NCBI RefSeq assembly: GCF_003367235.1
Contig: NZ_QRGP01000001.1
Span: 2,046,001-2,110,000 of the forward strand
Length of the DNA stretch: 64,000 nt
Direction of reading: 5' to 3'
Source of the DNA: Sphingorhabdus pulchriflava
GTDB taxonomy: Bacteria; Pseudomonadota; Alphaproteobacteria; Sphingomonadales; Sphingomonadaceae
This document shows, in pieces, positions 1-64,000 of this stretch. The position numbers and the translations under genes were made by a program. Every line of letters starts with the position of its first letter. The first letter of the stretch is position 1. The notes under the pieces were generated by a model that was not told where the DNA came from, made no database searches, and saw nothing but the letters and a program-made list of their open reading frames with translations.

Positions 1-32
1 CCCATCTATAAACGGTTGCACGACGAGCGAAA

Positions 33-47
33 CGTAATTTTATTACG
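33..47 (-). terminator. Weak hairpin after the AbgT transporter gene
   Basis: Arms CGTAAT and ATTACG are separated by three bases just beyond the stop codon of the transporter. On the minus strand the hairpin is followed by only TTT. It could be a weak intrinsic terminator. The stem is short and AT-rich, so this is a low-confidence call. Confidence 0.3.
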
Positions 48-50
48 CCG

Positions 51-1667
51 TTATTGAAGGACACCACCGGGTGGTGTGTAATGCACCTGCGCCCCCGGCC
101 CGAGAGGCAAATCGAGTGCGACCCAGCCCACCGTCATCGCAATGCCCGCCGCCATGAAACACAGCGCATAAGGCAGCATCAACGACAACAAGGTTCCAAC
201 GCCCACATCACCATCCCAGCGCCGGGCAAAGGCAAGGATGAGCGGGAAATAGCTCATCAGCGGAGTCATGATGTTGGTGTAGCTATCACCCATGCGATAG
301 GCGGCTGTAGTCATTTCAGGACTGATCCCCAGAAGCATGAACATCGGCACGACCACCGGAGCGAGCGCGCTCCACTTTGCGCTGGCCGAGCCGATGAAGA
401 GATCGAGAACGGAGGAAAGCAGCAACACACTGACCAGCAGAAACGGCGCGCTAAGGCCGAAGTCTTTCAAGAAAATCGCCCCATCAATGGCCAGAATTGG
501 CCCGAGGCGTGACCAGTTGAACATCGCCACGAAATGCGCGGCGAAGAAGACAAACACGATATAGGGCGCCATCGACCTGATGCCGTCTTGCATCATGCGA
601 AGTGCGTCATTGCTCGATTTCACGCTGCCCGAGCCAATGCCGAAAGCAAGACCGGTGCTAACGAACAAAAGGAAAAAGCCAGCAATCAGCGCAGAATAGA
701 AAGGCTGCATCTGCGCCGTCCCTTCCTTCGCTTCATCAAGCAGCGGGGTGTATCCCGGCGCAAGCGCAAGCGCAGCAAAAGCTCCGACGACCAGTAGCGC
801 GGTCAGCCCTGCAAGTCGCAAACCCTTGCGCTCAGCAGGCGTAATGTCCGATTTCGCCAGCTCGGCACGTAATTCATCATCGGGCTCCTTACCCCACACA
901 CCCAGACGTGGCTCAATAATCCGGTCGGTGACGAACCAGATGATTGGCGTAAAGACTATCACGATCGACAGGATGAACCACCAGTTGCCGACAGGGTTCA
1001 TCGTCCAGCCCGGTTCCACAATGCGCGCTGCCTCTTGCGTGAAACCGAACAGGAGCACGTCGATCTGCCCTGGGGTGATGTTCCCCGCATAGCCACCCGA
1101 GACCGCCGCAAAGGCCGCAACCAGTCCCACCAGCGGATGCCGACCGACAGCGGCATACAAAATCGCCGCTAGCGGGATGAACACGACATAGGCAGCATCG
1201 GATGCATGATGGGAAACCATGCCGATAATGGCCACCAGCGGCGTCATGATGGCGCGCGGCGCATTGCGCAGCGAACCCCGTATCAGCGCCGAAAACAGAC
1301 CCGCCTTTTCGGCAACCGAAGCGCCCAACACAATGACCAACACCAAACCCAAAGGCGCAAAACTCGACATGGTCTTTGGCATCTCGGTCAGTAGCCGCGC
1401 GATATTCTCTTCGTTGAACAGGCTGGTCGCGCGATAGGTAAGCACGCCATCCTTGAGTTCGCCCCATTGCGGCGCTTCCTTGCCTGTATAGGGCAGCGAG
1501 GCGGACCAGCCGAGCCACGCCCCTACCTGCGAGAGGATCATCAGGAAGAGGATGAGCCACACGAAAATCATGATCGGATCGGGCAGCTTGTTGCCGAGCC
1601 GCTCGATCATGTTGAGAAAGCCGCGCTGGCGGATCAGGTCTTGGGAACTGGTCATTCGGACATCCAT
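51..1667 (-). CDS. AbgT-family transporter
   Basis: A 538-residue hydrophobic protein with about a dozen likely membrane segments. The opening (RLGNKLPDPIMIFVWLI), the SHHASDAAYVVFIPL segment and the C-terminal SASAKWSALAPVVVPM segment match the AbgT family. Members were named for p-aminobenzoyl-glutamate uptake in E. coli, and several others export sulfonamides as antimetabolite pumps, so uptake versus efflux cannot be settled here. An ATG at 1667 is used. A second in-frame ATG lies four codons in, and neither has a strong ribosome-binding site. It is downstream of ribH on the same strand, but an inverted repeat at 1673-1702 separates them, so it may have its own promoter. Confidence 0.9.
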   Translation of the reverse strand: MDVRMTSSQDLIRQRGFLNMIERLGNKLPDPIMIFVWLILFLMILSQVGAWLGWSASLPYTGKEAPQWGELKDGVLTYRATSLFNEENIARLLTEMPKTMSSFAPLGLVLVIVLGASVAEKAGLFSALIRGSLRNAPRAIMTPLVAIIGMVSHHASDAAYVVFIPLAAILYAAVGRHPLVGLVAAFAAVSGGYAGNITPGQIDVLLFGFTQEAARIVEPGWTMNPVGNWWFILSIVIVFTPIIWFVTDRIIEPRLGVWGKEPDDELRAELAKSDITPAERKGLRLAGLTALLVVGAFAALALAPGYTPLLDEAKEGTAQMQPFYSALIAGFFLLFVSTGLAFGIGSGSVKSSNDALRMMQDGIRSMAPYIVFVFFAAHFVAMFNWSRLGPILAIDGAIFLKDFGLSAPFLLVSVLLLSSVLDLFIGSASAKWSALAPVVVPMFMLLGISPEMTTAAYRMGDSYTNIMTPLMSYFPLILAFARRWDGDVGVGTLLSLMLPYALCFMAAGIAMTVGWVALDLPLGPGAQVHYTPPGGVLQ

Positions 1668-1672
1668 AAATG

Positions 1673-1702
1673 TTTAGCCCGCCAAATATATGGCAGGCTA
1701 AA
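1673..1702. repeat. Inverted repeat between ribH and the AbgT gene
   Basis: Arms TTTAGCC-c-GCCA and TGGC-a-GGCTAAA pair over 12 positions with one mismatch around a 6-base loop. It sits 28 bases after the ribH stop and 6 bases before the transporter start. On the minus strand it is not followed by a T-run, so it could be a poor terminator for ribH or an operator for the transporter. Confidence 0.5.
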
Positions 1703-1729
1703 TGCTAATGTCCCCGAATGAAACCCGCC

Positions 1730-2149
1730 CTAGCCGAAACGGTTGCGCAGGTCCAGCAGGGCTATTGCAGCCTTCGCTGCCTCGCCGCCTTTGTCCTTTT
1801 GCTTGGGATCGGCGCGCACCAGCGCTTGCTCTTCATTTTCAACCGTCAGGATGCCATTGCCGATCGCTACGCCATCCATGGTCAGCGCCATGATGCCACG
1901 CGCGCTTTCGCCAGCGACGATTTCGAAATGATAAGTCTCGCCGCGAATGACCACGCCAATTGCTACAAAGCCATCATACAAGTCGCTCTGGTCGGCCAGC
2001 GCGATGGCACCAGGAATTTCAAGAGCGCCCGGAACAGTGATAACTTCAACCTCATGACCAGCAGCCTTGAGTGCAGCACTTGCGCCCGCAACCAGCATGT
2101 CGTTCAAATGGTCGTAGAAACGCGCTTCAACGATCAGGAATTTTGCCAT
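1730..2149 (-). CDS. ribH: 6,7-dimethyl-8-ribityllumazine synthase
   Basis: Lumazine synthase condenses 5-amino-6-ribitylaminouracil with 3,4-dihydroxybutanone 4-phosphate, the penultimate step of riboflavin synthesis. The 139-residue length and the segments [35 protein letters not shown] and PIGNGILT-like [15 protein letters not shown] are characteristic, with the catalytic His in the TYHFE segment. It starts 5 bases after the stop of the upstream ribB variant, so the two form one transcription unit and supply and use the same four-carbon intermediate. Confidence 0.97.
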
Positions 2150-2154
2150 TATTC

Positions 2155-3420
2155 TTACTCCGGAATGGGGCGTTCGCCGACGACACGGATGCCATAGCCT
2201 TCAAGGCCGACAACGGTGCGGTGCGAATTGGTGAGCAGCGTCATATCGTGCACACCCAAATCGGCAAGGATTTGCGCACCGATGCCATAGACGCGCAACT
2301 CGCTACCGTCCGTGGTGCCACCAACTTCGTGCTGCAGGCTCTGCGGACCGCTGGGCATCAGCACGACGATCAATCCGCGCCCCTCCCTGCCGATTTCGGC
2401 CATGCAACGCTGCAGCGTCCGCTTGCGCGGGCCCGAACGACCCAGAACATCATCGAAGATCGAAATGGCGTGCATGCGCACTAGTGTCGGTTCATCGGGC
2501 AACACCTTGCCCTTTTGCAGAACGACATTGGTGCTGCCGTCGATCTTGTTGCGATAGGTCATCGCGCGCCAATCGCCGCCATAGTCGGATTGGAAGGCAC
2601 TCTCGCTTGCCTTTTCAACCAGATGGTCATTGCGCATGCGATATTCGATCAAGTCGCGGATCGTGCCCATCTTCAGCTTGTGCATGCGGGCGAAGGCGAC
2701 AAGATCGTCCATCCGCGCCATCGTGCCGTCGTCCTTCATGATCTCACAGATCACGCCGGAGGGATTGAGGCCAGCCAAACGGCTGATATCGACGGCGGCC
2801 TCGGTATGGCCTGCCCGCACCAGCACGCCACCATCGCGCGCGGTCAGCGGAAAAACATGGCCGGGCGATACAATATCCTCCGGCCCTTTGGAGGCATCGA
2901 CTGCAACCGAGATGGTCCGCGCACGGTCAGCAGCGCTGATCCCAGTGGTGACACCCTCTTTTGCCTCAATCGAAACGGTGAAGGCGGTTTCCATACTCTC
3001 GCGATTCTCGCTTGCCATCGGCGCGAGGCCTAGCTGGTTGCAGCGCGCCTTGGTCATCGCCAGACAGATCAGGCCACGACCGTGCGTCGCCATGAAGTTG
3101 ATTGCATCGGGCGTCGCCATCTGCGCGGGGATGATAAGGTCGCCCTCATTTTCCCGGTCTTCGTCATCCACGAGGATGTACATGCGACCATTGCGCGCCT
3201 CCTCGATGATTTCCTCGATGGGCACCAACGCAGGCGTATCATCGTTCGAAAAGAGGTAGCTTTCCAGCTTGCGCAGCGTCTCCGCCGTCGGGTTCCAATC
3301 CGGCGCATCGAGATCGCGCAGCGTATTGGCATGAAGGCCAGCGGCGCGCGCAAGGCCCGAGCGTGATAGCCCGCCTTCGGTAACTAGGTGGCGGAGTTTT
3401 TCGATCAATTGGGTCGACAT
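2155..3420 (-). CDS. ribB: HTH-fused 3,4-dihydroxy-2-butanone 4-phosphate synthase with degenerate RibA half
   Basis: A 421-residue, three-part protein. Residues about 1-58 resemble an XRE/lambda-repressor-like helix-turn-helix ([21 protein letters not shown]). Residues about 65-270 are the RibB synthase, with the acidic catalytic loop [11 protein letters not shown] at 84-94 and the [17 protein letters not shown] segment. Residues about 275-421 align with GTP cyclohydrolase II, including [13 protein letters not shown] and VGLEGYGI near the end, but the zinc-binding cysteine triad and the QEGRG(I/V)G motif are missing. It should therefore make the four-carbon riboflavin precursor but not open GTP. 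This matches the RibBX variant described in Proteobacteria. The N-terminal HTH is the odd part. No FMN riboswitch is seen in the 107-base leader. Confidence 0.93.
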
Positions 3421-3473
3421 TTCACATTTCCATGAGAATCACGCCCCTGAATTGGAGCCAATCCGAGTCTGAT

Positions 3474-3497
3474 TTCACATCATGATGTGAATGTCAA
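3474..3497 (-). promoter_or_regulatory. Candidate ribB promoter with palindromic operator
   Basis: On the minus strand a consensus -35 hexamer TTGACA (3497-3492, partly overlapping the palindrome) is followed by the 18-base perfect palindrome TTCACATCATGATGTGAA at 3491-3474. The palindrome fills the spacer where a -10 element would follow; the hexamer at 17 bases is a poor -10 match. A repeated half site TTCACAT lies at 3421-3427 next to the start codon. This arrangement looks like an operator for a repressor and is inferred from sequence symmetry only. Confidence 0.5.
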
Positions 3498-3519
3498 AGC
3501 ACAATCATCACATTGTGCT
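3498..3519 (-). terminator. Hairpin after the TetR gene
   Basis: Perfect 8-base arms (AGCACAAT and ATTGTGCT) with a 6-base loop begin 10 bases after the TetR stop codon, and TTT follows on the minus strand. It could end the TetR transcript or be a second binding site beside the ribB promoter. Confidence 0.45.
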
Positions 3520-3528
3520 ATTTATTCG

Positions 3529-4140
3529 TCAGGTAGCAATCCCCACCGACATGCTGTCGATCACCGCATCAATCAGCGCATCATTGGTCGGTACCTGATT
3601 ATCGAGCATCAGCATTGCCAAGCCATGGACGATCGACCAGGCACGCAAGGCTGCGATCCGCCTCTGCTCCGGCGAAGCGCCTTCCGGGGTGAGGCTGGCG
3701 ATATTGTCGCGCAACAATTGTAGCGCGCTGTTGTCACGGCCCTCAGGCATGTCGAGAAAATCGACCGCCTGCCGTGTCGTCATCATCATCCGGAACAGCG
3801 TCGGATTATCAAGCGCGAAACGCACATAGGCTCGTCCCACCGCATCGAAGCCAGCGCGGCCGCCGCCCGATCTTTGCATCGCCTCCAGCTGCAACCGCCC
3901 GAGTTCGCGCCCGCCCTCATCACATAGCGCACCGAGCAACGCAGCTTTATCCGGAAAATGCCGGTAAACTGCTGTCGCGCTGACCCCCACCATGCGCGCG
4001 ATTTCGCGCAGGCTCACATCTTCTGCGCTGCGGGTTTTCAACAGTCCCAACCCCGCCTGCACAAGCGCCGAGCGCAAGTCGCCATGATGGTAGCCGCGCT
4101 TGTCATTTTTAATGTTGACACTGTTATCATTAGCACTCAT
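3529..4140 (-). CDS. TetR-family transcriptional regulator
   Basis: A 203-residue protein with a TetR N-terminal DNA-binding domain: KRGYHHGDLRSALVQAG, then SLREIARMVGVSATAVYRHFPDKAALLGAL. The C-terminal part is a helical ligand/dimer domain. The ATG at 4140 is chosen because the next upstream in-frame start would overlap the divergent carotenoid oxygenase gene. Only 52 bases separate the two start codons, which suggests that this protein represses the oxygenase and itself. The ligand is unknown. Confidence 0.9.
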   Translation of the reverse strand: MSANDNSVNIKNDKRGYHHGDLRSALVQAGLGLLKTRSAEDVSLREIARMVGVSATAVYRHFPDKAALLGALCDEGGRELGRLQLEAMQRSGGGRAGFDAVGRAYVRFALDNPTLFRMMMTTRQAVDFLDMPEGRDNSALQLLRDNIASLTPEGASPEQRRIAALRAWSIVHGLAMLMLDNQVPTNDALIDAVIDSMSVGIAT

Positions 4141-4192
4141 GTTATCGCCGTAAACATTGCCGAGTCGAATAGCAAGACAGAGGAGAACAGAT
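4117..4192. promoter_or_regulatory. Divergent TetR/carotenoid oxygenase control region
   Basis: The 52-base intergenic stretch plus the first codons of the TetR gene hold an imperfect palindrome TGACACTGTTATCA (4117-4130) and a direct repeat TGTTATC at 4122-4128 and 4140-4146. These are plausible binding sites for the adjacent regulator. A purine-rich ribosome-binding site (AGAGGAGA) lies just before the oxygenase start at 4193. Confidence 0.35.
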
Positions 4193-5629
4193 ATGGCCAG
4201 CGCAGTCGAAACCCTCATTCGCGGAGCCGTCACCAAGGGCGTGATGAAGGTCGCGGAATTTAATCGCGAACACCGCAAAGCCCCGGCTGAGCCCAATCCC
4301 TATCTGTCGGGCATTCACGCGCCGATGGACACCGAACTCTCACTCGACTCTTTACGCGTCACGGGCGCGATCCCGGTCGAACTTGACGGACGCTACATTC
4401 GCATCGGCCCTAATCCGATCAACCCGAACCCCGCCGCCTATCACTGGTTCATGGGTGACGGCATGGTGCATGGCGTGCGACTTCAAGGCGGTAAGGCGCT
4501 CTGGTATCGCAATCGCTGGATTCGCTCGAATGCAGTCAGCGCCGCGCTGGGTGAGCCCAACGCCCCCGGCAAGCGCGCCGAGCGATTTGACACCGTCAAT
4601 ACCAATGTCCTTGGCCACGCTGGGCAGACTTGGGCGATTGTCGAGGCTGGCGGTTTCCCCGTGCGCATTGACGAAGAACTCAACACGATCGCGCACGATC
4701 CCTTTGGCGGCACGTTACATTATGCCTTTTCGGCGCACCCCCATCTTGATCCGGACAGCGGCGAAATGCATGCGATTTGCTACAAGGGCGATGTGCAGGA
4801 CACGATCTGGCATGTTGTCGTTGACGCAAGCGGTAAGGTTGTCCGCGAGGAACCCGTTACTGTCGTCCATGGCCCGATGATCCATGACTGCATGATCACT
4901 AAAAGCTATGTCATCGTCCTCGATCTGCCCTGCACTTTCTCGATGAAAGCACTGATTTCCGGACATCCCTTTCCCTATCGCTGGAACCCCGATCATAAAG
5001 CGCGGGTCGGCCTGTTGCCGCGCAACGGCAAGGGAGAGGACACGATCTGGTGCGATGTCGAGCCCTGCTATGTTTTCCACCCGTGCAACGGCTATGAAAC
5101 CGACGATGGAAATGTCATTCTGGACGTCTGCGCCCATGACCAGATGTTCCGTCCCGATGCCTCCGGCCCCGATTCAACCCGCGTGCCTCTCGAACGCTGG
5201 ACCATCGATCCGGCCGAGAAACGGGTCGAACGTCAAGTTATCGACGAAGAGTCGCAGGAATTCCCCCGGCCCAACGAAAACCGGATCGGTAAATCCTATC
5301 GCTATGCCTATACGATGGCTCTGCCTGACGGGTTCGACGCAGCCTCTCCCAACCAGTCGAAACTGTTCAAGCATGATCTGGAGGCCGGGGGAAAGCAGGT
5401 GCATGATTTCGGCGCGGGTCTCATACCCGGCGAGTTTGTCTTCGTGCCACGCGACGGAGGGGCTGCGGAAGATGACGGTTGGCTGATGGGCTATGTCGTT
5501 AACATAGCCGAACAAACCACCGACCTCGTAATTCTGAATGCGCAGAATTTTGATGGTCCGCCAATTGCGATCGTGCATATTCCGCACCGCATCCCGCCTG
5601 GCTTCCATGGCAATTGGGTGCCTGCCTGA
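4193..5629 (+). CDS. Carotenoid oxygenase family protein
   Basis: A 478-residue member of the RPE65/lignostilbene dioxygenase family, which uses Fe(II) held by four histidines to cleave a double bond in carotenoids or stilbenes. Candidate iron ligands lie in AHPHLDPDSGEMHAICY, HGPMIHDCMITKSY, YVFHPCNGYE and the C-terminal PPGFHGNWVP. The early RYIRIGPNPINPNPAAYHWFMGDGMVHG segment is typical. The start at 4193 has a good upstream AGGAGA; a longer frame from 4157 lacks one. No membrane segment is evident, as expected for a peripheral or soluble enzyme. The substrate cannot be told from sequence; sphingomonads use relatives on lignin-derived stilbenes as well as carotenoids. Confidence 0.92.
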   Translation: MASAVETLIRGAVTKGVMKVAEFNREHRKAPAEPNPYLSGIHAPMDTELSLDSLRVTGAIPVELDGRYIRIGPNPINPNPAAYHWFMGDGMVHGVRLQGGKALWYRNRWIRSNAVSAALGEPNAPGKRAERFDTVNTNVLGHAGQTWAIVEAGGFPVRIDEELNTIAHDPFGGTLHYAFSAHPHLDPDSGEMHAICYKGDVQDTIWHVVVDASGKVVREEPVTVVHGPMIHDCMITKSYVIVLDLPCTFSMKALISGHPFPYRWNPDHKARVGLLPRNGKGEDTIWCDVEPCYVFHPCNGYETDDGNVILDVCAHDQMFRPDASGPDSTRVPLERWTIDPAEKRVERQVIDEESQEFPRPNENRIGKSYRYAYTMALPDGFDAASPNQSKLFKHDLEAGGKQVHDFGAGLIPGEFVFVPRDGGAAEDDGWLMGYVVNIAEQTTDLVILNAQNFDGPPIAIVHIPHRIPPGFHGNWVPA

Positions 5630-5663
5630 GCATAAGGCCTAACTTTGTGGGTAACGATTGAGC

Positions 5664-5694
5664 AAAAATGGTGGGGTGGGTAGGGCCCACCCCA
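5664..5694 (-). terminator. Rho-independent terminator of the OmpA-like gene
   Basis: Nine-base perfect arms TGGGGTGGG (5672-5680) and CCCACCCCA (5686-5694) enclose a 5-base loop. Read on the minus strand the hairpin begins 7 bases after the stop codon at 5701 and is followed by TTTTT (complement of 5664-5668). It lies between convergent genes and may also stop the plus-strand oxygenase transcript. Confidence 0.8.
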
Positions 5695-5700
5695 TCCAGG

Positions 5701-6570
5701 TCAAATCCCGTCGACGCTTTTGCTGACAAGGATATTGACGGCAACGCGGCGATTTTGCGCCTTGCCTTCTTCGGTGCTGTTATCCGCGACTGGATCGGAT
5801 TCAGCCATACCGGTCGGCGTCAACATGCGATACGGAGCCCAGCGGCATTTCTGTTGCAAATGGTTGATGACACTGTTCGCACGGCGCTCACTGAGCATCT
5901 GGTTATAGTCTTCGCTGCCGACTGAGTCGGTATAGCCGACAACAAGCAGCAGAGCGTTGCTGGTTGAATCGGCCTGAGCTGCAGCTGCACAAAGCTCATC
6001 CTTCGCCTGCGCAGACAGCGCCCATTTTCCAGTGTCGAAATAGACGTTGGTTGTGCCCTTGATGTTATATTTGTCGATGTCACCCATGCGTCCGCGCAGC
6101 GCCTCGGTCGCGGCCGCCTGCTCACCAAATCGCTGGTCGGTGCCATTGTAGATCATATTGGCGGTCTTGAAATCACCTTTGCGGAAACTGATGTGGCTAG
6201 CCAGCAAACCCTCGCTCCACTGCAACGTCTTGACAGTTACGGGCAAGCCGTTGAGCAAAGCAGCTGTTCCCAGCTTGCTCTTACCGCCAAATAGTCCGCT
6301 ACTCGTCTTGATCTTGGTCGCCTCACTGATCGCGATGACGGTACTGTTGCCATCCGCAGTCGTGATCTTGATCCTGTCATCGTTGCGCGCAGAGATGATG
6401 CCCTTAATTTCCGGCCCCTTGGGCATTGTTGCCGGGTCGGGAATGGGCGTACCATTGACTACGATATTCGGCTCGGTTGCGTCCTGCTGCGCCGACAAGC
6501 TAGCCGACGCCGAAATTGCAAGCGCTGAAACAAGGACGAGGCGTCCTGTCTTTTGGAAAACAACACGCAT
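5701..6570 (-). CDS. OmpA-family peptidoglycan-binding outer-membrane protein
   Basis: A 289-residue exported protein. Residues about 1-28 form a signal peptide (basic start, hydrophobic LVLVSALAISASASLSAQ). The middle contains a region (KGPEIKGIISARNDDRIKIT) resembling a small beta domain. The C-terminal 110 residues are an OmpA-like domain: NVYFDTGKWALSAQAKDELCAAA, VGYTDSVGSEDYNQMLSERRA and GKAQNRRVAVNI, with the conserved Asp and Arg that bind diaminopimelate. A strong AAGGAG precedes the ATG. It probably tethers the envelope to the cell wall. It stands alone with its own terminator. Confidence 0.9.
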   Translation of the reverse strand: MRVVFQKTGRLVLVSALAISASASLSAQQDATEPNIVVNGTPIPDPATMPKGPEIKGIISARNDDRIKITTADGNSTVIAISEATKIKTSSGLFGGKSKLGTAALLNGLPVTVKTLQWSEGLLASHISFRKGDFKTANMIYNGTDQRFGEQAAATEALRGRMGDIDKYNIKGTTNVYFDTGKWALSAQAKDELCAAAAQADSTSNALLLVVGYTDSVGSEDYNQMLSERRANSVINHLQQKCRWAPYRMLTPTGMAESDPVADNSTEEGKAQNRRVAVNILVSKSVDGI

Positions 6571-7094
6571 TGAGAACTACTCCTTCTACCTGCCCCTGCC
6601 AATTTGCCTGTTGTGACAAACCTTGCTGGTGTATGAACAGGTTTTAGCAGATTCATTCTTCTGCCGATAGTAAGAGCGGTTGGTGCGACAAGCCGAATGT
6701 CGCGCTTCTCTGATGCCGACGAAATTTCGCACGCATAAAGACAAGCTAGAAGAATGCAGCATCATACCATTTCGACCACACACTCGGCGATTGCTCAGCG
6801 ATTGCCGAAACAGCTGCATATGTTCCTGCTGGAAATAGGAGCCGGATGACCCGCCGAAAAATCGTTACGGCTGCTTCCGTCAGGATCTGACCGGGTTGGC
6901 GACGACAGCGCCCATCCGACTCCCGCAGCGCATATGGCAGCGAAGTCCTGCATTTTCAAGCACGGTCATTTTTTCGAATAATATTCGGGGAAAAGCAGCA
7001 TGTTGGCTGGTTTAGTCTTTGTTATCCATTCTTAGTTGCCCCGCATTAACCCTGACCACGCAATGTGCGCGTTCAACTGGCAGGATTTCCGTCA
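6571..7094. other. Gene-poor interval of about 520 bases
   Basis: No convincing coding frame is present. The region must hold the promoters for the OmpA-like gene (minus) and the PilZ gene (plus). The only clear symmetry is a 13-base palindrome with arms CGAATA and TATTCG at 6975-6987. I see no tRNA, riboswitch or repeat. A small RNA cannot be excluded by eye. Confidence 0.6.
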
Positions 7095-7439
7095 ATGATT
7101 GTACCAAGCACAATCGACCCCACTTCGCTTCGCTACGACAGCGCAGCTCTTGAAGATCGCTGCGCACCGCGCATCAAGATTCGCATACCGGCATTGCTGC
7201 GCCAATCGGGAAACACAGGTTTCGCAGTTGTTGTGACCGATTTGTCGATTGCAGGGTTTCAATGCGAAGCCCTGACCGGAATGCCAGCGGGCGCGCGTTG
7301 CTGGCTCGCGCTTCCTGGGCTTTCACCAATCCAGGCAGAGCTGATTTGGAACAATGGGCGCGCAGTTGGCTGCGCATTCACCAATTTGCTCAACGAAGCA
7401 GTACTTGACTCGATCCTCAAGCGCTTCATCGTCGGCTGA
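7095..7439 (+). CDS. PilZ-domain protein
   Basis: A 114-residue single-domain protein. The pattern RCAPRIKIRIPALLRQSG, then VVTDLSIAGFQCEA, then WLALPGLSPIQAELIWNNGRAVGCAFTN matches the PilZ fold, whose RxxxR and (D/N)xSxxG motifs bind cyclic-di-GMP. Here the D-L-S-I-A-G motif is intact, while the N-terminal arginine motif is only partly recognisable (RCAPRIKIR). The ATG at 7095 is preferred over an upstream GTG at 7065 because AGGA lies 9 bases before it. The function is unknown; single PilZ proteins often act as c-di-GMP adaptors. Confidence 0.8.
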   Translation: MIVPSTIDPTSLRYDSAALEDRCAPRIKIRIPALLRQSGNTGFAVVVTDLSIAGFQCEALTGMPAGARCWLALPGLSPIQAELIWNNGRAVGCAFTNLLNEAVLDSILKRFIVG

Positions 7440-7441
7440 TT

Positions 7442-8452
7442 TCAGAATAATCGGGTCAGTAGATAGAAACTGGCCCCTACGGCGGCCGACGCTGGAACCG
7501 TCAATATCCATGCAGTCAGCAAATTGCTGGCGACTCCCCATCGTACCGCAGACGCACGCCGCGCGGTCCCGGCGCCGATGACAGCCCCCGTAATCGTGTG
7601 TGTTGTCGACACCGGTATGCCCATCGCGGAGGCGCTGAACAGCATGATCGAACCTCCCAATGACGCGCTGAAACCCTGGTGCTGCGAAAGCCGGGTAATC
7701 TTTGTCCCCATAGTCTCGATTATCTTCCAGCCACCACAAGCTGTGCCAAGGCCAATCGCGACATAACAGCTGATTGCCACCCAGTGCGGGACATGAAATT
7801 CGCCCTGCATGTAACCAGTCGAATAGAGCAGCACTGCTATGATCCCCATTGTTTTTTGAGCATCGTTCAACCCGTGGCTGAGCGAATAGGCCGCGGACGA
7901 CAGGATGTGCATCACCTTCATCCCGCCTTCGGCTTTGCTGGCAGTTGCGTTGCGCAGGGCCCACGAACTGACGAGCATGACCAGCATAGCCAAAATCATG
8001 CCTAAAGTCGGCGACAGGAAAATAAACAGGACAGTCTTATTGAGGCCCGCCCATTGCACAGCACCAAAGCCATTTGCCGCCACGCCTGAACCAATCAATC
8101 CACCGACAAGGGCATGCGACGATGAGGATGGAATTCCCTTTACCCAGGTCAGTATGTTCCAGAACATCGCGCCGCAAAGAGCGCCGAAAACAACGGCTGG
8201 TGTCACCAGATCCTTGTCGATCAAGCCTTTGCCAATCGTGTCGGCGACCTTATGCAACCAGGGAAAGTAGAGCGTCAGGAAATAGGCCGCAAAATTGAAG
8301 AAGGCGGCAAACATGACCGCATGAAACGGCTTCAACAGCTTGGTCGAAACTATAGTAGCAATCGAATTGGCGGCGTCATGCAGTCCGTTCAGAAAATCGA
8401 ACAACAGCGCAAGGATAACCAGCCCGACGAGCAGCGGAAAGGCGATTTCCAT
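7442..8452 (-). CDS. Low-affinity inorganic phosphate transporter (PiT family)
   Basis: A 336-residue integral membrane protein with the two PiT repeat signatures: FLNGLHDAANSIATIVSTK near residue 20, and SLSHGLNDAQKTMGIIAVLL in the second half. These GxNDA-type motifs line the phosphate/cation path. It should carry metal-phosphate into the cytoplasm with protons. It lies 14 bases downstream of the DUF47 gene, the usual partner of PiT transporters, and faces the high-affinity Pst cluster across a shared control region. Confidence 0.95.
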   Translation of the reverse strand: MEIAFPLLVGLVILALLFDFLNGLHDAANSIATIVSTKLLKPFHAVMFAAFFNFAAYFLTLYFPWLHKVADTIGKGLIDKDLVTPAVVFGALCGAMFWNILTWVKGIPSSSSHALVGGLIGSGVAANGFGAVQWAGLNKTVLFIFLSPTLGMILAMLVMLVSSWALRNATASKAEGGMKVMHILSSAAYSLSHGLNDAQKTMGIIAVLLYSTGYMQGEFHVPHWVAISCYVAIGLGTACGGWKIIETMGTKITRLSQHQGFSASLGGSIMLFSASAMGIPVSTTHTITGAVIGAGTARRASAVRWGVASNLLTAWILTVPASAAVGASFYLLTRLF

Positions 8453-8466
8453 ATGTGCCTCCCAGA

Positions 8467-9111
8467 TCAGGCGTGGTCGATCACGAGGCCGTCAATTTGG
8501 TTCGCGACATCTTCAAACTTATCACAGACCTTTTCGAGGTGGCGGTAGATTTCGTTGACGACAACGAATTGAGTCGGGTCGGTTTTGCCATGTTCAACGA
8601 AGGCGTTGCGTAGCCCGTCAAAGTTCAACTTGTCGGCTTCGCCTTCCAGTTTGACAAGGCGTGCCGTCATTTCATGCAGCGGCTTTGCATTTGCGGTAAC
8701 GTCGCGCAACAGCGGAAGCGCCTGATCGATGATCGTCGACGCCTCAACAATGATATCGGCCATCCCCACCATCTCGGGTGTAAAAGTCGAAACGTCATAA
8801 AGCTCAACAGCACCGGCAGTCTGTTGCATCTGGTCGACCGCATCGTCCATCACGCCAATCAACGCCGTAATAGATCCGCGATCAAATGGCGTCAGGAATA
8901 TGCGACGGACATCTTGCAGCACATCGCGAATAATATCATCGGCCTTATGCTCTTCGTCCTCGATAGTCTTGATGTGAACGGCAATGTCGGGTCCACCGCG
9001 CACAAGTTTGGCCAGCGCTTGCGAGCTGGCAACAATCGTTTTGCCATGCGCTTCAAACTGTTCGAAAAAATTGCCGGTGCGCGGCAGCAGCTTTTGAAAC
9101 CAAGCGAACAT
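8467..9111 (-). CDS. DUF47 (PhoU-like) protein partnered with PiT
   Basis: A 214-residue all-helical protein of the DUF47/PhoU-related family (opening FAWFQKLLPRTGNFFEQFEAHGKTI). It has repeated acidic helices such as IKTIEDEEHKADDI and LVKLEGEADKLNFDGLRNAF that resemble PhoU metal-binding motifs. Members are nearly always encoded beside PiT transporters and are thought to modulate their activity. It is the first gene of a two-gene minus-strand operon starting from the Pho-box region. Confidence 0.9.
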   Translation of the reverse strand: MFAWFQKLLPRTGNFFEQFEAHGKTIVASSQALAKLVRGGPDIAVHIKTIEDEEHKADDIIRDVLQDVRRIFLTPFDRGSITALIGVMDDAVDQMQQTAGAVELYDVSTFTPEMVGMADIIVEASTIIDQALPLLRDVTANAKPLHEMTARLVKLEGEADKLNFDGLRNAFVEHGKTDPTQFVVVNEIYRHLEKVCDKFEDVANQIDGLVIDHA

Positions 9112-9160
9112 ATTTCCCCCTGAACGCTAAAAATTCCGGGGCGCGAATCGCCCTCTTGCG

Positions 9161-9200
9161 ATGTCATCTAGTTGTAACCTTTCCGTCATTATATGGTAAC
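9161..9200. promoter_or_regulatory. Tandem Pho-box-like repeats (PhoB binding)
   Basis: Four 7-mers recur with an exact 11-base period: ATGTCAT (9161), TTGTAAC (9172), CCGTCAT (9183) and TGGTAAC (9194). The PhoB consensus is pairs of CTGTCAT-like 7-mers separated by 4 bases, so this is a run of overlapping Pho boxes. It lies between the divergent DUF47-PiT and phoR-pst genes and could serve both. Confidence 0.7.
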
Positions 9201-9303
9201 ATTCAAATGCCCAGAATTATTCACTGTTGTCCGTGTCAATCGCTGTGTCCGCGTTGCACAACTTCCCGATTGAGGAAATCGCCCTTTCGCTTAGAATGTA
9301 TTT

Positions 9304-10284
9304 ATGGACGAATTTGCGAACCAACTGCTGTCATTGATAGAGATCCCGATTGTGCTGATTCAGGGGGATAGGATTAGCTTTGCCAATTCAGCGGCCAAAA
9401 CCTTGCTTGGCGGCCATATTGAGGGGCAGGATATCCGCATCGCCCTGCGCGATCCCGAAGCACTCAAGCTGGTCAAATCGCCAGAAGGGGGACGAGCCCA
9501 GATCACAGGCCTATCCGTTCGCGGCAGCGTCTGGGAAATGGTGTGCAGTCCGCTTGCCAACAACAACCGTCTGATTTCGCTTAGGGACAAATCGGTGCAG
9601 GTCAGCGTAGCGCGTGCGCATGCCGATTTTGTCGCCAATGCGAGCCATGAACTGCGCACCCCGTTGACTGCGATATTGGGATATGTCGAAACGCTGTCCG
9701 ACCCAAAGGCGGGCGAAGATTTAGTAACCCGTCAGCGCTTTCTCGACATCATCAAGCGCGAAGCAACACGTATGCAGGCGTTGGTGTCCGACCTGATGTC
9801 GCTTTCGCGTATCGAGGCGGTGCGCCACGAGGTGCCATCGGACGAAGTCGAAATGGTCAGCCTTTGCAGGGAAGTCATTGGCGAGCGTTTGCGCGAATCC
9901 GAAGTGGAATTCAGCAGCAATGTCGACAAGGTGATTGCAACGGGCGATCATGCGCAATTGGCGCAGGTTGTTCGCAACCTTGTAGATAATGCCGAGAAAT
10001 ATGGCCGATCCGATGTCGGCACAAAGGTGCGGCTCGAATCGAGCGACAGGGGTTGGCTGACATTGACTGTGACCGACCATGGCGAGGGCATCGCACCCGA
10101 ACATTTGCCCAGACTGACCGAGCGCTTCTATCGCGCTGACACCGGACGCAGCCGCGCGGCCGGCGGAACAGGACTTGGTCTAGCAATCGTCAAACATATC
10201 GTCGAACGCCACCGCGGAAGGTTCGACATAAGCAGCCGGCAAGGTGAAGGTACAACCGCGACTATCATGCTTCCTCAGAGTTAA
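9304..10284 (+). CDS. phoR: Phosphate-regulon sensor histidine kinase PhoR
   Basis: A 326-residue histidine kinase. Residues about 5-95 form a PAS-like domain. The dimerisation domain carries the phospho-accepting histidine at 115 within ANASHELRTPLT. The C-terminal ATPase has the N box (VVRNLVDNAEKYG), a G1 box (DHGEGI) and the G2 segment GGTGLGLAIVKHIV. It begins the pst-pho cluster and is paired with the phoB at its far end. Unlike E. coli PhoR, no transmembrane segment is visible ahead of the PAS domain, so it is probably cytoplasmic or anchored only through the Pst/PhoU complex. Confidence 0.93.
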   Translation: MDEFANQLLSLIEIPIVLIQGDRISFANSAAKTLLGGHIEGQDIRIALRDPEALKLVKSPEGGRAQITGLSVRGSVWEMVCSPLANNNRLISLRDKSVQVSVARAHADFVANASHELRTPLTAILGYVETLSDPKAGEDLVTRQRFLDIIKREATRMQALVSDLMSLSRIEAVRHEVPSDEVEMVSLCREVIGERLRESEVEFSSNVDKVIATGDHAQLAQVVRNLVDNAEKYGRSDVGTKVRLESSDRGWLTLTVTDHGEGIAPEHLPRLTERFYRADTGRSRAAGGTGLGLAIVKHIVERHRGRFDISSRQGEGTTATIMLPQS

Positions 10285-10303
10285 TTGAGCACGAGTCTCA
10301 AAA

Positions 10304-10321
10304 CTGTAACATGATTGTCGC
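10304..10321 (+). promoter_or_regulatory. Pho box upstream of pstS
   Basis: CTGTAAC and TTGTCGC are separated by 4 bases, the 7-4-7 layout bound by a PhoB dimer, 39 bases before the pstS start. It suggests that pstSCAB-phoU-phoB has its own phosphate-starvation promoter in addition to any read-through from phoR. Confidence 0.65.
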
Positions 10322-10360
10322 ATTTGGCGGGCCAGTCACAAAAGTGAAAGGTGTTTTGCA

Positions 10361-11410
10361 ATGCGTAAATGGGGTCTTATCGCAATGGCGTCTGCCACTG
10401 CTCTTACAGTTTCAGCATGCGGCGGCAGCGGCTCGGGTGGCAGTGAAAATCGCGACTTCCTGCGCGTTGTCGGCTCGTCGACCGTATATCCTTTCGCAAC
10501 CGCAGTTTCTGAAGCGACTGCGAAAGCCAATCCCGACATGAAGTCACCGGTGATCGAATCGACCGGCACTGGTGCAGGCATGAAGTTGTTCTGCGGCGGT
10601 GTGGGAGCCCAACACCCCGATATCGAAATGGCTTCGCGCCGAATTAAGAAGTCAGAATTTGAAGATTGCGTCAAAAACGGAGTAAAGGACATCATAGAGG
10701 TCCAGGTCGGTCTTGACGGTATCGCCTTTGCCGAAGCCACCGCAGGCCCCGAAATGAAGCTGACACCCGAAGACGTCTATAAGGCGCTCGCCGCCAATCC
10801 GTTCGGCAAGCCGCAGGCGGCGAAAAACTGGAGCGATGTAAATCCTGCGCTTCCAGCCATCCCCATCGTCGTTTACGGCCCGCCGTCGACTTCGGGCACC
10901 CGCGATGCGCTCGCCGAATTGATCCTGACCAAGGGCTGTGAAACCGACCCTGCCATGAAGGCGCTGAAAGACAGTGACAAGGATAAACACAAGGATCTGT
11001 GCACCAAGGTGCGCACCGATGGTGCCTATGTCGAGCAGGGCGAAAACGACAACCTGATCGTGCAGAAGATCGCCGCCAACCCGAAAGCTATCGGCATTTT
11101 CGGCTTCTCTTTCCTCGAAGAGAACATGACAAAAATCAAAGGCATTCCGATGTCGGGCGTCATGCCAACTTATGCCAGCGTTTCGGATTTCTCCTATCCA
11201 GGCGCACGCCCACTTTACCTTTACGTAAAAGCGGCCCATGTGAAGGCAATCAAGTCGGTTACGCCGTTCCTTAACGAATTTGCGAAGGCATGGGGTACCG
11301 ATGGCTATCTGAAAGCCAAGGGTATGGTTGTCGCTCCCGAAGATGTCCGCACAAAAAATGCTGACATTGTCTCGAAAATGACATTGATGGATGCCAGCGG
11401 CCTGAAATAA
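10361..11410 (+). CDS. pstS: Phosphate ABC transporter substrate-binding lipoprotein
   Basis: A 349-residue periplasmic phosphate-binding protein. A lipoprotein signal ends at LTVSAC, with Cys20 as the lipid-modified residue. VGSSTVYPFATAVSE and ESTGTGAGMKLFCGGVG provide backbone and side-chain contacts to phosphate in this family, and VYGPPSTSGTRDALAELI is the second-lobe motif. It hands phosphate to PstC/PstA in the inner membrane. The Pho box 39 bases upstream indicates induction by phosphate starvation. Confidence 0.97.
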   Translation: MRKWGLIAMASATALTVSACGGSGSGGSENRDFLRVVGSSTVYPFATAVSEATAKANPDMKSPVIESTGTGAGMKLFCGGVGAQHPDIEMASRRIKKSEFEDCVKNGVKDIIEVQVGLDGIAFAEATAGPEMKLTPEDVYKALAANPFGKPQAAKNWSDVNPALPAIPIVVYGPPSTSGTRDALAELILTKGCETDPAMKALKDSDKDKHKDLCTKVRTDGAYVEQGENDNLIVQKIAANPKAIGIFGFSFLEENMTKIKGIPMSGVMPTYASVSDFSYPGARPLYLYVKAAHVKAIKSVTPFLNEFAKAWGTDGYLKAKGMVVAPEDVRTKNADIVSKMTLMDASGLK

Positions 11411-11428
11411 GCGGGAAAGCTGGGGGCA

Positions 11429-12811
11429 ATGCCAATATCCTTTGTTTTGATTTGTGTATTTGGCCTGGGCGCTATCGCCTGGGCCATCGCACGTGCACGT
11501 TCGGCGCATTTCGCGCCGGTTTCGGGCAAGCTGAAACTGGCATTGCCTAGCCACTATGGTGTGTATGCGGCAATCTGGGCGATTGTTCCTGCACTGATTA
11601 TCGCATGGCTATGGTCGCTAATTTCACCGGGACTGGTTCATGGAGCAATCCTTGCGGACCCTGCAGCGGCGCAACTTCCGGCCTTCGAGTTCGAACGCAA
11701 CACCATTTTGAACGAAGCTTTTGCGTTGGCTCAAAATCCTGACGCGTTTGCCTCTAGCCCAATAGCCCAGCAGCTGGCCCCAGCCATCGCTGCAGCACAG
11801 ACCAAGTTCGGCTGGATCGGCGCCGCACTCTCGATGTTGGCTGCATTTGCCGGCATGGCTTTCGGTTATACGCGGGTCAAAGCCGGATTCCCCGCGCGCA
11901 CGAAAATCGAACGGATCGTACTGGGTGCATTGCTGCTCGCCTCCTTCGTCGCCGTTATCACGACAGTCGGCATCATCGCCTCACTGATATTTGAATCCGC
12001 GCGCTTCTTTTCGATGGTTAGCCCAATCGATTTTCTGTTCGGCACCAACTGGACCCCCGACACAATGTCCTCGCCGACATCGGACATGGGAGACGATCTA
12101 GGAGCCGTACCGCTTTTTTGGGGTACTTTCTTCATCGGTGCAGTGATCGCTATGATTGTTGCGATTCCCTTTGGATTGATGAGCGCAATCTATCTGACGC
12201 AATATGCTAGCCCGCGCGCGCGCAGCATTTTGAAGCCAATGCTGGAAATCCTCGCCGGGATACCGACGGTGGTTTATGGCTATTTTGCAGCGTTGACCGC
12301 TGCCCCGTTCATTCGCGATCTGGCCAATGCCATCGGCATCACCAATGCATCGACCGAAAGCGCGCTGGCCGCGGGTCTGGTGATGGGCGTGATGATCATT
12401 CCTTTCGTTTCATCGATGGCCGACGACAGCATCGCCGCCGTTCCACAGGCGATGCGCGACGGGTCACTCGCCATGGGTGCGACCACTTCGGAAACGATCA
12501 AAAAGGTTCTTATCCCGGCCGCGTTACCAGGTATCGTCGCGGGCATCATGCTGGCAATCAGCCGCGCGATTGGCGAAACCATGATCGTTTACATGGCGGC
12601 TGGGGCTTCAGCCAATCTGTCTGCCAATCCCTTCGAACGCATGACGACGGTAACGTACCAGATCGCAGCCCTTCTGACCGGCGAAGGTAGCTTTGACCAT
12701 CCGACCACATTGTCGGCGTTCGCCCTCGGGTTGGTGCTGTTCATCGTCACGCTCATCCTCAACATCATCGCACTGCGCGTCGTGAAGCGCTTCCGGGAGG
12801 CTTATGAGTAA
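11429..12811 (+). CDS. pstC: Phosphate ABC transporter permease
   Basis: A 460-residue membrane permease. An N-terminal region of about 200 residues with several membrane segments precedes the conserved permease core. The core contains the EAA loop (MRDGSLAMGATTSETIKKVLIPAALPGIVAGIML) that docks on the ATPase PstB. The long N-terminal part is usual for alphaproteobacterial PstC compared with the roughly 320-residue E. coli protein. Its end overlaps the pstA start by 8 bases. Confidence 0.95.
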   Translation: MPISFVLICVFGLGAIAWAIARARSAHFAPVSGKLKLALPSHYGVYAAIWAIVPALIIAWLWSLISPGLVHGAILADPAAAQLPAFEFERNTILNEAFALAQNPDAFASSPIAQQLAPAIAAAQTKFGWIGAALSMLAAFAGMAFGYTRVKAGFPARTKIERIVLGALLLASFVAVITTVGIIASLIFESARFFSMVSPIDFLFGTNWTPDTMSSPTSDMGDDLGAVPLFWGTFFIGAVIAMIVAIPFGLMSAIYLTQYASPRARSILKPMLEILAGIPTVVYGYFAALTAAPFIRDLANAIGITNASTESALAAGLVMGVMIIPFVSSMADDSIAAVPQAMRDGSLAMGATTSETIKKVLIPAALPGIVAGIMLAISRAIGETMIVYMAAGASANLSANPFERMTTVTYQIAALLTGEGSFDHPTTLSAFALGLVLFIVTLILNIIALRVVKRFREAYE

Positions 12812-13685
12812 CTGGCAATCCCCCGAAGCGACCGCACGCCTCAACAAGCGCTATGCCGCCGAGCGCCGTTTCAAACTGCTTGGCCTGGCTGCCATCGTTT
12901 TGTCGATGCTGTTCCTGGCCGTGTTGCTGTTCACGATGCTTAAAAACGGCATCTCCGGGATCGACTGGTCATTCCTCTCAGGATCGGATTCAACCGATCC
13001 ATCAACCGCAGGCGTGTGGAGTGCGGTAAAGGGCTCCATATTGACGATGCTGGTAACGCTGGCGCTAGCTTTCCCGATGGGCGTGTTGGCCGCTATATAT
13101 CTTGAGGAATTTGCCCCGCGTTCGCGGTGGGTCGATTGGATTGAGGTATCAATCAACAATCTGGCCGCGGTCCCTTCAATCATCTTCGGGCTTCTGGGTC
13201 TAGCCGTTTTCATCCAGTTTTTGCAACTGCCCCGATCCTCACCGCTGGTGGGCGGGATGACCTTGGCATTGATGACAATGCCGGTCATTGTCATCTCCGG
13301 ACGCAACGCCATTCAAGCGGTTCCGCCGTCGATCCGCGATGCGGCGCTCGCTGTCGGAGCAAGCAAGGTCCAGACAGTATTTCACCACGTCCTGCCGCTG
13401 GCACTGCCGGGCATATTGACTGGTACAATTATCGGCATGGCACGTGCGTTGGGTGAAACTGCGCCGCTGCTGATGATTGGCATGCGTGCGTTTGTATCAA
13501 CTCCGCCGGGAAGTGTTACCGATCCGTCGTCGGTATTGCCGATGCAGATATTCCTGTGGTCGGACGAAGTCGATCAGGGCTTTGTCCAGAACACATCTGC
13601 AGCGATTATTGTGCTATTATTCGTGCTGATCGCCATGAACGGCGTCGCCATCTACCTCCGCAACAAGTTCGAGACCCGTTGGTAA
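12804..13685 (+). CDS. pstA: Phosphate ABC transporter permease
   Basis: A 293-residue permease with about six membrane segments and the ATPase-docking loop [34 protein letters not shown]. It pairs with PstC to form the channel. The start codon lies within the end of pstC, indicating translational coupling, and pstB follows after 4 bases. Confidence 0.96.
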
Positions 13686-13689
13686 AAAC

Positions 13690-14460
13690 ATGTCAGAAAA
13701 CTCCACGCTCAAAATTTCCGCGCGCGACGTCAATGTCTTCTATGGCGACAAGCAAGCGATCCGCGACGTCTCGATCGATATTGCGACCGAGCATGTGACG
13801 GCCTTTATTGGTCCGTCGGGTTGCGGCAAATCGACTTTCCTGCGGACGCTGAACCGTATGAACGACACCATCGCCGGATGCCGCATTGATGGCGAAATCA
13901 AGCTCGACGGTGAAGACATCTACTCTAGCGGAATGGACGTGGTGCAGTTGCGCGCGCGCGTCGGCATGGTTTTCCAGAAACCGAACCCCTTCCCCAAGTC
14001 GATCTATGAAAATGTCGCATACGGCCCACGCATTCATGGACTCGCCGCCAGCAAGGCAGACATGGACGCGATTGTGGAAAAATCGTTGCGTCGCGCAGGC
14101 CTGTGGGACGAAGTCAAGGACCGTTTGAACGATGCGGGCACAGCATTGTCAGGCGGCCAGCAACAACGACTCTGCATTGCGCGTGCCATCGCTGTTAGTC
14201 CTGAAGTCATCCTGATGGATGAGCCCTGCTCGGCGCTCGACCCGATCGCCACCGCTCGTATCGAAGAGCTCATCGATGATCTGAAGGGCCGTTACGCCAT
14301 CGTAATCGTGACTCACTCGATGCAACAGGCAGCGCGCGTCTCGCAGCGCACCGCCTTTTTCCATCTGGGTTCGATGGTCGAATATGGCGAAACCTCAACC
14401 ATCTTCACCAACCCGCGCGAAGAGCGCACCAAAGACTATATCACCGGTCGTTACGGATAA
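13690..14460 (+). CDS. pstB: Phosphate ABC transporter ATP-binding protein
   Basis: A 256-residue ABC ATPase that powers the Pst importer. The Walker A motif GPSGCGKST, the Q loop in [18 protein letters not shown], the signature LSGGQQQRL and the Walker B with catalytic Glu ([12 protein letters not shown]) are all intact. The early [15 protein letters not shown] segment is typical of PstB. Confidence 0.98.
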
Positions 14461-14469
14461 GGACCCGAC

Positions 14470-15165
14470 ATGGCAGAAAACCATACCGTCAAAGCATTCG
14501 ACGAGGATATCAGCAAGCTGCGCGGCCTGATCGCCGAAATGGGCGGCTTAGCCGAGGTCGCCATTGCAGATGCCGTCGACGCCCTCAGCCGCCGCGACGA
14601 AGCCAAGGCTCAACTGGTGGTTGCTGCGGATGCCAAGCTTGACGCGCTGGAAGCAGAAGTCGACCAACTCGCTATTCGCATCATCGCACTACGCGCGCCG
14701 ATGGCCGATGATCTTCGGGACGTGATTGCCGCATTAAAAATATCCGGTGTCGTCGAACGTATCGGAGACTATGCCAAGAACATCGCAAAGCGTGTGAAAG
14801 AATTGAATTCAAAAGGCTCGATCGAGCCTTTGACACTGATCCCTGCGATGGCAGATATCGCCCAAGGCATGGTGCGAGATGTGCTGAATGCTTATGCTGC
14901 GCGCGATTCCCAGCTGGCGATGGAAGTGATTGCACGCGACGAGAAACTAGACAATTTCTACAACAGTCTTTTCCGGAATCTGGTGTCGCACATGATGGAA
15001 AATCCAGCCACCATCAGCACAGCTGCGCATTTACTATTTGTTGCCCGCAATCTGGAGCGGATCGGCGACCATGCAACCAACGTTGCCGAGATGGTCTATT
15101 ATGCGGCCACCGGAAGCTATTTCACCGACCGTACAGTCCAGGTTCGCATCGAGGATGACGAATGA
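14470..15165 (+). CDS. phoU: Phosphate signalling protein PhoU
   Basis: A 231-residue protein of two repeated three-helix bundles. Each carries an acidic metal-binding motif: the repeats include RIGDYAKNIAKRV and RIGDHATNVAEMVYY. PhoU links the Pst transporter to PhoR, keeping PhoB inactive when phosphate is ample. Its last codons overlap the phoB start (ATGA). Confidence 0.97.
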   Translation: MAENHTVKAFDEDISKLRGLIAEMGGLAEVAIADAVDALSRRDEAKAQLVVAADAKLDALEAEVDQLAIRIIALRAPMADDLRDVIAALKISGVVERIGDYAKNIAKRVKELNSKGSIEPLTLIPAMADIAQGMVRDVLNAYAARDSQLAMEVIARDEKLDNFYNSLFRNLVSHMMENPATISTAAHLLFVARNLERIGDHATNVAEMVYYAATGSYFTDRTVQVRIEDDE

Positions 15166-15845
15166 CCCCAAAAATCCTGATTGTCGAGGATGAACCGGCG
15201 CTTGCCGAATTGCTTTCGTGGAATTTTGAAAGCGCTGGATTTGCCGTCCAGCAAACTGCGGATGGCGAAGAAGCGCTCTTGCTAGCACAGGAGTTCGGAC
15301 CTGACATTATCATCCTCGACTGGATGATCGAGCAATTGCCCGGCATTGAAGTTTGCCGGCGCCTTCGCCGCGGCAAGGAAACCGCTGCAATCCCGATCAT
15401 CATGCTGACTGCGCGCGGTGAAGAAGAAGACCGAATTCGCGGCCTCGAAACTGGTGCTGACGACTATATCACCAAACCCTTCTCTCCGCGTGAACTGCGG
15501 GCGCGGGTAGAGGCCGTCCTGCGCAGGACACGTCCTGCGGTTACCGGCAGCACGCTCGTGGTGGGCGATCTTGAGCTTGATCCGATTGCAGTGCGGGTAA
15601 GGCGTGACGGCGCGCAAATTGCACTGGGCCCCACAGAATTCCGTCTGCTCCGCCATTTCATGGAACGTCCCGGCAGGGCCCAGTCGCGCAGCCAGCTGCT
15701 CGATGCGGTTTGGGGGCATGATAGCGATATCGAATTGCGCACCGTCGACGTCCATATCCGCCGCCTGCGCAGCGCGATTGAAGTTGCTGGCAAGGGCGAT
15801 CCCATCCGCACGATCCGCTCGGTCGGCTACGCACTTGATGGCTAA
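15162..15845 (+). CDS. phoB: Phosphate-regulon response regulator
   Basis: A 227-residue response regulator of the OmpR/PhoB class. The receiver domain has acidic residues EDE at 9-11, phospho-accepting Asp53 (IIILDWMIEQLPG) and Lys in DYITKPFSPREL. The C-terminal winged helix includes LGPTEFRLLRHFMERPGR and the recognition segment TVDVHIRRLRSAI. It is the expected regulator for the Pho boxes at 9161-9200 and 10304-10321. It ends only 3 bases from a convergent gene, with no visible terminator. Confidence 0.97.
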   Translation: MTPKILIVEDEPALAELLSWNFESAGFAVQQTADGEEALLLAQEFGPDIIILDWMIEQLPGIEVCRRLRRGKETAAIPIIMLTARGEEEDRIRGLETGADDYITKPFSPRELRARVEAVLRRTRPAVTGSTLVVGDLELDPIAVRVRRDGAQIALGPTEFRLLRHFMERPGRAQSRSQLLDAVWGHDSDIELRTVDVHIRRLRSAIEVAGKGDPIRTIRSVGYALDG

Positions 15846-15848
15846 AAA

Positions 15849-16397
15849 CTAAACCTGGATTTTGCGCCATTCCCCCGGCGCAAGCCCCTCAACTGTCCAG
15901 TCGCCTATCGACCAGCGCACCAGCCGAAGTGTGGGAAACCCAACCGCCGCAGTCATCCGCCGCACCTGCCGGTTGCGCCCTTCACTTATGGTCAGCTTGA
16001 TCCAGCAATCGGGCACCGATTTGCGAAAGCGGACAGGCGGATTGCGCGGCCATAGTTGCGGTTCATCGATGTGCTCAGCCTCCGCAGGCAGGGTCAGGCC
16101 GTCCTTCAGCAGCACGCCGTTGTGCAACTGCCGAAGTGCTGCATCGTCAATGTCGCCCTCGATCTGCACCAGATAGGTTTTGGGCATCTTGAACTTCGGT
16201 TCTGTTATCCGCGCCTGCAGTTTTCCATCGTCGGTCAGCAGCAATAGACCTTCGCTATCGCGATCAAGCCTGCCTGCAGGATAGACGTACGGCACCTTGA
16301 TGTGATCCGAAAGCGTCGCCCGCGCTCCGTCGCTGCCACGGTCGGTGAATTGCGACAGCACACCATAGGGCTTGTTGAACAGGATCAGCCGGGACAT
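15849..16397 (-). CDS. 23S rRNA pseudouridine synthase, RluE-like (RsuA family)
   Basis: A 182-residue pseudouridine synthase without an S4 domain. The opening [15 protein letters not shown], the catalytic [14 protein letters not shown] (Asp45) and [12 protein letters not shown] match the RsuA/RluB/E/F family. The short length without S4 is most like RluE, which modifies U2457 of E. coli 23S rRNA. The exact target is inferred. It is convergent with phoB and follows the rhomboid gene by 4 bases. Confidence 0.9.
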
Positions 16398-16401
16398 GCG
16401 A

Positions 16402-16986
16402 TCAAGACCAGAATTTCAGTTCGCCAGTGTTTTGCACGGAAGACGCAAGCTGACGGGGTTCTTTGGATAACAGGGCGGCTGCAATCACGCCCGACAGCGC
16501 GCCGAACAGATGCGATTCAAAGGAAATATAGCTATCGACCGGCAGCACGCCAAAGACCATGCCGCCGTAGAAGAATGTCACCGCCAAACTGATAGCTATG
16601 TTCCGCCAGCTGCGATCAAACCAGGCCAGCGCGATGACAAGACTCCAAAGCCCGAAGATCCAGCCGCTTGCGCCAATATGGATGTTATCGCGTGCCAGCA
16701 ACCAGACGAGCGCGCCGGTGATCATAATGATCAGCAGACTGGCTTTTAGAAAATAGCGGATTCCATTGAGCAGACAAATCGCCGCAAGCACGATGAAGGA
16801 AGCGAGATTTCCAAAAAGATGGCCGAAGTCCGCATGCAGCCATGGGGCAGTGAAAATAGTGTAAGCACTTTCCGCATTCCGCGGGTCGATACCAAAGCTA
16901 AGCAATGCGCCACCCAGCGCGAGGTTCAATATATGCAACGCAATCATCAGTGCGCATATCGCTGCCAGAACTGAAATGCGTTTTGC
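16402..16986 (-). CDS. Rhomboid-family intramembrane serine protease
   Basis: A 194-residue membrane protein with about six segments. The catalytic serine lies in GASG (Ser108), the catalytic histidine is His160 in [15 protein letters not shown], and the HxxxxHxxxN motif ([10 protein letters not shown], 52-61) is complete, so it should be an active rhomboid. The ATG at 16986 is chosen because an upstream TTG start at 17028 would lie within the terminator of the preceding gene. Substrates are unknown. Confidence 0.88.
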
Positions 16987-17026
16987 CATCGCAGATGATG
17001 TAAGGGCTATAGTTCCAAATACCAAC

Positions 17027-17056
17027 AAAAAGGGCCGGAGAGTTTCCCCTCCGGCC
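17027..17056 (-). terminator. Rho-independent terminator after kup
   Basis: GGCCGGAG (17033-17040) pairs perfectly with CTCCGGCC (17049-17056). On the minus strand the hairpin is followed by TTTTT. It begins 7 bases after the kup stop. The loop, read on the minus strand as GGGAAACT, is identical to that of the groEL terminator. Confidence 0.9.
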
Positions 17057-17062
17057 TTGCAC

Positions 17063-19000
17063 TCAAACCACCAGTTGCGCGCCTAGTGCAACAATCCGGT
17101 TCGAGGGAATCTGAAAAAATTCCGCGGGATTATAGGCATTTCGCTGCAGGAAAATGAGGATCATATCCTGCCAGATGGGCAAACCTTCGTCCTTTGATGC
17201 CGACAGCACGTTGCGCCCGACAAAATAGCTTGTCGTCATCGGGTTAAGCTTGTCCATGCCTTTGGGGATTGCGGCCGCCAGATCATTCGGCACATCAGGC
17301 GTATCCATGAATCCATAGCGAAGGATCACGCGCGCGAAGTCTTCGTTCACGATTGTATATTCCGCGCGCTGGTCGGCTGGCACATGCGGCACGCCCGACG
17401 TGCGAACCGTCAGCACCAGATTGCGGGCGTGCAGTACACGATTGTGTTTCAGATTGTGCAGGATTGTACCCGGCACGCCGTCCGGATTGGCTGAGAGATA
17501 AACAGCTGTCCCATCAACCCGCGACGGCGGGCGCTTGGCCAGCGTTGCGGCGAGTTCGGCCAGCGTCATCGTCCCTTCATTCTCTTTTTCGTCGATTACA
17601 CGCTTGCCGCGCACCCAGATCCAGATGATCAGGCAGATGAATGCACCGACCGCCAAAGGTACCCAACCGCCATCAACAACACGGAGGATATTGGCACCGA
17701 AGAAGATAAAGTCGATCGTCAGGAACGGAACAATCACCAGCAGCGACTTTGCGAGACTCCATTTCCAAAGCTTGTGCACCACGACAAAGGCGAGGCACGT
17801 CGTAACGACCATCGTGCCAGTTACCGCAATGCCATAAGCCGAGGCCATGGACGACGAATTGCGGAACTGCACGACCAGCAGCCAAACGCCCAGCAAGAGC
17901 ATCCAGTTGATCGCCGGAATGTAAATTTGACCAGAGCTGCCCGGCGACGTTTGAACAATTTTCATGCGCGGAAGCAGCCCAAGCTGAATGGCTTGCTGGG
18001 TCAACGAATAGGCGCCGGTGATTACGGCTTGGCTCGCGATAATCGTTGCAAGCCCCGCCAGAATGATGAGCGGGACGCGCAGAAATTCCGGCGACATCAG
18101 GAAGAACCAGTCGCGCGTTTCCAACGCTATACCTGCCGCCTGTGCCTCACGCAACGCTGCCATGGCAAAGGCGCCCTGACCAAAATAGTTTAGTGCCAGT
18201 GCAGGGAACACCAAAGCAAACCAGGCCAGTCGAATAGGGAAACGACCGAAATGGCCCATGTCCGCGGTCAGCGCCTCGGCACCGGTAACGGTCAGAAAGA
18301 CAGAGCCAAGAACGATCAGCCCGATCATCCCGTTGCTGGTGAGGAAAGAAACGGCATGGTGCGGCGAAAGTGCGCCCAAAATGCTTGGGTAATCCGAGAT
18401 GTGCATCGCGCCCAATCCGCCGATGGCCAGAAACCAGACGACGCAGATCGGGCCGAACAGTTTGGAGACGGCAGCCGTTCCGCGAAATTGAATGGCAAAC
18501 AGCGCGATGAGGATCACCAGCGTGATATTGATGATGACTTGTTCGGAGATATTCTCGCCGATGCCGGGGATGGTCTTCGTGCCCTCAACTGCCGAGAGAA
18601 CCGAGAGCGCAGGCGTGATGATAGCGTCGCCATAAAACAGCGCAGCACCCACGGCACCGAGCGCCAATACCGCGCCTTTGCGCCCACCAATGCCGCGACC
18701 GGCAAGCGCCAAGAGTGCAAGCACACCGCCTTCGCCGTCATTGTCGGCACGCATCAGGAAGATTACATATTTGACCGTGACGACGAGGATCAGCGACCAG
18801 AGCGCGAGGCTGAGGACGCCAAATATCGCCGCTTCCTGAATGCCGCTGGTCGACGAGTGATGCAGCGCTTCTCGAAAGGCGTATAGCGGGCTGGTTCCGA
18901 TATCACCGAAAACCACCCCAATGGCGCCAATGGTGAGGGCCGCGAGCGAATGTTTGTGAATGTCTTGAGAATCAACTGAACCCGAATGCGTATCATGCAT
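17063..19000 (-). CDS. kup: Potassium transporter Kup
   Basis: A 645-residue KUP/HAK family potassium uptake protein. About twelve membrane segments fill residues 20-460, starting with the signature ALTIGAIGVVFGDIGTSPLYAFREAL; a cytoplasmic C-terminal domain follows. The ATG at 19000 is chosen because AGAGG lies 9 bases before it and the homology begins shortly after; a longer frame from 19057 lacks such a site. It should import potassium with protons. It is monocistronic, with its own terminator. Confidence 0.96.
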   Translation of the reverse strand: MHDTHSGSVDSQDIHKHSLAALTIGAIGVVFGDIGTSPLYAFREALHHSSTSGIQEAAIFGVLSLALWSLILVVTVKYVIFLMRADNDGEGGVLALLALAGRGIGGRKGAVLALGAVGAALFYGDAIITPALSVLSAVEGTKTIPGIGENISEQVIINITLVILIALFAIQFRGTAAVSKLFGPICVVWFLAIGGLGAMHISDYPSILGALSPHHAVSFLTSNGMIGLIVLGSVFLTVTGAEALTADMGHFGRFPIRLAWFALVFPALALNYFGQGAFAMAALREAQAAGIALETRDWFFLMSPEFLRVPLIILAGLATIIASQAVITGAYSLTQQAIQLGLLPRMKIVQTSPGSSGQIYIPAINWMLLLGVWLLVVQFRNSSSMASAYGIAVTGTMVVTTCLAFVVVHKLWKWSLAKSLLVIVPFLTIDFIFFGANILRVVDGGWVPLAVGAFICLIIWIWVRGKRVIDEKENEGTMTLAELAATLAKRPPSRVDGTAVYLSANPDGVPGTILHNLKHNRVLHARNLVLTVRTSGVPHVPADQRAEYTIVNEDFARVILRYGFMDTPDVPNDLAAAIPKGMDKLNPMTTSYFVGRNVLSASKDEGLPIWQDMILIFLQRNAYNPAEFFQIPSNRIVALGAQLVV

Positions 19001-19170
19001 GACCGGAAACCTCTGTTGTGGGGCGGCGGCAAATACGCTTCTTATTTTGCAATGCAACAGAAATCTGAGAGCATTTTTTTCTATTAATTACTATGCATTT
19101 ATGGTCGCATTTTTCTCAATTTCGAAAGTTGAGATTAGATTTTTCTCGCAACTGCACCATCCGACTCAAC

Positions 19171-19200
19171 AAAAAGGCCAGCGAGTTTCCCCACCGGCCT
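19171..19200 (-). terminator. Rho-independent terminator after groEL
   Basis: In the minus-strand RNA a 9-pair stem (two G-U pairs) encloses the loop GGGAAACT and is followed by TTTTT. It lies about 34 bases after the groEL stop and resembles the kup terminator closely in the 5' arm and loop. Confidence 0.85.
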
Positions 19201-19233
19201 CTCTGTGTTTCAGCCTGAACTGAACGGCGAACC

Positions 19234-20898
<1,665 letters not shown>

Positions 20899-20956
20899 TC
20901 AAAAATGGCGGATTCTTCAGAAAGTAGAGGGTATATCCCCCCTATCGGGCCAGTGT

Positions 20957-21244
20957 TCAGCCCACGATTCCCAAAATGTCCGATTCCTTCATGATCAGCA
21001 GGTCTTCGCCGTCGATCTTGACTTCGGTGCCCGACCATTTGCCGAACAGGATTTTGTCGCCAACTTTGACGTCGAGCTTAATGCGCTCGCCATCTTCGTT
21101 ATAGGCGCCTTCGCCAGCGGCGACGATTTCGCCTTCTTGCGGCTTTTCTTGCGCGCTGTCAGGGATGATGATCCCGCCAGCGGTTTTTGCTTCTGCCTCG
21201 ACACGACGGACGAGGACGCGGTCATGCAACGGACGAAATTTCAT
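20957..21244 (-). CDS. groS: Co-chaperonin GroES
   Basis: A 95-residue Gro[18 protein letters not shown], the mobile loop region with [20 protein letters not shown] and the C-terminal [10 protein letters not shown] are typical. The ATG at 21244 has AGGAAGG upstream; a longer frame to 21304 is not needed. It is the first gene of the groESL operon, 76 bases downstream of a CIRCE element. Confidence 0.97.
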
Positions 21245-21319
21245 GCCATGCCTTCCTTTTTGGGTTGATGACGCGGAAGAGAGGCAGAAATGCGCACTCC
21301 CCATACGCCTGAATCACTA

Positions 21320-21346
21320 TTAGCACTCACTCATGTTGAGTGCTAA
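21320..21346 (-). promoter_or_regulatory. CIRCE operator (HrcA binding) of groESL
   Basis: TTAGCACTC and GAGTGCTAA, separated by exactly 9 bases, are a perfect match to the CIRCE consensus. The HrcA repressor binds this element to keep groESL low until heat or protein misfolding inactivates it. hrcA is not in the window. Confidence 0.97.
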
Positions 21347-21411
21347 CGGTGGCGAGATAGGGATTATCCCGCTCAGGTCAAGCGCCGCCGCGCAAAAAAA
21401 TGCACAGAGCT

Positions 21412-21437
21412 GTAACTATTACTGCATCGCTGGCGAA
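21412..21437 (+). promoter_or_regulatory. Candidate SigF-type ECF promoter of the bufferin operon
   Basis: GTAACT (21412-21417), a 16-base spacer, then CGAA (21434-21437). The reported SigF consensus in Caulobacter is GTAACC-N16-CGAA upstream of DUF2282/DUF692 genes. The only difference here is the last base of the -35. The motif lies 79 bases before the precursor start codon, and the operon encodes the cognate sigma factor, so autoregulation is likely. Confidence 0.75.
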
Positions 21438-21516
21438 CCCCGTTGTGAAGCAGGCATTGCGTCGTGCTTCCGGACCATCCCCCTGGCCGAACACACATTC
21501 CTATCTGGAGGATATT

Positions 21517-21807
21517 ATGACCGTTTCTGTATTGAAAATCGCAGCCGCTGCTGCGGCTCTTTCCGCCGCTGCCGCAATTGCAGCAACGCCCGCTACTGCT
21601 GCCGCCGGTGCCAAGGAAAAATGCTACGGCGTTGCCCTGAAAGCCAAGAATGATTGCGCCGCGGGCCCGGGCACCAGCTGCGCCGGCACCTCGACTGTCG
21701 ACTATCAGGGCAATGCCTGGAAATATGTTACCAAGGGCAGCTGCGTGAAGATGGGCGGATCGCTCAGTGCAAAGACTGGCAATGCCAAGCCGGTTCCGCA
21801 GAGCTGA
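21517..21807 (+). CDS. bufA1: DUF2282 bufferin-type RiPP precursor
   Basis: A 96-residue exported peptide. Residues 1-29 are a signal peptide rich in alanine ending ATPATA-AA. The mature part has four cysteines at 36, 47, 55 and 76 in the conserved context [34 protein letters not shown] and GSC. This is the DUF2282 family, now called bufferins: peptides whose core cysteines are converted by a DUF692/MNIO enzyme into thiooxazole rings and that sequester copper in the periplasm. The ATG at 21517 has GGAGG 5 bases upstream. The modification enzyme and partner follow directly. The assignment to copper is by analogy with Caulobacter. Confidence 0.9.
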
Positions 21808-21828
21808 GATCTGCGCTAAAGTCTGCGG

Positions 21829-22710
21829 ATGGACATGACGGCCAATCAGACGGCGCAACCCGGATATTCCGGTGCCCTCCCCCCCAAAGCCGGGATCGGG
21901 TTGAAGCCGCAACATTATGATGCCGTCCTCGACGCAGAAACCCAACCGGGTCGCCCCGCCTGGGTCGAGGTCCATCCGCAAAACTATTTCTGCGATGGCG
22001 GCCCTCCGCATCGCTGGCTGGCCGCTGTCGCAGAACAATATCCGATCAGTTTCCATTCGGTCGGCTTGTCGCTGGGTACGGCTGACGGACTGATCGACGA
22101 CCAACTCGACCGTCTGGCTGCACTGTGCGAACGATATCAGCCAGCGATAGTATCCGACCATCTGAGCTTCAGCGGCAACGCGCATGATCGCTATGCCGAT
22201 CTATTGCCTGTCCCCTACACCAAAGAAGCACTCGATCATTTTGTCACACAGGTTGACCGCGTCCAGCAACGGCTCGGCCGTTCGATTCTGATCGAGAACC
22301 CCTCCTGCTATCTGGCCTATGCCGACAATGAAATGTCGGAGACCGATTTCCTCGCCCAACTGATCGGGAGGACGGGTTGCGGACTTCTTCTCGACATCAA
22401 CAATATTGTCGTCACAACGGGTAATCTGGGCGAAAATCCGCGTGCATGGCTTTCGCAGATTGAGGCGGAGTGGGTTGGTGAAATCCATCTTGCAGGCCAT
22501 GCGACCGAAATCCACGAAAGCGGCCCGCTTTATATTGACGATCACGGCAGTGCGGTGGGCGATGTTGCCTGGATGCATTATTTCGATTTCATCGCGACAC
22601 ATGGTGCGAAACCGACGCTAATCGAATGGGATACCAATACCCCCGATTATGCGACCTATATGGCCGAGGCGGACAAGGCGCAGGCGATCCTCGATGCCGT
22701 CGCTCGCTGA
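21829..22710 (+). CDS. bufB: DUF692/MNIO multinuclear iron RiPP-modifying enzyme
   Basis: A 293-residue TIM-barrel oxidase of the MNIO family (DUF692), which uses a multi-iron centre and oxygen to remodel cysteine residues of its precursor. Likely metal ligands are His76 (FHSVGLS), His111 (SDHLSFS), Glu156 (IENPS), Asp189 (LLDINN), His220 (EIHLAGH), Asp238/His239 (DDHG) and Glu266 (IEWDT). All family positions appear intact. It follows the precursor by 21 bases and overlaps the DUF2063 partner by 17 bases. The start at 21829 has a poor ribosome-binding site, and a second ATG two codons on is equally possible. Confidence 0.92.
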   Translation: MDMTANQTAQPGYSGALPPKAGIGLKPQHYDAVLDAETQPGRPAWVEVHPQNYFCDGGPPHRWLAAVAEQYPISFHSVGLSLGTADGLIDDQLDRLAALCERYQPAIVSDHLSFSGNAHDRYADLLPVPYTKEALDHFVTQVDRVQQRLGRSILIENPSCYLAYADNEMSETDFLAQLIGRTGCGLLLDINNIVVTTGNLGENPRAWLSQIEAEWVGEIHLAGHATEIHESGPLYIDDHGSAVGDVAWMHYFDFIATHGAKPTLIEWDTNTPDYATYMAEADKAQAILDAVAR

Positions 22711-23425
22711 CGCCCAGCGCAATTTCATCGCGACGGTCAATGAAGGGCCGGATGCACTGGATGCCAGGCTGTTCGCCGGGACGCCGGAGCGCATCATCCT
22801 GGGCCTGAAGGCTCATGCCAATACGATCAGCCATGCCCGCCTTGCGGCACTCGAAGAGAGCTTCCCGCTGACCCGCGCCGAAATGGGCGAAACGCCTTTT
22901 AATGCACTGTGCCGCGATTTTGTCGAAACAACGCCCGCCAAAACTAGTGACCTTGCTCACATCGGCCGTCACTTTGCGTCGTTCCTTCAAAATTCAAACA
23001 TTCCCGCTGCTATCAGCGATCTTGCCACAATCGAATGGGCCTGGCTGGAAAGCTATCATGCCGCAGATCGGACGCCGCTGACGCTCGAAGCGGTGAGCGC
23101 GATGGCTGAAGCGGATTTACTGGCCCTGCTTGTCGAATTGCACCCAGCCGCGCGCCTTCACGTTTTACACGCGCCGCTGACGGCTTCGCTCGCGCATCTC
23201 GCTAGCGAAACAGATATGCCACGTGCTATTTTGGTTGTTCGCCCGGAGGCCGAAGTACGGCTGCTCGCCATTGACGCACGCACGCTCCAATGTGCCGAAA
23301 AATGTCAACGCACCACCACCATCGGTAACCTTCTCGCACTCGCCAGCGAACTAGGGGATGACACCGACCCCATCGGGCCGGTTCTGACCCTGATCGGCGC
23401 CGGCGCGCTGATCGCGATGGAGTGA
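22694..23425 (+). CDS. bufC: DUF2063 partner protein of the MNIO enzyme
   Basis: A 243-residue protein with an N-terminal DUF2063-type domain (SLADAQRNFIATV, then YANTISHARLAALEESFPLTRAEMG-like sequence, LCRDFVETTPAKTSDLAHIGRHFASFL) followed by a C-terminal half of the kind seen in bufferin clusters. Despite the family name 'putative DNA-binding', such proteins are thought to deliver the precursor to the MNIO enzyme, like a RiPP recognition element. The ATG at 22694 lies inside the end of bufB, which implies translational coupling. A start at 22649 would overlap much more. Confidence 0.87.
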   Translation: MPSLADAQRNFIATVNEGPDALDARLFAGTPERIILGLKAHANTISHARLAALEESFPLTRAEMGETPFNALCRDFVETTPAKTSDLAHIGRHFASFLQNSNIPAAISDLATIEWAWLESYHAADRTPLTLEAVSAMAEADLLALLVELHPAARLHVLHAPLTASLAHLASETDMPRAILVVRPEAEVRLLAIDARTLQCAEKCQRTTTIGNLLALASELGDDTDPIGPVLTLIGAGALIAME

Positions 23426-23428
23426 GAG

Positions 23429-23893
23429 ATGTTGCAGACGCTGACCCAACCCTATGACCGTTTTGTCGCCCTGATTTCCGGCGGATTTGTCGAATCTCTG
23501 ATGCTGCTATTTGTCCGTGTAACACTGGCGGGTATTTTCTGGCGCTCCGGGCGTACAAAGGTTGAGGAAGGCAGCTGGCTGTCCGTCAGCGAGAACACAA
23601 TCTACCAATTTGCCGACGATCCGTTCAACAAGGTGCCGGTGTTGCCAAGCGAGCTCGCCGCTTATCTGACAACCTATGCCGAACATGCTTTGCCGATACT
23701 GCTGGTGCTAGGCCTCTTTACGCGACTTTCCGCGCTGGCCTTGCTGGGCATGACTGTGGTGATCCAGATATTTGTGTTCCCCGAAGCGTGGTGGCAGGTG
23801 CATAGCCTTTGGGTTGCGTTGGCGCTGGTGCTGATCGTGCGCGGCGGCGGCGGCCTGTCGGTAGACCCATTGCTTTCAGGCCGCCGCGCATGA
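23429..23893 (+). CDS. bufD: DoxX-family membrane protein of the bufferin operon
   Basis: A 154-residue membrane protein with about four segments. The segments LLFVRVTLAGIFWRSGRTKVEEGSWLS, HALPILLVLGLFTRLSALALLGMTVVIQIFVFPEAW and the polar loop between them match DoxX. DoxX proteins are frequent fourth members of bufferin operons, but their role is unproven; a redox or quinol-linked function is only a guess. It starts 3 bases after bufC and overlaps the sigma factor (ATGA). Confidence 0.88.
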   Translation: MLQTLTQPYDRFVALISGGFVESLMLLFVRVTLAGIFWRSGRTKVEEGSWLSVSENTIYQFADDPFNKVPVLPSELAAYLTTYAEHALPILLVLGLFTRLSALALLGMTVVIQIFVFPEAWWQVHSLWVALALVLIVRGGGGLSVDPLLSGRRA

Positions 23894-24417
23894 TTGCGAA
23901 CGAGGAAGGGCTGCGCAGGCTGATGCGGATGTCGCAAACTGGCGACAAGCAGGCCTATGCCGTCCTCCTCGAACAATGTGGCAACTGGCTTGCCCGTTAT
24001 TTCCGGCAAAAAATTGCCCCTGACGCGATTGATGATCTGGTGCAGGACACGCTGATTTCTCTCCACCGCAAACGGTCAAGCTATGACCCGTCACGCCCGT
24101 TTTTGCCCTGGCTCGCCGCGATCGCGCGCTATCGCTGGGTGGATCGGCTGCGGCAAAGCTATCGCCAGCAGACCGAGGCGCTGGATCACCATGACGCGGC
24201 CGAGGAAAGTCATGAAGAGGTCGTTGGCGCGCGCATCAGCATAGATCGTCTGCTCGACCTCATCCCGCCACCGCAGGCGGAGGTCATCCGCATCGTCAAG
24301 ATCGATGGTCACAGTATCGCCGATGCCTGCAACCAGACCGGCCAGTCCGAAACATTGGTCAAAGTGAATATCCATCGCGGCCTGAAAAAACTGGCCGCCC
24401 TGATCGAGAATGAATGA
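23890..24417 (+). CDS. sigF: ECF sigma factor, SigF-like
   Basis: A 175-residue ECF sigma factor. Region 2 includes DAIDDLVQDTLISLHRKRSSYDPSRPFLPWLAAIARYRWVDRLR; region 4 includes LLDLIPPPQAEVIRIVKIDGHSIADACNQTGQSETLVKVNIHRGLKKL, a helix-turn-helix for the -35. It is most like Caulobacter SigF, which answers to metal and oxidative stress. The ATG overlaps the DoxX stop codon. The anti-sigma gene follows with an 8-base overlap. It probably drives the operon from the GTAACT-N16-CGAA site. Confidence 0.9.
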   Translation: MIANEEGLRRLMRMSQTGDKQAYAVLLEQCGNWLARYFRQKIAPDAIDDLVQDTLISLHRKRSSYDPSRPFLPWLAAIARYRWVDRLRQSYRQQTEALDHHDAAEESHEEVVGARISIDRLLDLIPPPQAEVIRIVKIDGHSIADACNQTGQSETLVKVNIHRGLKKLAALIENE

Positions 24418-25057
24418 AAAAATGAAACAGCCCTTCGACATTTTGCAGCTGGTCGACGAACTGGAGCCTGTGCGACCGATGAGCATGCGGCGCGCGTTGA
24501 TCTTGCCGGTCGGAATGACCGTTGCAGCGATAGCTATAATTGCGGCTTATGCCGGTCTCCGCGCAGACCTGATGGCAGGCGCACCGCACCCGATGTTCCT
24601 GTTGCGCGCAGGGACGCTGCTATTGCTGGGGCTGGTTTGTGCGGCGACATTGCTGGCAATGGCCAATCCCGGCGTCGGTCGTCATAGCAATGGCTGGAAA
24701 ACCGCGCTGGCTGCAGCTTTGCTCTTTCCACTGGCAGCGACGATTCTCGCCGTTGCGGAACAACCGAGCGGGTCTTCCGGCACGATGCAGTCCGGTATCC
24801 AGTGCCTGACCTTCAGCTTCGTCGGGGGATTTGCGACCGCCACTCCTATGGTGTTGTGGCTGCGCCGGGGGGCGCCGGTCGCGCCGGAAAAGGCAGGGTG
24901 GCTGACAGGGCTAGCCGCAGGTGGGTTGGGTGCCTTTGCCTATAATTTCCACTGCCCGTTCAACAGCATCGTCTACACGGGCTTTTGGTACTCACTGGCG
25001 GTCGGGATTTGCGCGCTGCTTGGTCGGCTGATCGTGCCGCGCCTGATCCGCTGGTAA
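24410..25057 (+). CDS. nrsF: NrsF-type (DUF1109) membrane anti-sigma factor
   Basis: A 215-residue protein with a short cytoplasmic N-terminus (MKQPFDILQLVDELEPVRPM) that would hold the sigma factor, then six predicted membrane segments. Cysteines at 132 (IQCLTF) and 182 (FHCPFNS) correspond to the two conserved NrsF cysteines reported to be needed for chromate/cadmium response in Caulobacter. Its last base directly abuts the convergent hisF stop codon, so there is no spacer for a separate terminator. Confidence 0.9.
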   Translation: MNEKMKQPFDILQLVDELEPVRPMSMRRALILPVGMTVAAIAIIAAYAGLRADLMAGAPHPMFLLRAGTLLLLGLVCAATLLAMANPGVGRHSNGWKTALAAALLFPLAATILAVAEQPSGSSGTMQSGIQCLTFSFVGGFATATPMVLWLRRGAPVAPEKAGWLTGLAAGGLGAFAYNFHCPFNSIVYTGFWYSLAVGICALLGRLIVPRLIRW

Positions 25058-25825
25058 TCAGCCGCGTGCAGGCAATCCCGCCGCCCGCAGCGCGGCATGT
25101 GCCTCGGCGATGCTATAGGTGCCAAAGTGGAAGATCGAGGCAGCCAGCACCGCGCTGGCATGGCCCTTGGTCACCCCTTCGATCAGATGGTCGAGCGTTC
25201 CCACGCCGCCGCTGGCTATCACCGGCACATTGACCGCATCGGCGATGGTGCGGGTGAGTTGGAGGTCAAAGCCGATCTTGGTGCCGTCACGGTCCATGCT
25301 GGTGACAAGCAATTCGCCCGCACCCAGTTCGGCAAGTTTCAGCGCATGTTCGACCGCGTCGATACCCGTCGGCTTGCGCCCGCCATGGGTGAAAATCTCC
25401 CAACCGTCGCGGCCATCGGACCAGCGCTTGGCATCGACCGAGGCGACGACGCACTGGCTGCCGAAACGTTCGGCGATGTCGGCCACGACCTCGGGCCGCG
25501 CGACCGCCGCGCTGTTAACCGCGACCTTGTCCGCACCCGCGAGCAGCAAGGCACGCGCATCCTCGCTGCTCCGCACCCCTCCGCCAACCGTTAGCGGCAT
25601 GAAGCACACCTCCGCCGTGCGGCGGACAACGTCCAAGATCGTGTCGCGCCCTTCATGGCTGGCAGTAATGTCGAGGAAGCAAAGCTCGTCCGCACCCGCT
25701 TCGTCATAGGCCTTGGCCTGCTCGACCGGATCGCCAGCGTCCTTGAGATCAACGAAATTGACGCCCTTGACCACGCGGCCATTGGCGACATCAAGGCAAG
25801 GAATGACACGGACGCGGACGGTCAT
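25058..25825 (-). CDS. hisF: Imidazole glycerol phosphate synthase cyclase subunit
   Basis: A 255-residue beta/alpha barrel that closes the imidazole ring using ammonia from His[21 protein letters not shown] carries the catalytic Asp, [13 protein letters not shown] and [16 protein letters not shown] carry the second catalytic Asp, and [13 protein letters not shown] holds a phosphate. It is the last gene of hisBHAF and overlaps hisA by 4 bases. Confidence 0.98.
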
Positions 25826-26550
25826 CCCCGGTTCGCAATCCTGATCGCCGTCGCCAGATCCAGACGCCCATCATAGATCGCCCGCCCGGTAATCACGCCC
25901 TCAATCCCGTCCTGTGCGTGCAGGGCAAGGACGTGGATTTCGTCGATGCCCTTCACGCCGCCGCTGGCAATTACCGGAATATCGACCGCGCGCGCGAGGT
26001 CTACGGTCGCATCGATATTGCAGCCGGTCAGCATCCCGTCGCGGCCAACGTCGGTAAACAACAGGCTGGCAACGCCTGCGTCCTCGAACCGGCGGGCGAG
26101 GTCTATCACCGGCATATCCGATTTCTCGGCCCAGCCTTCGGTTGCGACAAAGCCGTCGCGCGCGTCGACCGCGACGACGATGCCGCCTTCAAATTCGCGC
26201 GCCATATCCTTGACGAATTGCGGGTCCTTGAGCGCCGCGGTGCCTATCACCAGCCGCGCCACGCCCAGATCGAACCAACGCTCAACGGTCTCGCGGTTGC
26301 GGATACCGCCGCCCAGCTGCACATAGCCGGGGAAATTTTCGATGATATATTCGACCGCTTCGGCGTTCTCCGGTTTTCCGGCAAAGGCCCCGTCGAGGTC
26401 GACTACGTGCAGATGTTCCGCCCCCGCCTCGGCAAACAGTAATGCCTGCGCAGCCGGATCATCGGCATAGACCGTGGCACGGTCCATATCGCCCTCGGCG
26501 AGGCGCACAACCTGACCACCTTTCAGGTCGATAGCTGGAAAAACGATCAT
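25822..26550 (-). CDS. hisA: ProFAR isomerase (1-(5-phosphoribosyl)-5-[(5-phosphoribosylamino)methylideneamino] imidazole-4-carboxamide isomerase)
   Basis: A 242-residue half-barrel-duplicated TIM barrel related to His[18 protein letters not shown] contains the catalytic Asp, [15 protein letters not shown] the second catalytic Asp, and [13 protein letters not shown] a phosphate loop. The ATG at 26550 overlaps the hisH stop (ATGA) and has GGAG upstream; a GTG 9 bases earlier is less likely. Confidence 0.97.
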
Positions 26551-27164
26551 GGGTTCCACTCCAGAAATCTAGCGAGCGTGGCAATTCCATAAGATTGGCT
26601 TTTCTCAGGGTGGAATTGCACTCCGAGGATATTGTCCTTTGCCACAGCAGCCACGCGCGGGCCGCCATGATCGGTGGTCGCCAGTACATGCGCAGAATCA
26701 GCGGCGTCGAAATGATAGCCGTGAAGGAAATAAGCCTCTCCGGTCGCCACAACCGGATGCACACCGCGCACGGTTACATCGTTCCAGCCCATGTGCGGCA
26801 CCTTGAGACCCTGTACAGGTTCAATCGCGCGCACCGTGCCGCCGATCCAACCAAGTCCCTTTGTGCTGCCATGCTCGACACCTTCATCAGCAAGCAATTG
26901 CATACCGACGCATATACCTAGAAACGGCGCAGCATCGCGCAAAACACGTTGCTCCAATGCCTCGATCATCCCGTCGATGCCCGAGACACCCTCCATGCAA
27001 TGTGCAAAGGCACCGACACCGGGGAGGACTATGCGTTCAGCACGCGCAACAATCTCGGGATCAGCGGTTACGGCGATATCCGCCGCCCCCGCAGCCTTCA
27101 GCGCGTTTCGAACCGATTGGAGATTGCCCGCGCCATAGTCGATCAGCGCGATGCTCTCAGCCAC
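26547..27164 (-). CDS. hisH: Imidazole glycerol phosphate synthase glutaminase subunit
   Basis: A 205-residue class I glutamine amidotransferase. The nucleophile is the Cys of [11 protein letters not shown], and the His-x-Glu of the triad is in [13 protein letters not shown]. It supplies ammonia to HisF. It starts with GTG and overlaps hisB by 8 bases. Confidence 0.97.
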
Positions 27165-27750
27165 CTAATATCCCCTTGGTCGAGGGGATTGCCCCGCCCT
27201 TGCGCGGATCAATCTCGACCGCCTGCCGCATCGCGCGGGCAAAACCCTTGTAGATGCTCTCGGCGATATGGTGGTTGTTCTTGCCATAGAGCAATTCGAT
27301 ATGCAGCGTCAGCCCGACCGCATCGGCAATCGAGTGGAACCAGTGCTCGAACAGCTCGGTATCCATCTCACCCAGCCGTTCCTGCGTGAAGCCTGCCTTC
27401 CAGACGAAATAGGGTCGCCCTGAAATGTCGAGCGCAACGCGGCTCAAAGTCTCATCCATTGGCGAATAGGCGCTGCCATAGCGCATGATCCCGCCCTTAT
27501 CGCCCAGCGCCTTCAGGATCGCTTGCCCGATAGCAATCGCACTGTCCTCAGCCGTATGATGTTGGTCGACATGCAGGTCGCCCTTGATGCGGCAGCTTAT
27601 GTCGATCATCGAGTGGCGCGAGAACTGCTCGATCATATGATCAAGAAAGCCGATCCCGGTCGAAATTTCATACTGACCGGTGCCGTCGAGATTCACCTCG
27701 ACCGCAATTTCGGTTTCCTTGGTGTTCCGGTCGATAGAGGCGGTGCGCAT
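27157..27750 (-). CDS. hisB: Imidazoleglycerol-phosphate dehydratase
   Basis: A 197-residue monofunctional HisB. The metal-binding repeats are complete: [33 protein letters not shown], the second-half [19 protein letters not shown] and [18 protein letters not shown]. It removes water from imidazole glycerol phosphate. It is first in the hisBHAF operon and divergent from sspB. Confidence 0.98.
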
Positions 27751-27854
27751 GGCTGTGCGCTATAGGCCGATAATGGCCAAGTGCAAGCCTGTGCGCCTTT
27801 CTTCGGCTAAAGTTCATCTTGATTTCAACGCGCGGTCAGTCCACCAAGGCGCGC

Positions 27855-28328
27855 ATGAGCGACGACGCCCCTGACAGCCTGATTCCCTATGACGATATCG
27901 TGCAGGAAGCGCTGCGCGCGGTGGTAGGGCGTGTACTCGGTGAAGTCATGGTCAGCGGGCTTCCCGGCGACCATCATTTCTACATCACCTTCAAGACCCG
28001 CGCGGCAGGCGTTACCATCCCGGTGCATCTGATGGAGCGTTTCCCAGACGAAATGACCATTGTGATGCAGCATAAATATTGGGACCTGAAAGTGGGCGAG
28101 GATTATTTCGAAGTCGGTCTGTCGTTCAGCCAGGTGCCCGCACACCTCCACATTCCCTTTTCGGCGATTACCGCCTTTGTCGATCCAGCCGTCGATTTCG
28201 CGCTGCAATTCCATGTCGACGCCGAATCCGGCCCCGAGCCGCACGAGCAGGCCGAAAATGACGGGCCCAGCATCGAGCAGGAGGATGGCTCGAACGTCGT
28301 AACGGTGGATTTCGGGCGGAAGAAGTGA
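27855..28328 (+). CDS. sspB: SspB-type ClpXP adaptor
   Basis: A 157-residue alpha-type SspB. The core [60 protein letters not shown] and [27 protein letters not shown] folds as the Sm-like substrate domain. A flexible acidic linker ends in [10 protein letters not shown], the ClpX-docking tail. It should deliver ssrA-tagged proteins to ClpXP. The ATG at 27855 is chosen over an upstream start because the homology begins there. The stop overlaps the GTG start of fumC. Confidence 0.93.
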
Positions 28329-29710
28329 CCGGGGCAACCCGCAGCGAAACCGACAGCTTCGGTCCTATCGATGTCCCCGCCGAGGCCTATTGGGGCGCGC
28401 AGACGCAGCGCAGCATCAGCAACTTCCCCTTCCCGCCGCATGAGCGCATGCCTTCGGCTATCATTCACGCTCTGGCGTTAGTGAAACAAGCCGCCGCAAG
28501 AGTGAACCGCAAACATGGGCTGGATGCGATGCTGGCCGACGCCATAGATGCCGCCGCGGCGGAGGTGGTTGCGGGCAAGCATGACGACCAATTCCCACTA
28601 ACGATCTGGCAAACGGGCAGCGGCACGCAATCGAACATGAACGTGAACGAGGTGATTGCCGGGCGCGCCAATGAAATGCTGACGGGTGCGCGCGGGGGAA
28701 AATCGCCGGTGCACCCCAACGATCATGTGAATATGAGCCAGTCGTCCAACGACAGCTTTCCTACTGCTATGCATGTCGCAACTGTTCTCGCGGTTCGCGA
28801 TAGCTTAACTCCCGCTTTGCACCGTTTGCACAATGCGATTGCGGAAAAGGCCCAAGCATGGCGTGGTCTGGTCAAGATCGGTCGCACCCATATGCAGGAT
28901 GCGACGCCGTTGACATTGGGGCAGGAATTTTCCGGCTATGACACCCAACTAGCGAAGACTTCGGTCCGGATTACCACCGGCCTAATTGGCCTGCATGATC
29001 TTGCGCAGGGCGGAACGGCTGTTGGTACGGGGCTTAATGCACCAAAGGGATTTGACGAGGATTTTGCCAGCGAAATCAGCAACCTGACCAGCATTGAATT
29101 CGGCGCGGCCTACAACAAGTTCGAAGCTCTGGCCACCAACGATGCACTCGTCGAGTTTTCGGGTGTCCTCAACACCTTGGCCGTGTCGCTGACCAAGATC
29201 GCCAACGACATCCGCCTGCTCGGCTCTGGCCCGCGCTCTGGCCTGGGCGAATTGTCGCTCCCCGAAAATGAACCCGGCAGCTCGATCATGCCGGGCAAGG
29301 TCAACCCCACCCAATGCGAGATGCTGACGATGGTCGCCGCACAAGTGATCGGCAACCATCAGGCCGTGACCGTTGGCGGGATGCAGGGGCATCTGGAACT
29401 CAACGTCTTCAAACCGCTGATTGGCGCCAATGTGCTGCGCTCGATCGAGTTGCTCAGCATCGGCATGGAGACATTTGCGAAGAACTGCGTCGAGGGGCTG
29501 GAACCCAATCGCGAACGGATCGCCGAACTGGTTGACCGATCACTGATGCTCGTCACCGCGCTCGCGCCGGTGATTGGCTATGACAATGCGGCGAAGATTG
29601 CGAAGCACGCGCACCAGAACGGCCTGACGCTCAAGCAATCCGCGCTGGCGCTTGGGCTGGTTGACGAGGCGACCTTTGATACCCATGTCAGAGCCGAAGA
29701 CATGGTGTGA
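28325..29710 (+). CDS. fumC: Class II fumarate hydratase
   Basis: A 461-residue TCA-cycle enzyme interconverting fumarate and malate. The iron-independent class II signature [13 protein letters not shown] is present, together with [36 protein letters not shown] and [18 protein letters not shown]. It starts at GTG, sharing GTGA with the sspB stop codon, which implies coupled translation of an unrelated pair. Confidence 0.97.
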
Positions 29711-29748
29711 TTATCCACACCACCCTGTGGAAAAAGGAGTTATCCACA
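29711..29748. promoter_or_regulatory. Cluster of three DnaA boxes
   Basis: Two perfect consensus DnaA boxes TTATCCACA lie at 29711-29719 and 29740-29748, and an inverted one-mismatch box (TTTTCCACA on the minus strand) at 29726-29734. All sit in the 37 bases between fumC and the next small gene. The same stretch can form a weak 6-base hairpin. A DnaA-responsive regulatory or titration site is possible. Confidence 0.6.
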
Positions 29749-29945
29749 TGCCCCTGTTGAAAACCATCGCCGGTGCCGTTGTTGGAGAAGTCGTCGGTCG
29801 CAAACGCGGCCATGGCATTTTAGGCGCTGGCTTGGGCATTGCCGCCACGCGGATTGCAACACGTTCGATACCCGGCGCGCTGCTCGTGGGCGGCGCTTTG
29901 GTGGCCAAGGCGCTTTACGACAAGCGCAAAAAACGGAACGGCTAA
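29748..29945 (+). CDS. Small hypothetical protein (65 residues)
   Basis: A 65-residue basic protein: an N-terminal PLLKTIAGAVVGEVVGRKR, a glycine/alanine-rich stretch (GILGAGLGIAATRIATRSIPGALLVGGALVAKALY) that could be a membrane hairpin, and a basic KRKKRNG tail. AGGAG lies 10 bases before the ATG, and the ATG begins on the last base of a DnaA box. A longer frame from 29652 would overlap fumC. The family is not recognised by name. It is convergent with, and overlaps by 4 bases, the DUF2585 gene. Confidence 0.65.
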   Translation: MPLLKTIAGAVVGEVVGRKRGHGILGAGLGIAATRIATRSIPGALLVGGALVAKALYDKRKKRNG

Positions 29946-30553
29946 GCCTTCCCCGTCACCCAATAGCCGCTGGCACCCGCCTGCCATTCCTTGACGCTTT
30001 CGAGTGGCACCGTCAGCATCAAAATATTGAGCGCGAGATTGTCGCGGATCATCCAGCCGACGAATAGCTCCATCGCCAGCCCGAGCGCCAGCGTTGCCTT
30101 CCACGGCAAGCGCGAGGCCAGGAAGAAGCCGAAAATCATCCAGGCGATATCCGCGAGTGAATTGACGATACTGTCGCCAGCATAGCCATAGGATATCGTC
30201 ACCTCGCGATAGCGGTCGATGATCACCGGCGAATTTTCCAGTATCTCCCACGCACCCTCAACCAGTATTGCGAGCGCCACCGCAACGCCCAGTGGGAACA
30301 GCGCAGGCCATTTACGGCGCAGCAGATAGCCCGCTCCGTAAAACAGGAAGCCATGGATGATGTGGCTCGGCGTGTACCAGTCGGCAAGATGCTGGCTGTT
30401 TTCGCTCGATTGCACCACGAGATGCAGCAACTTCACATCGCCGCACGCGCAAATCGGCGGGCGGCCCATTGACCAAAGAATTGCCCCGATAATTGCGAAA
30501 AGCAAGAAGGCGATCAGTGCGCTGAACTTGCTGATCCGAAGCGGCCAATTCAT
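29942..30553 (-). CDS. DUF2585 membrane protein
   Basis: A 203-residue integral membrane protein with about five segments. The GRPPICACGDVKL motif near residue 30, WYTPSHIIHGFLFYG, ILVEGAWEILENSPVIIDRYRE and the DS-x-x-N-S helix (YAGDSIVNSLADI) are diagnostic for DUF2585, a family of unknown function common in alphaproteobacteria. Conserved His and Glu residues in the membrane suggest metal or lipid chemistry, but this is speculation. Confidence 0.85.
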   Translation of the reverse strand: MNWPLRISKFSALIAFLLFAIIGAILWSMGRPPICACGDVKLLHLVVQSSENSQHLADWYTPSHIIHGFLFYGAGYLLRRKWPALFPLGVAVALAILVEGAWEILENSPVIIDRYREVTISYGYAGDSIVNSLADIAWMIFGFFLASRLPWKATLALGLAMELFVGWMIRDNLALNILMLTVPLESVKEWQAGASGYWVTGKA

Positions 30554-30609
30554 GCGTTATCCTCTCCTAAGGGCTTGACGCCCCGATACCCTTTCGCGCA
30601 GTAGCGGCT

Positions 30610-31251
30610 ATGGCCGGTTCCCACAACCAACTCGAACGCCGCGGGCTCTTGTTCGTGCTCTCCTCGCCCTCCGGCGCAGGCAAATCGACATTGTCGCGGA
30701 TGCTGCTGGAGGCTGACCCGCAAATCGCGCTTTCGGTCAGTTACACTACCCGCCCGCCGCGTCCCGGCGAGATTGACGGGGTGCATTATCATTTCACCGA
30801 CGTGCCGACATTCAAGGCGATGGCTGCAAATGGCGAATTCCTCGAATGGGCGCATGTCTTTGGCCACCGTTATGGCACGCCGAAGGAGCCGGTCGAGGCC
30901 GAACTGGCAGCTGGCCGTGATGTGCTGTTCGATATCGATTGGCAGGGCGCGCAGCAGCTGTATCAGGAAGCAGGCCCGGATGTCGTCCGCGTCTTCATTC
31001 TGCCTCCGTCAATCGAAGAACTCGAACGCCGATTGCATGCGCGCGCGCAGGACAGCGACGCAGTAATCGGCGAACGCATGGCGCGCGCCAAGTCCGAAAT
31101 CGGTCACTGGGATGGCTATGACTATGTCCTGATCAACGACGACGTAGATGGCTGCTTTGCACAAGTCCGCCAGATTTTGACCGCAGAGCGGCTAAAGCGG
31201 CGCCGGCAAAAGGGTCTTATCGGCTTCGTCCGCGATCTGGTGGCAAGCTAA
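30610..31251 (+). CDS. gmk: Guanylate kinase
   Basis: A 213-residue enzyme converting GMP to GDP with ATP. The P-loop SPSGAGKST (19-27), the GMP-binding SYTTRPPRPGEIDGVHYHF and LEWAHVFGHRYGTPKEPVE, the DIDWQGAQQL segment and ERMARAKSEIGHWDGYDYVLIND are intact. Its stop overlaps the convergent downstream gene by 4 bases. Confidence 0.97.
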   Translation: MAGSHNQLERRGLLFVLSSPSGAGKSTLSRMLLEADPQIALSVSYTTRPPRPGEIDGVHYHFTDVPTFKAMAANGEFLEWAHVFGHRYGTPKEPVEAELAAGRDVLFDIDWQGAQQLYQEAGPDVVRVFILPPSIEELERRLHARAQDSDAVIGERMARAKSEIGHWDGYDYVLINDDVDGCFAQVRQILTAERLKRRRQKGLIGFVRDLVAS

Positions 31252-31784
31252 AGTTCTTCGGGTAGCGGCTCGTCGAACAGCCGCCCCATAAATTCATCGC
31301 TGTTCTTCGCATAGGGATCGAGCGTGATCACCGTGCCATCGTTGAACAACAATTGATAATCCCCACGCCAACGACGGCGGAAGGCCGTGAAATTGTCAAT
31401 CGACTGGCTCGCCTCACGCCCGTCGCTGTCAACATAAGCAATCTGGCGGCCTCGCATGCGCAATGCCATCTTGCATAGCTTGCGGATCAACACACCGGAA
31501 TACACTGCGCCAATGCCGAATGTGAAAGACAACCAGAAGGCAATGCGCATCTGAAACGCAGCGTCAGAGCGCGCCGATCCGACGAATATCCAGACCCATG
31601 CGATCAGTGCAAACAGGGCAGCGCTGCAATAGAAGGAAAACCAGTGCATGCTGCCAGGGCGCACCAGCATCCAGCCTGATTTGGTCGCGGCCGGCGTTGC
31701 AGCAATTGCCGCGATCAACAGCGCGATGCAGGTTGCAATCGCACCGAGCATGATTAGGCCTGATGGCGTGACATAGTCCTGCAT
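31248..31784 (-). CDS. Hypothetical membrane protein
   Basis: A 178-residue protein with three predicted membrane segments (residues about 9-30, 47-68 and 83-105) followed by a cytoplasmic C-terminal region of about 70 residues with a possible PH-like beta pattern (RQIAYVDSDGREASQSIDNFTAFRRRWRGDYQLLFNDGTVITLDP). A strong GGAGG precedes the ATG. I do not recognise the family. It follows the ATP12 gene on the same strand after 55 bases. Confidence 0.75.
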   Translation of the reverse strand: MQDYVTPSGLIMLGAIATCIALLIAAIAATPAATKSGWMLVRPGSMHWFSFYCSAALFALIAWVWIFVGSARSDAAFQMRIAFWLSFTFGIGAVYSGVLIRKLCKMALRMRGRQIAYVDSDGREASQSIDNFTAFRRRWRGDYQLLFNDGTVITLDPYAKNSDEFMGRLFDEPLPEEL

Positions 31785-31839
31785 GCGAAACCTCCATCCC
31801 CAAAGCGTAGCAGCTTGGGACTAGAAGACCAAAATCCGG

Positions 31840-32535
31840 TTAAACGCGCAACAGTTGCAGGAAATGCGCCGCCGCCAAGAACTCAGCTTCGCGGTCGGCG
31901 CGGTTCTTTTGCGCCCAATAATCCTCACCCCAATTCTGTTCCTGCCATAATTCTTCGAGGCAGGTCGCCTCCCACAGGCTTTTTGCATCGCCCGCTTGCT
32001 CGACAATCGCGAGCACCGCGACCAGTGACCCAGCCAAATGGGCGAGCTTGGCCATTGCGGCCAATTCGAAAGTCCCGCGCGCCATCACCGTAGCACGCAG
32101 TTTCTCCAGCGTCGCCTCGGGCTGCGGCTGGTGCAGCACGCCATGCACGATCTGGAACGAAACATCGTAGCGTGCCCGCGCCCAATCGAGCCAGGGATCC
32201 CAGACCTCCGCCTGTTTCGGTGCCAAAGGTTCATCGGGTTCGGCGCGATAGCAAAAGGCGTCGCTTTCGGCATAGGCGGCGATAGCCGAAGCAAATTTGG
32301 CCCGGTCAGGTGCGACATGATCAATCGCGGCATTGGCGAAGCCGGTCATCGGCATTGTAGCGGGCTCGAACACGTCGCCCACAGCTTCCCATTCAGCCAC
32401 AACCGCATCGGCCAGCGCCTTGGTCGGCAGATACAGTTCATTGCGCATCGGCGTTTTAAGCATGCGTGTGTCGAGCCGAATTCCATGCCCGTAAGTGCCC
32501 TGTTCCAGGCTGACCTGTTTCCAGAAGCGCCGCAT
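31840..32535 (-). CDS. ATP12-family F1-ATPase assembly chaperone
   Basis: A 231-residue member of the ATP12 family, which in mitochondria and alphaproteobacteria helps assemble the alpha subunit into F1-ATPase. RRFWKQVSLEQGTYGHGIRLDTRMLKTPMR at the start, MPMTGFANAAIDHVAPDRAKFASAIAAYAESDAFCYRAE and the aromatic-rich C-terminal WEATCLEELWQEQNWGEDYWAQ are characteristic. It ends an operon of closely spaced genes running from crcB. Confidence 0.93.
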   Translation of the reverse strand: MRRFWKQVSLEQGTYGHGIRLDTRMLKTPMRNELYLPTKALADAVVAEWEAVGDVFEPATMPMTGFANAAIDHVAPDRAKFASAIAAYAESDAFCYRAEPDEPLAPKQAEVWDPWLDWARARYDVSFQIVHGVLHQPQPEATLEKLRATVMARGTFELAAMAKLAHLAGSLVAVLAIVEQAGDAKSLWEATCLEELWQEQNWGEDYWAQKNRADREAEFLAAAHFLQLLRV

Positions 32536-32537
32536 GA

Positions 32538-32774
32538 TCAGCCTTTATTGGCGTCCTGCTTTGCCCAGGATTTTTTGAGCAATATCGGTATCAGGAAAAA
32601 GTCGAGCGCGCCGATCAGCAGAAAGCCATAGCCAAGATAGGGCGCGGCATTGGGAAACAGCCGCCCGCCAATATTGGCGATTCCCATCATAACAAAAATG
32701 ACCGAACCGAAGCGCATCGCGCTCAACAGAAAGAAGCGGTTCCTTGCCAGTGCTTCGCGTTCTTCGCTGGTCAT
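32538..32774 (-). CDS. Small membrane protein (78 residues)
   Basis: A 78-residue protein with two predicted membrane helices (FGSVIFVMMGIANIGGRLF and LGYGFLLIGALDFFLIPILL) and charged ends. It overlaps the HAD phosphatase by 4 bases and is followed 2 bases later by the ATP12 gene. The position between them is usual for sphingomonads, but no function is known to me. Confidence 0.75.
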   Translation of the reverse strand: MTSEEREALARNRFFLLSAMRFGSVIFVMMGIANIGGRLFPNAAPYLGYGFLLIGALDFFLIPILLKKSWAKQDANKG

Positions 32775-33445
32775 ACCCTGCTCTCCAATGCGTGCATCAA
32801 TTCTTCCATGCTTTCAACCAGATGGTCCGCCCCCGCTTCTCGCAATTCATCAAGCGGATGATACCCCCAATTTACGCCTATCGTGCGGCAACCGGCAGCC
32901 TTGCCCATATGGATGTCGTAAATGGTATCGCCAATCATGACGGCATTGGCGGCGTCGGCGCCTGCATCGGCAAGCGCCTGCCACACCATCGACGGGTGTG
33001 GCTTGGACGGATGCCGATCCGCAGTTTGCAACGTCACGAACAATCCTTTGATACCATGATGGTCGAGACAACGTTCCAAGCCTCGATCCGACTTGCCCGT
33101 TGCCACACCCAGAAGCCATCCATTCTCGTCGAGTTCGCTCAGCACCGCCGCCATGCCGTCATAGAGCGGCTCATCGACCAGCCCGTTTCCTCGCAATGTA
33201 TAGAATGCCTGCTTGTACCGCTCGGCCATGTCGCGGTGGAGAGCATCCTCTGCTTCGGGCAGCAACTGCCGCATCGCCTCGACAAGGCTGAGCCCGACTA
33301 TACGTCGCGTTGCATGGCGCGGCGGCGGGGCCATGCCCATTTCGTCGAAGGCATGCTCCATCGCCATGCAGATATTCGCCTGGCTATCGACCAGCGTGCC
33401 GTCGCAATCGAATATGGCGAGGCGGGGTGTGGTCACTGAACCCAT
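32771..33445 (-). CDS. HAD-superfamily phosphatase (Gph/PGP-like)
   Basis: A 224-residue HAD hydrolase. Motif I is FDCDGTLVDSQ with the nucleophilic Asp, motif II/III is VATGKSDRGLERCL, and motif IV is MIGDTIYDIHMGKAAGC. The helical cap between motifs I and II places it with phosphoglycolate phosphatases and pyrophosphatases such as PpaX; the substrate is uncertain. It overlaps its neighbours on both sides and is translationally coupled. Confidence 0.9.
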   Translation of the reverse strand: MGSVTTPRLAIFDCDGTLVDSQANICMAMEHAFDEMGMAPPPRHATRRIVGLSLVEAMRQLLPEAEDALHRDMAERYKQAFYTLRGNGLVDEPLYDGMAAVLSELDENGWLLGVATGKSDRGLERCLDHHGIKGLFVTLQTADRHPSKPHPSMVWQALADAGADAANAVMIGDTIYDIHMGKAAGCRTIGVNWGYHPLDELREAGADHLVESMEELMHALESRV

Positions 33446-34050
33446 TCCCGCATCAAATGCGCCAGCGCTTTCTTGCCTTGCTTTTCGAGTTCATCCGCGG
33501 CGCGTAACCGGTCAGCATCGGGTTTGTTTTGCGACAGTTTGAAAGTCGGCCGCCAGGCCCGGATTTCCATTTCAAAGCCGGTGATTGCTCGTGTCATTTT
33601 GTCGAACAAGGCGCCGTCCATTTTGTCGCGTGTCCACGGCTGCTTGGGGGCAAGCCGCGCCTCGTTGACCGTGCTGAGATCGTCGAGCAATGCAACCAGT
33701 CCGTCATCGTCCATCTTGCGGACCGACCCTTCCAGCTCAAGGCTGATATAGTTCCATGTCGGCACCTGATTGGCACCTTGATACCAGTCAGGACTGATGT
33801 AGGCGTCGGGGCCGTTGACCACGACCAGCGCGTCGGTGCCGTGCAGATATTTGGTCAGCGCATTGCCATTGGAAAGATGAAACTGCACTGCACCGTCGCC
33901 GGTTGAAAATAGAGCAGACTGCGCAACGCGCGGGCCGTCGGGGGTTTGCGCAAAAACCATTCCGAAGCCGATTTCCTGAACCAGCGCTTCCATCGTCGCA
34001 CGCTGATCGGCATCGCTACCTTTCAGACGGAAAATCGAATTGGGATGCAT
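33433..34050 (-). CDS. PaiB-like FMN-binding protein
   Basis: A 205-residue protein with the PaiB/FMN-binding split-barrel pattern: opening MHPNSIFR, HLSNGNALTKYLHGTDALVVVNGPDAYISPDWYQ, and PTWNYISLELEGSVRKMDD. The Bacillus PaiB is called a negative transcriptional regulator, but this fold more often supports flavin-dependent or heme-related chemistry, so the regulatory label should not be taken literally. Its start touches the stop of the upstream pseudouridine synthase gene. Confidence 0.88.
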   Translation of the reverse strand: MHPNSIFRLKGSDADQRATMEALVQEIGFGMVFAQTPDGPRVAQSALFSTGDGAVQFHLSNGNALTKYLHGTDALVVVNGPDAYISPDWYQGANQVPTWNYISLELEGSVRKMDDDGLVALLDDLSTVNEARLAPKQPWTRDKMDGALFDKMTRAITGFEMEIRAWRPTFKLSQNKPDADRLRAADELEKQGKKALAHLMREWVQ

Positions 34051-35204
34051 TATTTCTTTCGACCCTTGGGCTTGGCAGCGGGTTTTGCACGCGCAGATTT
34101 GGGTGGTGCCTTGACCTCGCCCCGACTGCGTCGTTCGCCCTTGCGTTCCTTGCGCACGTCCTTGGCACGCGCGGCGGCGGCGCGGCGTTTGCCCTCGGGC
34201 GTCTCGGATTTCTTGGGCTCATCGAGGACCAGCGCATCGCCCAGTTCGATGTCGAGCCCGAGATCGGCGAAGCTTTCCGCCATATGAGGCGGCAGATCGG
34301 CGCGTACATCGATATGCCCGCCATCGGGATGGTCGATACGGATGCGCCGCGCATGCAGATGCATTTTACGGCTGATTGTTCCGGTCAGAAAGGCATCCTT
34401 GCCGCCATATTTGCCGTCACCGACAATCGGATGGCCTATTGCCGCCATATGCACGCGCAACTGGTGCGTGCGGCCGGTATAGGGTTGCAACTCGACCCAG
34501 CAGCAGCGATTGCCTGCCCGCTCGATAACGCGATATCGGGTCCGCGCTGTCTGGCCTTCCTTTTCATCGACATGCATTTTCTCGCCGCCTGTGCCCGGCT
34601 GCTTGGCGAGAGGCAGATCGATGAAGCCATCGTAAATTTCGGGCACGCCCATCACCAGCGCCCAATAGACCTTGCGCGCGGTGCGCGACGAAAAGGCCTT
34701 GGAGAAATGCCCGGCAGCACGCGGTGTGCGGGCAAGCAGCAAAGCGCCGCTGGTATCCTTGTCGAGCCGGTGGACAAGCTTAGGCCGCCCCTCCAGCTCG
34801 AAGCATAAGGCGTCGAGCAAGCCATCGACATGGCTTTCGGTCTTGGTGCCGCCCTGTGTTGCCAGCCCGGCCGGTTTGTTGATCACCAGCGCCGCCTTGT
34901 CTTTATGGATGACAAGGCTACGCGCGAATTCGGCCATTTCCTCGCTGACCTGCGGTCGCGCCTTTTTGGGGCGTGCGTCCGCGACGGGTTCGGCGGGTGG
35001 GACACGGATTTCCTGCCCAGCCTCGATCCGGTCGCCGGGGGCCGCACGTTTGCCGTCAACCCGAAGTTGCCCCGTGCGTGCCCATCGCGATACGATATTA
35101 AAGCTGGCATCGGGCAAATGCCGCTTGAACCAGCGGTCGAGCCGGATGCCATCATCTTCGGCATCGACGACGAAGCGGCGTATCGATTGGCTGTCCTTGC
35201 TCAT
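34050..35204 (-). CDS. RluC/RluD-family 23S rRNA pseudouridine synthase
   Basis: A 384-residue enzyme. An S4 RNA-binding domain occupies residues about 18-68 (GIRLDRWFKRHLPDASFNIVSRWARTGQLRVDGKR). The catalytic domain has HRLDKDTSGALLLART with Asp148 and GRTHQLRVHMA later. The last 45 residues are an unusually basic lysine/arginine/alanine tail (EGKRRAAAARAKDVRKERKGERR and beyond), probably for RNA binding. The target uridine is not predictable from sequence. Confidence 0.92.
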   Translation of the reverse strand: MSKDSQSIRRFVVDAEDDGIRLDRWFKRHLPDASFNIVSRWARTGQLRVDGKRAAPGDRIEAGQEIRVPPAEPVADARPKKARPQVSEEMAEFARSLVIHKDKAALVINKPAGLATQGGTKTESHVDGLLDALCFELEGRPKLVHRLDKDTSGALLLARTPRAAGHFSKAFSSRTARKVYWALVMGVPEIYDGFIDLPLAKQPGTGGEKMHVDEKEGQTARTRYRVIERAGNRCCWVELQPYTGRTHQLRVHMAAIGHPIVGDGKYGGKDAFLTGTISRKMHLHARRIRIDHPDGGHIDVRADLPPHMAESFADLGLDIELGDALVLDEPKKSETPEGKRRAAAARAKDVRKERKGERRSRGEVKAPPKSARAKPAAKPKGRKK

Positions 35205-35578
35205 GCGAACACCGCTCTTCCAAGCGCCAGCCCAGCAAACAACGCCGCCAATGCTATCAGGACTGAAGCCACCGCATAACCAGCGGCCAGAGCCAGTTCG
35301 CTGCGCTCAACCATCTGCGCCATTTCAAGGCTGAACGCGCTGAACGTGGTAAAACCACCCAGCAGCCCAACACCTGCAAAAAGCCGGACATTCTCACTCA
35401 CCGCTCCGTTGCGCAACACAAAGGCGGCGACAATCCCCATCAGCAGCCCCCCCAGCACATTTGCGACAAAGGTTGGCCAAGGCCACCCCGCTTGCGCGCT
35501 TGGTATCGCTCGCGCCAATCCAAAGCGTGCGGCTGCGCCAAGGGCGCCGCCGGTCATGACTAAAATATAGGGCTGCAT
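35201..35578 (-). CDS. crcB: Fluoride exporter CrcB/Fluc
   Basis: A 125-residue, four-helix fluoride channel. GGALGAAARFGLAR, the Asn of TFVANVLGGLLMG and the GFTTFSAFSLE phenylalanine motif are typical. It works as a dual-topology dimer to expel fluoride. It heads the minus-strand operon and overlaps the pseudouridine synthase by 4 bases. No fluoride riboswitch is visible in the 54 bases upstream. Confidence 0.95.
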   Translation of the reverse strand: MQPYILVMTGGALGAAARFGLARAIPSAQAGWPWPTFVANVLGGLLMGIVAAFVLRNGAVSENVRLFAGVGLLGGFTTFSAFSLEMAQMVERSELALAAGYAVASVLIALAALFAGLALGRAVFA

Positions 35579-35632
35579 GAAATCTGCATTAGCGGCTGAA
35601 TCTCGTAAAACCAGCCCCGTTGGCAGGAACGG

Positions 35633-36148
35633 TCAGTTGACCCGTTTAACCCGACGCAGCGGACCATTGCCAATCTTGAGCATATAGCCGCCAGCAATGC
35701 CCTTTTTGATCAAGATCGCCTGTCCTTCGCGCGGGACCGATGTCAGCGCTTCGGTACTCTGCCAAGTGCCACCTTCAGGGATAGTGAATTGCCATTTGCC
35801 AAGGCCCAGGTCACGCACCGTTTCAAAGGTCGTTTTGATTTCTTTGATCTCTTCTTCGTCGGCGCTGTCGTCACCATCGAAGAAGGGCAGGTTCGGAAGG
35901 GTGAAACCGAATAGCGACCGGCGTGTTTTTCGCACATCGGCACGGTCGAGCAGGACAACTTCCTTGGCCTCGCGCGCCTTGTCCAGATCGGCACTCGATT
36001 TGTCAAAACAAACGAGACGTGCGCTGGCATCTTCGATGGAACGACATGCCATGAGGTCGGTGTAGGATTTGGGAGGTGCCTCATTTTCAGCCTGTGCCGA
36101 AGCCGCCATCAGAATAGCAAAAGGCACAATCATTACTGCAAAACGCAT
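35633..36148 (-). CDS. Exported hypothetical protein
   Basis: A 171-residue protein with a signal peptide (MRFAVMIVPFAILMAASAQAE). The mature start YTDLMACRSIEDASARLVCFDK has a paired-cysteine pattern seen in exported proteins related to type VI accessory VasI, but the rest does not support that role and no T6SS genes are near. An acidic stretch DGDDSADEEEIKE and a C-terminal SH3-like GGYMLKIGNGPLRRVKRV follow. The ATG at 36148 is preferred over a TTG two codons upstream because GGAG precedes it. Confidence 0.75.
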   Translation of the reverse strand: MRFAVMIVPFAILMAASAQAENEAPPKSYTDLMACRSIEDASARLVCFDKSSADLDKAREAKEVVLLDRADVRKTRRSLFGFTLPNLPFFDGDDSADEEEIKEIKTTFETVRDLGLGKWQFTIPEGGTWQSTEALTSVPREGQAILIKKGIAGGYMLKIGNGPLRRVKRVN

Positions 36149-36204
36149 CACCAAATCTCCGTCCCTGTTCGAAGTGACTATATGGCGGTTGGTTCCATGT
36201 TCCT

Positions 36205-36233
36205 AGAAAAGAAATGGGAGGCCGAAGCCCCCC
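36205..36233 (-). terminator. Terminator after the lipoprotein gene
   Basis: On the minus strand GGGGGGC pairs with GCCTCCC (one mismatch) around a stable TTCG loop, and a T-rich stretch ATTTCTTTTC follows. It begins 30 bases after the lipoprotein stop at 36263. Confidence 0.65.
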
Positions 36234-36262
36234 AAGTCGTTTCGGAACCAGATTGAATCTGT

Positions 36263-37048
36263 TCAGCGGCCGTTATTGGCCACGATATCGACTGCGGTAC
36301 CCCCGCTTTTCAATGCGGTGAGCGTTATAACATAGGCGCCGCCATCATTGTCACGGACTCCACCGAGCATATGTTCGCCGTCACGGATTTCATAGTCAGC
36401 ACTAAAGCCGGAGCGGCGCGCACGGGTGTAATAATAATCGGCAACCGCTTGACGACCCGCAGATGTCGTAAAGCTGACCACGCGAATGTCGCAAATTCCG
36501 CCTTCGACGCCAGCCGCTTCCTTGACGCGGCCTTTGGGATAGACGGGAAATTCAGGAGGCATCCGGTTCGACCAACTAGCGCCATATTGCAATTTGGCCT
36601 CGCAAGTGCCCTTGCCGCGCTTCACGCCCTGCGCTGCTGCGCGGGCCTCAAGCGTCTCACCACGGCCCGAAGCGCAATCGGTGCAATCCTCAGCGGACAC
36701 AACCTTGGGTTTAGGCGCACGCATAAGCTTTGCGCCGTCCAGCTCCTCGATCGAAGCGGTCGAGCCATCATAGCCGGTGTCGGAAGGTACTTTGCCGTCG
36801 AGCGCCTTGTCTGCGGCGCGCGCCATATTGCTGTTCGAGCTGCCCGCCAGGTCAGGATCGACCAGAATCTTTTCATTCAAAGCCGACTTCATGACAGGAT
36901 CGCTGCCCTTGCCAGTCAGTTTTGCGTCGAGCGCAGCGACATCGTCGCCCTCAGCCGACTCTTTGCCGCATGCGGACAGGCCCAGCGACAAAATGCATGC
37001 AGCCGAAGCCGCAATCAGGCTTTTGGTAAAACGGGTTTTATGTTGCAC
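36263..37048 (-). CDS. Hypothetical lipoprotein
   Basis: A 261-residue protein beginning at GTG. A lipoprotein signal peptide ends in LGLSAC, with Cys27 as the lipidated residue. The middle is low-complexity and polar (about residues 30-110) with a CTDC pair. The C-terminal 100 residues (KLQYGASWSNRMPPEFPVYPKGRVKEAAGVEGGICDIRVVSFTTSAGRQAVADYYY) look like a compact domain with a helix and strands. It is not a family I can name; similar proteins occur in other sphingomonads. Confidence 0.75.
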   Translation of the reverse strand: MQHKTRFTKSLIAASAACILSLGLSACGKESAEGDDVAALDAKLTGKGSDPVMKSALNEKILVDPDLAGSSNSNMARAADKALDGKVPSDTGYDGSTASIEELDGAKLMRAPKPKVVSAEDCTDCASGRGETLEARAAAQGVKRGKGTCEAKLQYGASWSNRMPPEFPVYPKGRVKEAAGVEGGICDIRVVSFTTSAGRQAVADYYYTRARRSGFSADYEIRDGEHMLGGVRDNDGGAYVITLTALKSGGTAVDIVANNGR

Positions 37049-37172
37049 ATTCAGGCTCCGGCTTTCGGTAAACCACAGGGCTGCGCGCCTTATTCAGGCG
37101 AATCCAGCCTAAAAGAAGGTTAACCCGGTCCTTGCCGCCATTAATGCTATTATTTGGCCGAAGCAATCGCCC

Positions 37173-37195
37173 CACTGTTCCACTGCGGGACAGTG
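37173..37195. repeat. Inverted repeat downstream of the exported beta-domain protein gene
   Basis: Nine-base arms CACTGTTCC and GGGACAGTG (one G-T mismatch) flank a 5-base loop, 36 bases after the stop codon at 37232. No T-run follows on either strand, so it is either a weak terminator or a protein-binding site. Confidence 0.4.
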
Positions 37196-37231
37196 ACGTT
37201 TCTCATCCTGAAGATTTTGGCAGAATTGCGG

Positions 37232-37756
37232 TTACTTAATCAAGCCACGATAGCTGACTGATCCGGTTGCTCCTGGAGCAATCGCTGTGCTGAACACCCA
37301 GCGGACATGGGTAACATCCTCTGCCGTGGCCGCGCGCAAAACATCACCTGTGCCATCAGCATTTTTCGCTGTTACTTTAAGCTGTGCCAGCTTGCCCCAG
37401 ATTTTGCCGCCATCAACCGACACTTCCGCCCAATCTTCGGCGACCGAAACGAATTGGACAGGCGCGGGCATGGGATTGGTTGCCCGAAATCCCGATGCCG
37501 GTTCTGCGCCATTGTTGACATAGCGCAGCGTGAAAATGATCCGGTCGCCGGGAACTACGATGACGTCGGAGGGCTTTTTCAGGACCTGCTTTTCCTTACC
37601 CGTAGCATCGGTTTCGCTGCGTTCAACCATGGCTTCGCTAGTCAGAACCACCGAATTGCTGGCGAGTAGCGCCGCAGCCTGGGTTGGAGTAGGCAAAGCA
37701 ACTACTGCGGTACATGCCGTAAGGAAAATTTGAGCGAACCGAAAACGGTACAGCAT
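37232..37756 (-). CDS. Exported DUF11-like beta-domain protein
   Basis: A 174-residue protein with a signal peptide (FAQIFLTACTAVVALPTPTQAAA). The mature protein is one immunoglobulin-like repeat with the DUF11 pattern: VVPGDRIIFTLRYVNNGAEPASGFRATNPMPAPVQFV at one end and VRWVFSTAIAPGATGSVSYRGLI at the other. Such domains are usually found in tandem in surface adhesins; a single free-standing copy is probably periplasmic or surface-attached. The function is unknown. Confidence 0.75.
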   Translation of the reverse strand: MLYRFRFAQIFLTACTAVVALPTPTQAAALLASNSVVLTSEAMVERSETDATGKEKQVLKKPSDVIVVPGDRIIFTLRYVNNGAEPASGFRATNPMPAPVQFVSVAEDWAEVSVDGGKIWGKLAQLKVTAKNADGTGDVLRAATAEDVTHVRWVFSTAIAPGATGSVSYRGLIK

Positions 37757-37883
37757 TTGCGCGATCCTGATTATAGTTTCAAATAACGGGAAAGCCCCGA
37801 TTTACGGCGTCTGTAACTGAACAAAAATGCTTAACAGTCGGTAAATTTCCGTCTGATCGGCCTTCGTTTCGTCGCAAATCGGA

Positions 37884-40400
37884 TCAGTAAATTCCACCCT
37901 CTTTGGTCATAAATTCCTGATCGCGCTGGTTGGCGCTGGCACCGCTGTTCTGGCCGCTGCCACCCGCTCCACTCGCTGCATCAGTGGTGGTCGCTTTCTT
38001 CTTCGGCTTGTCGCCGCGCTTTTCAAGTTCGTCCTGCCGTATCGAACGCTTGGGTTCTGTTTCGGCGGCAAAAGCTTCCCAGATGACTGCGCCCTTGGGA
38101 TCATCATCAGGCCATGCGCCGTAAACACGCTTGCCGGTTTTACGATCGATACGCACCAGACGAACACCTTCGGGTGCGGTGAACGGCAATTTGGGCATTC
38201 CGACATAGGCCTGCCGGGCGAACTGCTTGAAGATGGGTGCTGCGATTGAGCCACCCTGCGCATATCCGCCCATGTTCCGTGGCTGGTCAAAGCCAAGATA
38301 CACGCCGGCGACAAGATTAGGCGATCCGCCAACAAACCAGACGTTGGTCGGGCCATTGGTAGTACCCGTTTTTCCGAACAAAGGCCTGTCTAGATCGCGC
38401 AATATAGTCGCTGTTCCGCGTTGCACTACGCCTTCCAGCATATGTACCACCTGATATGAAGTAACAGGGTCGAGAACCTGCTTGCCGGCAGGTTTGAAGC
38501 GCGGCATTGGCTTTCCGTCCCAGTCCTTCATGTTGCAGCCTTGGCAGGCCTTCCAGTCTTTGGGCCAGATCACCTTGCCATTGCGCGACTGGACGAAATC
38601 AATCAGCGTCGGCTTCAGTTCGCGCCCGTGATTGACCAGCATCGAATAGGCATTGGTCATCTTGAGAACAGTCGTATCCCCCGCACCCAGAGCATAAGAA
38701 AGATAGGGCGGATAATCACCGATGCTCACCGCGCGGAAGGTGTTGGTCACATTTTCCATGCCGGAGTCATTCGCGGCACGCACCGTCATCAGATTACGCG
38801 ATTGCTCAAGCCCCCAACGCATTGTCTGCGGACCTGCGCCACCTCCGCTAAAGTTGCGGAAGCATTTCTGCCCCAAAGACGCACCTTGCCAAACGCAATA
38901 GGGCCCGTCGACGATGATGGACGCCGGCGTCATGCCGTTTTCCAATGCCGTCGCGTAGACAAATGGCTTGATCGTCGAACCGGGCTGGCGTTGTGCCTGT
39001 GTCGCCCTGTTAAAACTTGATATCCGCGAGTCAAAGCCACCTTGCATCGCCAGCACCCGGCCGTTGACCGGATTCTGCACAACCATTCCCCCGCCGACTT
39101 CGGGGACTGTGCGCAACTGGAATGCACGACCGCCGAGAGGTGCAACGGCGATAATATCACCCGCTTTAAGGGCGACAGGTGCCGCGTTCAAAACACCCGT
39201 ATCTCCGTCCGCAAACCCGATCTCCGCTCCGCTGCCTCTTTTGCGCAGCGCCACCGCGATGCGCCAGTTGCTGTAACTTATGCCGATATTCGAACTGGCA
39301 AGACGCGACTGCCATTTGCCATCGTCCATCGGAATGGTTGCGATCGGTTTGGTCCAGCCACGGCCGCCATGATAACGCAACAACCCATCCCGCAATGCCT
39401 TCGTCGTCAGTTCCTGAAATTCGGGGTGGAGCGACGAGCGCACCCAAAGCCCGCCAGCATAGACGCTATAGGGCCCCTTTTCCGCGGTTTCGCCAAATTG
39501 TTCAATGAGCAAACGACGAACTTCTTCCGCAAAATAGCCGCCGTCATTCTTGAACTGCTGTGCCTGGCGGGGAATCAGGCCCAAGGGCATAGCGCGCGCC
39601 TCGTCGGCCTTTGCACGCGAGACCCAGCCATTCGACACCATCTCACCCAGAATCCAGTTGCGGCGAGCAATCGCGTCGCTTTCATATTTCGCGCGGCTGT
39701 ATTTTTCGGGGGCCTTGGGCAGCGCCGCCAGAAAGGCCATTTCGTGCAACTGCAACTCATCGGCGCTCTTTCCGAAATAGGCCTGCGATGCCGCTTCGAC
39801 GCCGAACGCCTGCCGCCCAAGCGCAATCTCGTTCATATAGAGCGACAATATCTGCTGCTTGGTCAGCGCGTTTTCGATGCGGTAGGCAAGGATCGCTTCC
39901 TTGATTTTGCGCGTATAGCTATATTCGTTGGTCAGCAGCAGGTTCTTGGCCACCTGCTGGGTAATTGTCGATGCACCGCGTGAACGGCCCGTACTGGTCA
40001 AATTGTCATAAATCGCGACCAAGATGCCGACATAGTCGATGCCACCATGCTGGAAAAAATTCTTGTCTTCGGCAGACAGATATGCGCGGATCAACATCGG
40101 CGGGAAATCGGCATATTCCAGCTGCACACGGCGTTCACGCGCATAGCTGTGGAACGGCTCACCATCGATGTCGCGAACCACCGTGGGCAGCGGCGATTGA
40201 TATTCCACAAGCGCTTCGGCGTCGGGCATCGTGCGCAACACCAGCGCCCATAACAGCAGATAAAAGGCCAGCATTGCAGCCAGCGCATAGCTTGCAATCC
40301 GGAACCATCTTTTCTGCCAATAAACCTGCAACTGCTCCCATAGGCCACCGGCACTACGGGTCAGTTTGTAGCTGGTATTGGTTGGCGCGTTGTCGTCCAT
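37884..40400 (-). CDS. mrcA: Class A penicillin-binding protein (PBP1A-type)
   Basis: An 838-residue bifunctional peptidoglycan synthase. A cytoplasmic N-terminus and one membrane helix (about 37-57) anchor it. The GT51 glycosyltransferase follows, with catalytic Glu111 in SAEDKNFFQHGG and the second Glu region in RKIKEAILAYRIE. The transpeptidase has Ser475/Lys478 (GSTIKPF), an S-x-N motif (SMLVN) and KTGTTN. A C-terminal Gly/Ser/Ala-rich tail is disordered. The ATG at 40400 has AGAGAAG upstream; a longer frame would run into the neighbouring gene. The protein polymerises and crosslinks the wall on the periplasmic side. Confidence 0.94.
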   Translation of the reverse strand: MDDNAPTNTSYKLTRSAGGLWEQLQVYWQKRWFRIASYALAAMLAFYLLLWALVLRTMPDAEALVEYQSPLPTVVRDIDGEPFHSYARERRVQLEYADFPPMLIRAYLSAEDKNFFQHGGIDYVGILVAIYDNLTSTGRSRGASTITQQVAKNLLLTNEYSYTRKIKEAILAYRIENALTKQQILSLYMNEIALGRQAFGVEAASQAYFGKSADELQLHEMAFLAALPKAPEKYSRAKYESDAIARRNWILGEMVSNGWVSRAKADEARAMPLGLIPRQAQQFKNDGGYFAEEVRRLLIEQFGETAEKGPYSVYAGGLWVRSSLHPEFQELTTKALRDGLLRYHGGRGWTKPIATIPMDDGKWQSRLASSNIGISYSNWRIAVALRKRGSGAEIGFADGDTGVLNAAPVALKAGDIIAVAPLGGRAFQLRTVPEVGGGMVVQNPVNGRVLAMQGGFDSRISSFNRATQAQRQPGSTIKPFVYATALENGMTPASIIVDGPYCVWQGASLGQKCFRNFSGGGAGPQTMRWGLEQSRNLMTVRAANDSGMENVTNTFRAVSIGDYPPYLSYALGAGDTTVLKMTNAYSMLVNHGRELKPTLIDFVQSRNGKVIWPKDWKACQGCNMKDWDGKPMPRFKPAGKQVLDPVTSYQVVHMLEGVVQRGTATILRDLDRPLFGKTGTTNGPTNVWFVGGSPNLVAGVYLGFDQPRNMGGYAQGGSIAAPIFKQFARQAYVGMPKLPFTAPEGVRLVRIDRKTGKRVYGAWPDDDPKGAVIWEAFAAETEPKRSIRQDELEKRGDKPKKKATTTDAASGAGGSGQNSGASANQRDQEFMTKEGGIY

Positions 40401-40464
40401 CGTTCGCTTCTCTAGCGAATTCGCGCCAAGGGTCCAGAACCTTGTCGACGGACCGCAATCGAAT

Positions 40465-41250
40465 TTACGCCCGGTGGCGCGCTCCGGGCGGTGGCGGGTC
40501 TTGCGGCGGCCCGGCAAAGCATTGCGCTATTGCCATCCAGCGGGTTGCGACCGGGCCATACACCGACAGCGCGGTGTCGCCGATATTGCGGCATTGGGTA
40601 ACGACTTGGCAGAATTCGCTGGCGCTGCCTTCGATCAAATCATCGCTGTCGCCATATTCCCAGAACGCACCCGAGGGCGCGGTTAGACGCAGGCGCGGCA
40701 TCGGCCCCGGCGGCTCTTCCTTGCGGTTCTTGAAGGTCCAGCCATAGGTGTTGACACCCAGCCTTACGATATTGCCGATCCGGTCGGCATCGACACGCTC
40801 TACGCCCAATGCATCATATACCGCCTGCGCATGCGCCCAGCTTTCCATCAGTCGCGCAGTGATCGAGCTGAGCACGCTCATTTCCGGCCCGACCCATGGC
40901 ACCCGAGCCTTGGGATCGGCAGCGGCAAAACGCGGCGTCATCGCCCTAACCTGCGTAATCCAGGAATCGCGCAGAGCTGTGCCTGAAAGGCCGTCAAGAT
41001 AGACCTTCTCGAAATCGGGAAGCCTTCCTCCGCGAATCCCTGCCGCCATCTGGCCCAGAAAGGCGCGGAAAGCCTCCGCATCGCTCAATGCCAGATCAGC
41101 AGCGATATTCCAGACATGCAAATGGCGCAGGACCTCGTCGATGGTCCAGCCTTTGAACAGGGTTGGCTTCGCATAATCCTCGTCAGAAAGCGGCGAGAGC
41201 AAGGCATGTATTGCCTCGCTCTCATCCTGAAAATCCTGTGCCTGCTGCAT
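40465..41250 (-). CDS. TIGR03084-family DinB-like metal-binding protein
   Basis: A 261-residue protein resembling the maleylpyruvate isomerase/DinB four-helix fold: FQDESEAIHALLSPLSDEDYAKPTLFKGWTIDEVLRHLHVWNIAADLAL carries the His-rich metal site, and LMESWAHAQAVYDALG supplies another His. Its family tends to sit beside acyl-CoA dehydrogenases, as it does here, 16 bases downstream of one. A thiol-dependent isomerase or hydrolase role is possible but unproven. AGGAG lies before the ATG. Confidence 0.85.
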   Translation of the reverse strand: MQQAQDFQDESEAIHALLSPLSDEDYAKPTLFKGWTIDEVLRHLHVWNIAADLALSDAEAFRAFLGQMAAGIRGGRLPDFEKVYLDGLSGTALRDSWITQVRAMTPRFAAADPKARVPWVGPEMSVLSSITARLMESWAHAQAVYDALGVERVDADRIGNIVRLGVNTYGWTFKNRKEEPPGPMPRLRLTAPSGAFWEYGDSDDLIEGSASEFCQVVTQCRNIGDTALSVYGPVATRWMAIAQCFAGPPQDPPPPGARHRA

Positions 41251-41266
41251 CAGTCTCCTTACCCCA

Positions 41267-42541
41267 TTAACCTTTGCTCATAAAACCGAACAAGTGGCCC
41301 GCCACCTTGCGCATCTGAATTTCCTCCGCACCTTCGGTGATGCGATAGCGGCGGTGGTGGCGATAAATATGTTCGAACGGTTTGTGCCGCGAATAGCCGA
41401 TGCCGCCATGCACCTGCATCGCCCGGTCGGCAGCGTCGCACACCAAACGGTTGGCGCGGTAGTTGCACATTGAAATCACATCGGACAACCGCTTCGCCAC
41501 TTCCGGCTTGGGCATCGTGTCCATCTGGGCGCTGGTCGCATAGATCAGTTGACGGAGCATGGCCGCTTCGGTGTGTAGCTCGACCAAAGGAAACTGGATC
41601 GCCTGATTAACCGCGAGCGGTTTGCCAAAGGGCTTGCGTTCCTTGGCATATTTGACGCTCTCATTGATGCAATATTGCGCTGCACCCAGTGAGCTGGCTG
41701 CCTGGCGGATACGGTTTTCGTGGACGAAATGCTGCGCCAGAGCGAGGCCATAATCGAGATCGCCAAGCACCATATTCGCCGGAATCCAGACATCCTTGAG
41801 CGCAACCTTGGGGTGATCGGTCGGCATGTTGAAAGTCCAAAGATATTCGCCAACCTCAAAACCCGGGGTATCAGCGGGCACGAGGAAGCAACCAATACCC
41901 TTCGCATCGCCATCATTGCCGCTGTGGCGGGCAAAGACCATGCAATGCGAATGATGGTGCGCACCTGTGGTCCACATCTTGTTGCCATTGATCAGCCAGC
42001 CATCGACGCCATCGCGCTTTTCGGGGACCGCGCGGGTATCCATCCATGTGGCGTCAGAGCCATGATGCTCTTCGGTCAGGCCAAAGGTACAGCGCATGCG
42101 CCCTTCGAGCATTGCGGGGATATATTCGGCCTTCTGCTCGGGGGTGCCGAAGTCGCGGACCATAAGCGGCTGGACTAAGTTACCGACGATCGAACTTTCA
42201 TTCTGCAGGTCATTGTGCAGGCCCAGCCCCTTTTGAGCGAGATGCTCGCGGATGCACGCCATCGCCAGATGGCTGCCATTCTTGCCGCCATATTCCACGG
42301 GAAGGTTAAAGCGATAGTGCCCGGCCTTGTCAGCGCGGCGGCGCATCTCGACCAGCAGCTGCTCCCATTCCTTGCGCGGTAGCCCGTCATTGTCCCAATC
42401 GGTACGTGCCCATTCGCGGCGGTGGTCGAAGAAGCGCTCATTATCGTCCTGTTTCTGCAGCGGAACGATCTCGCGCTCGATGAAGTCATCCAGTTCGGCC
42501 AGATAGTCGGTTATATCCTTAGGGATTTCAAACAATGTCAT
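41267..42541 (-). CDS. Acyl-CoA dehydrogenase
   Basis: A 424-residue flavoprotein that introduces a double bond into an acyl-CoA and passes electrons to ETF. TFGLTEEHHGSDATWMDTRA and NGNKMWTTGAHHHSHCMVFARHSG form the FAD/substrate site, and QVHGGIGYSRHKPFEHIYRHHRRYRITEGAEEIQMRKV is the C-terminal signature. The histidine-rich substrate loop and the R-H-H-R-Y segment mark a branch distinct from the fatty-acid enzymes; the substrate is unknown. It starts a two-gene operon 59 bases downstream of a long palindrome. Confidence 0.9.
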   Translation of the reverse strand: MTLFEIPKDITDYLAELDDFIEREIVPLQKQDDNERFFDHRREWARTDWDNDGLPRKEWEQLLVEMRRRADKAGHYRFNLPVEYGGKNGSHLAMACIREHLAQKGLGLHNDLQNESSIVGNLVQPLMVRDFGTPEQKAEYIPAMLEGRMRCTFGLTEEHHGSDATWMDTRAVPEKRDGVDGWLINGNKMWTTGAHHHSHCMVFARHSGNDGDAKGIGCFLVPADTPGFEVGEYLWTFNMPTDHPKVALKDVWIPANMVLGDLDYGLALAQHFVHENRIRQAASSLGAAQYCINESVKYAKERKPFGKPLAVNQAIQFPLVELHTEAAMLRQLIYATSAQMDTMPKPEVAKRLSDVISMCNYRANRLVCDAADRAMQVHGGIGYSRHKPFEHIYRHHRRYRITEGAEEIQMRKVAGHLFGFMSKG

Positions 42542-42600
42542 GACAGCCTCTCCACTCGCTTTGGGGGAAAGTTGACAGGGCTGGGCGTCGAGTCAAGCGC

Positions 42601-42622
42601 AATTTAATCGAGCGATTAAATT
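42601..42622. promoter_or_regulatory. 22-base palindromic operator upstream of the acyl-CoA dehydrogenase
   Basis: Perfect 10-base arms AATTTAATCG and CGATTAAATT flank two bases. It is AT-rich in GC-rich surroundings and 59 bases before the start codon at 42541. It has the size and symmetry of a site for a TetR-family dimer. No adjacent regulator gene is a clear match, so the regulator may be encoded elsewhere. Confidence 0.65.
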
Positions 42623-42734
42623 TTGTACGTTTTGATTTGCCGCAATGACAGCATCAGCGCCGCGCCACGCGCCAATGTTGCAAAAAAAGGGTGGCGACTG
42701 CGCGATGCTCCTGCTAACCGCGCGGTTCGATAAA

Positions 42735-42811
42735 GCACCCATAGCTCAGCTGGATAGAGCGCTGCCCTCCGAAGGCAGAGGCCAGAGGTTCGAATCCTCT
42801 TGGGTGCGCCA
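42735..42811 (+). tRNA. tRNA-Arg (anticodon CCG)
   Basis: A 77-base cloverleaf with encoded CCA. The acceptor stem pairs GCACCCA with TGGGTGC, the D loop has AGCTCAGCTGGATAGAGC, the anticodon stem CTGCC/GGCAG holds the loop CTCCGAA (anticodon CCG, reading CGG), and the T arm contains GGTTCGAATCC. There is no integrase or attachment-site duplicate nearby. Confidence 0.97.
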
Positions 42812-43187
42812 TCTTCTCCACAAACAAACTGATATCAGACCGCTTTGGAGAACTGCCGGCATGTCGCATGGGCGGCGATGGGCGCTTGCCACATCGCGCG
42901 CGCCCAATTTGCAATATCGGCCCTACTCAAGAGTTTGCGACTGCCAGATTTGGCATGCCCGCCATTTCGACACTCATTCTCCTTTTGTTATGCGCGCCAG
43001 ATCGCCACTCCGGCGCGATCGACAGTTATTGACATAGAGGATTGTCAAATACATTCTGACAATGTTCTTTGTCACATGCTGATTCGACTGGCACGCTGGA
43101 TTGGCAATAGGATTGCCGTATGCAGTGTTTGGAGAGCAGGCAGCAGCGAGATTTCTGGAAAGTATAAAATTGAGAGAGGAGACAGGC
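42812..43187. other. Non-coding interval between tRNA-Arg and the catabolic cluster
   Basis: The first 210 bases show no gene or obvious structure; a terminator for the tRNA was not found. The last 160 bases hold a promoter-like TTGACA (43029-43034) and two operator-like repeats described separately, ahead of the cluster beginning at 43188. Confidence 0.6.
43029..43074 (+). promoter_or_regulatory. Promoter with two TGACA-N8-TGTCA operator sites
   Basis: Two copies of TGACA-N8-TGTCA lie at 43030-43047 and 43057-43074, 27 bases apart. The first overlaps a consensus -35 TTGACA; a -10 candidate TACATT lies at 43050-43055 between them (spacer 15, short). A third copy with the same spacing is at 50559-50576, just upstream of the TetR gene at 49912-50523. 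The second copy matches the third at 14 of 18 positions. Confidence 0.65.
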
Positions 43188-43424
43188 GTGAAGGCGAACG
43201 AACTTTCCCCGGTACGCAAATCCATCCTGCCGCAAAATGGCGACCGATGGGAAACTATTGCACGGCGTGAGCTTCCGGGCACAGCCGAAGGCGATGCCGT
43301 AGCCATGCTGCAGAGCTGGAACCTGCATGTTTTCATGCGAGCGGCTGGCGGCGTCGGGCGGTTGCGCAGCGACAATCCAATCCTGCCCAGCGATGTAATA
43401 TTTGTCGAACCACCGCGCGCATAA
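43188..43424 (+). CDS. Small LysM-like protein
   Basis: A 78-residue protein starting at GTG, preceded by AGAGAGGA at 7 bases. The body resembles a single LysM-type fold: NGDRWETIARRELPGTAEGDAVAMLQSWNLHVFMR followed by LPSDVIFVEPPRA. There is no signal peptide, so wall binding is doubtful; phage-derived LysM modules are also cytoplasmic. It is the first gene of the cluster and is followed 3 bases later by another small gene. The function is unknown. Confidence 0.65.
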   Translation: MKANELSPVRKSILPQNGDRWETIARRELPGTAEGDAVAMLQSWNLHVFMRAAGGVGRLRSDNPILPSDVIFVEPPRA

Positions 43425-43427
43425 TCT

Positions 43428-43673
43428 ATGGCAAGTGCGAATATCAGCGAAGTGCGCATCACCGCAGCCCATGATGGGGAGGCCGAGCTTTTGGTCACCC
43501 TGACCTTTGCTAATGGCGGCCGATCGCTCGTCACGCTTGATGAGTTCGCCGCGCGCACGCTGCTCGCCTCCACCAACGCCAGCACATCAGAGCAATTGAT
43601 CGGTGTCAGCTGGGATCAGGTGCGCGATGCGTTAATTGCATCGTCCAACCGCTTCACCGAACACACAGCATAA
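43428..43673 (+). CDS. Small hypothetical protein (81 residues)
   Basis: An 81-residue soluble protein. An N-terminal beta pattern (SEVRITAAHDGEAELLVTLTFANGGRSLVTLDEFAARTLL) precedes a short helix region (SWDQVRDALIASSNRF). I do not recognise it. It lies between the LysM-like gene and the amidohydrolase in a closely spaced operon, which suggests a shared role. Confidence 0.65.
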   Translation: MASANISEVRITAAHDGEAELLVTLTFANGGRSLVTLDEFAARTLLASTNASTSEQLIGVSWDQVRDALIASSNRFTEHTA

Positions 43674-43696
43674 TCAGAATTTGAGGAGAATTCGAA

Positions 43697-45394
43697 ATGT
43701 ACGATCTGGTCATACGCAATGGGCGCGTTGTCGACGGCTCCGGGATGCCTGCCTTTAATGCCGATATTGCCGTTCAGGACGGTCGCATCGCCAAGATCGG
43801 CAGGGTTGCAGAAGCGGGTCGTCGTGAAATCGATGCCACGGCCAAGGTTGTCGCGCCGGGCTTCATCGATCCACACACCCATTTCGATGCGCAACTTCTA
43901 TGGGATGGCTATGCAAAGCCCGCGCTGTCGCACGGTGTGACCACCGTTGTGGCCGGCAACTGCTCGCTCTCGCTCGCGCCGCTCAAGGCCGAGCACCGGA
44001 TGAAGCTCGTGGGCATGTTCAACCAGATTGAGGAAATGCCGCTTAAAGCCTTTAAGGAAGGCGTTGTCTGGGATTGGGAGAGCTTCCCCGAATATCTCGC
44101 GCGAATCCAAAAGGGCCTTGCCATCAATGTCGGCCAGCTTGTCGGGCACAGCGTATTGAGGCTGTGGGTGATGGGCGAAGCCGCAATGGAGCGCACTGCC
44201 AACCAGCAAGAAATCGCTGATATGCAGAAACTGCTGCGTGAATGTCTCGATGCCGGGGCGATCGGTCTTTCGACCAGCTATGTCGACATGGACGAAACGC
44301 TGAAGCCCGTCCCCAGCCGTTATGCCGATGCCGATGAAGTCGATGCTCTGGCGAGTGTGCTCAGCGAATATGGTCGTATCCTGCAAATCGTGCCCGAATT
44401 TTACGATCCCGATCTGACCATCGCCCGGCTAGATCAGTTGGCCGAACTGTCGATCAAATATGCCATCCCGACCACCTTCTCTCCGCTGTTTGTCAGTGCA
44501 GATAATGTGGGCGCTGTCGAACGCGTCATGGCGCGTGTCGATGAACAGTTCGCGCGCGGCGCCCGTGTCTGGCCACAGGTGCAGACGCGCCCCATCGACA
44601 TCAGCTTCAGCTTTGCCGTGCCTAGCCTGCTCTTCATCCGCCTGCCGGGATGGTACAATGTGATGCGCTTCGGCACGCAGGACGAGATCATCGAAGCCTT
44701 TTCCAATCCGGAAAGCCGGGCGAAGCTGGTTGCGGAAGCCAGCTCGCAAATGGCTTTGTGGTCGTTCTTGCGCCTGCGCCATGTCGCGAGCGAGGCGAAC
44801 CAACAATATGTCGGCAAAACGCTGGCCGAAATTGGTGAAATGCGCGGTGTGAGCCCGCTCGATGCGATGATTGACCTGTCAGTCGAAGAGAGGCTGGATG
44901 CCCATTTCATCGCCGAAAATATGGGCCACAATCTGGACGACAAGGTTGGCGGTTTGCTCAAGCATCCGCGCGTTCATATCGGTGCCAGCGACGGCGGGGC
45001 GCATATCCTGTCCTTCTCGACCTATGGCGATACCGGCTATCTGTTCGGCCACTTCGTCCGCAATCAGGGCCTCCTCACCCTTGAGGAATCGGTGAAGAAG
45101 ATCACCTCTGACACGGCGGCAATCTGGGGCATTCCCGATCGCGGCCTGCTGCAAAAGGGATTGGTTGCAGACATCGTCGTGTTCGATGCAGATGCGATTG
45201 ATCGGGGCGTGGAAGTCTATGTCCAGGATGTGCCGGGCGATGGCAGCCGCTACATTCGCGATGCGCATGGTGTCGATACCGTCATCGTCGGCGGCGGCGT
45301 CGCATGGAGTGCGGCAGAAGGCTATACCAGCGACGCGCGCGGCGCCATTCTGCCGCCTGCAATCGATCCGGCTTTGGAGCGCATCGCCGCATGA
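43697..45394 (+). CDS. N-acyl-D-amino-acid deacylase family amidohydrolase
   Basis: A 565-residue amidohydrolase. The metal site HxH is in DPHTHFDAQL, the cysteine typical of D-aminoacylases is in VVAGNCSLSLAP, and the catalytic Asp is in HIGASDGGAHILSF. The N- and C-terminal beta sandwich (VIRNGRVVDGSGMPAFNADIAVQDGRI; GLLQKGLVADIVVFD) is complete. It should hydrolyse an amide or related C-N bond; D-amino-acid substrates are only a family default, and many such proteins in sphingomonads are unassigned. It has GAGGAG before the ATG and overlaps the next gene by ATGA. Confidence 0.88.
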   Translation: MYDLVIRNGRVVDGSGMPAFNADIAVQDGRIAKIGRVAEAGRREIDATAKVVAPGFIDPHTHFDAQLLWDGYAKPALSHGVTTVVAGNCSLSLAPLKAEHRMKLVGMFNQIEEMPLKAFKEGVVWDWESFPEYLARIQKGLAINVGQLVGHSVLRLWVMGEAAMERTANQQEIADMQKLLRECLDAGAIGLSTSYVDMDETLKPVPSRYADADEVDALASVLSEYGRILQIVPEFYDPDLTIARLDQLAELSIKYAIPTTFSPLFVSADNVGAVERVMARVDEQFARGARVWPQVQTRPIDISFSFAVPSLLFIRLPGWYNVMRFGTQDEIIEAFSNPESRAKLVAEASSQMALWSFLRLRHVASEANQQYVGKTLAEIGEMRGVSPLDAMIDLSVEERLDAHFIAENMGHNLDDKVGGLLKHPRVHIGASDGGAHILSFSTYGDTGYLFGHFVRNQGLLTLEESVKKITSDTAAIWGIPDRGLLQKGLVADIVVFDADAIDRGVEVYVQDVPGDGSRYIRDAHGVDTVIVGGGVAWSAAEGYTSDARGAILPPAIDPALERIAA

Positions 45395-46353
45395 GTTGGG
45401 AAGGCGTAACCGAGCGGCGCGTCGAAACCAACGGCATCGCCCTCAACATTGCTGAAGCCGGAGAGGGGCCGCTGGTCCTTCTCCTCCATGGCTTTCCTGA
45501 AAGCTGGTATAGCTGGCGGCACCAATTCGCCCCGCTTGCAGCAGCGGGCTATCATGTCGTCGCCCCTGATATGCGCGGCTATGGGAAAAGCGACCGTCCC
45601 GAAGACATCACCGCCTATAATCAGGTCGAGGTCGTCAATGACATTATCGGCCTGATACCGGCTCTCGGTTATGAAACTGCGGTGGTGATTGGCCATGACT
45701 GGGGCGCACCCACCGCCTGGGCAACCGCGCTGTTCCATCCGGATAAAGTTCGTGCGGTGGGCGGGCTTTCGGTGCCGTTCATGCCCCGCTCCCCGGTTCA
45801 GCCGATGCCGATGATGCGGGAGATGTTCAAAGGCCAGTTCTTCTATCAGCTCTATTTTCAGGAGCCCGGCGTTGCCGAAGCCGAGTTTGAAAAGGACTTG
45901 AAGACCGGTCTGCGCAAATTCCTGGTAATGGGTGGAGGAGAGACAGACCTCACCACCCTCGCCCCGAAAACCGAGCATGACGATCTGCTGACCAGCCTGC
46001 CTGATCCGCAGGTGCTGCCGCCTTGGCTCAGCGAAGCCGACCTCGATTTCTACGCGGCCGAATTCACCCGCTCGGGCATGCGCGGGCCGCTGAACTATTA
46101 TCGCAACCATGATCTGACATGGGAACTGACCAAAGGCGCGCCCACCCAGATCCATCAGCCCGCAATGTTCGTGGCGGGAACGGCAGACGGCGTGGTGATG
46201 ATGGCTGCAGAGGCCGTAAAGGCCCTGCCCCAATTCGTCACCGATTTGCGGATCAACCGGATGATTCCTGGCATCGGTCACTGGACCCAGCAAGAGGCAC
46301 CAGACGCGGTCAATGAGAGCATTCTCGAATTCCTGAACATCATCGACGGCTGA
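45391..46353 (+). CDS. Epoxide hydrolase-like alpha/beta hydrolase
   Basis: A 320-residue hydrolase of the soluble epoxide hydrolase type. The oxyanion motif is LLLHGFPESWYSWRHQ, the nucleophile Asp is in VVIGHDWGAPTAW, lid tyrosines occur in FFYQLYFQEPG and GPLNYYRNHDL, and the catalytic His is in PGIGHWTQQEAPD. Opening an epoxide to a diol is the likely reaction. The ATG overlaps the amidohydrolase stop; it is 14 bases from the downstream oxidoreductase. Confidence 0.9.
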   Translation: MSWEGVTERRVETNGIALNIAEAGEGPLVLLLHGFPESWYSWRHQFAPLAAAGYHVVAPDMRGYGKSDRPEDITAYNQVEVVNDIIGLIPALGYETAVVIGHDWGAPTAWATALFHPDKVRAVGGLSVPFMPRSPVQPMPMMREMFKGQFFYQLYFQEPGVAEAEFEKDLKTGLRKFLVMGGGETDLTTLAPKTEHDDLLTSLPDPQVLPPWLSEADLDFYAAEFTRSGMRGPLNYYRNHDLTWELTKGAPTQIHQPAMFVAGTADGVVMMAAEAVKALPQFVTDLRINRMIPGIGHWTQQEAPDAVNESILEFLNIIDG

Positions 46354-46367
46354 GGAGAAGCGAGCCG

Positions 46368-47888
46368 ATGCGTGAAAAGGTTTTGGTCATCGGCGCAGGC
46401 ATTGGTGGACTGTGCACCGCGTTAATGCTTGCGCCATCGGGGCGCGAGATTGTCATGATTGAACGCGACGGCCCGCTCGATACGTCGGATCCCGACGAAC
46501 TGTTCCGTAACTGGAAACGCAACGGCGTCGCCCATCTGCGACAGAGCCATGCCTTTCTGGCGCGGCTGCGCGTCATCATGAAGGAAGAACATCCTGCACT
46601 TATCGATCAGTTGCTGGCCAATGGCGTGCGCGAGCTGCCCTTCGACATCTGGCTGACCGAGCAGCAGGAGGAAGGCTATCAGCCCGAACCTGAAGACGAA
46701 GACCTTACCATGATCACCAGTCGTAGAACGACGCTGGAAATGACCATGCGGCGCTATGTCGAAACGCTGCCCAATGTCCGACTTCAATGCGGCTTTCGCG
46801 TCGAACGGCTTCTCACCCGCAAGGGAGAGGACGGCATATTGCAGGTCTATGGTGTCCAGGGAATGCGCGATGGCGTAGAAACCGAATTGCACGCCGACAT
46901 CGTCGTCGATGCTTCAGGCAAAGGCGGTCGCGGTATCAAGCAATTGATCGATGAAGGCGCCATCATCAACGAGGAAAGCGAAAGCGCGGGCATACTCTAT
47001 TTCACGCGCCACTACCGCTTGCTGCCGGGTCAAGAGGAACCCGACCGGCGGAGCAACCCGCCGGCCTCGGGCGATCTCGGCTATCTTAAATTCGGGGTAT
47101 TTCCGGGCGATAATGGCAATTTCTCGATTACCCTCGCCGTACCAGAGGTCGAACTGGAATTGCGGCAAGCAATAGTCGATCCGGAAATCTTCCACGCGAT
47201 TACGTTGATGCTGCCCGGGCTGTTCCCATGGACCAACGCCAACCGGTCTGAGCCGACCGGCAAGGTTATCGGTATGGGCGATCTGGTGAGCCGTTGGCGC
47301 GATATGGTGGTCGACCGCAAACCCGCTGTGCATGGATATTTTGCACTTGGCGACACGCTTGTCCGCACCAATCCGCTATTCGGGCGCGGCTGCTCCTTCG
47401 CAGCGGTCAGCGCCCAGTCGCTTCGCAAGGTGCTCGACACTCATAGCAAACCGACGGAACGGGCGATTGCATTCCATGAAGCCATAAAAACCGAATTGCG
47501 GCCTTTCTATCTCAACCAGCGGCAGCAGGATCGCGCCGCAATAAAGGAAGCGCGACGGGCGCTGACGCCAGGTGCGCGCGCAAAATTGCGCACGCGGCTG
47601 ACAAAAAGTTTCATCAAGGACGGTATCGAAATCGCAATCCGGTCAGACACCAAATTGCTTCGCGAAGCCTTGCGCGGGTTCCATATGCTCGAGCATCCCG
47701 ATGCCTGGCTGCGCCGTCCGCGCAATCTGGGGGGCGTGCTCTATTACTGGGCGCGGGGCAAGCGCCGCAATGCGGCCGCCTATCGGCCTGAGCCCGGCCC
47801 TGAACGTGAAGCGATGCTGCGGTCCTTGCAAATAGACCATCAGGCCGACATCAACCGCATTGCGTCTGAAATGGCACGGGCGGCATAG
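46368..47888 (+). CDS. FAD-dependent oxidoreductase
   Basis: A 506-residue flavoprotein. The dinucleotide-binding fold KVLVIGAGIGGLCTALMLA opens the protein, and a second FAD contact is GYFALGDTLVRTNPLFGRGCSFAAVSAQSL. This arrangement places it with aromatic-hydroxylase or halogenase-like monooxygenases, but there is no tryptophan-halogenase lysine motif that I can see. The C-terminal 120 residues are basic and helical and seem specific. The substrate is unknown; it is the last plus-strand gene of the cluster. Confidence 0.85.
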   Translation: MREKVLVIGAGIGGLCTALMLAPSGREIVMIERDGPLDTSDPDELFRNWKRNGVAHLRQSHAFLARLRVIMKEEHPALIDQLLANGVRELPFDIWLTEQQEEGYQPEPEDEDLTMITSRRTTLEMTMRRYVETLPNVRLQCGFRVERLLTRKGEDGILQVYGVQGMRDGVETELHADIVVDASGKGGRGIKQLIDEGAIINEESESAGILYFTRHYRLLPGQEEPDRRSNPPASGDLGYLKFGVFPGDNGNFSITLAVPEVELELRQAIVDPEIFHAITLMLPGLFPWTNANRSEPTGKVIGMGDLVSRWRDMVVDRKPAVHGYFALGDTLVRTNPLFGRGCSFAAVSAQSLRKVLDTHSKPTERAIAFHEAIKTELRPFYLNQRQQDRAAIKEARRALTPGARAKLRTRLTKSFIKDGIEIAIRSDTKLLREALRGFHMLEHPDAWLRRPRNLGGVLYYWARGKRRNAAAYRPEPGPEREAMLRSLQIDHQADINRIASEMARAA

Positions 47889-47961
47889 TGCTGGCGTGAC
47901 AAAGCCAAGTCGATCGGCGCGGCGTTAAGCCAAAAAATCGTCACGCCGACCGTTCACGCGG

Positions 47962-49782
47962 TCAGGTCAGAACAAGCCCGCGCATTTCGCCGTCTGATCG
48001 CCAATCTTCAAGGATACGGAAAAACGCAACTGACCCTTTGCCATAAGAGCTGAAACTGGCGGCCTGCTCGCTGATTTGCCCCTCGCCATTGTAATAGCCG
48101 GGCGTGCATTCCTCGAGGAATTTACGACGGTCAAGCACGGCATCGAGAATTTCCTGCGTCCAGGAATCTTCGGCTTCTACAGTTGGCTCCACGCGGGTCT
48201 TCTGCTGTTTGAGCGCGGCGGAAATAATATGTGCAGCATGCTGGCTCTGCTCTGCCAGCGCGTGCGGATAATTGGCGGTAAAGCCCGATTGGATGGTCGA
48301 AAAGATAAAGCAGTTGGGAAAGCCGTTGACCGTCATGCCATGCAGCGTACGCCCGCCGGTTGCCCATTTCTCTTCCAGCGAGCGCCCACCGACACCGTGG
48401 ATGTCATAACCTGTGCGTCGGGCAAAGCTGGTTCCCACCTCAAAACCAGTGGCAAAGATCAGGCAATCGAGCGGATACTCTTTGCCATTCGCAACCACGC
48501 CGCGCGCGGTAATGCGTTCGACGCCCTTTCCGTCGGTATCAACCAAGGTGACATTCGGCCGGTTGAAAGTCGGCAGATAATCATCGTGGAAACACGGGCG
48601 TTTGCAGAACTGGTTGTAATAGGGCTTCAACGCCTCGGCAACAGCAGCATTTTCCACCACTGAATCAACACGGCCGCGGATCGAATCCATTTTCTTGAAA
48701 TCCGCGAGTTGAACCAATTCATCCGGATCGACATTTTTGCCTTCAGCGGCAGCCTTTTCGGCGCGCATCCGGGCGATCACGCCTAAGTTGCGAATAATGT
48801 CGGTCCAGCCGTCGGCGACAAGATCTTCTTCTGCCCAGCCGCCAGATACTAGAGTGTTGAAATTCTCCATCCTGTTCTGGTGCCAGCCGGGGGTCAGCGA
48901 CCTGGCCCAATCCGGATCGGTCGGGCGGTCGCCGCGCACGTCTATCGACGATGGCGTGCGTTGAAAGACATAGAGATGCTTCGCCGCTGCTCCAAGATGG
49001 GGAACGGCCTGCACGGCTGTCGCGCCGGTACCGATTATTCCGACCACCTTGTCGCCAAGCTTGTCGAGGCCACCGGTCGAATCGCCGCCGGTATAGGCAT
49101 AGTCCCAGCGGCTGGTATGGAATGTATGTCCGGCAAAATCTTCAATGCCGGGAATGCCAGGCAGTTTGGGCCGGTCCAGCGGGCCATTGGCCATCACCAC
49201 AAAGCGGGCGCGGATGGCGTCACCCCTGTTGGTCGAAACAATCCACCGCCGCGCAGATTCGTCCCATGAAAGGTCGGACACCTCGGTCTGGAAAAGCACA
49301 TCGCGGTTGAGGTCATAATGCTCGGCAAGCCGTTGCGTGTAAGCCCGGATTTCCGGCCCTTGCGAATATTTGCGTTCCGGCATGAAACCGGTTTCCTCTA
49401 GCAGCGGCAGATAGACATAGCTTTCAATGTCGCAAGCCGCACCGGGATAGCGGTTCCAGTACCAGGTCCCGCCAAAGGCTCCGCCTTTTTCAATCAAGCG
49501 GATATCCTCAATGCCTGCATCGCGCAGTCTTGCCCCGGCCAGCAGCCCGCCAAAGCCGCCGCCAATAACGACAACATCTTTTTCGTCCGAGAGCGGCGCA
49601 CGCTCGATAATCTGCTCGACATAAGGGTCTTCGCGATAATGGGCGAACTTGCCCGCCATCTCGACATATTGCTCATTCGCATCGCCGCGCAGACGCTTGT
49701 CACGCTCGGCACGATATTTGGCTTTGAGTGCATTGGGATCAAATCCGAGTTCGCCAGTGTTCGCTTGGGTCTCTGTCGTCAT
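47962..49782 (-). CDS. Baeyer-Villiger-type flavin monooxygenase
   Basis: A 606-residue class B flavoprotein monooxygenase. The FAD fold is VVVIGGGFGGLLAGARL, the Baeyer-Villiger signature FxGxxxHxxxW(D) is FAGHTFHTSRWDY, and the NADPH fold is VVGIIGTGATAVQAVPHLG. It would insert oxygen next to a ketone to make an ester or lactone, or oxygenate a heteroatom. The ATG at 49782 is chosen over one 16 codons upstream. It is convergent with the FAD oxidoreductase and lies downstream of the TetR gene on the same strand. Confidence 0.9.
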   Translation of the reverse strand: MTTETQANTGELGFDPNALKAKYRAERDKRLRGDANEQYVEMAGKFAHYREDPYVEQIIERAPLSDEKDVVVIGGGFGGLLAGARLRDAGIEDIRLIEKGGAFGGTWYWNRYPGAACDIESYVYLPLLEETGFMPERKYSQGPEIRAYTQRLAEHYDLNRDVLFQTEVSDLSWDESARRWIVSTNRGDAIRARFVVMANGPLDRPKLPGIPGIEDFAGHTFHTSRWDYAYTGGDSTGGLDKLGDKVVGIIGTGATAVQAVPHLGAAAKHLYVFQRTPSSIDVRGDRPTDPDWARSLTPGWHQNRMENFNTLVSGGWAEEDLVADGWTDIIRNLGVIARMRAEKAAAEGKNVDPDELVQLADFKKMDSIRGRVDSVVENAAVAEALKPYYNQFCKRPCFHDDYLPTFNRPNVTLVDTDGKGVERITARGVVANGKEYPLDCLIFATGFEVGTSFARRTGYDIHGVGGRSLEEKWATGGRTLHGMTVNGFPNCFIFSTIQSGFTANYPHALAEQSQHAAHIISAALKQQKTRVEPTVEAEDSWTQEILDAVLDRRKFLEECTPGYYNGEGQISEQAASFSSYGKGSVAFFRILEDWRSDGEMRGLVLT

Positions 49783-49911
49783 AGTCGGGCTCGCTTTGCT
49801 AATAGAAACTATATCCGTTGGGCGCTGCAATTGCGTATTGGATGGAGGCGGCCAAAATCGGCCTGTGTCGAAGGTGCCTCATATCGAGCACACCGAGCTT
49901 TCCGGTGGCAG

Positions 49912-50523
49912 TCAGCTCGCGCGTCCCATCGTTTCTAAAATCGTTCCCAAACGACAAGCTGCTTCGACCACCTCTTCGATTGGCGTAGTGAAATCATTGA
50001 TGATCCAGTCGAGCGCTATGTTAAGGATCGCGCCGACGGCGCCAATGGCAACCATCCGGTCAATGCGCGACAAGCGGTCCAAAGGCGCATCGACGATCAG
50101 CTCGGCAAATGTCTCGACCGCCGTTTCGAGATATTCGTCCACAATCGGGCTGATACCCCGAATTTCGACCAGAAAGGCACGGGCATGTGCAGGCTGTTCG
50201 CGCAGCATCCCGTAATAATTGGTCAATATTGTCCGCAGGCGCTCGTTTCGCGGAACCACCTCGCACTTGGCGCGCAATTCGCCGACCATATATTGCAAAG
50301 AAGCCGAAGCGACTGCCACCAGCATGTCTTCGCTGTTGGCGAAGCTTTCGTAGAAATAACGCTCGGTAAGGCCAGCTGCGTCACATACCGCTTTTACCGA
50401 GGAATGACGAAATCCACGCTCGCTATATACTTGCAGCGCAGCAGTCAGCAGCTGCGCGCGCCGTTCCGCCTTACGCTCGTCGGCCCCACGGCCGCGCCAT
50501 CTTCTTTCAACTGCCTGTGCCAT
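49912..50523 (-). CDS. TetR-family transcriptional regulator
   Basis: A 203-residue repressor. The N-terminal DNA-binding domain runs through ERKAERRAQLLTAALQVYSERGFRHSSVKAVCDAAGLTERYFYESFANSEDML; the remainder is a helical ligand domain. An 18-base TGACA-N8-TGTCA palindrome lies 35 bases upstream of its start, and two more lie before the cluster at 43188, suggesting that it controls itself and that cluster. The BVMO gene follows on the same strand after 129 bases. Confidence 0.9.
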   Translation of the reverse strand: MAQAVERRWRGRGADERKAERRAQLLTAALQVYSERGFRHSSVKAVCDAAGLTERYFYESFANSEDMLVAVASASLQYMVGELRAKCEVVPRNERLRTILTNYYGMLREQPAHARAFLVEIRGISPIVDEYLETAVETFAELIVDAPLDRLSRIDRMVAIGAVGAILNIALDWIINDFTTPIEEVVEAACRLGTILETMGRAS

Positions 50524-50558
50524 ATTTCAAAGACAGCCTAACCGAACAATCGTGTTGT

Positions 50559-50576
50559 TGACAATCTAAATTGTCA
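50559..50576. promoter_or_regulatory. TetR autoregulatory operator (TGACA-N8-TGTCA)
   Basis: Perfect arms TGACAAT and ATTGTCA separated by 4 bases, 35 bases upstream of the TetR start codon. It shares its spacing and outer pentamers with the two sites at 43030-43047 and 43057-43074. Confidence 0.65.
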
Positions 50577-50660
50577 TTTTGGCAAAGCCTTTTGGACACA
50601 GGCGATTTCAGCCCGCTTTACGTAGCGCTGCGGGCCATATTCAATAGGACATCGTGTGGG

Positions 50661-51530
50661 CTAAAGCATCTTGATGATCGCCGAGAAATCGAGACCACCC
50701 TGCCCCGCCTTGTCAAAGGCTTCGTAGAGCGCAGCGGCCTTCTCGCCCATCGGCACATCGGCATCGACCGAGGCTGCGGCCTCCATCGCCAGCTTCAAAT
50801 CTTTGAGCATCAGCGCAGTGGCAAAACCGCCCTGATAGTCATTGTCTGCAGGTGATTGCGGGCCGACGCCGGGGACCGGGCAATAGCTGGTCATCGACCA
50901 GTTTTGGCCCGACGCCTTGGAAGAGATGTCGTAGAAGGTCTGGAGGTCGAGGCCGAGTTTCTCGGCAAGCATGAACGCTTCGCAGGTCGCGATCATAGAT
51001 GCGCCGAGCAGCATGTTGTTGCAAATCTTTGCTGCCTGCCCTGCCCCCGATGCGCCTGCATGGATCACCGCCTTACCCATTGCGGCAAGGATCGGTTCGG
51101 CGCGTGCAAAGGCGCTGTCGCTACCACCGACCATGAAGGTAAGCGTGCCGCCATTGGCCGCAGCAATGCCCCCTGAGACCGGTGCATCCACCATTTCATA
51201 ACCTGCAGCGGTCGCATCCGCGGTCACCTTGCGCGCTGTTGCGACATCTATAGTCGAACAATCGAGCAGGATTGCGCCCGCAGGTGCATGGCCGATGACA
51301 TCGCCTTCATAGACGCTGTCGACAATCTTACCGTTGGGCAGCATCGAGACGACCGCCTCCACATCAGCCACCGCTTCACGCACGCTGGTGAAGGTCGCGC
51401 AGCCATTTTCCTTCGCGCGCGCCAGAGCATCCGCCGACAGGTCAAACGCATTGACCGCATGCCCTGCTTTCACAAGGTTCGCAGCCATCCCGCCACCCAT
51501 ATTGCCGAGACCGATAAAGGCTATTTTCAT
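50661..51530 (-). CDS. mmsB: 3-hydroxyisobutyrate dehydrogenase
   Basis: A 289-residue NAD-dependent dehydrogenase of valine breakdown, oxidising 3-hydroxyisobutyrate to methylmalonate semialdehyde. The NAD fold FIGLGNMGGGMAANLVKAGHAV, the substrate loop DAPVSGGIAAANGGTLTFMVGG, catalytic Lys region GAGQAAKICNNMLLG and C-terminal KDLKLAM are typical. It overlaps the upstream acyl-CoA dehydrogenase by 4 bases. Confidence 0.96.
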   Translation of the reverse strand: MKIAFIGLGNMGGGMAANLVKAGHAVNAFDLSADALARAKENGCATFTSVREAVADVEAVVSMLPNGKIVDSVYEGDVIGHAPAGAILLDCSTIDVATARKVTADATAAGYEMVDAPVSGGIAAANGGTLTFMVGGSDSAFARAEPILAAMGKAVIHAGASGAGQAAKICNNMLLGASMIATCEAFMLAEKLGLDLQTFYDISSKASGQNWSMTSYCPVPGVGPQSPADNDYQGGFATALMLKDLKLAMEAAASVDADVPMGEKAAALYEAFDKAGQGGLDFSAIIKML

Positions 51531-52672
51531 TGGCGTAACAAATCCCTTCCGACGATCATCCGCATCACCTGGTTGGTGCCTTCGAGGATCGAGTGGACGC
51601 GCAGGTCGCGCCAGAAACGCTCGATCGGATAGTCGCGCAAATAGCCATAGCCACCGAACAATTGCAGCGCCTTGTTGACAATCTCGCTACCATTGTCAGT
51701 CGCAAGGCGCTTTGCCATGGCGGAGAAACGGCTCTTGTCGGGCGCGTTGGCGTTGACCTTGCAGGCAGCCATATAGAGCAAAGCGCGCGCGGCTTCGAGA
51801 TCGGTTGCCATGTCGGCGAGCATGAACTGGGTGTTCTGAAAATCGGCAACCGGCTGGCCGAATTGCTGGCGTTCTTTCGTGTATTTGACCGCTTCGTCGA
51901 GGCAGCGTTGCGCCCCGCCGAGCGAGCAGGCACCGATGTTGAGCCGACCGCCATCGAGCCCCGCCATCGCAAAGCGGAAGCCATCGCCTTCTGCACCGAC
52001 ACGGTTTGCAACCGGAACACGGCAATCTTCAAAGATCACCTGCGCGGTCGGCGATGCGTTCCAGCCCAGTTTCTTTTCCGGCGCGCCAAAGCTGAGGCCG
52101 GGTGTGTCCTTGTCGACAACAAGACAGCTGATGCCTTTGGCTTTCTCATCGCCGGTGCGCACCATCACGACATAGATGTCGTTATAGCCCGCGCCCGAAA
52201 TGAACTGCTTTGTGCCGTTGAGGACATAATGGTCGCCGTCCAGCTTAGCGCTGGTTTTGAGCGCAGCCGCGTCCGAACCAGAACCCGGCTCGGTCAGGCA
52301 ATAACTGGCAATCTTCTCCATGCTGACCAGATCAGGCAGATAGCGCGCCTTCAGCTCAGCTGAGCCGAAGGTGTCGATCATCCAGGCGGCCATATTGTGG
52401 ATCGAGATATAGGCGCTGGTTGCGGGGCAACCATAGGCCATCGCCTCCATGATCAATGCCGCCTCGAGCCGCCCCAGCCCGATCCCGCCATTCTCTTCCG
52501 AGATATAGATCGCACCAAAGCCAAGTTCACCGGCGGCTTTCCAGACATCGACCGGATAATGGCTCTTCTCGTCCCACTCGCCTGCAAAGGGCGTGATGCG
52601 ATCGGCAGTGAATTTGCGCGCCATATCCTGAATGGCGAGTTGATCATCGGTGAGGTCAAACTGGCTGGTCAT
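51527..52672 (-). CDS. Acyl-CoA dehydrogenase, probable isobutyryl-CoA dehydrogenase
   Basis: A 381-residue acyl-CoA dehydrogenase. The flavin site CLTEPGSGSDAAALKTSA and the end region LFGGYGYLRDYPIERFWRDLRVHSILEGTNQVMRMIVGR are intact, with the catalytic Glu in LEGTNQ. Its place between mmsA and mmsB indicates the second step of valine catabolism, isobutyryl-CoA to methacrylyl-CoA. This substrate is inferred from context. Confidence 0.92.
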   Translation of the reverse strand: MTSQFDLTDDQLAIQDMARKFTADRITPFAGEWDEKSHYPVDVWKAAGELGFGAIYISEENGGIGLGRLEAALIMEAMAYGCPATSAYISIHNMAAWMIDTFGSAELKARYLPDLVSMEKIASYCLTEPGSGSDAAALKTSAKLDGDHYVLNGTKQFISGAGYNDIYVVMVRTGDEKAKGISCLVVDKDTPGLSFGAPEKKLGWNASPTAQVIFEDCRVPVANRVGAEGDGFRFAMAGLDGGRLNIGACSLGGAQRCLDEAVKYTKERQQFGQPVADFQNTQFMLADMATDLEAARALLYMAACKVNANAPDKSRFSAMAKRLATDNGSEIVNKALQLFGGYGYLRDYPIERFWRDLRVHSILEGTNQVMRMIVGRDLLRQ

Positions 52673-52675
52673 CGG

Positions 52676-54169
52676 TTAGCCCATCGTCGGAATGATGAAG
52701 GCGTTCGAACCATCGCCGCCGCCATCGGGCCAGCGGGCGGTGACTTTCTTCACCTTGGTCCAGAATTTGATGCCTTCCATGCCATATTGGTCGGTGTCGC
52801 CAAAGCCGGAGCGTTTCCAGCCGCCAAAGCTGTGATAGGCGACGGGAACCGGGATCGGCACGTTGATGCCGACCATGCCGACATTGACGCGGCTGGCAAA
52901 TTCGCGCGCAGCATGGCCGTTGCGCGTAAAGATCGCGACGCCATTGCCATATTGGTGCTTGCTCGGAAGGCTGATTGCCTCTTCGAAATCCTTTGCGCGC
53001 ACCATCTGCAGCACGGGGCCGAAAATCTCTTCCTTATAGCTTTCCATGTCGGTCGTGACATGGTCGAACAGGGTCGGGCCGATAAAATAACCTTCCTCAT
53101 GCCCCTGCAGCTTGAAGCCGCGTCCGTCGATGACCAGTTCCGCACCTTCGTCGGCGCATTTCTGGATCCAGCCCTCGACTTTCGCCTTGTGCTGCGCGGT
53201 GACGACCGGGCCATAATGCGCTTCAGTGTCTGTCGAAATGCCAATCTTCAGCGCGTGGATCGCGGGGATCAGCTTTGCCTTCAGCGCTTCAGCCGTATCA
53301 TCGCCCACCGGCACGACGACGGGCAGCGCCATGCAGCGTTCGCCTGCCGAACCGAAGGCCGCGCCCGTCAGATCATTGACCACCTGGTCGAGGTCAGCAT
53401 CGGGCATCACAATGCCGTGGTTTTTCGCCCCACCCATCGCCTGCACGCGCTTTCCGGCGGCGACGCCGCGGTTGTAGACATAGTGCGCAATATCGGAACT
53501 GCCGACAAAACTGACGGCGCTGATCGCCGGATGGTCGAGGATTGCATCGACCATTTCCTTGTCGCCATGCACGACCTGGAAAATGCCTTCAGGGATTCCT
53601 GCTTCCAGAAACAGTTCGGCCAGTCGATTGGGCACGCTCGGGTCGCGCTCCGAAGGCTTCAGGATGAAGGCATTGCCAACGCTGGTGGCAACCGCACCCA
53701 TCCAAAGCGGGATCATCGCCGGGAAGTTGAACGGGGTGATGCCCGCACCGATGCCCAGCGGCTGGCGCATCGAATAGACGTCGATGCCGGGGCCTGCGCC
53801 CTGCGTATATTCGCCCTTCAACACATGTGGCAGACCGCAGCAAAATTCGACAACCTCCAGCCCCCGCTGGATATCGCCCTTGCTGTCAGCAATCACCTTG
53901 CCATGCTCGGCGGAAAGCATGTGCGCCAGTTCGTCCATATGCTTTTCAACGAGCGCCTTGAAATCGAACATCACGCGCGCCCGGCGCTGCGGGTTCATCG
54001 CTGCCCATGCCGGTTGCGCCTTTTGCGCCGCTGCCACTGCCTGATCGAGGACTGCCTTGTCACCTAACGCAACGCGCCCCTGCACCCCGCCATTATTGGG
54101 GTCCATGATGTCACTGAACCGCGATGCCGCTGGCACACCGCCCACAAGGAAATGGTCAATCTGGCGCAT
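52676..54169 (-). CDS. mmsA: CoA-acylating methylmalonate-semialdehyde dehydrogenase
   Basis: A 497-residue aldehyde dehydrogenase that makes propionyl-CoA from methylmalonate semialdehyde. The catalytic Cys is in AAFGSAGERCMALPVVVPVG, and the characteristic MGGAKNHGIVMPDADL replaces the usual Glu motif of non-acylating relatives. ITPFNFPAMIPLWM and KPSERDPSVPNRLAELF bind NAD. The ATG at 54169 has GGAGAG upstream. It is the first gene of mmsA-acd-mmsB; the hydratase and hydrolase steps are not encoded here. Confidence 0.96.
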   Translation of the reverse strand: MRQIDHFLVGGVPAASRFSDIMDPNNGGVQGRVALGDKAVLDQAVAAAQKAQPAWAAMNPQRRARVMFDFKALVEKHMDELAHMLSAEHGKVIADSKGDIQRGLEVVEFCCGLPHVLKGEYTQGAGPGIDVYSMRQPLGIGAGITPFNFPAMIPLWMGAVATSVGNAFILKPSERDPSVPNRLAELFLEAGIPEGIFQVVHGDKEMVDAILDHPAISAVSFVGSSDIAHYVYNRGVAAGKRVQAMGGAKNHGIVMPDADLDQVVNDLTGAAFGSAGERCMALPVVVPVGDDTAEALKAKLIPAIHALKIGISTDTEAHYGPVVTAQHKAKVEGWIQKCADEGAELVIDGRGFKLQGHEEGYFIGPTLFDHVTTDMESYKEEIFGPVLQMVRAKDFEEAISLPSKHQYGNGVAIFTRNGHAAREFASRVNVGMVGINVPIPVPVAYHSFGGWKRSGFGDTDQYGMEGIKFWTKVKKVTARWPDGGGDGSNAFIIPTMG

Positions 54170-54376
54170 TTTGGCTCTCCTATAGTCCCAGTCCGAATAT
54201 CTAGCGGCCATCATGACCTTTTTGCGAGATTCGGTAATAATCCATCATAGTCGCGCAACTATCGAATAGCAAACTTCTGCTTTTCATTGGACGCACGACT
54301 CGTGCTGTAGGCTAACCCAGCTTAGCTGAAGAGGGCATAGAAATATCACCGGTACAATGGGAACAATCGACCGCAA

Positions 54377-55813
54377 TCAGCGCGGCAGCTCACTTTCGCC
54401 CATCAAGTGCAGGTCAACGGCGCGCGCGCACTGACGGCCTTCGCGGATGGCCCAGACAACCAGACTTTGGCCGCGCCGCATGTCGCCACAGGCAAAGACG
54501 CCTTCGCGACTGGTCATATAGTCGCTGACATTGGCGGCAACATTGCCACGCGGGTCGAGCACAACTTCGGACTGTTCGACCATCCCGGGCTTGATCGGGC
54601 CAACAAAACCCATTGCCAGAAGGATCATATCAGCCTTCAGCACGAACTCGCTTCCGGGCACATCTTCCATTCGGCCGTTCGACCAATCAACGCGAACACA
54701 TTCGAGGCCCGTTACCCGGCCATTTTCGCCAATCACACGGCGGGCGTTGATTGCCCAGTCGCGCTCGCAACCCTCTTCATGCGAAGACGATGTGCGCAGC
54801 TTCAAAGGCCAATCGGGCCAGCTGAGCGCTTTGTCTTCCTTGATAGGCGGCTTGGGCATGATTTCGATCTGCGTCACCGAGGCCGCACCCTGGCGGTTCG
54901 ATGTTCCGACGCAGTCAGAGCCTGTATCGCCACCGCCGATAACGATGACATGCTTGCCCGTCGCGGTCAGCGTACCGCGCGGCGCGGCGCGGGTTTCGTC
55001 GTCGCCGGCATTGCGCTTATTCTGCTGGGTCAGGAATTCCATGGCGAGCCGGACGCCCGCCATTTCCGCGCCGGGGATGGTCAGTTGGCGCGGATCCTCG
55101 GCGCCACCCGACATCACCACCGCATCGAAATTCTCGCGCAGCGATTCCATCGACACATGCACGCCGACCTCGGTCGAGGTTTTCAACACAACGCCCTCAG
55201 CCTGCATCTGCATCAAGCGGCGATTAATCTGGTCCTTATCGAGTTTGAAGTCCGGTATGCCGTAGCGCAGCAGCCCACCCATCCGGTCATTCTTTTCGAA
55301 CAATGTGACGCTATGCCCCGCGCGCGCCAGCTGTTGCGCACAGGCCATGCCTGCCGGTCCTGAACCGACGACGGCAACCGACTTGCCTGTCTTCCGCGCA
55401 GGCGGTTGCGGCAAAATCCAGCCTTCTTCCCAACCCTTGTCGACGATGGCGCATTCGATCGACTTGATCGTGACCGGCGCGTCATCAATGTTCAAAGTGC
55501 AGCTAGCCTCGCACGGAGCGGGACAGATGCGGCCGGTGAATTCGGGAAAGTTGTTGGTGCTGTGCAGCACCTCGAGCGCATTCTGCCAGTCACCTTCATA
55601 AACCAGATGGTTCCAGTCCGGGATGATGTTGTTCACCGGGCAGCCATTGTGGCAATAAGGGATGCCGCAGTTCATGCAGCGCGATGCTTGCGCCTTCAGC
55701 TTTTCCTCGGGCAGCGGCACCACAAATTCCTTGTAGTGCTTCAGCCGCTCCTTGGCGTCGGAATAGGTCCGGTCTTGCCGGTCGAGTTCGAGAAAGCCTG
55801 TTGCCTTGCCCAC
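54377..55813 (-). CDS. gltD: Glutamate synthase (NADPH) small subunit
   Basis: A 478-residue flavoprotein supplying electrons to GltB. The N-terminal iron-sulfur domain has [22 protein letters not shown] and [13 protein letters not shown]; the FAD fold is [17 protein letters not shown] and the NADPH fold is [16 protein letters not shown]. It lies 17 bases downstream of gltB. Confidence 0.97.
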
Positions 55814-55830
55814 TTTAATACTCCGTGATC

Positions 55831-58800
55831 TTATTCAGCCGCGACATGGGCAGCGGCAAGCCGTTCGGCCTCCAACTGCTTCAGCGCGCGCTTGTAGTCC
55901 TTCGGCATGATCTTGACGAATTTGCCGAGTGCGTTGGGCCAATCATCAAGAATTGCGCGGGCGCGCTTGCTGCCGGTGTAGAGATGGTGGCGTTCGAGCA
56001 GGATGCGCAGGCGATCCGCCGAATGATAAAGCATGTCGCCCATGCCGAAATCATGCACGCTCGACGCACGCTGCGTCGGCGCTCCGGTGCTGTTTTCAGC
56101 TTCGGGGCCATCGGCCTCAATCGCTTCGACATCGACCATCGCCATGTTGCAACGCTCGCGGAAGCGGCCATCCTCGTCATAGACATAGGCGACCCCGCCC
56201 GACATGCCTGCCGCGAAATTGCGCCCGGTCTTGCCAAGGACAGCGACCACACCGCCGGTCATATATTCGCAGCCATGATCGCCGGTGCCTTCAACCACCG
56301 CGAGTGCGCCCGAATTGCGGACGGCAAAGCGTTCGCCAGCGACGCCGCTGAAATAGGCTTCGCCTGCAATCGCACCGTACAGCACAGTGTTGCCGACGAT
56401 GATATTCTCGGTCGGCTCGCGGTTAACATGGGCTGGCTGCTTCACAATCACCCGCCCGCCCGACAGGCCTTTGCCGACATAGTCGTTGGCATCGCCGGTC
56501 AGATCGAGCGTGATGCCATGGGCGAGGAACGCGCCAAAGCTTTGCCCCGCAACACCGGTTAAGGCGATCTGGATGGTATTTTCAGGCAGGCCTGCATGGC
56601 CATATTTCTTGGCCACTTCTCCAGAAAGCATCGCCCCAACGGTGCGGTTGAGGCTCTTCACCTCGCGTTCGATGCGAACAGCCTCACCTTTTTCGAGAGC
56701 AGGGGTTGCGGCAGCGATCAGGTCCTGATCGAGTGCCTTGTCGAGCCCGTGATCCTGTGTCTCGGTCTGGTGCAGCGAACCGCCTTTGGTGTCGACGACG
56801 TGCAGCAAGCGAGACAGGTCAACGCCCTGCGCCTTCCAGTGGTGGATCGCCTTCTTCATGTCGATGCGGTCAACGCGGCCAACCATCTCGTCAATGGTGC
56901 GGAAGCCCATTTCGGCCATGATCGCGCGGAGTTCTTCGGCGACGAAGAAGAAATAGTTGATCACATGCTCGGGTTGGCCGGTGAAGCGCGCGCGCAACAC
57001 CGGGTCTTGCGTTGCCACACCTACGGGGCAGGTGTTCAGATGGCATTTGCGCATCATGATGCAGCCTGCTGCAATCAGCGGGGCGGTTGCAAAGCCAAAC
57101 TCGTCTGCGCCAAGAAGCGCACCAATCGCAACGTCGCGGCCGGTGCGCAGGCCGCCGTCGACCTGCACTGCAATGCGGCTGCGTAGATTGTTGAGCAGCA
57201 AGGTCTGCTGGGTTTCGGCAAGGCCGATTTCCCATGGCGAACCGGCATGGGTGAGCGAGGTGAGCGGCGAAGCGCCCGTCCCGCCTTCATAACCCGAAAT
57301 CGTCACATGGTCGGCGCGTGCTTTCGATACGCCTGCGGCAACCGTGCCGACGCCGACTTCGGAAACCAGCTTCACCGAAATACGCGCACCGGTGTTGACG
57401 TTTTTAAGGTCGTGGATCAGCTGCGCCAGATCCTCGATCGAATAAATGTCATGGTGCGGCGGAGGCGAAATCAGGCCGACGCCCGGGGTCGAATGGCGGG
57501 TTGCGCCGATGGTCTTGTCGACCTTGTCGCCAGGCAACTGGCCGCCTTCACCAGGCTTTGCACCCTGCGCCATCTTGATCTGGATATCGTCAGCATTGAC
57601 GAGATATTCCGCCGTTACGCCAAAGCGGCCTGATGCGACTTGCTTGATTGCCGAACGCATCGACGACCCATCGGGCAGCGGCTTGAAGCGCTTGGGATCT
57701 TCGCCGCCTTCGCCGGTGTTCGATTTGCCGCCGATGCGGTTCATCGCCAGCGCCAATGTGGTGTGCGCCTCCCACGAAATCGAGCCATAGCTCATCGCGC
57801 CGGTGGCGAAGCGCTTGACGATTTCGGACGCGGGTTCGACTTCGCTGATGTCGAGCGGCTTGTCCGCCGGTTTCAGGTCCATCAATCCGCGGATGGTCAG
57901 CAGGCGCTCGCTCTGTTCGTTGATCGAACGGGCAAACTCTTCATATTCCTTGGGATTGTTTCCGCGCACGGCATGCTGCAATTTGGAAACGCTGTTCGGC
58001 GTCCAGGCATGGTCTTCGCCGCGGATGCGGTATCCATAGATGCCGCCAACATCGAGCATGTTGCGATAGATCGGGTTGTCACCATAGGCCGCTGCATGGC
58101 GGCGGACGGTTTCCTCGGCGACCTGAGCAAGGCCGACACCTTCGATGGTGGTCGCGGTGCCAGTGAAATATTTGGCGATAAATTCGGATGACAGGCCGAC
58201 GGCGTCGAAAATTTGCGCGCCGCAATAGGATTGGTAGGTCGAAATGCCCATCTTGGACATAACCTTGAGGATGCCCTTGCCGACCGCCTTGATGTAGTTT
58301 TTCTGCACCTCATAGGTCGAAAGCGAGAGCCCTTGGCGTACGCGGATTTCCTCCAGCGTTTCAAAGGCGACATAGGGGTTGATCGCTTCGGCACCATAGC
58401 CGGCAAGCACGCAGAAATGGTGCACTTCGCGGGCTTCGCCGGTTTCAACAACAAGGCCGGTCTGCATGCGCAGACCCTGACGGACAAGGTGGTGATGCAC
58501 GGCGGCGGTCGCCAGCAATGCGGGCATCGCTATCCGGTCCGGCCCCTGCGCGCGGTCGGAAAGGATAAGGATGTTCTTGTCCTGCAGCACCGCCTCGGTT
58601 GCGGCCCAGCACATTTCCTTGATCGCCATTTCAAGACCGGCAGCGCCGCTGGCGGCATCCCAGGTCATGTCGATGGTTTCGGCACGGAAGGCCGCGTCGA
58701 GCGCCTGTTCGACCGAGCGGATCTTGGCAAGATCGGCGTTGGTGAGGATCGGCTGATCCACCTCAAGCCGCTTGTGCGTGCCGGCGTCATGGCCCAGCAG

Positions 58801-60471
58801 GTTCGGTCGTGGACCAATCATGCTGACAAGGCTCATCACCAATTCTTCGCGGATCGGGTCGATCGGCGGGTTGGTGACCTGCGCGAAATTCTGTTTGAAA
58901 TAATCGTAGAGCAGGCGTGGCTTGTTCGACAGAACGGCAATCGGCGTGTCGGTGCCCATAGACCCCAGCGGGTCATCGCCGTTGGTGGCCATCGGTTCGA
59001 GGAATTTGCTGATATCTTCCTGCGTGTAGCCAAAGGCTTGCTGGCGATCGAGCAGCGCGCTGTGATCGTTGGCGAGTGCAGCATCGGCAACCTCTACCTC
59101 GTCCAAGTCCTTTAGCTTGTACTGCGCGGACTCAAGCCACTTGGCATAAGGCTCCTTGGTCGCAAGCTGCGCCTTGATTTCCTCATCCTCGATGATGCGA
59201 CCCTGCTCCATATCGATGAGCAGCATTTTGCCCGGCTGGAGCCGCCATTTGCGGACGATATTGTCTTCCTTAATCGGCAATACGCCGCTTTCCGAAGCCA
59301 TGATGACATGTTCGTCATCGGTGACGCAAAAACGCGCAGGACGCAGGCCGTTGCGATCAAGCGTCGCGCCAATCTGGCGGCCATCGGTGAAAGCGACAGC
59401 AGCGGGGCCGTCCCATGGTTCCATCAATGCGGCATGATATTCGTAAAATGCGCGGCGATTGGCATCCATCATCGGGTTGCCTGCCCATGCTTCGGGGATC
59501 AACATCATCACCGCATGGGCAAGGCTGTATCCACCCGCGAGCAGCAGTTCGAGCGCATTGTCGAGGCACGCCGTGTCTGACTGGCCGTGCGGAATGATCG
59601 GCCACATCTTGTCGAGATCGGGACCCATCAGATCCGATTCCATCGTACGCCTGCGCGCGTTCATCCAGTTCACATTGCCGCGAACCGTGTTGATTTCGCC
59701 ATTATGCGCGACAAAGCGATAGGGGTGCGCCAGCTTCCAGCTGGGGAAGGTGTTGGTCGAGAATCGCTGGTGGACCAGCGCTAGTGCCGATTGGCACAGC
59801 GGGTTGCGCAAATCGTCGTAGAAGGAACCAACCTGTCCAGCGAGTAGCAGTCCCTTGTAGACCACCGTGCGGGTCGACATCGAGGGGATGTAAAAGCTCG
59901 AAAGACCGGGCAGTCCATGCTTCTCTTCGAGTGCCGCTAGCGGATTTTGCGCCTGCTTGCGGATGGCGAGCAGTTTGCGTTCAAACGCTGCTTCGTCGGC
60001 GCAATTCTCACCACGCCCGATGAAGAGCTGGCGGATCACCGGCATCTGTTCGATCACTGCCTTGCCGAGGCCGTCGAGCGTCGTCGGTACATCGCGCCAG
60101 CCGAGGATGGTCTGGCCTTCCTTGACGATGAAACTCTCAAAATTTGTGATACCGAATTCGCGCGCCGCCTCATCTTGCGGCAAGAAACACATGACGACGG
60201 CATAATCGCCCGGCGGCGGCAGGTTGACGCCCGCGCCCTTGGCCCAGTCACGGTACAGCGCGTCGGGAATCTGGATCAATATGCCCGCGCCATCGCCAAG
60301 CAACGGATCGGCACCCACGGCGCCGCGATGATCGAGGTTGACGAGTATCTGCAACCCACGCTCGATGGTTGAGTGGGTTTTGACGCCTTTTATATTCGCG
60401 ATGAAGCCAACGCCGCATGCGTCATGCTCGTTGCGGGGGTCATACAGTCCCTGTGCCGGAGGAAATCCCAT
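55831..60471 (-). CDS. gltB: Glutamate synthase (NADPH) large subunit
   Basis: A 1546-residue enzyme combining glutamine and 2-oxoglutarate into two glutamates. An 18-residue propeptide ends before the N-terminal nucleophile Cys in [14 protein letters not shown], followed by the glutaminase domain, the central domain, the FMN/3Fe-4S synthase domain ([14 protein letters not shown], the [13 protein letters not shown] iron-sulfur cysteines) and the C-terminal beta-helix domain with [11 protein letters not shown]. The full length matches the family. It is the main nitrogen-assimilation enzyme with GltD. Confidence 0.97.
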
Positions 60472-60652
60472 GGCGTACCCTTATTATCCGAATCTGGTGA
60501 AATTTTGAATCGCGGTAGCGACAGATTCGCGCAATTAAAAGACCTGAACGATGCAAGATAGGAAAGTAATCTTGCCCTATTCGAAAGTTTGCATTTCAGA
60601 GCAGGCTTAACTGGCGCACATCCCCCACATTAGTGGGCCTGTTCCGAGGGCG

Positions 60653-62143
60653 TTAGATGTCGAACCTGACACCCTGTGCCAGTGGCAGGTCGTTGCTGTA
60701 GTTGATGGTGTTGGTCGCCCGGCGCATATAGGCTTTCCATGCGTCGGAACCTGACTCGCGTCCACCACCGGTTTCTTTCTCCCCGCCAAACGCCCCGCCG
60801 ATCTCCGCGCCCGAGGTACCGATATTGACGTTGGCGATGCCACAGTCGCTGCCTGACGCCGACAGGAACAACTCACACTCGCGCAGATCGAGCGAGAAGA
60901 TCGACGAGGACAATCCCGCACCCACACTGTTCTGCAGCGCGATGGCATCTTCGAGCTTTGAATAGCGGAAGACATAGAGGATTGGTGCGAAAGTTTCACG
61001 CAAGCATGGCCCTTTATGCTCAGCCATTTCGACAATAGCGGGGCGAACATAGGCGCCAGACCGTTTGATCCGTTCGCTGCCATGTATCTGCGCACCCATT
61101 GCTTCAGCTTCATTCAAGGCGGCTTGCATCCGATCGAAGGCATCTTCATCAATCAGTGGTCCGGCCAGATTGCCACTATCCAGCGGATCCCCGACAGATA
61201 TGCTTGCTGCAGCGGTTTTCAGCTTCTCTACAAAGCCATCATAAATGGCTTCATGCACGAACAGACGGCGCAGGCTGGTGCAGCGTTGGCCGCTAGTGCC
61301 AACCGCCGAGAACAATACGCCTCGCAAAGCAAGGTCGAGGTTGGCTTTGTCGCTAACAATCGCGGCATTGTTGCCACCGAGTTCAAGGATGGTTTTGGCG
61401 AAGCGCCCCGCAGCCACCTGCCCCACCGCGCGCCCCATCGCGGTACTACCGGTTGCAGAGACAAGCGCAATGCGCGGGTCGGCGACCAGGGTGGCACCGA
61501 TATCGCGCGCGCCTATGACGACTTGTGAAAGACCTTCAGGCGCATCGTTAAAATCAGCCAAAACGCGGTCGAGCAGGGCCTGCACCGCCAATGCAGTCAA
61601 AGGCGTTTTCTCAGACGGCTTCCAGATGATACTGTTGCCGCACACCAAAGCCAGCGCGGCATTCCATGCCCAGACCGCGACGGGAAAGTTGAAAGCGCTG
61701 ATAATCAGCACTGCCCCTAGCGGGTGCCATTGCTCCATCATCCGGTGGCCGGGCCGTTCGCTGGCGATGGTGAGGCCATGGAGCTGGCGCGACAAGCCGA
61801 CCGCGAAGTCGCAGATGTCGATCATCTCCTGCACCTCGCCCTCGCTCTCGCTGATCGTCTTGCCGCATTCTATGGTGACGAGGCGGCCAAGATCGAGTTT
61901 ATGCTCGCGCAGGGCGTTGCCGAAACGGCGGACGAGTTCGCCTCGACGGGGGGCGGGGACGGTGCGCCATGTTAGAAAGGCGCCCTGGCCGCGGGAAAGC
62001 GCTGTGTCTATGTCCTGAGATGTTGCTGTTGTGACAGAGCCAATCTGGCTGCCGTCTATGGGCGTGTGGACAGGGAGACCGCCCTTGGAAACGGGGCAAC
62101 CAAGTTGACTAAGCAATAAATCGATGTCCGTCCGAATTGACAT
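60653..62143 (-). CDS. amaB: Alpha-aminoadipate-semialdehyde dehydrogenase-type aldehyde dehydrogenase
   Basis: A 496-residue ALDH7-like dehydrogenase. ECGKTISESEGEVQEMIDICDFAVGLSRQLHG and ERPGHRMMEQWHPLGAVLIISAFNFPVAVWAWNAA are strongly ALDH7A1-like. The catalytic Cys is in GTSGQRCTSLRRLFVHE and the catalytic Glu in LELGGNNAAIV. It would oxidise 2-aminoadipate semialdehyde/piperideine-6-carboxylate in lysine degradation. The ATG at 62143 follows a G-rich site; the TTG at 62158 is unlikely. Divergence from gcdH fits a lysine role. Confidence 0.88.
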   Translation of the reverse strand: MSIRTDIDLLLSQLGCPVSKGGLPVHTPIDGSQIGSVTTATSQDIDTALSRGQGAFLTWRTVPAPRRGELVRRFGNALREHKLDLGRLVTIECGKTISESEGEVQEMIDICDFAVGLSRQLHGLTIASERPGHRMMEQWHPLGAVLIISAFNFPVAVWAWNAALALVCGNSIIWKPSEKTPLTALAVQALLDRVLADFNDAPEGLSQVVIGARDIGATLVADPRIALVSATGSTAMGRAVGQVAAGRFAKTILELGGNNAAIVSDKANLDLALRGVLFSAVGTSGQRCTSLRRLFVHEAIYDGFVEKLKTAAASISVGDPLDSGNLAGPLIDEDAFDRMQAALNEAEAMGAQIHGSERIKRSGAYVRPAIVEMAEHKGPCLRETFAPILYVFRYSKLEDAIALQNSVGAGLSSSIFSLDLRECELFLSASGSDCGIANVNIGTSGAEIGGAFGGEKETGGGRESGSDAWKAYMRRATNTINYSNDLPLAQGVRFDI

Positions 62144-62160
62144 TGTTGCCCCCCCCAAGG

Positions 62161-62250
62161 CGTCATCCTGAACTTGTTTCAGGATTCATTTCGCCTTTCA
62201 AACTCCGTCTTTAGCTGCACGATGGACCCTGAAACAAGTTCAGGGTGACG
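62161..62250. repeat. Inverted pair of dispersed-type repeats
   Basis: Copy 1 (62161-62188) and the reverse complement of copy 2 (62223-62250) match at 25 of 28 positions and are separated by 34 bases. Each copy is itself near-palindromic around CCTGAA-n5-TTCAGG. A partial third copy (AACTTGTTTC) lies at 62262-62271. Their form is that of a REP-like element; the transcript could fold into a long hairpin. Confidence 0.75.
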
Positions 62251-62318
62251 GTTTCTGATGCAACTTGTTTCGTCCCGATGAAAAGTCTAGCGAGCCGAAA
62301 ACGTAAATGGAGATTCCC

Positions 62319-63503
62319 ATGGCCGAAATGGCAGCCTTTGACTGGTCAGATCCCTTTTTCCTCGATGATCAGCTTACCGAAGAGGAACGCATGATCCGCG
62401 ACGCCGCGCATGGCTTTGCGCAGGACGAACTGCAGCCGCGCGTGATCGAGGCATTCCGCGAGGAGGTCGATGCCCCGGAACTTTTTCCGCTGATGGGTCA
62501 GGCCGGGCTGCTAGGCGCGACCATTGCGCCGGAATATGGCGGCGCTGGTGCGAGCTATGTCTCGTACGGCCTGATCGCGCGCGAAATCGAACGCGTCGAT
62601 TCGGGCTATCGTTCGATGGCGTCGGTGCAATCGAGCCTCGTGATGCACCCGATCAATGCTTATGGTTCGGAAGAACAGCGTCGCAAATATCTGCCGGGCT
62701 TGGCAAGCGGCAAGTTGATCGGCTGCTTCGGCCTGACCGAACCTGATGCGGGTAGTGATCCGGCAGGAATGCGCACCGTCGCTAAAAAGGTCGATGGCGG
62801 CTACGTCCTCAACGGCAGCAAGACCTGGATTTCAAACGCGCCGTTCGCGGACGTCTTCGTCGTCTGGGCAAAGAGCGAGGCGCATGGTGGCGGCATCAAG
62901 GGCTTCATCCTTGAAAAGGGCATGAAGGGCCTGTCCGCACCCAAGATTGAGGGCAAGCTTTCCTTGCGCGCCTCGACCACCGGCATGATTATGATAGACA
63001 ATGTCGAGGTCGGCGAAGACGCGCTACTGCCTGACGTACAAGGCCTGAAGGGGCCGTTCGGCTGCCTCAATCGTGCGCGCTATGGCATCAGCTGGGGTGC
63101 ACTGGGAGCTGCCGAATTCTGCATGCAGGCAGCGCGTCAATATGGCCTCGACCGGCACCAGTTCGGCAAGCCGCTCGCGGCAAACCAGCTCTATCAAAAG
63201 AAACTCGCCGACATGATGACCGACATTGCGCTCGGCTTGCAGGCCTCGCTCCGCGTCGGTCGCTTGATGGACGAAGGTCGATTTGCGCCCGACATGATCT
63301 CGATCGTCAAGCGCAACAATGTCGGCAAGGCTTTGGACATCGCGCGGCAGGCGCGCGACATGCATGGCGGCAACGGTATCTCGGAAGAATATCAGGTCAT
63401 CCGCCACATGGTGAATCTGGAGACCGTCAACACCTATGAAGGCGCGCATGATGTGCACGCACTGATCCTGGGACGTGCGATTACCGGGATTGCGGCTTTC
63501 TAG
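62319..63503 (+). CDS. gcdH: Glutaryl-CoA dehydrogenase
   Basis: A 394-residue decarboxylating acyl-CoA dehydrogenase that converts glutaryl-CoA to crotonyl-Co[22 protein letters not shown] binds [23 protein letters not shown] is typical of the GCDH branch, the catalytic Glu is in [21 protein letters not shown], and the [22 protein letters not shown] segment is diagnostic. The ATG at 62319 has GGAG about 7 bases upstream; a start 12 bases earlier is possible. It completes the lower lysine/tryptophan pathway with the divergent dehydrogenase. Confidence 0.95.
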
Positions 63504-63529
63504 GATATGTTGGTGCTCACTGAACCGCA

Positions 63530-63600
63530 GTGCTGAGCCTGTCGAAGCACGTCTCTCAGCGTGGCGCCAACCTTGAGGCGCCCTTCGACAAGCTCAGGGC
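63530..63600. repeat. Inverted pair of short repeats (TGAGCYTGTCGAAG core)
   Basis: Copy A at 63530-63550 contains TGAGCCTGTCGAAG; copy B at 63579-63600 contains its reverse complement with one change (CTTCGACAAGCTCA). Both have short flanking complementary bases that make each a small hairpin. This core recurs widely in sphingomonad genomes, to my knowledge. It lies between convergent genes. Confidence 0.75.
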
Positions 63601-63635
63601 TACGGTATAGAAGCAGCCGATTGGCGTTTAGTCTG

Positions 63636-63655
63636 CCCTCCCACAGACAGGAGGG
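63636..63655. terminator. Hairpin between gcdH and the glutamate dehydrogenase end
   Basis: CCCTCC (63636-63641) pairs with GGAGGG (63650-63655) around an 8-base loop, 6 bases after the downstream gene's stop codon read on the minus strand. No T-run follows, so it is a weak terminator candidate. Confidence 0.35.
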
Positions 63656-63661
63656 GAAGCA

Positions 63662-64000
63662 CTACCGCCCCAACAAAGTCCGTGCCTGCCCGGCAATCTG
63701 CGCGAGCATGGCAGGAGTCGGCAGACCACCCCGGCGTGCGCGGTCGATCATCGAACGGAACATACCGACACGGTCACTGTGCTTGCCAAGCCAGGCGGTG
63801 ACCGCGTCGGCATCGGCCACTTTTTGACGGCGCAGGAAATCGAGCCGCATCGCCTGGAAATCGCGTGCCAGACCCGCGACGAGCAAACGTTCCCAGGGAT
63901 CCTTGGGGTCCATCTGCATCGCGCTGTTCTGCGCCCAGCCGAGGCCCAGAGCATCGCCCAAAAGCACAAATGCCTTGGTCAGCGCCTTGGCATCGGCCTT
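63662..64000 (-). CDS. C-terminal end of probable NAD-glutamate dehydrogenase (partial)
   Basis: An open frame of 112 residues enters from the right edge without a start and ends at 63662. The visible part is helical: KADAKALTKAFVLLGDAL, then MDPKDPWERLLVAGLARDFQAMRLDFLRR and MFRSMIDRARRGG. The DPWERLLVAGLARDFQ-MRLDFLRR segment resembles the C-terminus of the very large (about 1,600-residue) bacterial NAD-dependent glutamate dehydrogenase. The catalytic part lies outside the window, so the name rests on the tail only. Confidence 0.65.
   Translation of the reverse strand, partial: KADAKALTKAFVLLGDALGLGWAQNSAMQMDPKDPWERLLVAGLARDFQAMRLDFLRRQKVADADAVTAWLGKHSDRVGMFRSMIDRARRGGLPTPAMLAQIAGQARTLLGR

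Follow-up and report, generated by a model that had tools for sequence, protein, structure and literature searches.

Bufferins are a recently described and widespread class of copper-binding RiPPs, and in the literature covered here work on their regulation has centred on Caulobacter. The Caulobacter Buf1 peptide is described as carrying thiooxazole at its central cysteines and as buffering copper (PMC12452194). In Caulobacter vibrioides, the cluster CC3254-CC3257 is accompanied by sigF-nrsF (CC3253-CC3252), and the SigF/NrsF pair controls these neighbouring genes, which depend on SigF and have a GTAACC-N16-CGAA motif upstream of bufA (PMC3511200). The cluster is induced by copper (PMC3511200, PMC8224329); the latter paper reports that copper induces the SigF regulon in either medium and either cell type and that a sigF mutant is sensitive to copper. 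Under dichromate, SigF is reported to be freed from the membrane (PMC3511200), and the NrsF cysteines of Caulobacter lie at positions 131 and 181. Related clusters, the gig operons of Cupriavidus and Legionella, respond to gold and copper, and their descriptions, as far as available, mention neither a SigF/NrsF pair nor a promoter embedded in bufC (PMC8224329, PMC5413113).

Here we describe a bufferin operon of the Buf1 type in a window of 64,000 nucleotides from Sphingorhabdus pulchriflava; this assignment, including a SigF/NrsF pair of the operon's own and a promoter of SigF type, is well supported. It shares with the Caulobacter cluster the same six protein families and the two NrsF cysteines. 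In Caulobacter, however, sigF-nrsF are transcribed separately from a promoter of their own, and in the divergent direction as far as the gene numbering and promoters indicate (PMC3511200), whereas here all six genes are co-directional and a second SigF-type site lies inside bufC. The combination of bufferin and SigF/NrsF genes is of an already known kind: PMC12452194 (section 14, text and legend of Fig. 3d) reports, as a class, Buf1 clusters that carry genes for a sigma factor and for NrsF. That paper contains no promoter analysis, and the word 'promoter' is absent from its main text; the second promoter sequence embedded in bufC is new.

All six genes lie on the forward strand. The first, bufA (21517-21807), encodes a 96 aa Buf1 (DUF2282) precursor that scored 83.5 bits against the Pfam cut-off of 22.4; its N-terminus is hydrophobic and Ala-rich, as judged by eye, a candidate for a Sec signal peptide, and four cysteines were counted in the translation, at positions 36, 47, 55 and 76. 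Against the NCBIfam BufA2 equivalog, which represents a different bufferin type, it scored 30.9 bits, under the cut-off of 60. Adjacent to it lie an MNIO (DUF692) gene and a DUF2063 partner gene. The MNIO enzyme BufB (21829-22710, 293 aa) matched Pfam MbnB_TglH_ChrH with 308 bits (cut-off 25) and NCBIfam MNIO_BufB with 332.9 bits (cut-off 310). It is a relative of 3BWW, with the motifs of which its His/Asp/Glu/Asn motifs align; particular residues among them we take to be putative iron ligands. The partner protein BufC (22694-23425, 243 aa) scored 50.8 bits for DUF2063 (Pfam cut-off 27.2), and its AlphaFold model (mean pLDDT 84.7) gave 3DEE as top fold match (E 1.1e-5); a search of PDB with the BufC alignment as profile gave no match. 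The next gene, doxX (23429-23893), encodes a DoxX-family membrane protein of 154 aa (Pfam, 64.9 bits, cut-off 23.6). The pairs bufB/bufC, doxX/sigF and sigF/nrsF overlap, and gaps of only 21 nt (bufA-bufB) and 3 nt (bufC-doxX) separate the others. The six-gene content, the four-cysteine precursor and the close spacing proposed in the initial annotation are thus borne out.

The ECF sigma factor gene sigF (23890-24417, 175 aa) was recognised by Pfam Sigma70_r2 (43.7 bits, cut-off 24) and Sigma70_r4_2 (36.4 bits, cut-off 25.7), and it adjoins the NrsF-family gene nrsF (24410-25057, 215 aa; Pfam NrsF, 145 bits, cut-off 26.8). Cys132 and Cys182 of the anti-sigma factor, to which attention had already been drawn, are present and are both cysteine in all 45 aligned NrsF proteins. 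From a separate set of NrsF rows, those judged by eye to come from genomes lacking an MNIO row, to sit on a different contig or to be over 6 kb distant were left out. With the NCBIfam equivalog AntiSigF_NrsF the protein reached 62.2 bits, far under the cut-off of 300, which we counted against a two-promoter model; the NrsF of the window is a family member, and not necessarily the same protein as Caulobacter NrsF.

The upstream SigF-type site, P1 (GTAACT-N16-CGAA, 21412-21437, forward strand), lies 79 nt before the bufA ATG and differs by one base from the published Caulobacter motif, as had been noted. Both gene order and promoter, the search for which in other sphingomonad genomes had been suggested, recur in related loci: all six genes, with sigF-nrsF behind doxX, were found in 44 of 52, and 46 of the 52 have an exact GTAACY-N16-CGAA ahead of bufA, against 0.01 expected from dinucleotide shuffles. 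Five further loci have one mismatch and one (L123) has no site. Within the genome, GTAACY-N15-17-CGAA gave 32 matches as compared to 78 for the reversed control pattern, and the genome-wide count was dropped as support for P1 because it showed no enrichment. Taken alone, P1 is at chance level in the genome; its conservation across loci, as seen in these sequence comparisons, is far beyond chance. Exact N16 sites were listed 12 times in the genome, two of them in the operon. Nine of the remaining ten fall within ORFs of at least 150 codons and one (L232) lies 29 nt before a seemingly unrelated ORF; none was convincing, and no further targets of a wider SigF regulon are claimed.

The second site, P2 (GTAACC-N16-CGAA, 23325-23350, forward strand), is a perfect match to the consensus and lies inside bufC, with 78 nt between it and the downstream doxX ATG. 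It was absent from the initial annotation. An exact site occurred in bufC of all 24 loci of a first set, against 1.08-1.09 expected from codon shuffling, which counts genes as independent although the genomes are related. A held-out set gave 23 of 28 loci against 1.15 expected, though the BufC profile (A1) used to find it contains the N and E residues discussed below, so that the set may favour BufC proteins having both. The 28 held-out genomes include one (G082) that was also in the first sample, its bufC being previously unexamined. Three loci were dropped before counting and lie outside the 52: L016, which shares its contig with L112; L013, whose contig stops within bufB; and L127, which has no bufC match and another BufB, at 39% identity. 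In L113 the exact site lies elsewhere in bufC; this locus is included in the 24 but not among the 46 loci with the site at the homologous place. In none of the 52 loci did the matched domains of bufB, doxX, sigF or nrsF wholly enclose an exact site.

Could the site in bufC be a by-product of protein conservation, namely of a G-N-L-L...E segment in a C-terminal helix, with all genes transcribed from P1 only? N212 and E219 are indeed invariant in the 46 loci, the segment falls in a predicted helix (residues 210-220 of the AlphaFold model), and the chance of a site in a single gene reaches about 0.14 by codon shuffling. However, shuffling expects only about one site per set, and the codons are AAC and GAA in 46 of 46 loci each, a single-codon use absent from every other of the 38 conserved degenerate bufC columns. 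Residue 211 is G, R, C or S, four amino acids whose codons here always end in GT; C always precedes GAA, and the spacing is exactly 16. Moreover, among 19 BufC proteins from other gene orders, where the alignment is loose, E219 was found in two and N212 in at most two (five listed residues account for 17 of the 19), while R183 is kept in 18. Since the codons are fixed, residue 211 varies and N212/E219 are mostly missing elsewhere, it is the DNA rather than the protein that is conserved, and the by-product explanation is very improbable. As far as comparison of the loci can tell, P2 is most likely a SigF promoter that lies within bufC and drives doxX-sigF-nrsF. Even so, P2 might be a real promoter that serves doxX only, DoxX being needed in excess of the peptide enzymes and sigF-nrsF being merely carried along. 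Five loci (L125, L126, L199, L200 and L203) retain P2 without sigF-nrsF behind doxX, from which P2 may serve doxX first, and L221 lacks both doxX and P2. Against this stand the 44 loci in which sigF-nrsF do follow doxX, one genus (g38, three genomes) with the order bufA-doxX-sigF-nrsF in which a site occupies the end of doxX, immediately ahead of sigF, and divergent class-level loci outside the family, 8 of 16 of which have a second GTAAC-N15/16-CG[AT]A facing sigF. We regard a promoter for doxX alone as unlikely.

A further question concerns the signal. The switch may sense general thiol or oxidative stress, with copper not the main signal and the peptide one of several outputs. In Caulobacter, chromate and cadmium both elicit a SigF response (PMC3511200), and a paper on hypochlorous acid resistance in Brucella deals with an ECF sigma/anti-sigma pair and mentions ECF16. 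The copper induction and copper sensitivity described above for Caulobacter speak against such a sensor, as does the report that SigF-dependent genes are not induced by agents producing reactive oxygen; nor did the genome offer a convincing further SigF-type site. A general stress switch is quite unlikely in our estimate.

We favour, with a probability of about 0.8, a Buf1 bufferin operon that carries its own SigF/NrsF pair and is driven by it from two nested SigF promoters. Comparison across loci shows the gene content, a conserved P1 and a P2 kept in bufC at the DNA level. In unstressed cells NrsF would hold SigF at the membrane, and excess copper or another thiol-reactive metal would act on the NrsF cysteines so that SigF is freed. 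Polymerase with SigF would then transcribe precursor, MNIO enzyme, partner, DoxX, SigF and NrsF from P1, but DoxX, SigF and NrsF only from P2. BufB and BufC would turn the two central cysteines of BufA into thiooxazoles, and the exported peptide would bind up periplasmic copper. P2 would be the counterpart of the separate Caulobacter sigF promoter, so that the supply of DoxX and of the sensor pair would not depend on the peptide genes, and a positive loop via SigF would be closed by a negative loop via NrsF. A transcript shared by sensor and peptide, as originally proposed, remains likely but is incomplete, as P2 should also give a doxX-sigF-nrsF transcript that lacks the peptide genes. The weak autoregulation of sigF under chromium and cadmium (Kohler et al.) counts against two promoters.

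In sphingomonads of at least 13 genera, the promoter of an ECF sigma factor probably lies within bufC under DNA-level selection, where it would dictate the otherwise unconserved N212 and E219 and uncouple DoxX and SigF/NrsF from the peptide, both remaining under SigF. This would be a clear example in nature of a protein sequence being held in place by a promoter, and a warning that residues can be invariant in the partner protein of a RiPP pathway without being needed by that protein. The two-promoter wiring, with the sensor expressed from within a biosynthetic gene, also offers a directly testable model for the scaling and shutting off of copper buffering.

To be set against the two-promoter model are exceptions in the distribution of P2. 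In genus g77, four loci (L222-L225) have no site in bufC and no one-mismatch replacement, yet doxX-sigF-nrsF follow; L113, of the same genus, lacks P2 at the homologous place. P2 is not common to all buf loci, as among 19 BufC genes of other class-level loci a site was found in L148 only. Outside the family four loci are co-directional; L148 is among them and is alone of the four in having a similar site, GTAACG-N15-CGAA, the spacing of which is 15.

The six genes named in the initial annotation, bufA-bufB-bufC-doxX-sigF-nrsF, were borne out in coordinates and families on the + strand of the window (G000:C1:2046001-2110000, in a 3.2 Mb sphingomonad genome). Overlaps join bufB to bufC, doxX to sigF, and sigF to nrsF. 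Upstream, on the opposite strand, lies a GroES/GroEL pair, and the coordinates of a HisF-like gene, also on the opposite strand, start one base past nrsF. The closest BufB proteins among the named loci came from two MAGs, one of Sphingomonadaceae (81%) and one of Sphingorhabdus (79%). Between groES (- strand) and bufA, about 65 nt before the upstream SigF-type site, lies a perfect inverted repeat, TTAGCACTC-N9-GAGTGCTAA (21320-21346; none expected in shuffles), which matches the CIRCE heat-shock operator.

Earlier papers describe SigF and an NrsF with two functional cysteines, together with the motif GTAACC-N16-CGAA (Kohler et al. 2012, PMC3511200), and list among the SigF targets CC3254-CC3257, which encode DUF2282, DUF692, DUF2063 and DoxX proteins and adjoin sigF-nrsF (PMC3511200). 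The SigF regulon of Caulobacter is induced by copper and a sigF mutant is copper-sensitive (PMC8224329), Caulobacter Buf1 carries thiooxazoles and buffers copper, and Buf1 clusters with sigma and NrsF genes have been reported (PMC12452194). Since these three papers describe such systems, the gene combination read as a self-contained copper-responsive system is of an already-known type; the interpretation was borne out in part, and we take the new element to be a second SigF-type site embedded in bufC and conserved at the DNA level. The literature search results and openly accessible passages surveyed did not mention a promoter within bufC.

Scanning of the loci revealed this second exact site downstream of the first in nearly all of them. 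In the window it reads GTAACC-N16-CGAA (P2, 23325-23350), and 78 nt separate its end from the doxX ATG; in most other loci, candidate doxX starts lie about 70-170 nt past it. All 24 bufC genes of the first set, window included, carried an exact site, as against 1.08-1.09 expected when synonymous codons were permuted within each gene, preserving protein and codon counts. The same shuffle gave an expectation of 1.15 for 28 held-out loci, obtained by BufC protein profile search of 397 Sphingomonadaceae genomes, where 23 bufC genes carried the site. By our tally, loci with the site span 13 of the 15 genera holding this BufC type, plus four named loci, and only two bufC pairs were more than 90% identical over at least 400 nt. 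No exact site lay wholly inside any matched bufB, doxX, sigF or nrsF domain of the 52 loci.

At the homologous place, 46 loci read -GT AAC followed by C or T, with a C-ending codon five codons further along and then GAA. The residue preceding Asn was Gly (28), Arg (8), Cys (8) or Ser (2), its codon always being -GT, and Asn212 and Glu219 were encoded by AAC and GAA, respectively, in 46/46. The codon ahead of Glu ended in C in all 47 site-carrying genes, with a variable amino acid. Among 38 conserved codon-degenerate columns, only Asn212 and Glu219 used a single codon. Of 19 BufC proteins of other class-level loci, which align loosely in this region, no more than 2 had the N and 2 had the E, and R183 and P151 were retained in 18 and 16. 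The P2-encoded segment lies in helix 210-220, in the C-terminal part of the BufC model (mean pLDDT 84.7); 3DEE and TglHI 8HI7 were the top two fold matches of this model. The sequences indicate that conservation at P2 acts on DNA, not on protein.

The SigF-type promoter proposed upstream of bufA (P1, GTAACT-N16-CGAA, 21412-21437) recurred in other sphingomonad genomes. An exact site (GTAACY-N16-CGAA, within the 330 nt before the first bufA or, in the bufA-less locus L112, before bufB) was present in 46 of 52 loci versus 0.01 expected from dinucleotide shuffles. Five further loci differed solely in the sixth base, and L123 had no P1 in these 330 nt. Counted by eye, GTAAC-N15/16-CG[AT]A was present upstream of bufA in 19 of the 20 class-level loci fetched, L151 having none, and a second such site faced sigF in 8 of 16 divergent class-level loci.

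As a site, P2 is established at the sequence level in conservation, position and orientation. The operon is most likely run by two nested SigF promoters, of which P1 would transcribe the entire operon and P2 doxX-sigF-nrsF; Caulobacter has a separate sigF promoter, whereas here P2 would take its role. We infer that SigF uses these sites, that metal releases it from NrsF, and that the peptide chemistry and copper buffering apply here. Locus L221, devoid of doxX, sigF and nrsF, has a bufC without the site, which fits a promoter serving doxX and downstream genes. Five loci lacking sigF-nrsF (L125, L126, L199, L200, L203) retained P2 before doxX, and their next gene is SppA-like by eye. Within genus g77, the exact site of L113 is at another place in bufC, and L222-L225 showed neither P2 nor a one-mismatch substitute from bufC to nrsF. 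Outside the family, one of four co-directional loci had a similar site, with a spacing of 15, as in its own upstream site.

A third exact site was seen between sigF and nrsF, soon past the sigF stop, in L116, L122, L123, L198, L201 and L202; it may be a separate anti-sigma factor promoter. Where the arrangement is bufA-doxX-sigF-nrsF (L052/L102, L060/L098 and L103; genomes G120, G037 and G179), an exact site lies at the doxX end, immediately before sigF.

The MNIO search gave 87 matches in 199 family genomes. Of these, 55 had an NrsF within 6 kb: in 18 it lay downstream and in 13 upstream, on the same strand in both groups, and in 24 it was upstream but on the opposite strand. The other 32 had no NrsF that close. 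BufC of this type occurred in 48 of 397 family genomes and 15 of 96 genera. The same gene order was indeed recovered in other sphingomonads, all six genes being present in 44 of 52 loci, a figure that is not a prevalence since the loci were selected for gene order or BufC type. In L220, sigF-nrsF was not seen and the contig ends soon after. Two or three tandem bufA genes precede a single bufB in L113, L117, L119, L123, L124, L015, L213, L217, L222, L223 and L225.

The window's genome has one MNIO match and a second DUF2282 gene (L003/L128, G000:C2:601316-601459, - strand), remote from every MNIO match. Its product has a lipobox-like LSAC at the N-terminus, it overlaps a downstream gene, prmC-like by eye, at that gene's start, and no SigF-type site was found in the 500 nt upstream. 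A simple pattern detected a lipobox-like motif in 17 of 22 ORFs from 20 stand-alone sphingomonad DUF2282 regions (L128-L147); 7 of these 20 regions had an exact SigF-type site upstream. Lipoprotein signals are mentioned for Buf2 in PMC12452194. Stand-alone DUF2282 proteins could possibly be membrane-anchored Buf1 modified in trans. In Allopontixanthobacter sediminis (L112/L016), bufA is missing from the operon, and a one-mismatch P1, P2 and bufBC-doxX-sigF-nrsF are retained; this genome (G073) carries a DUF2282 gene elsewhere (L140) with its own exact SigF-type site.
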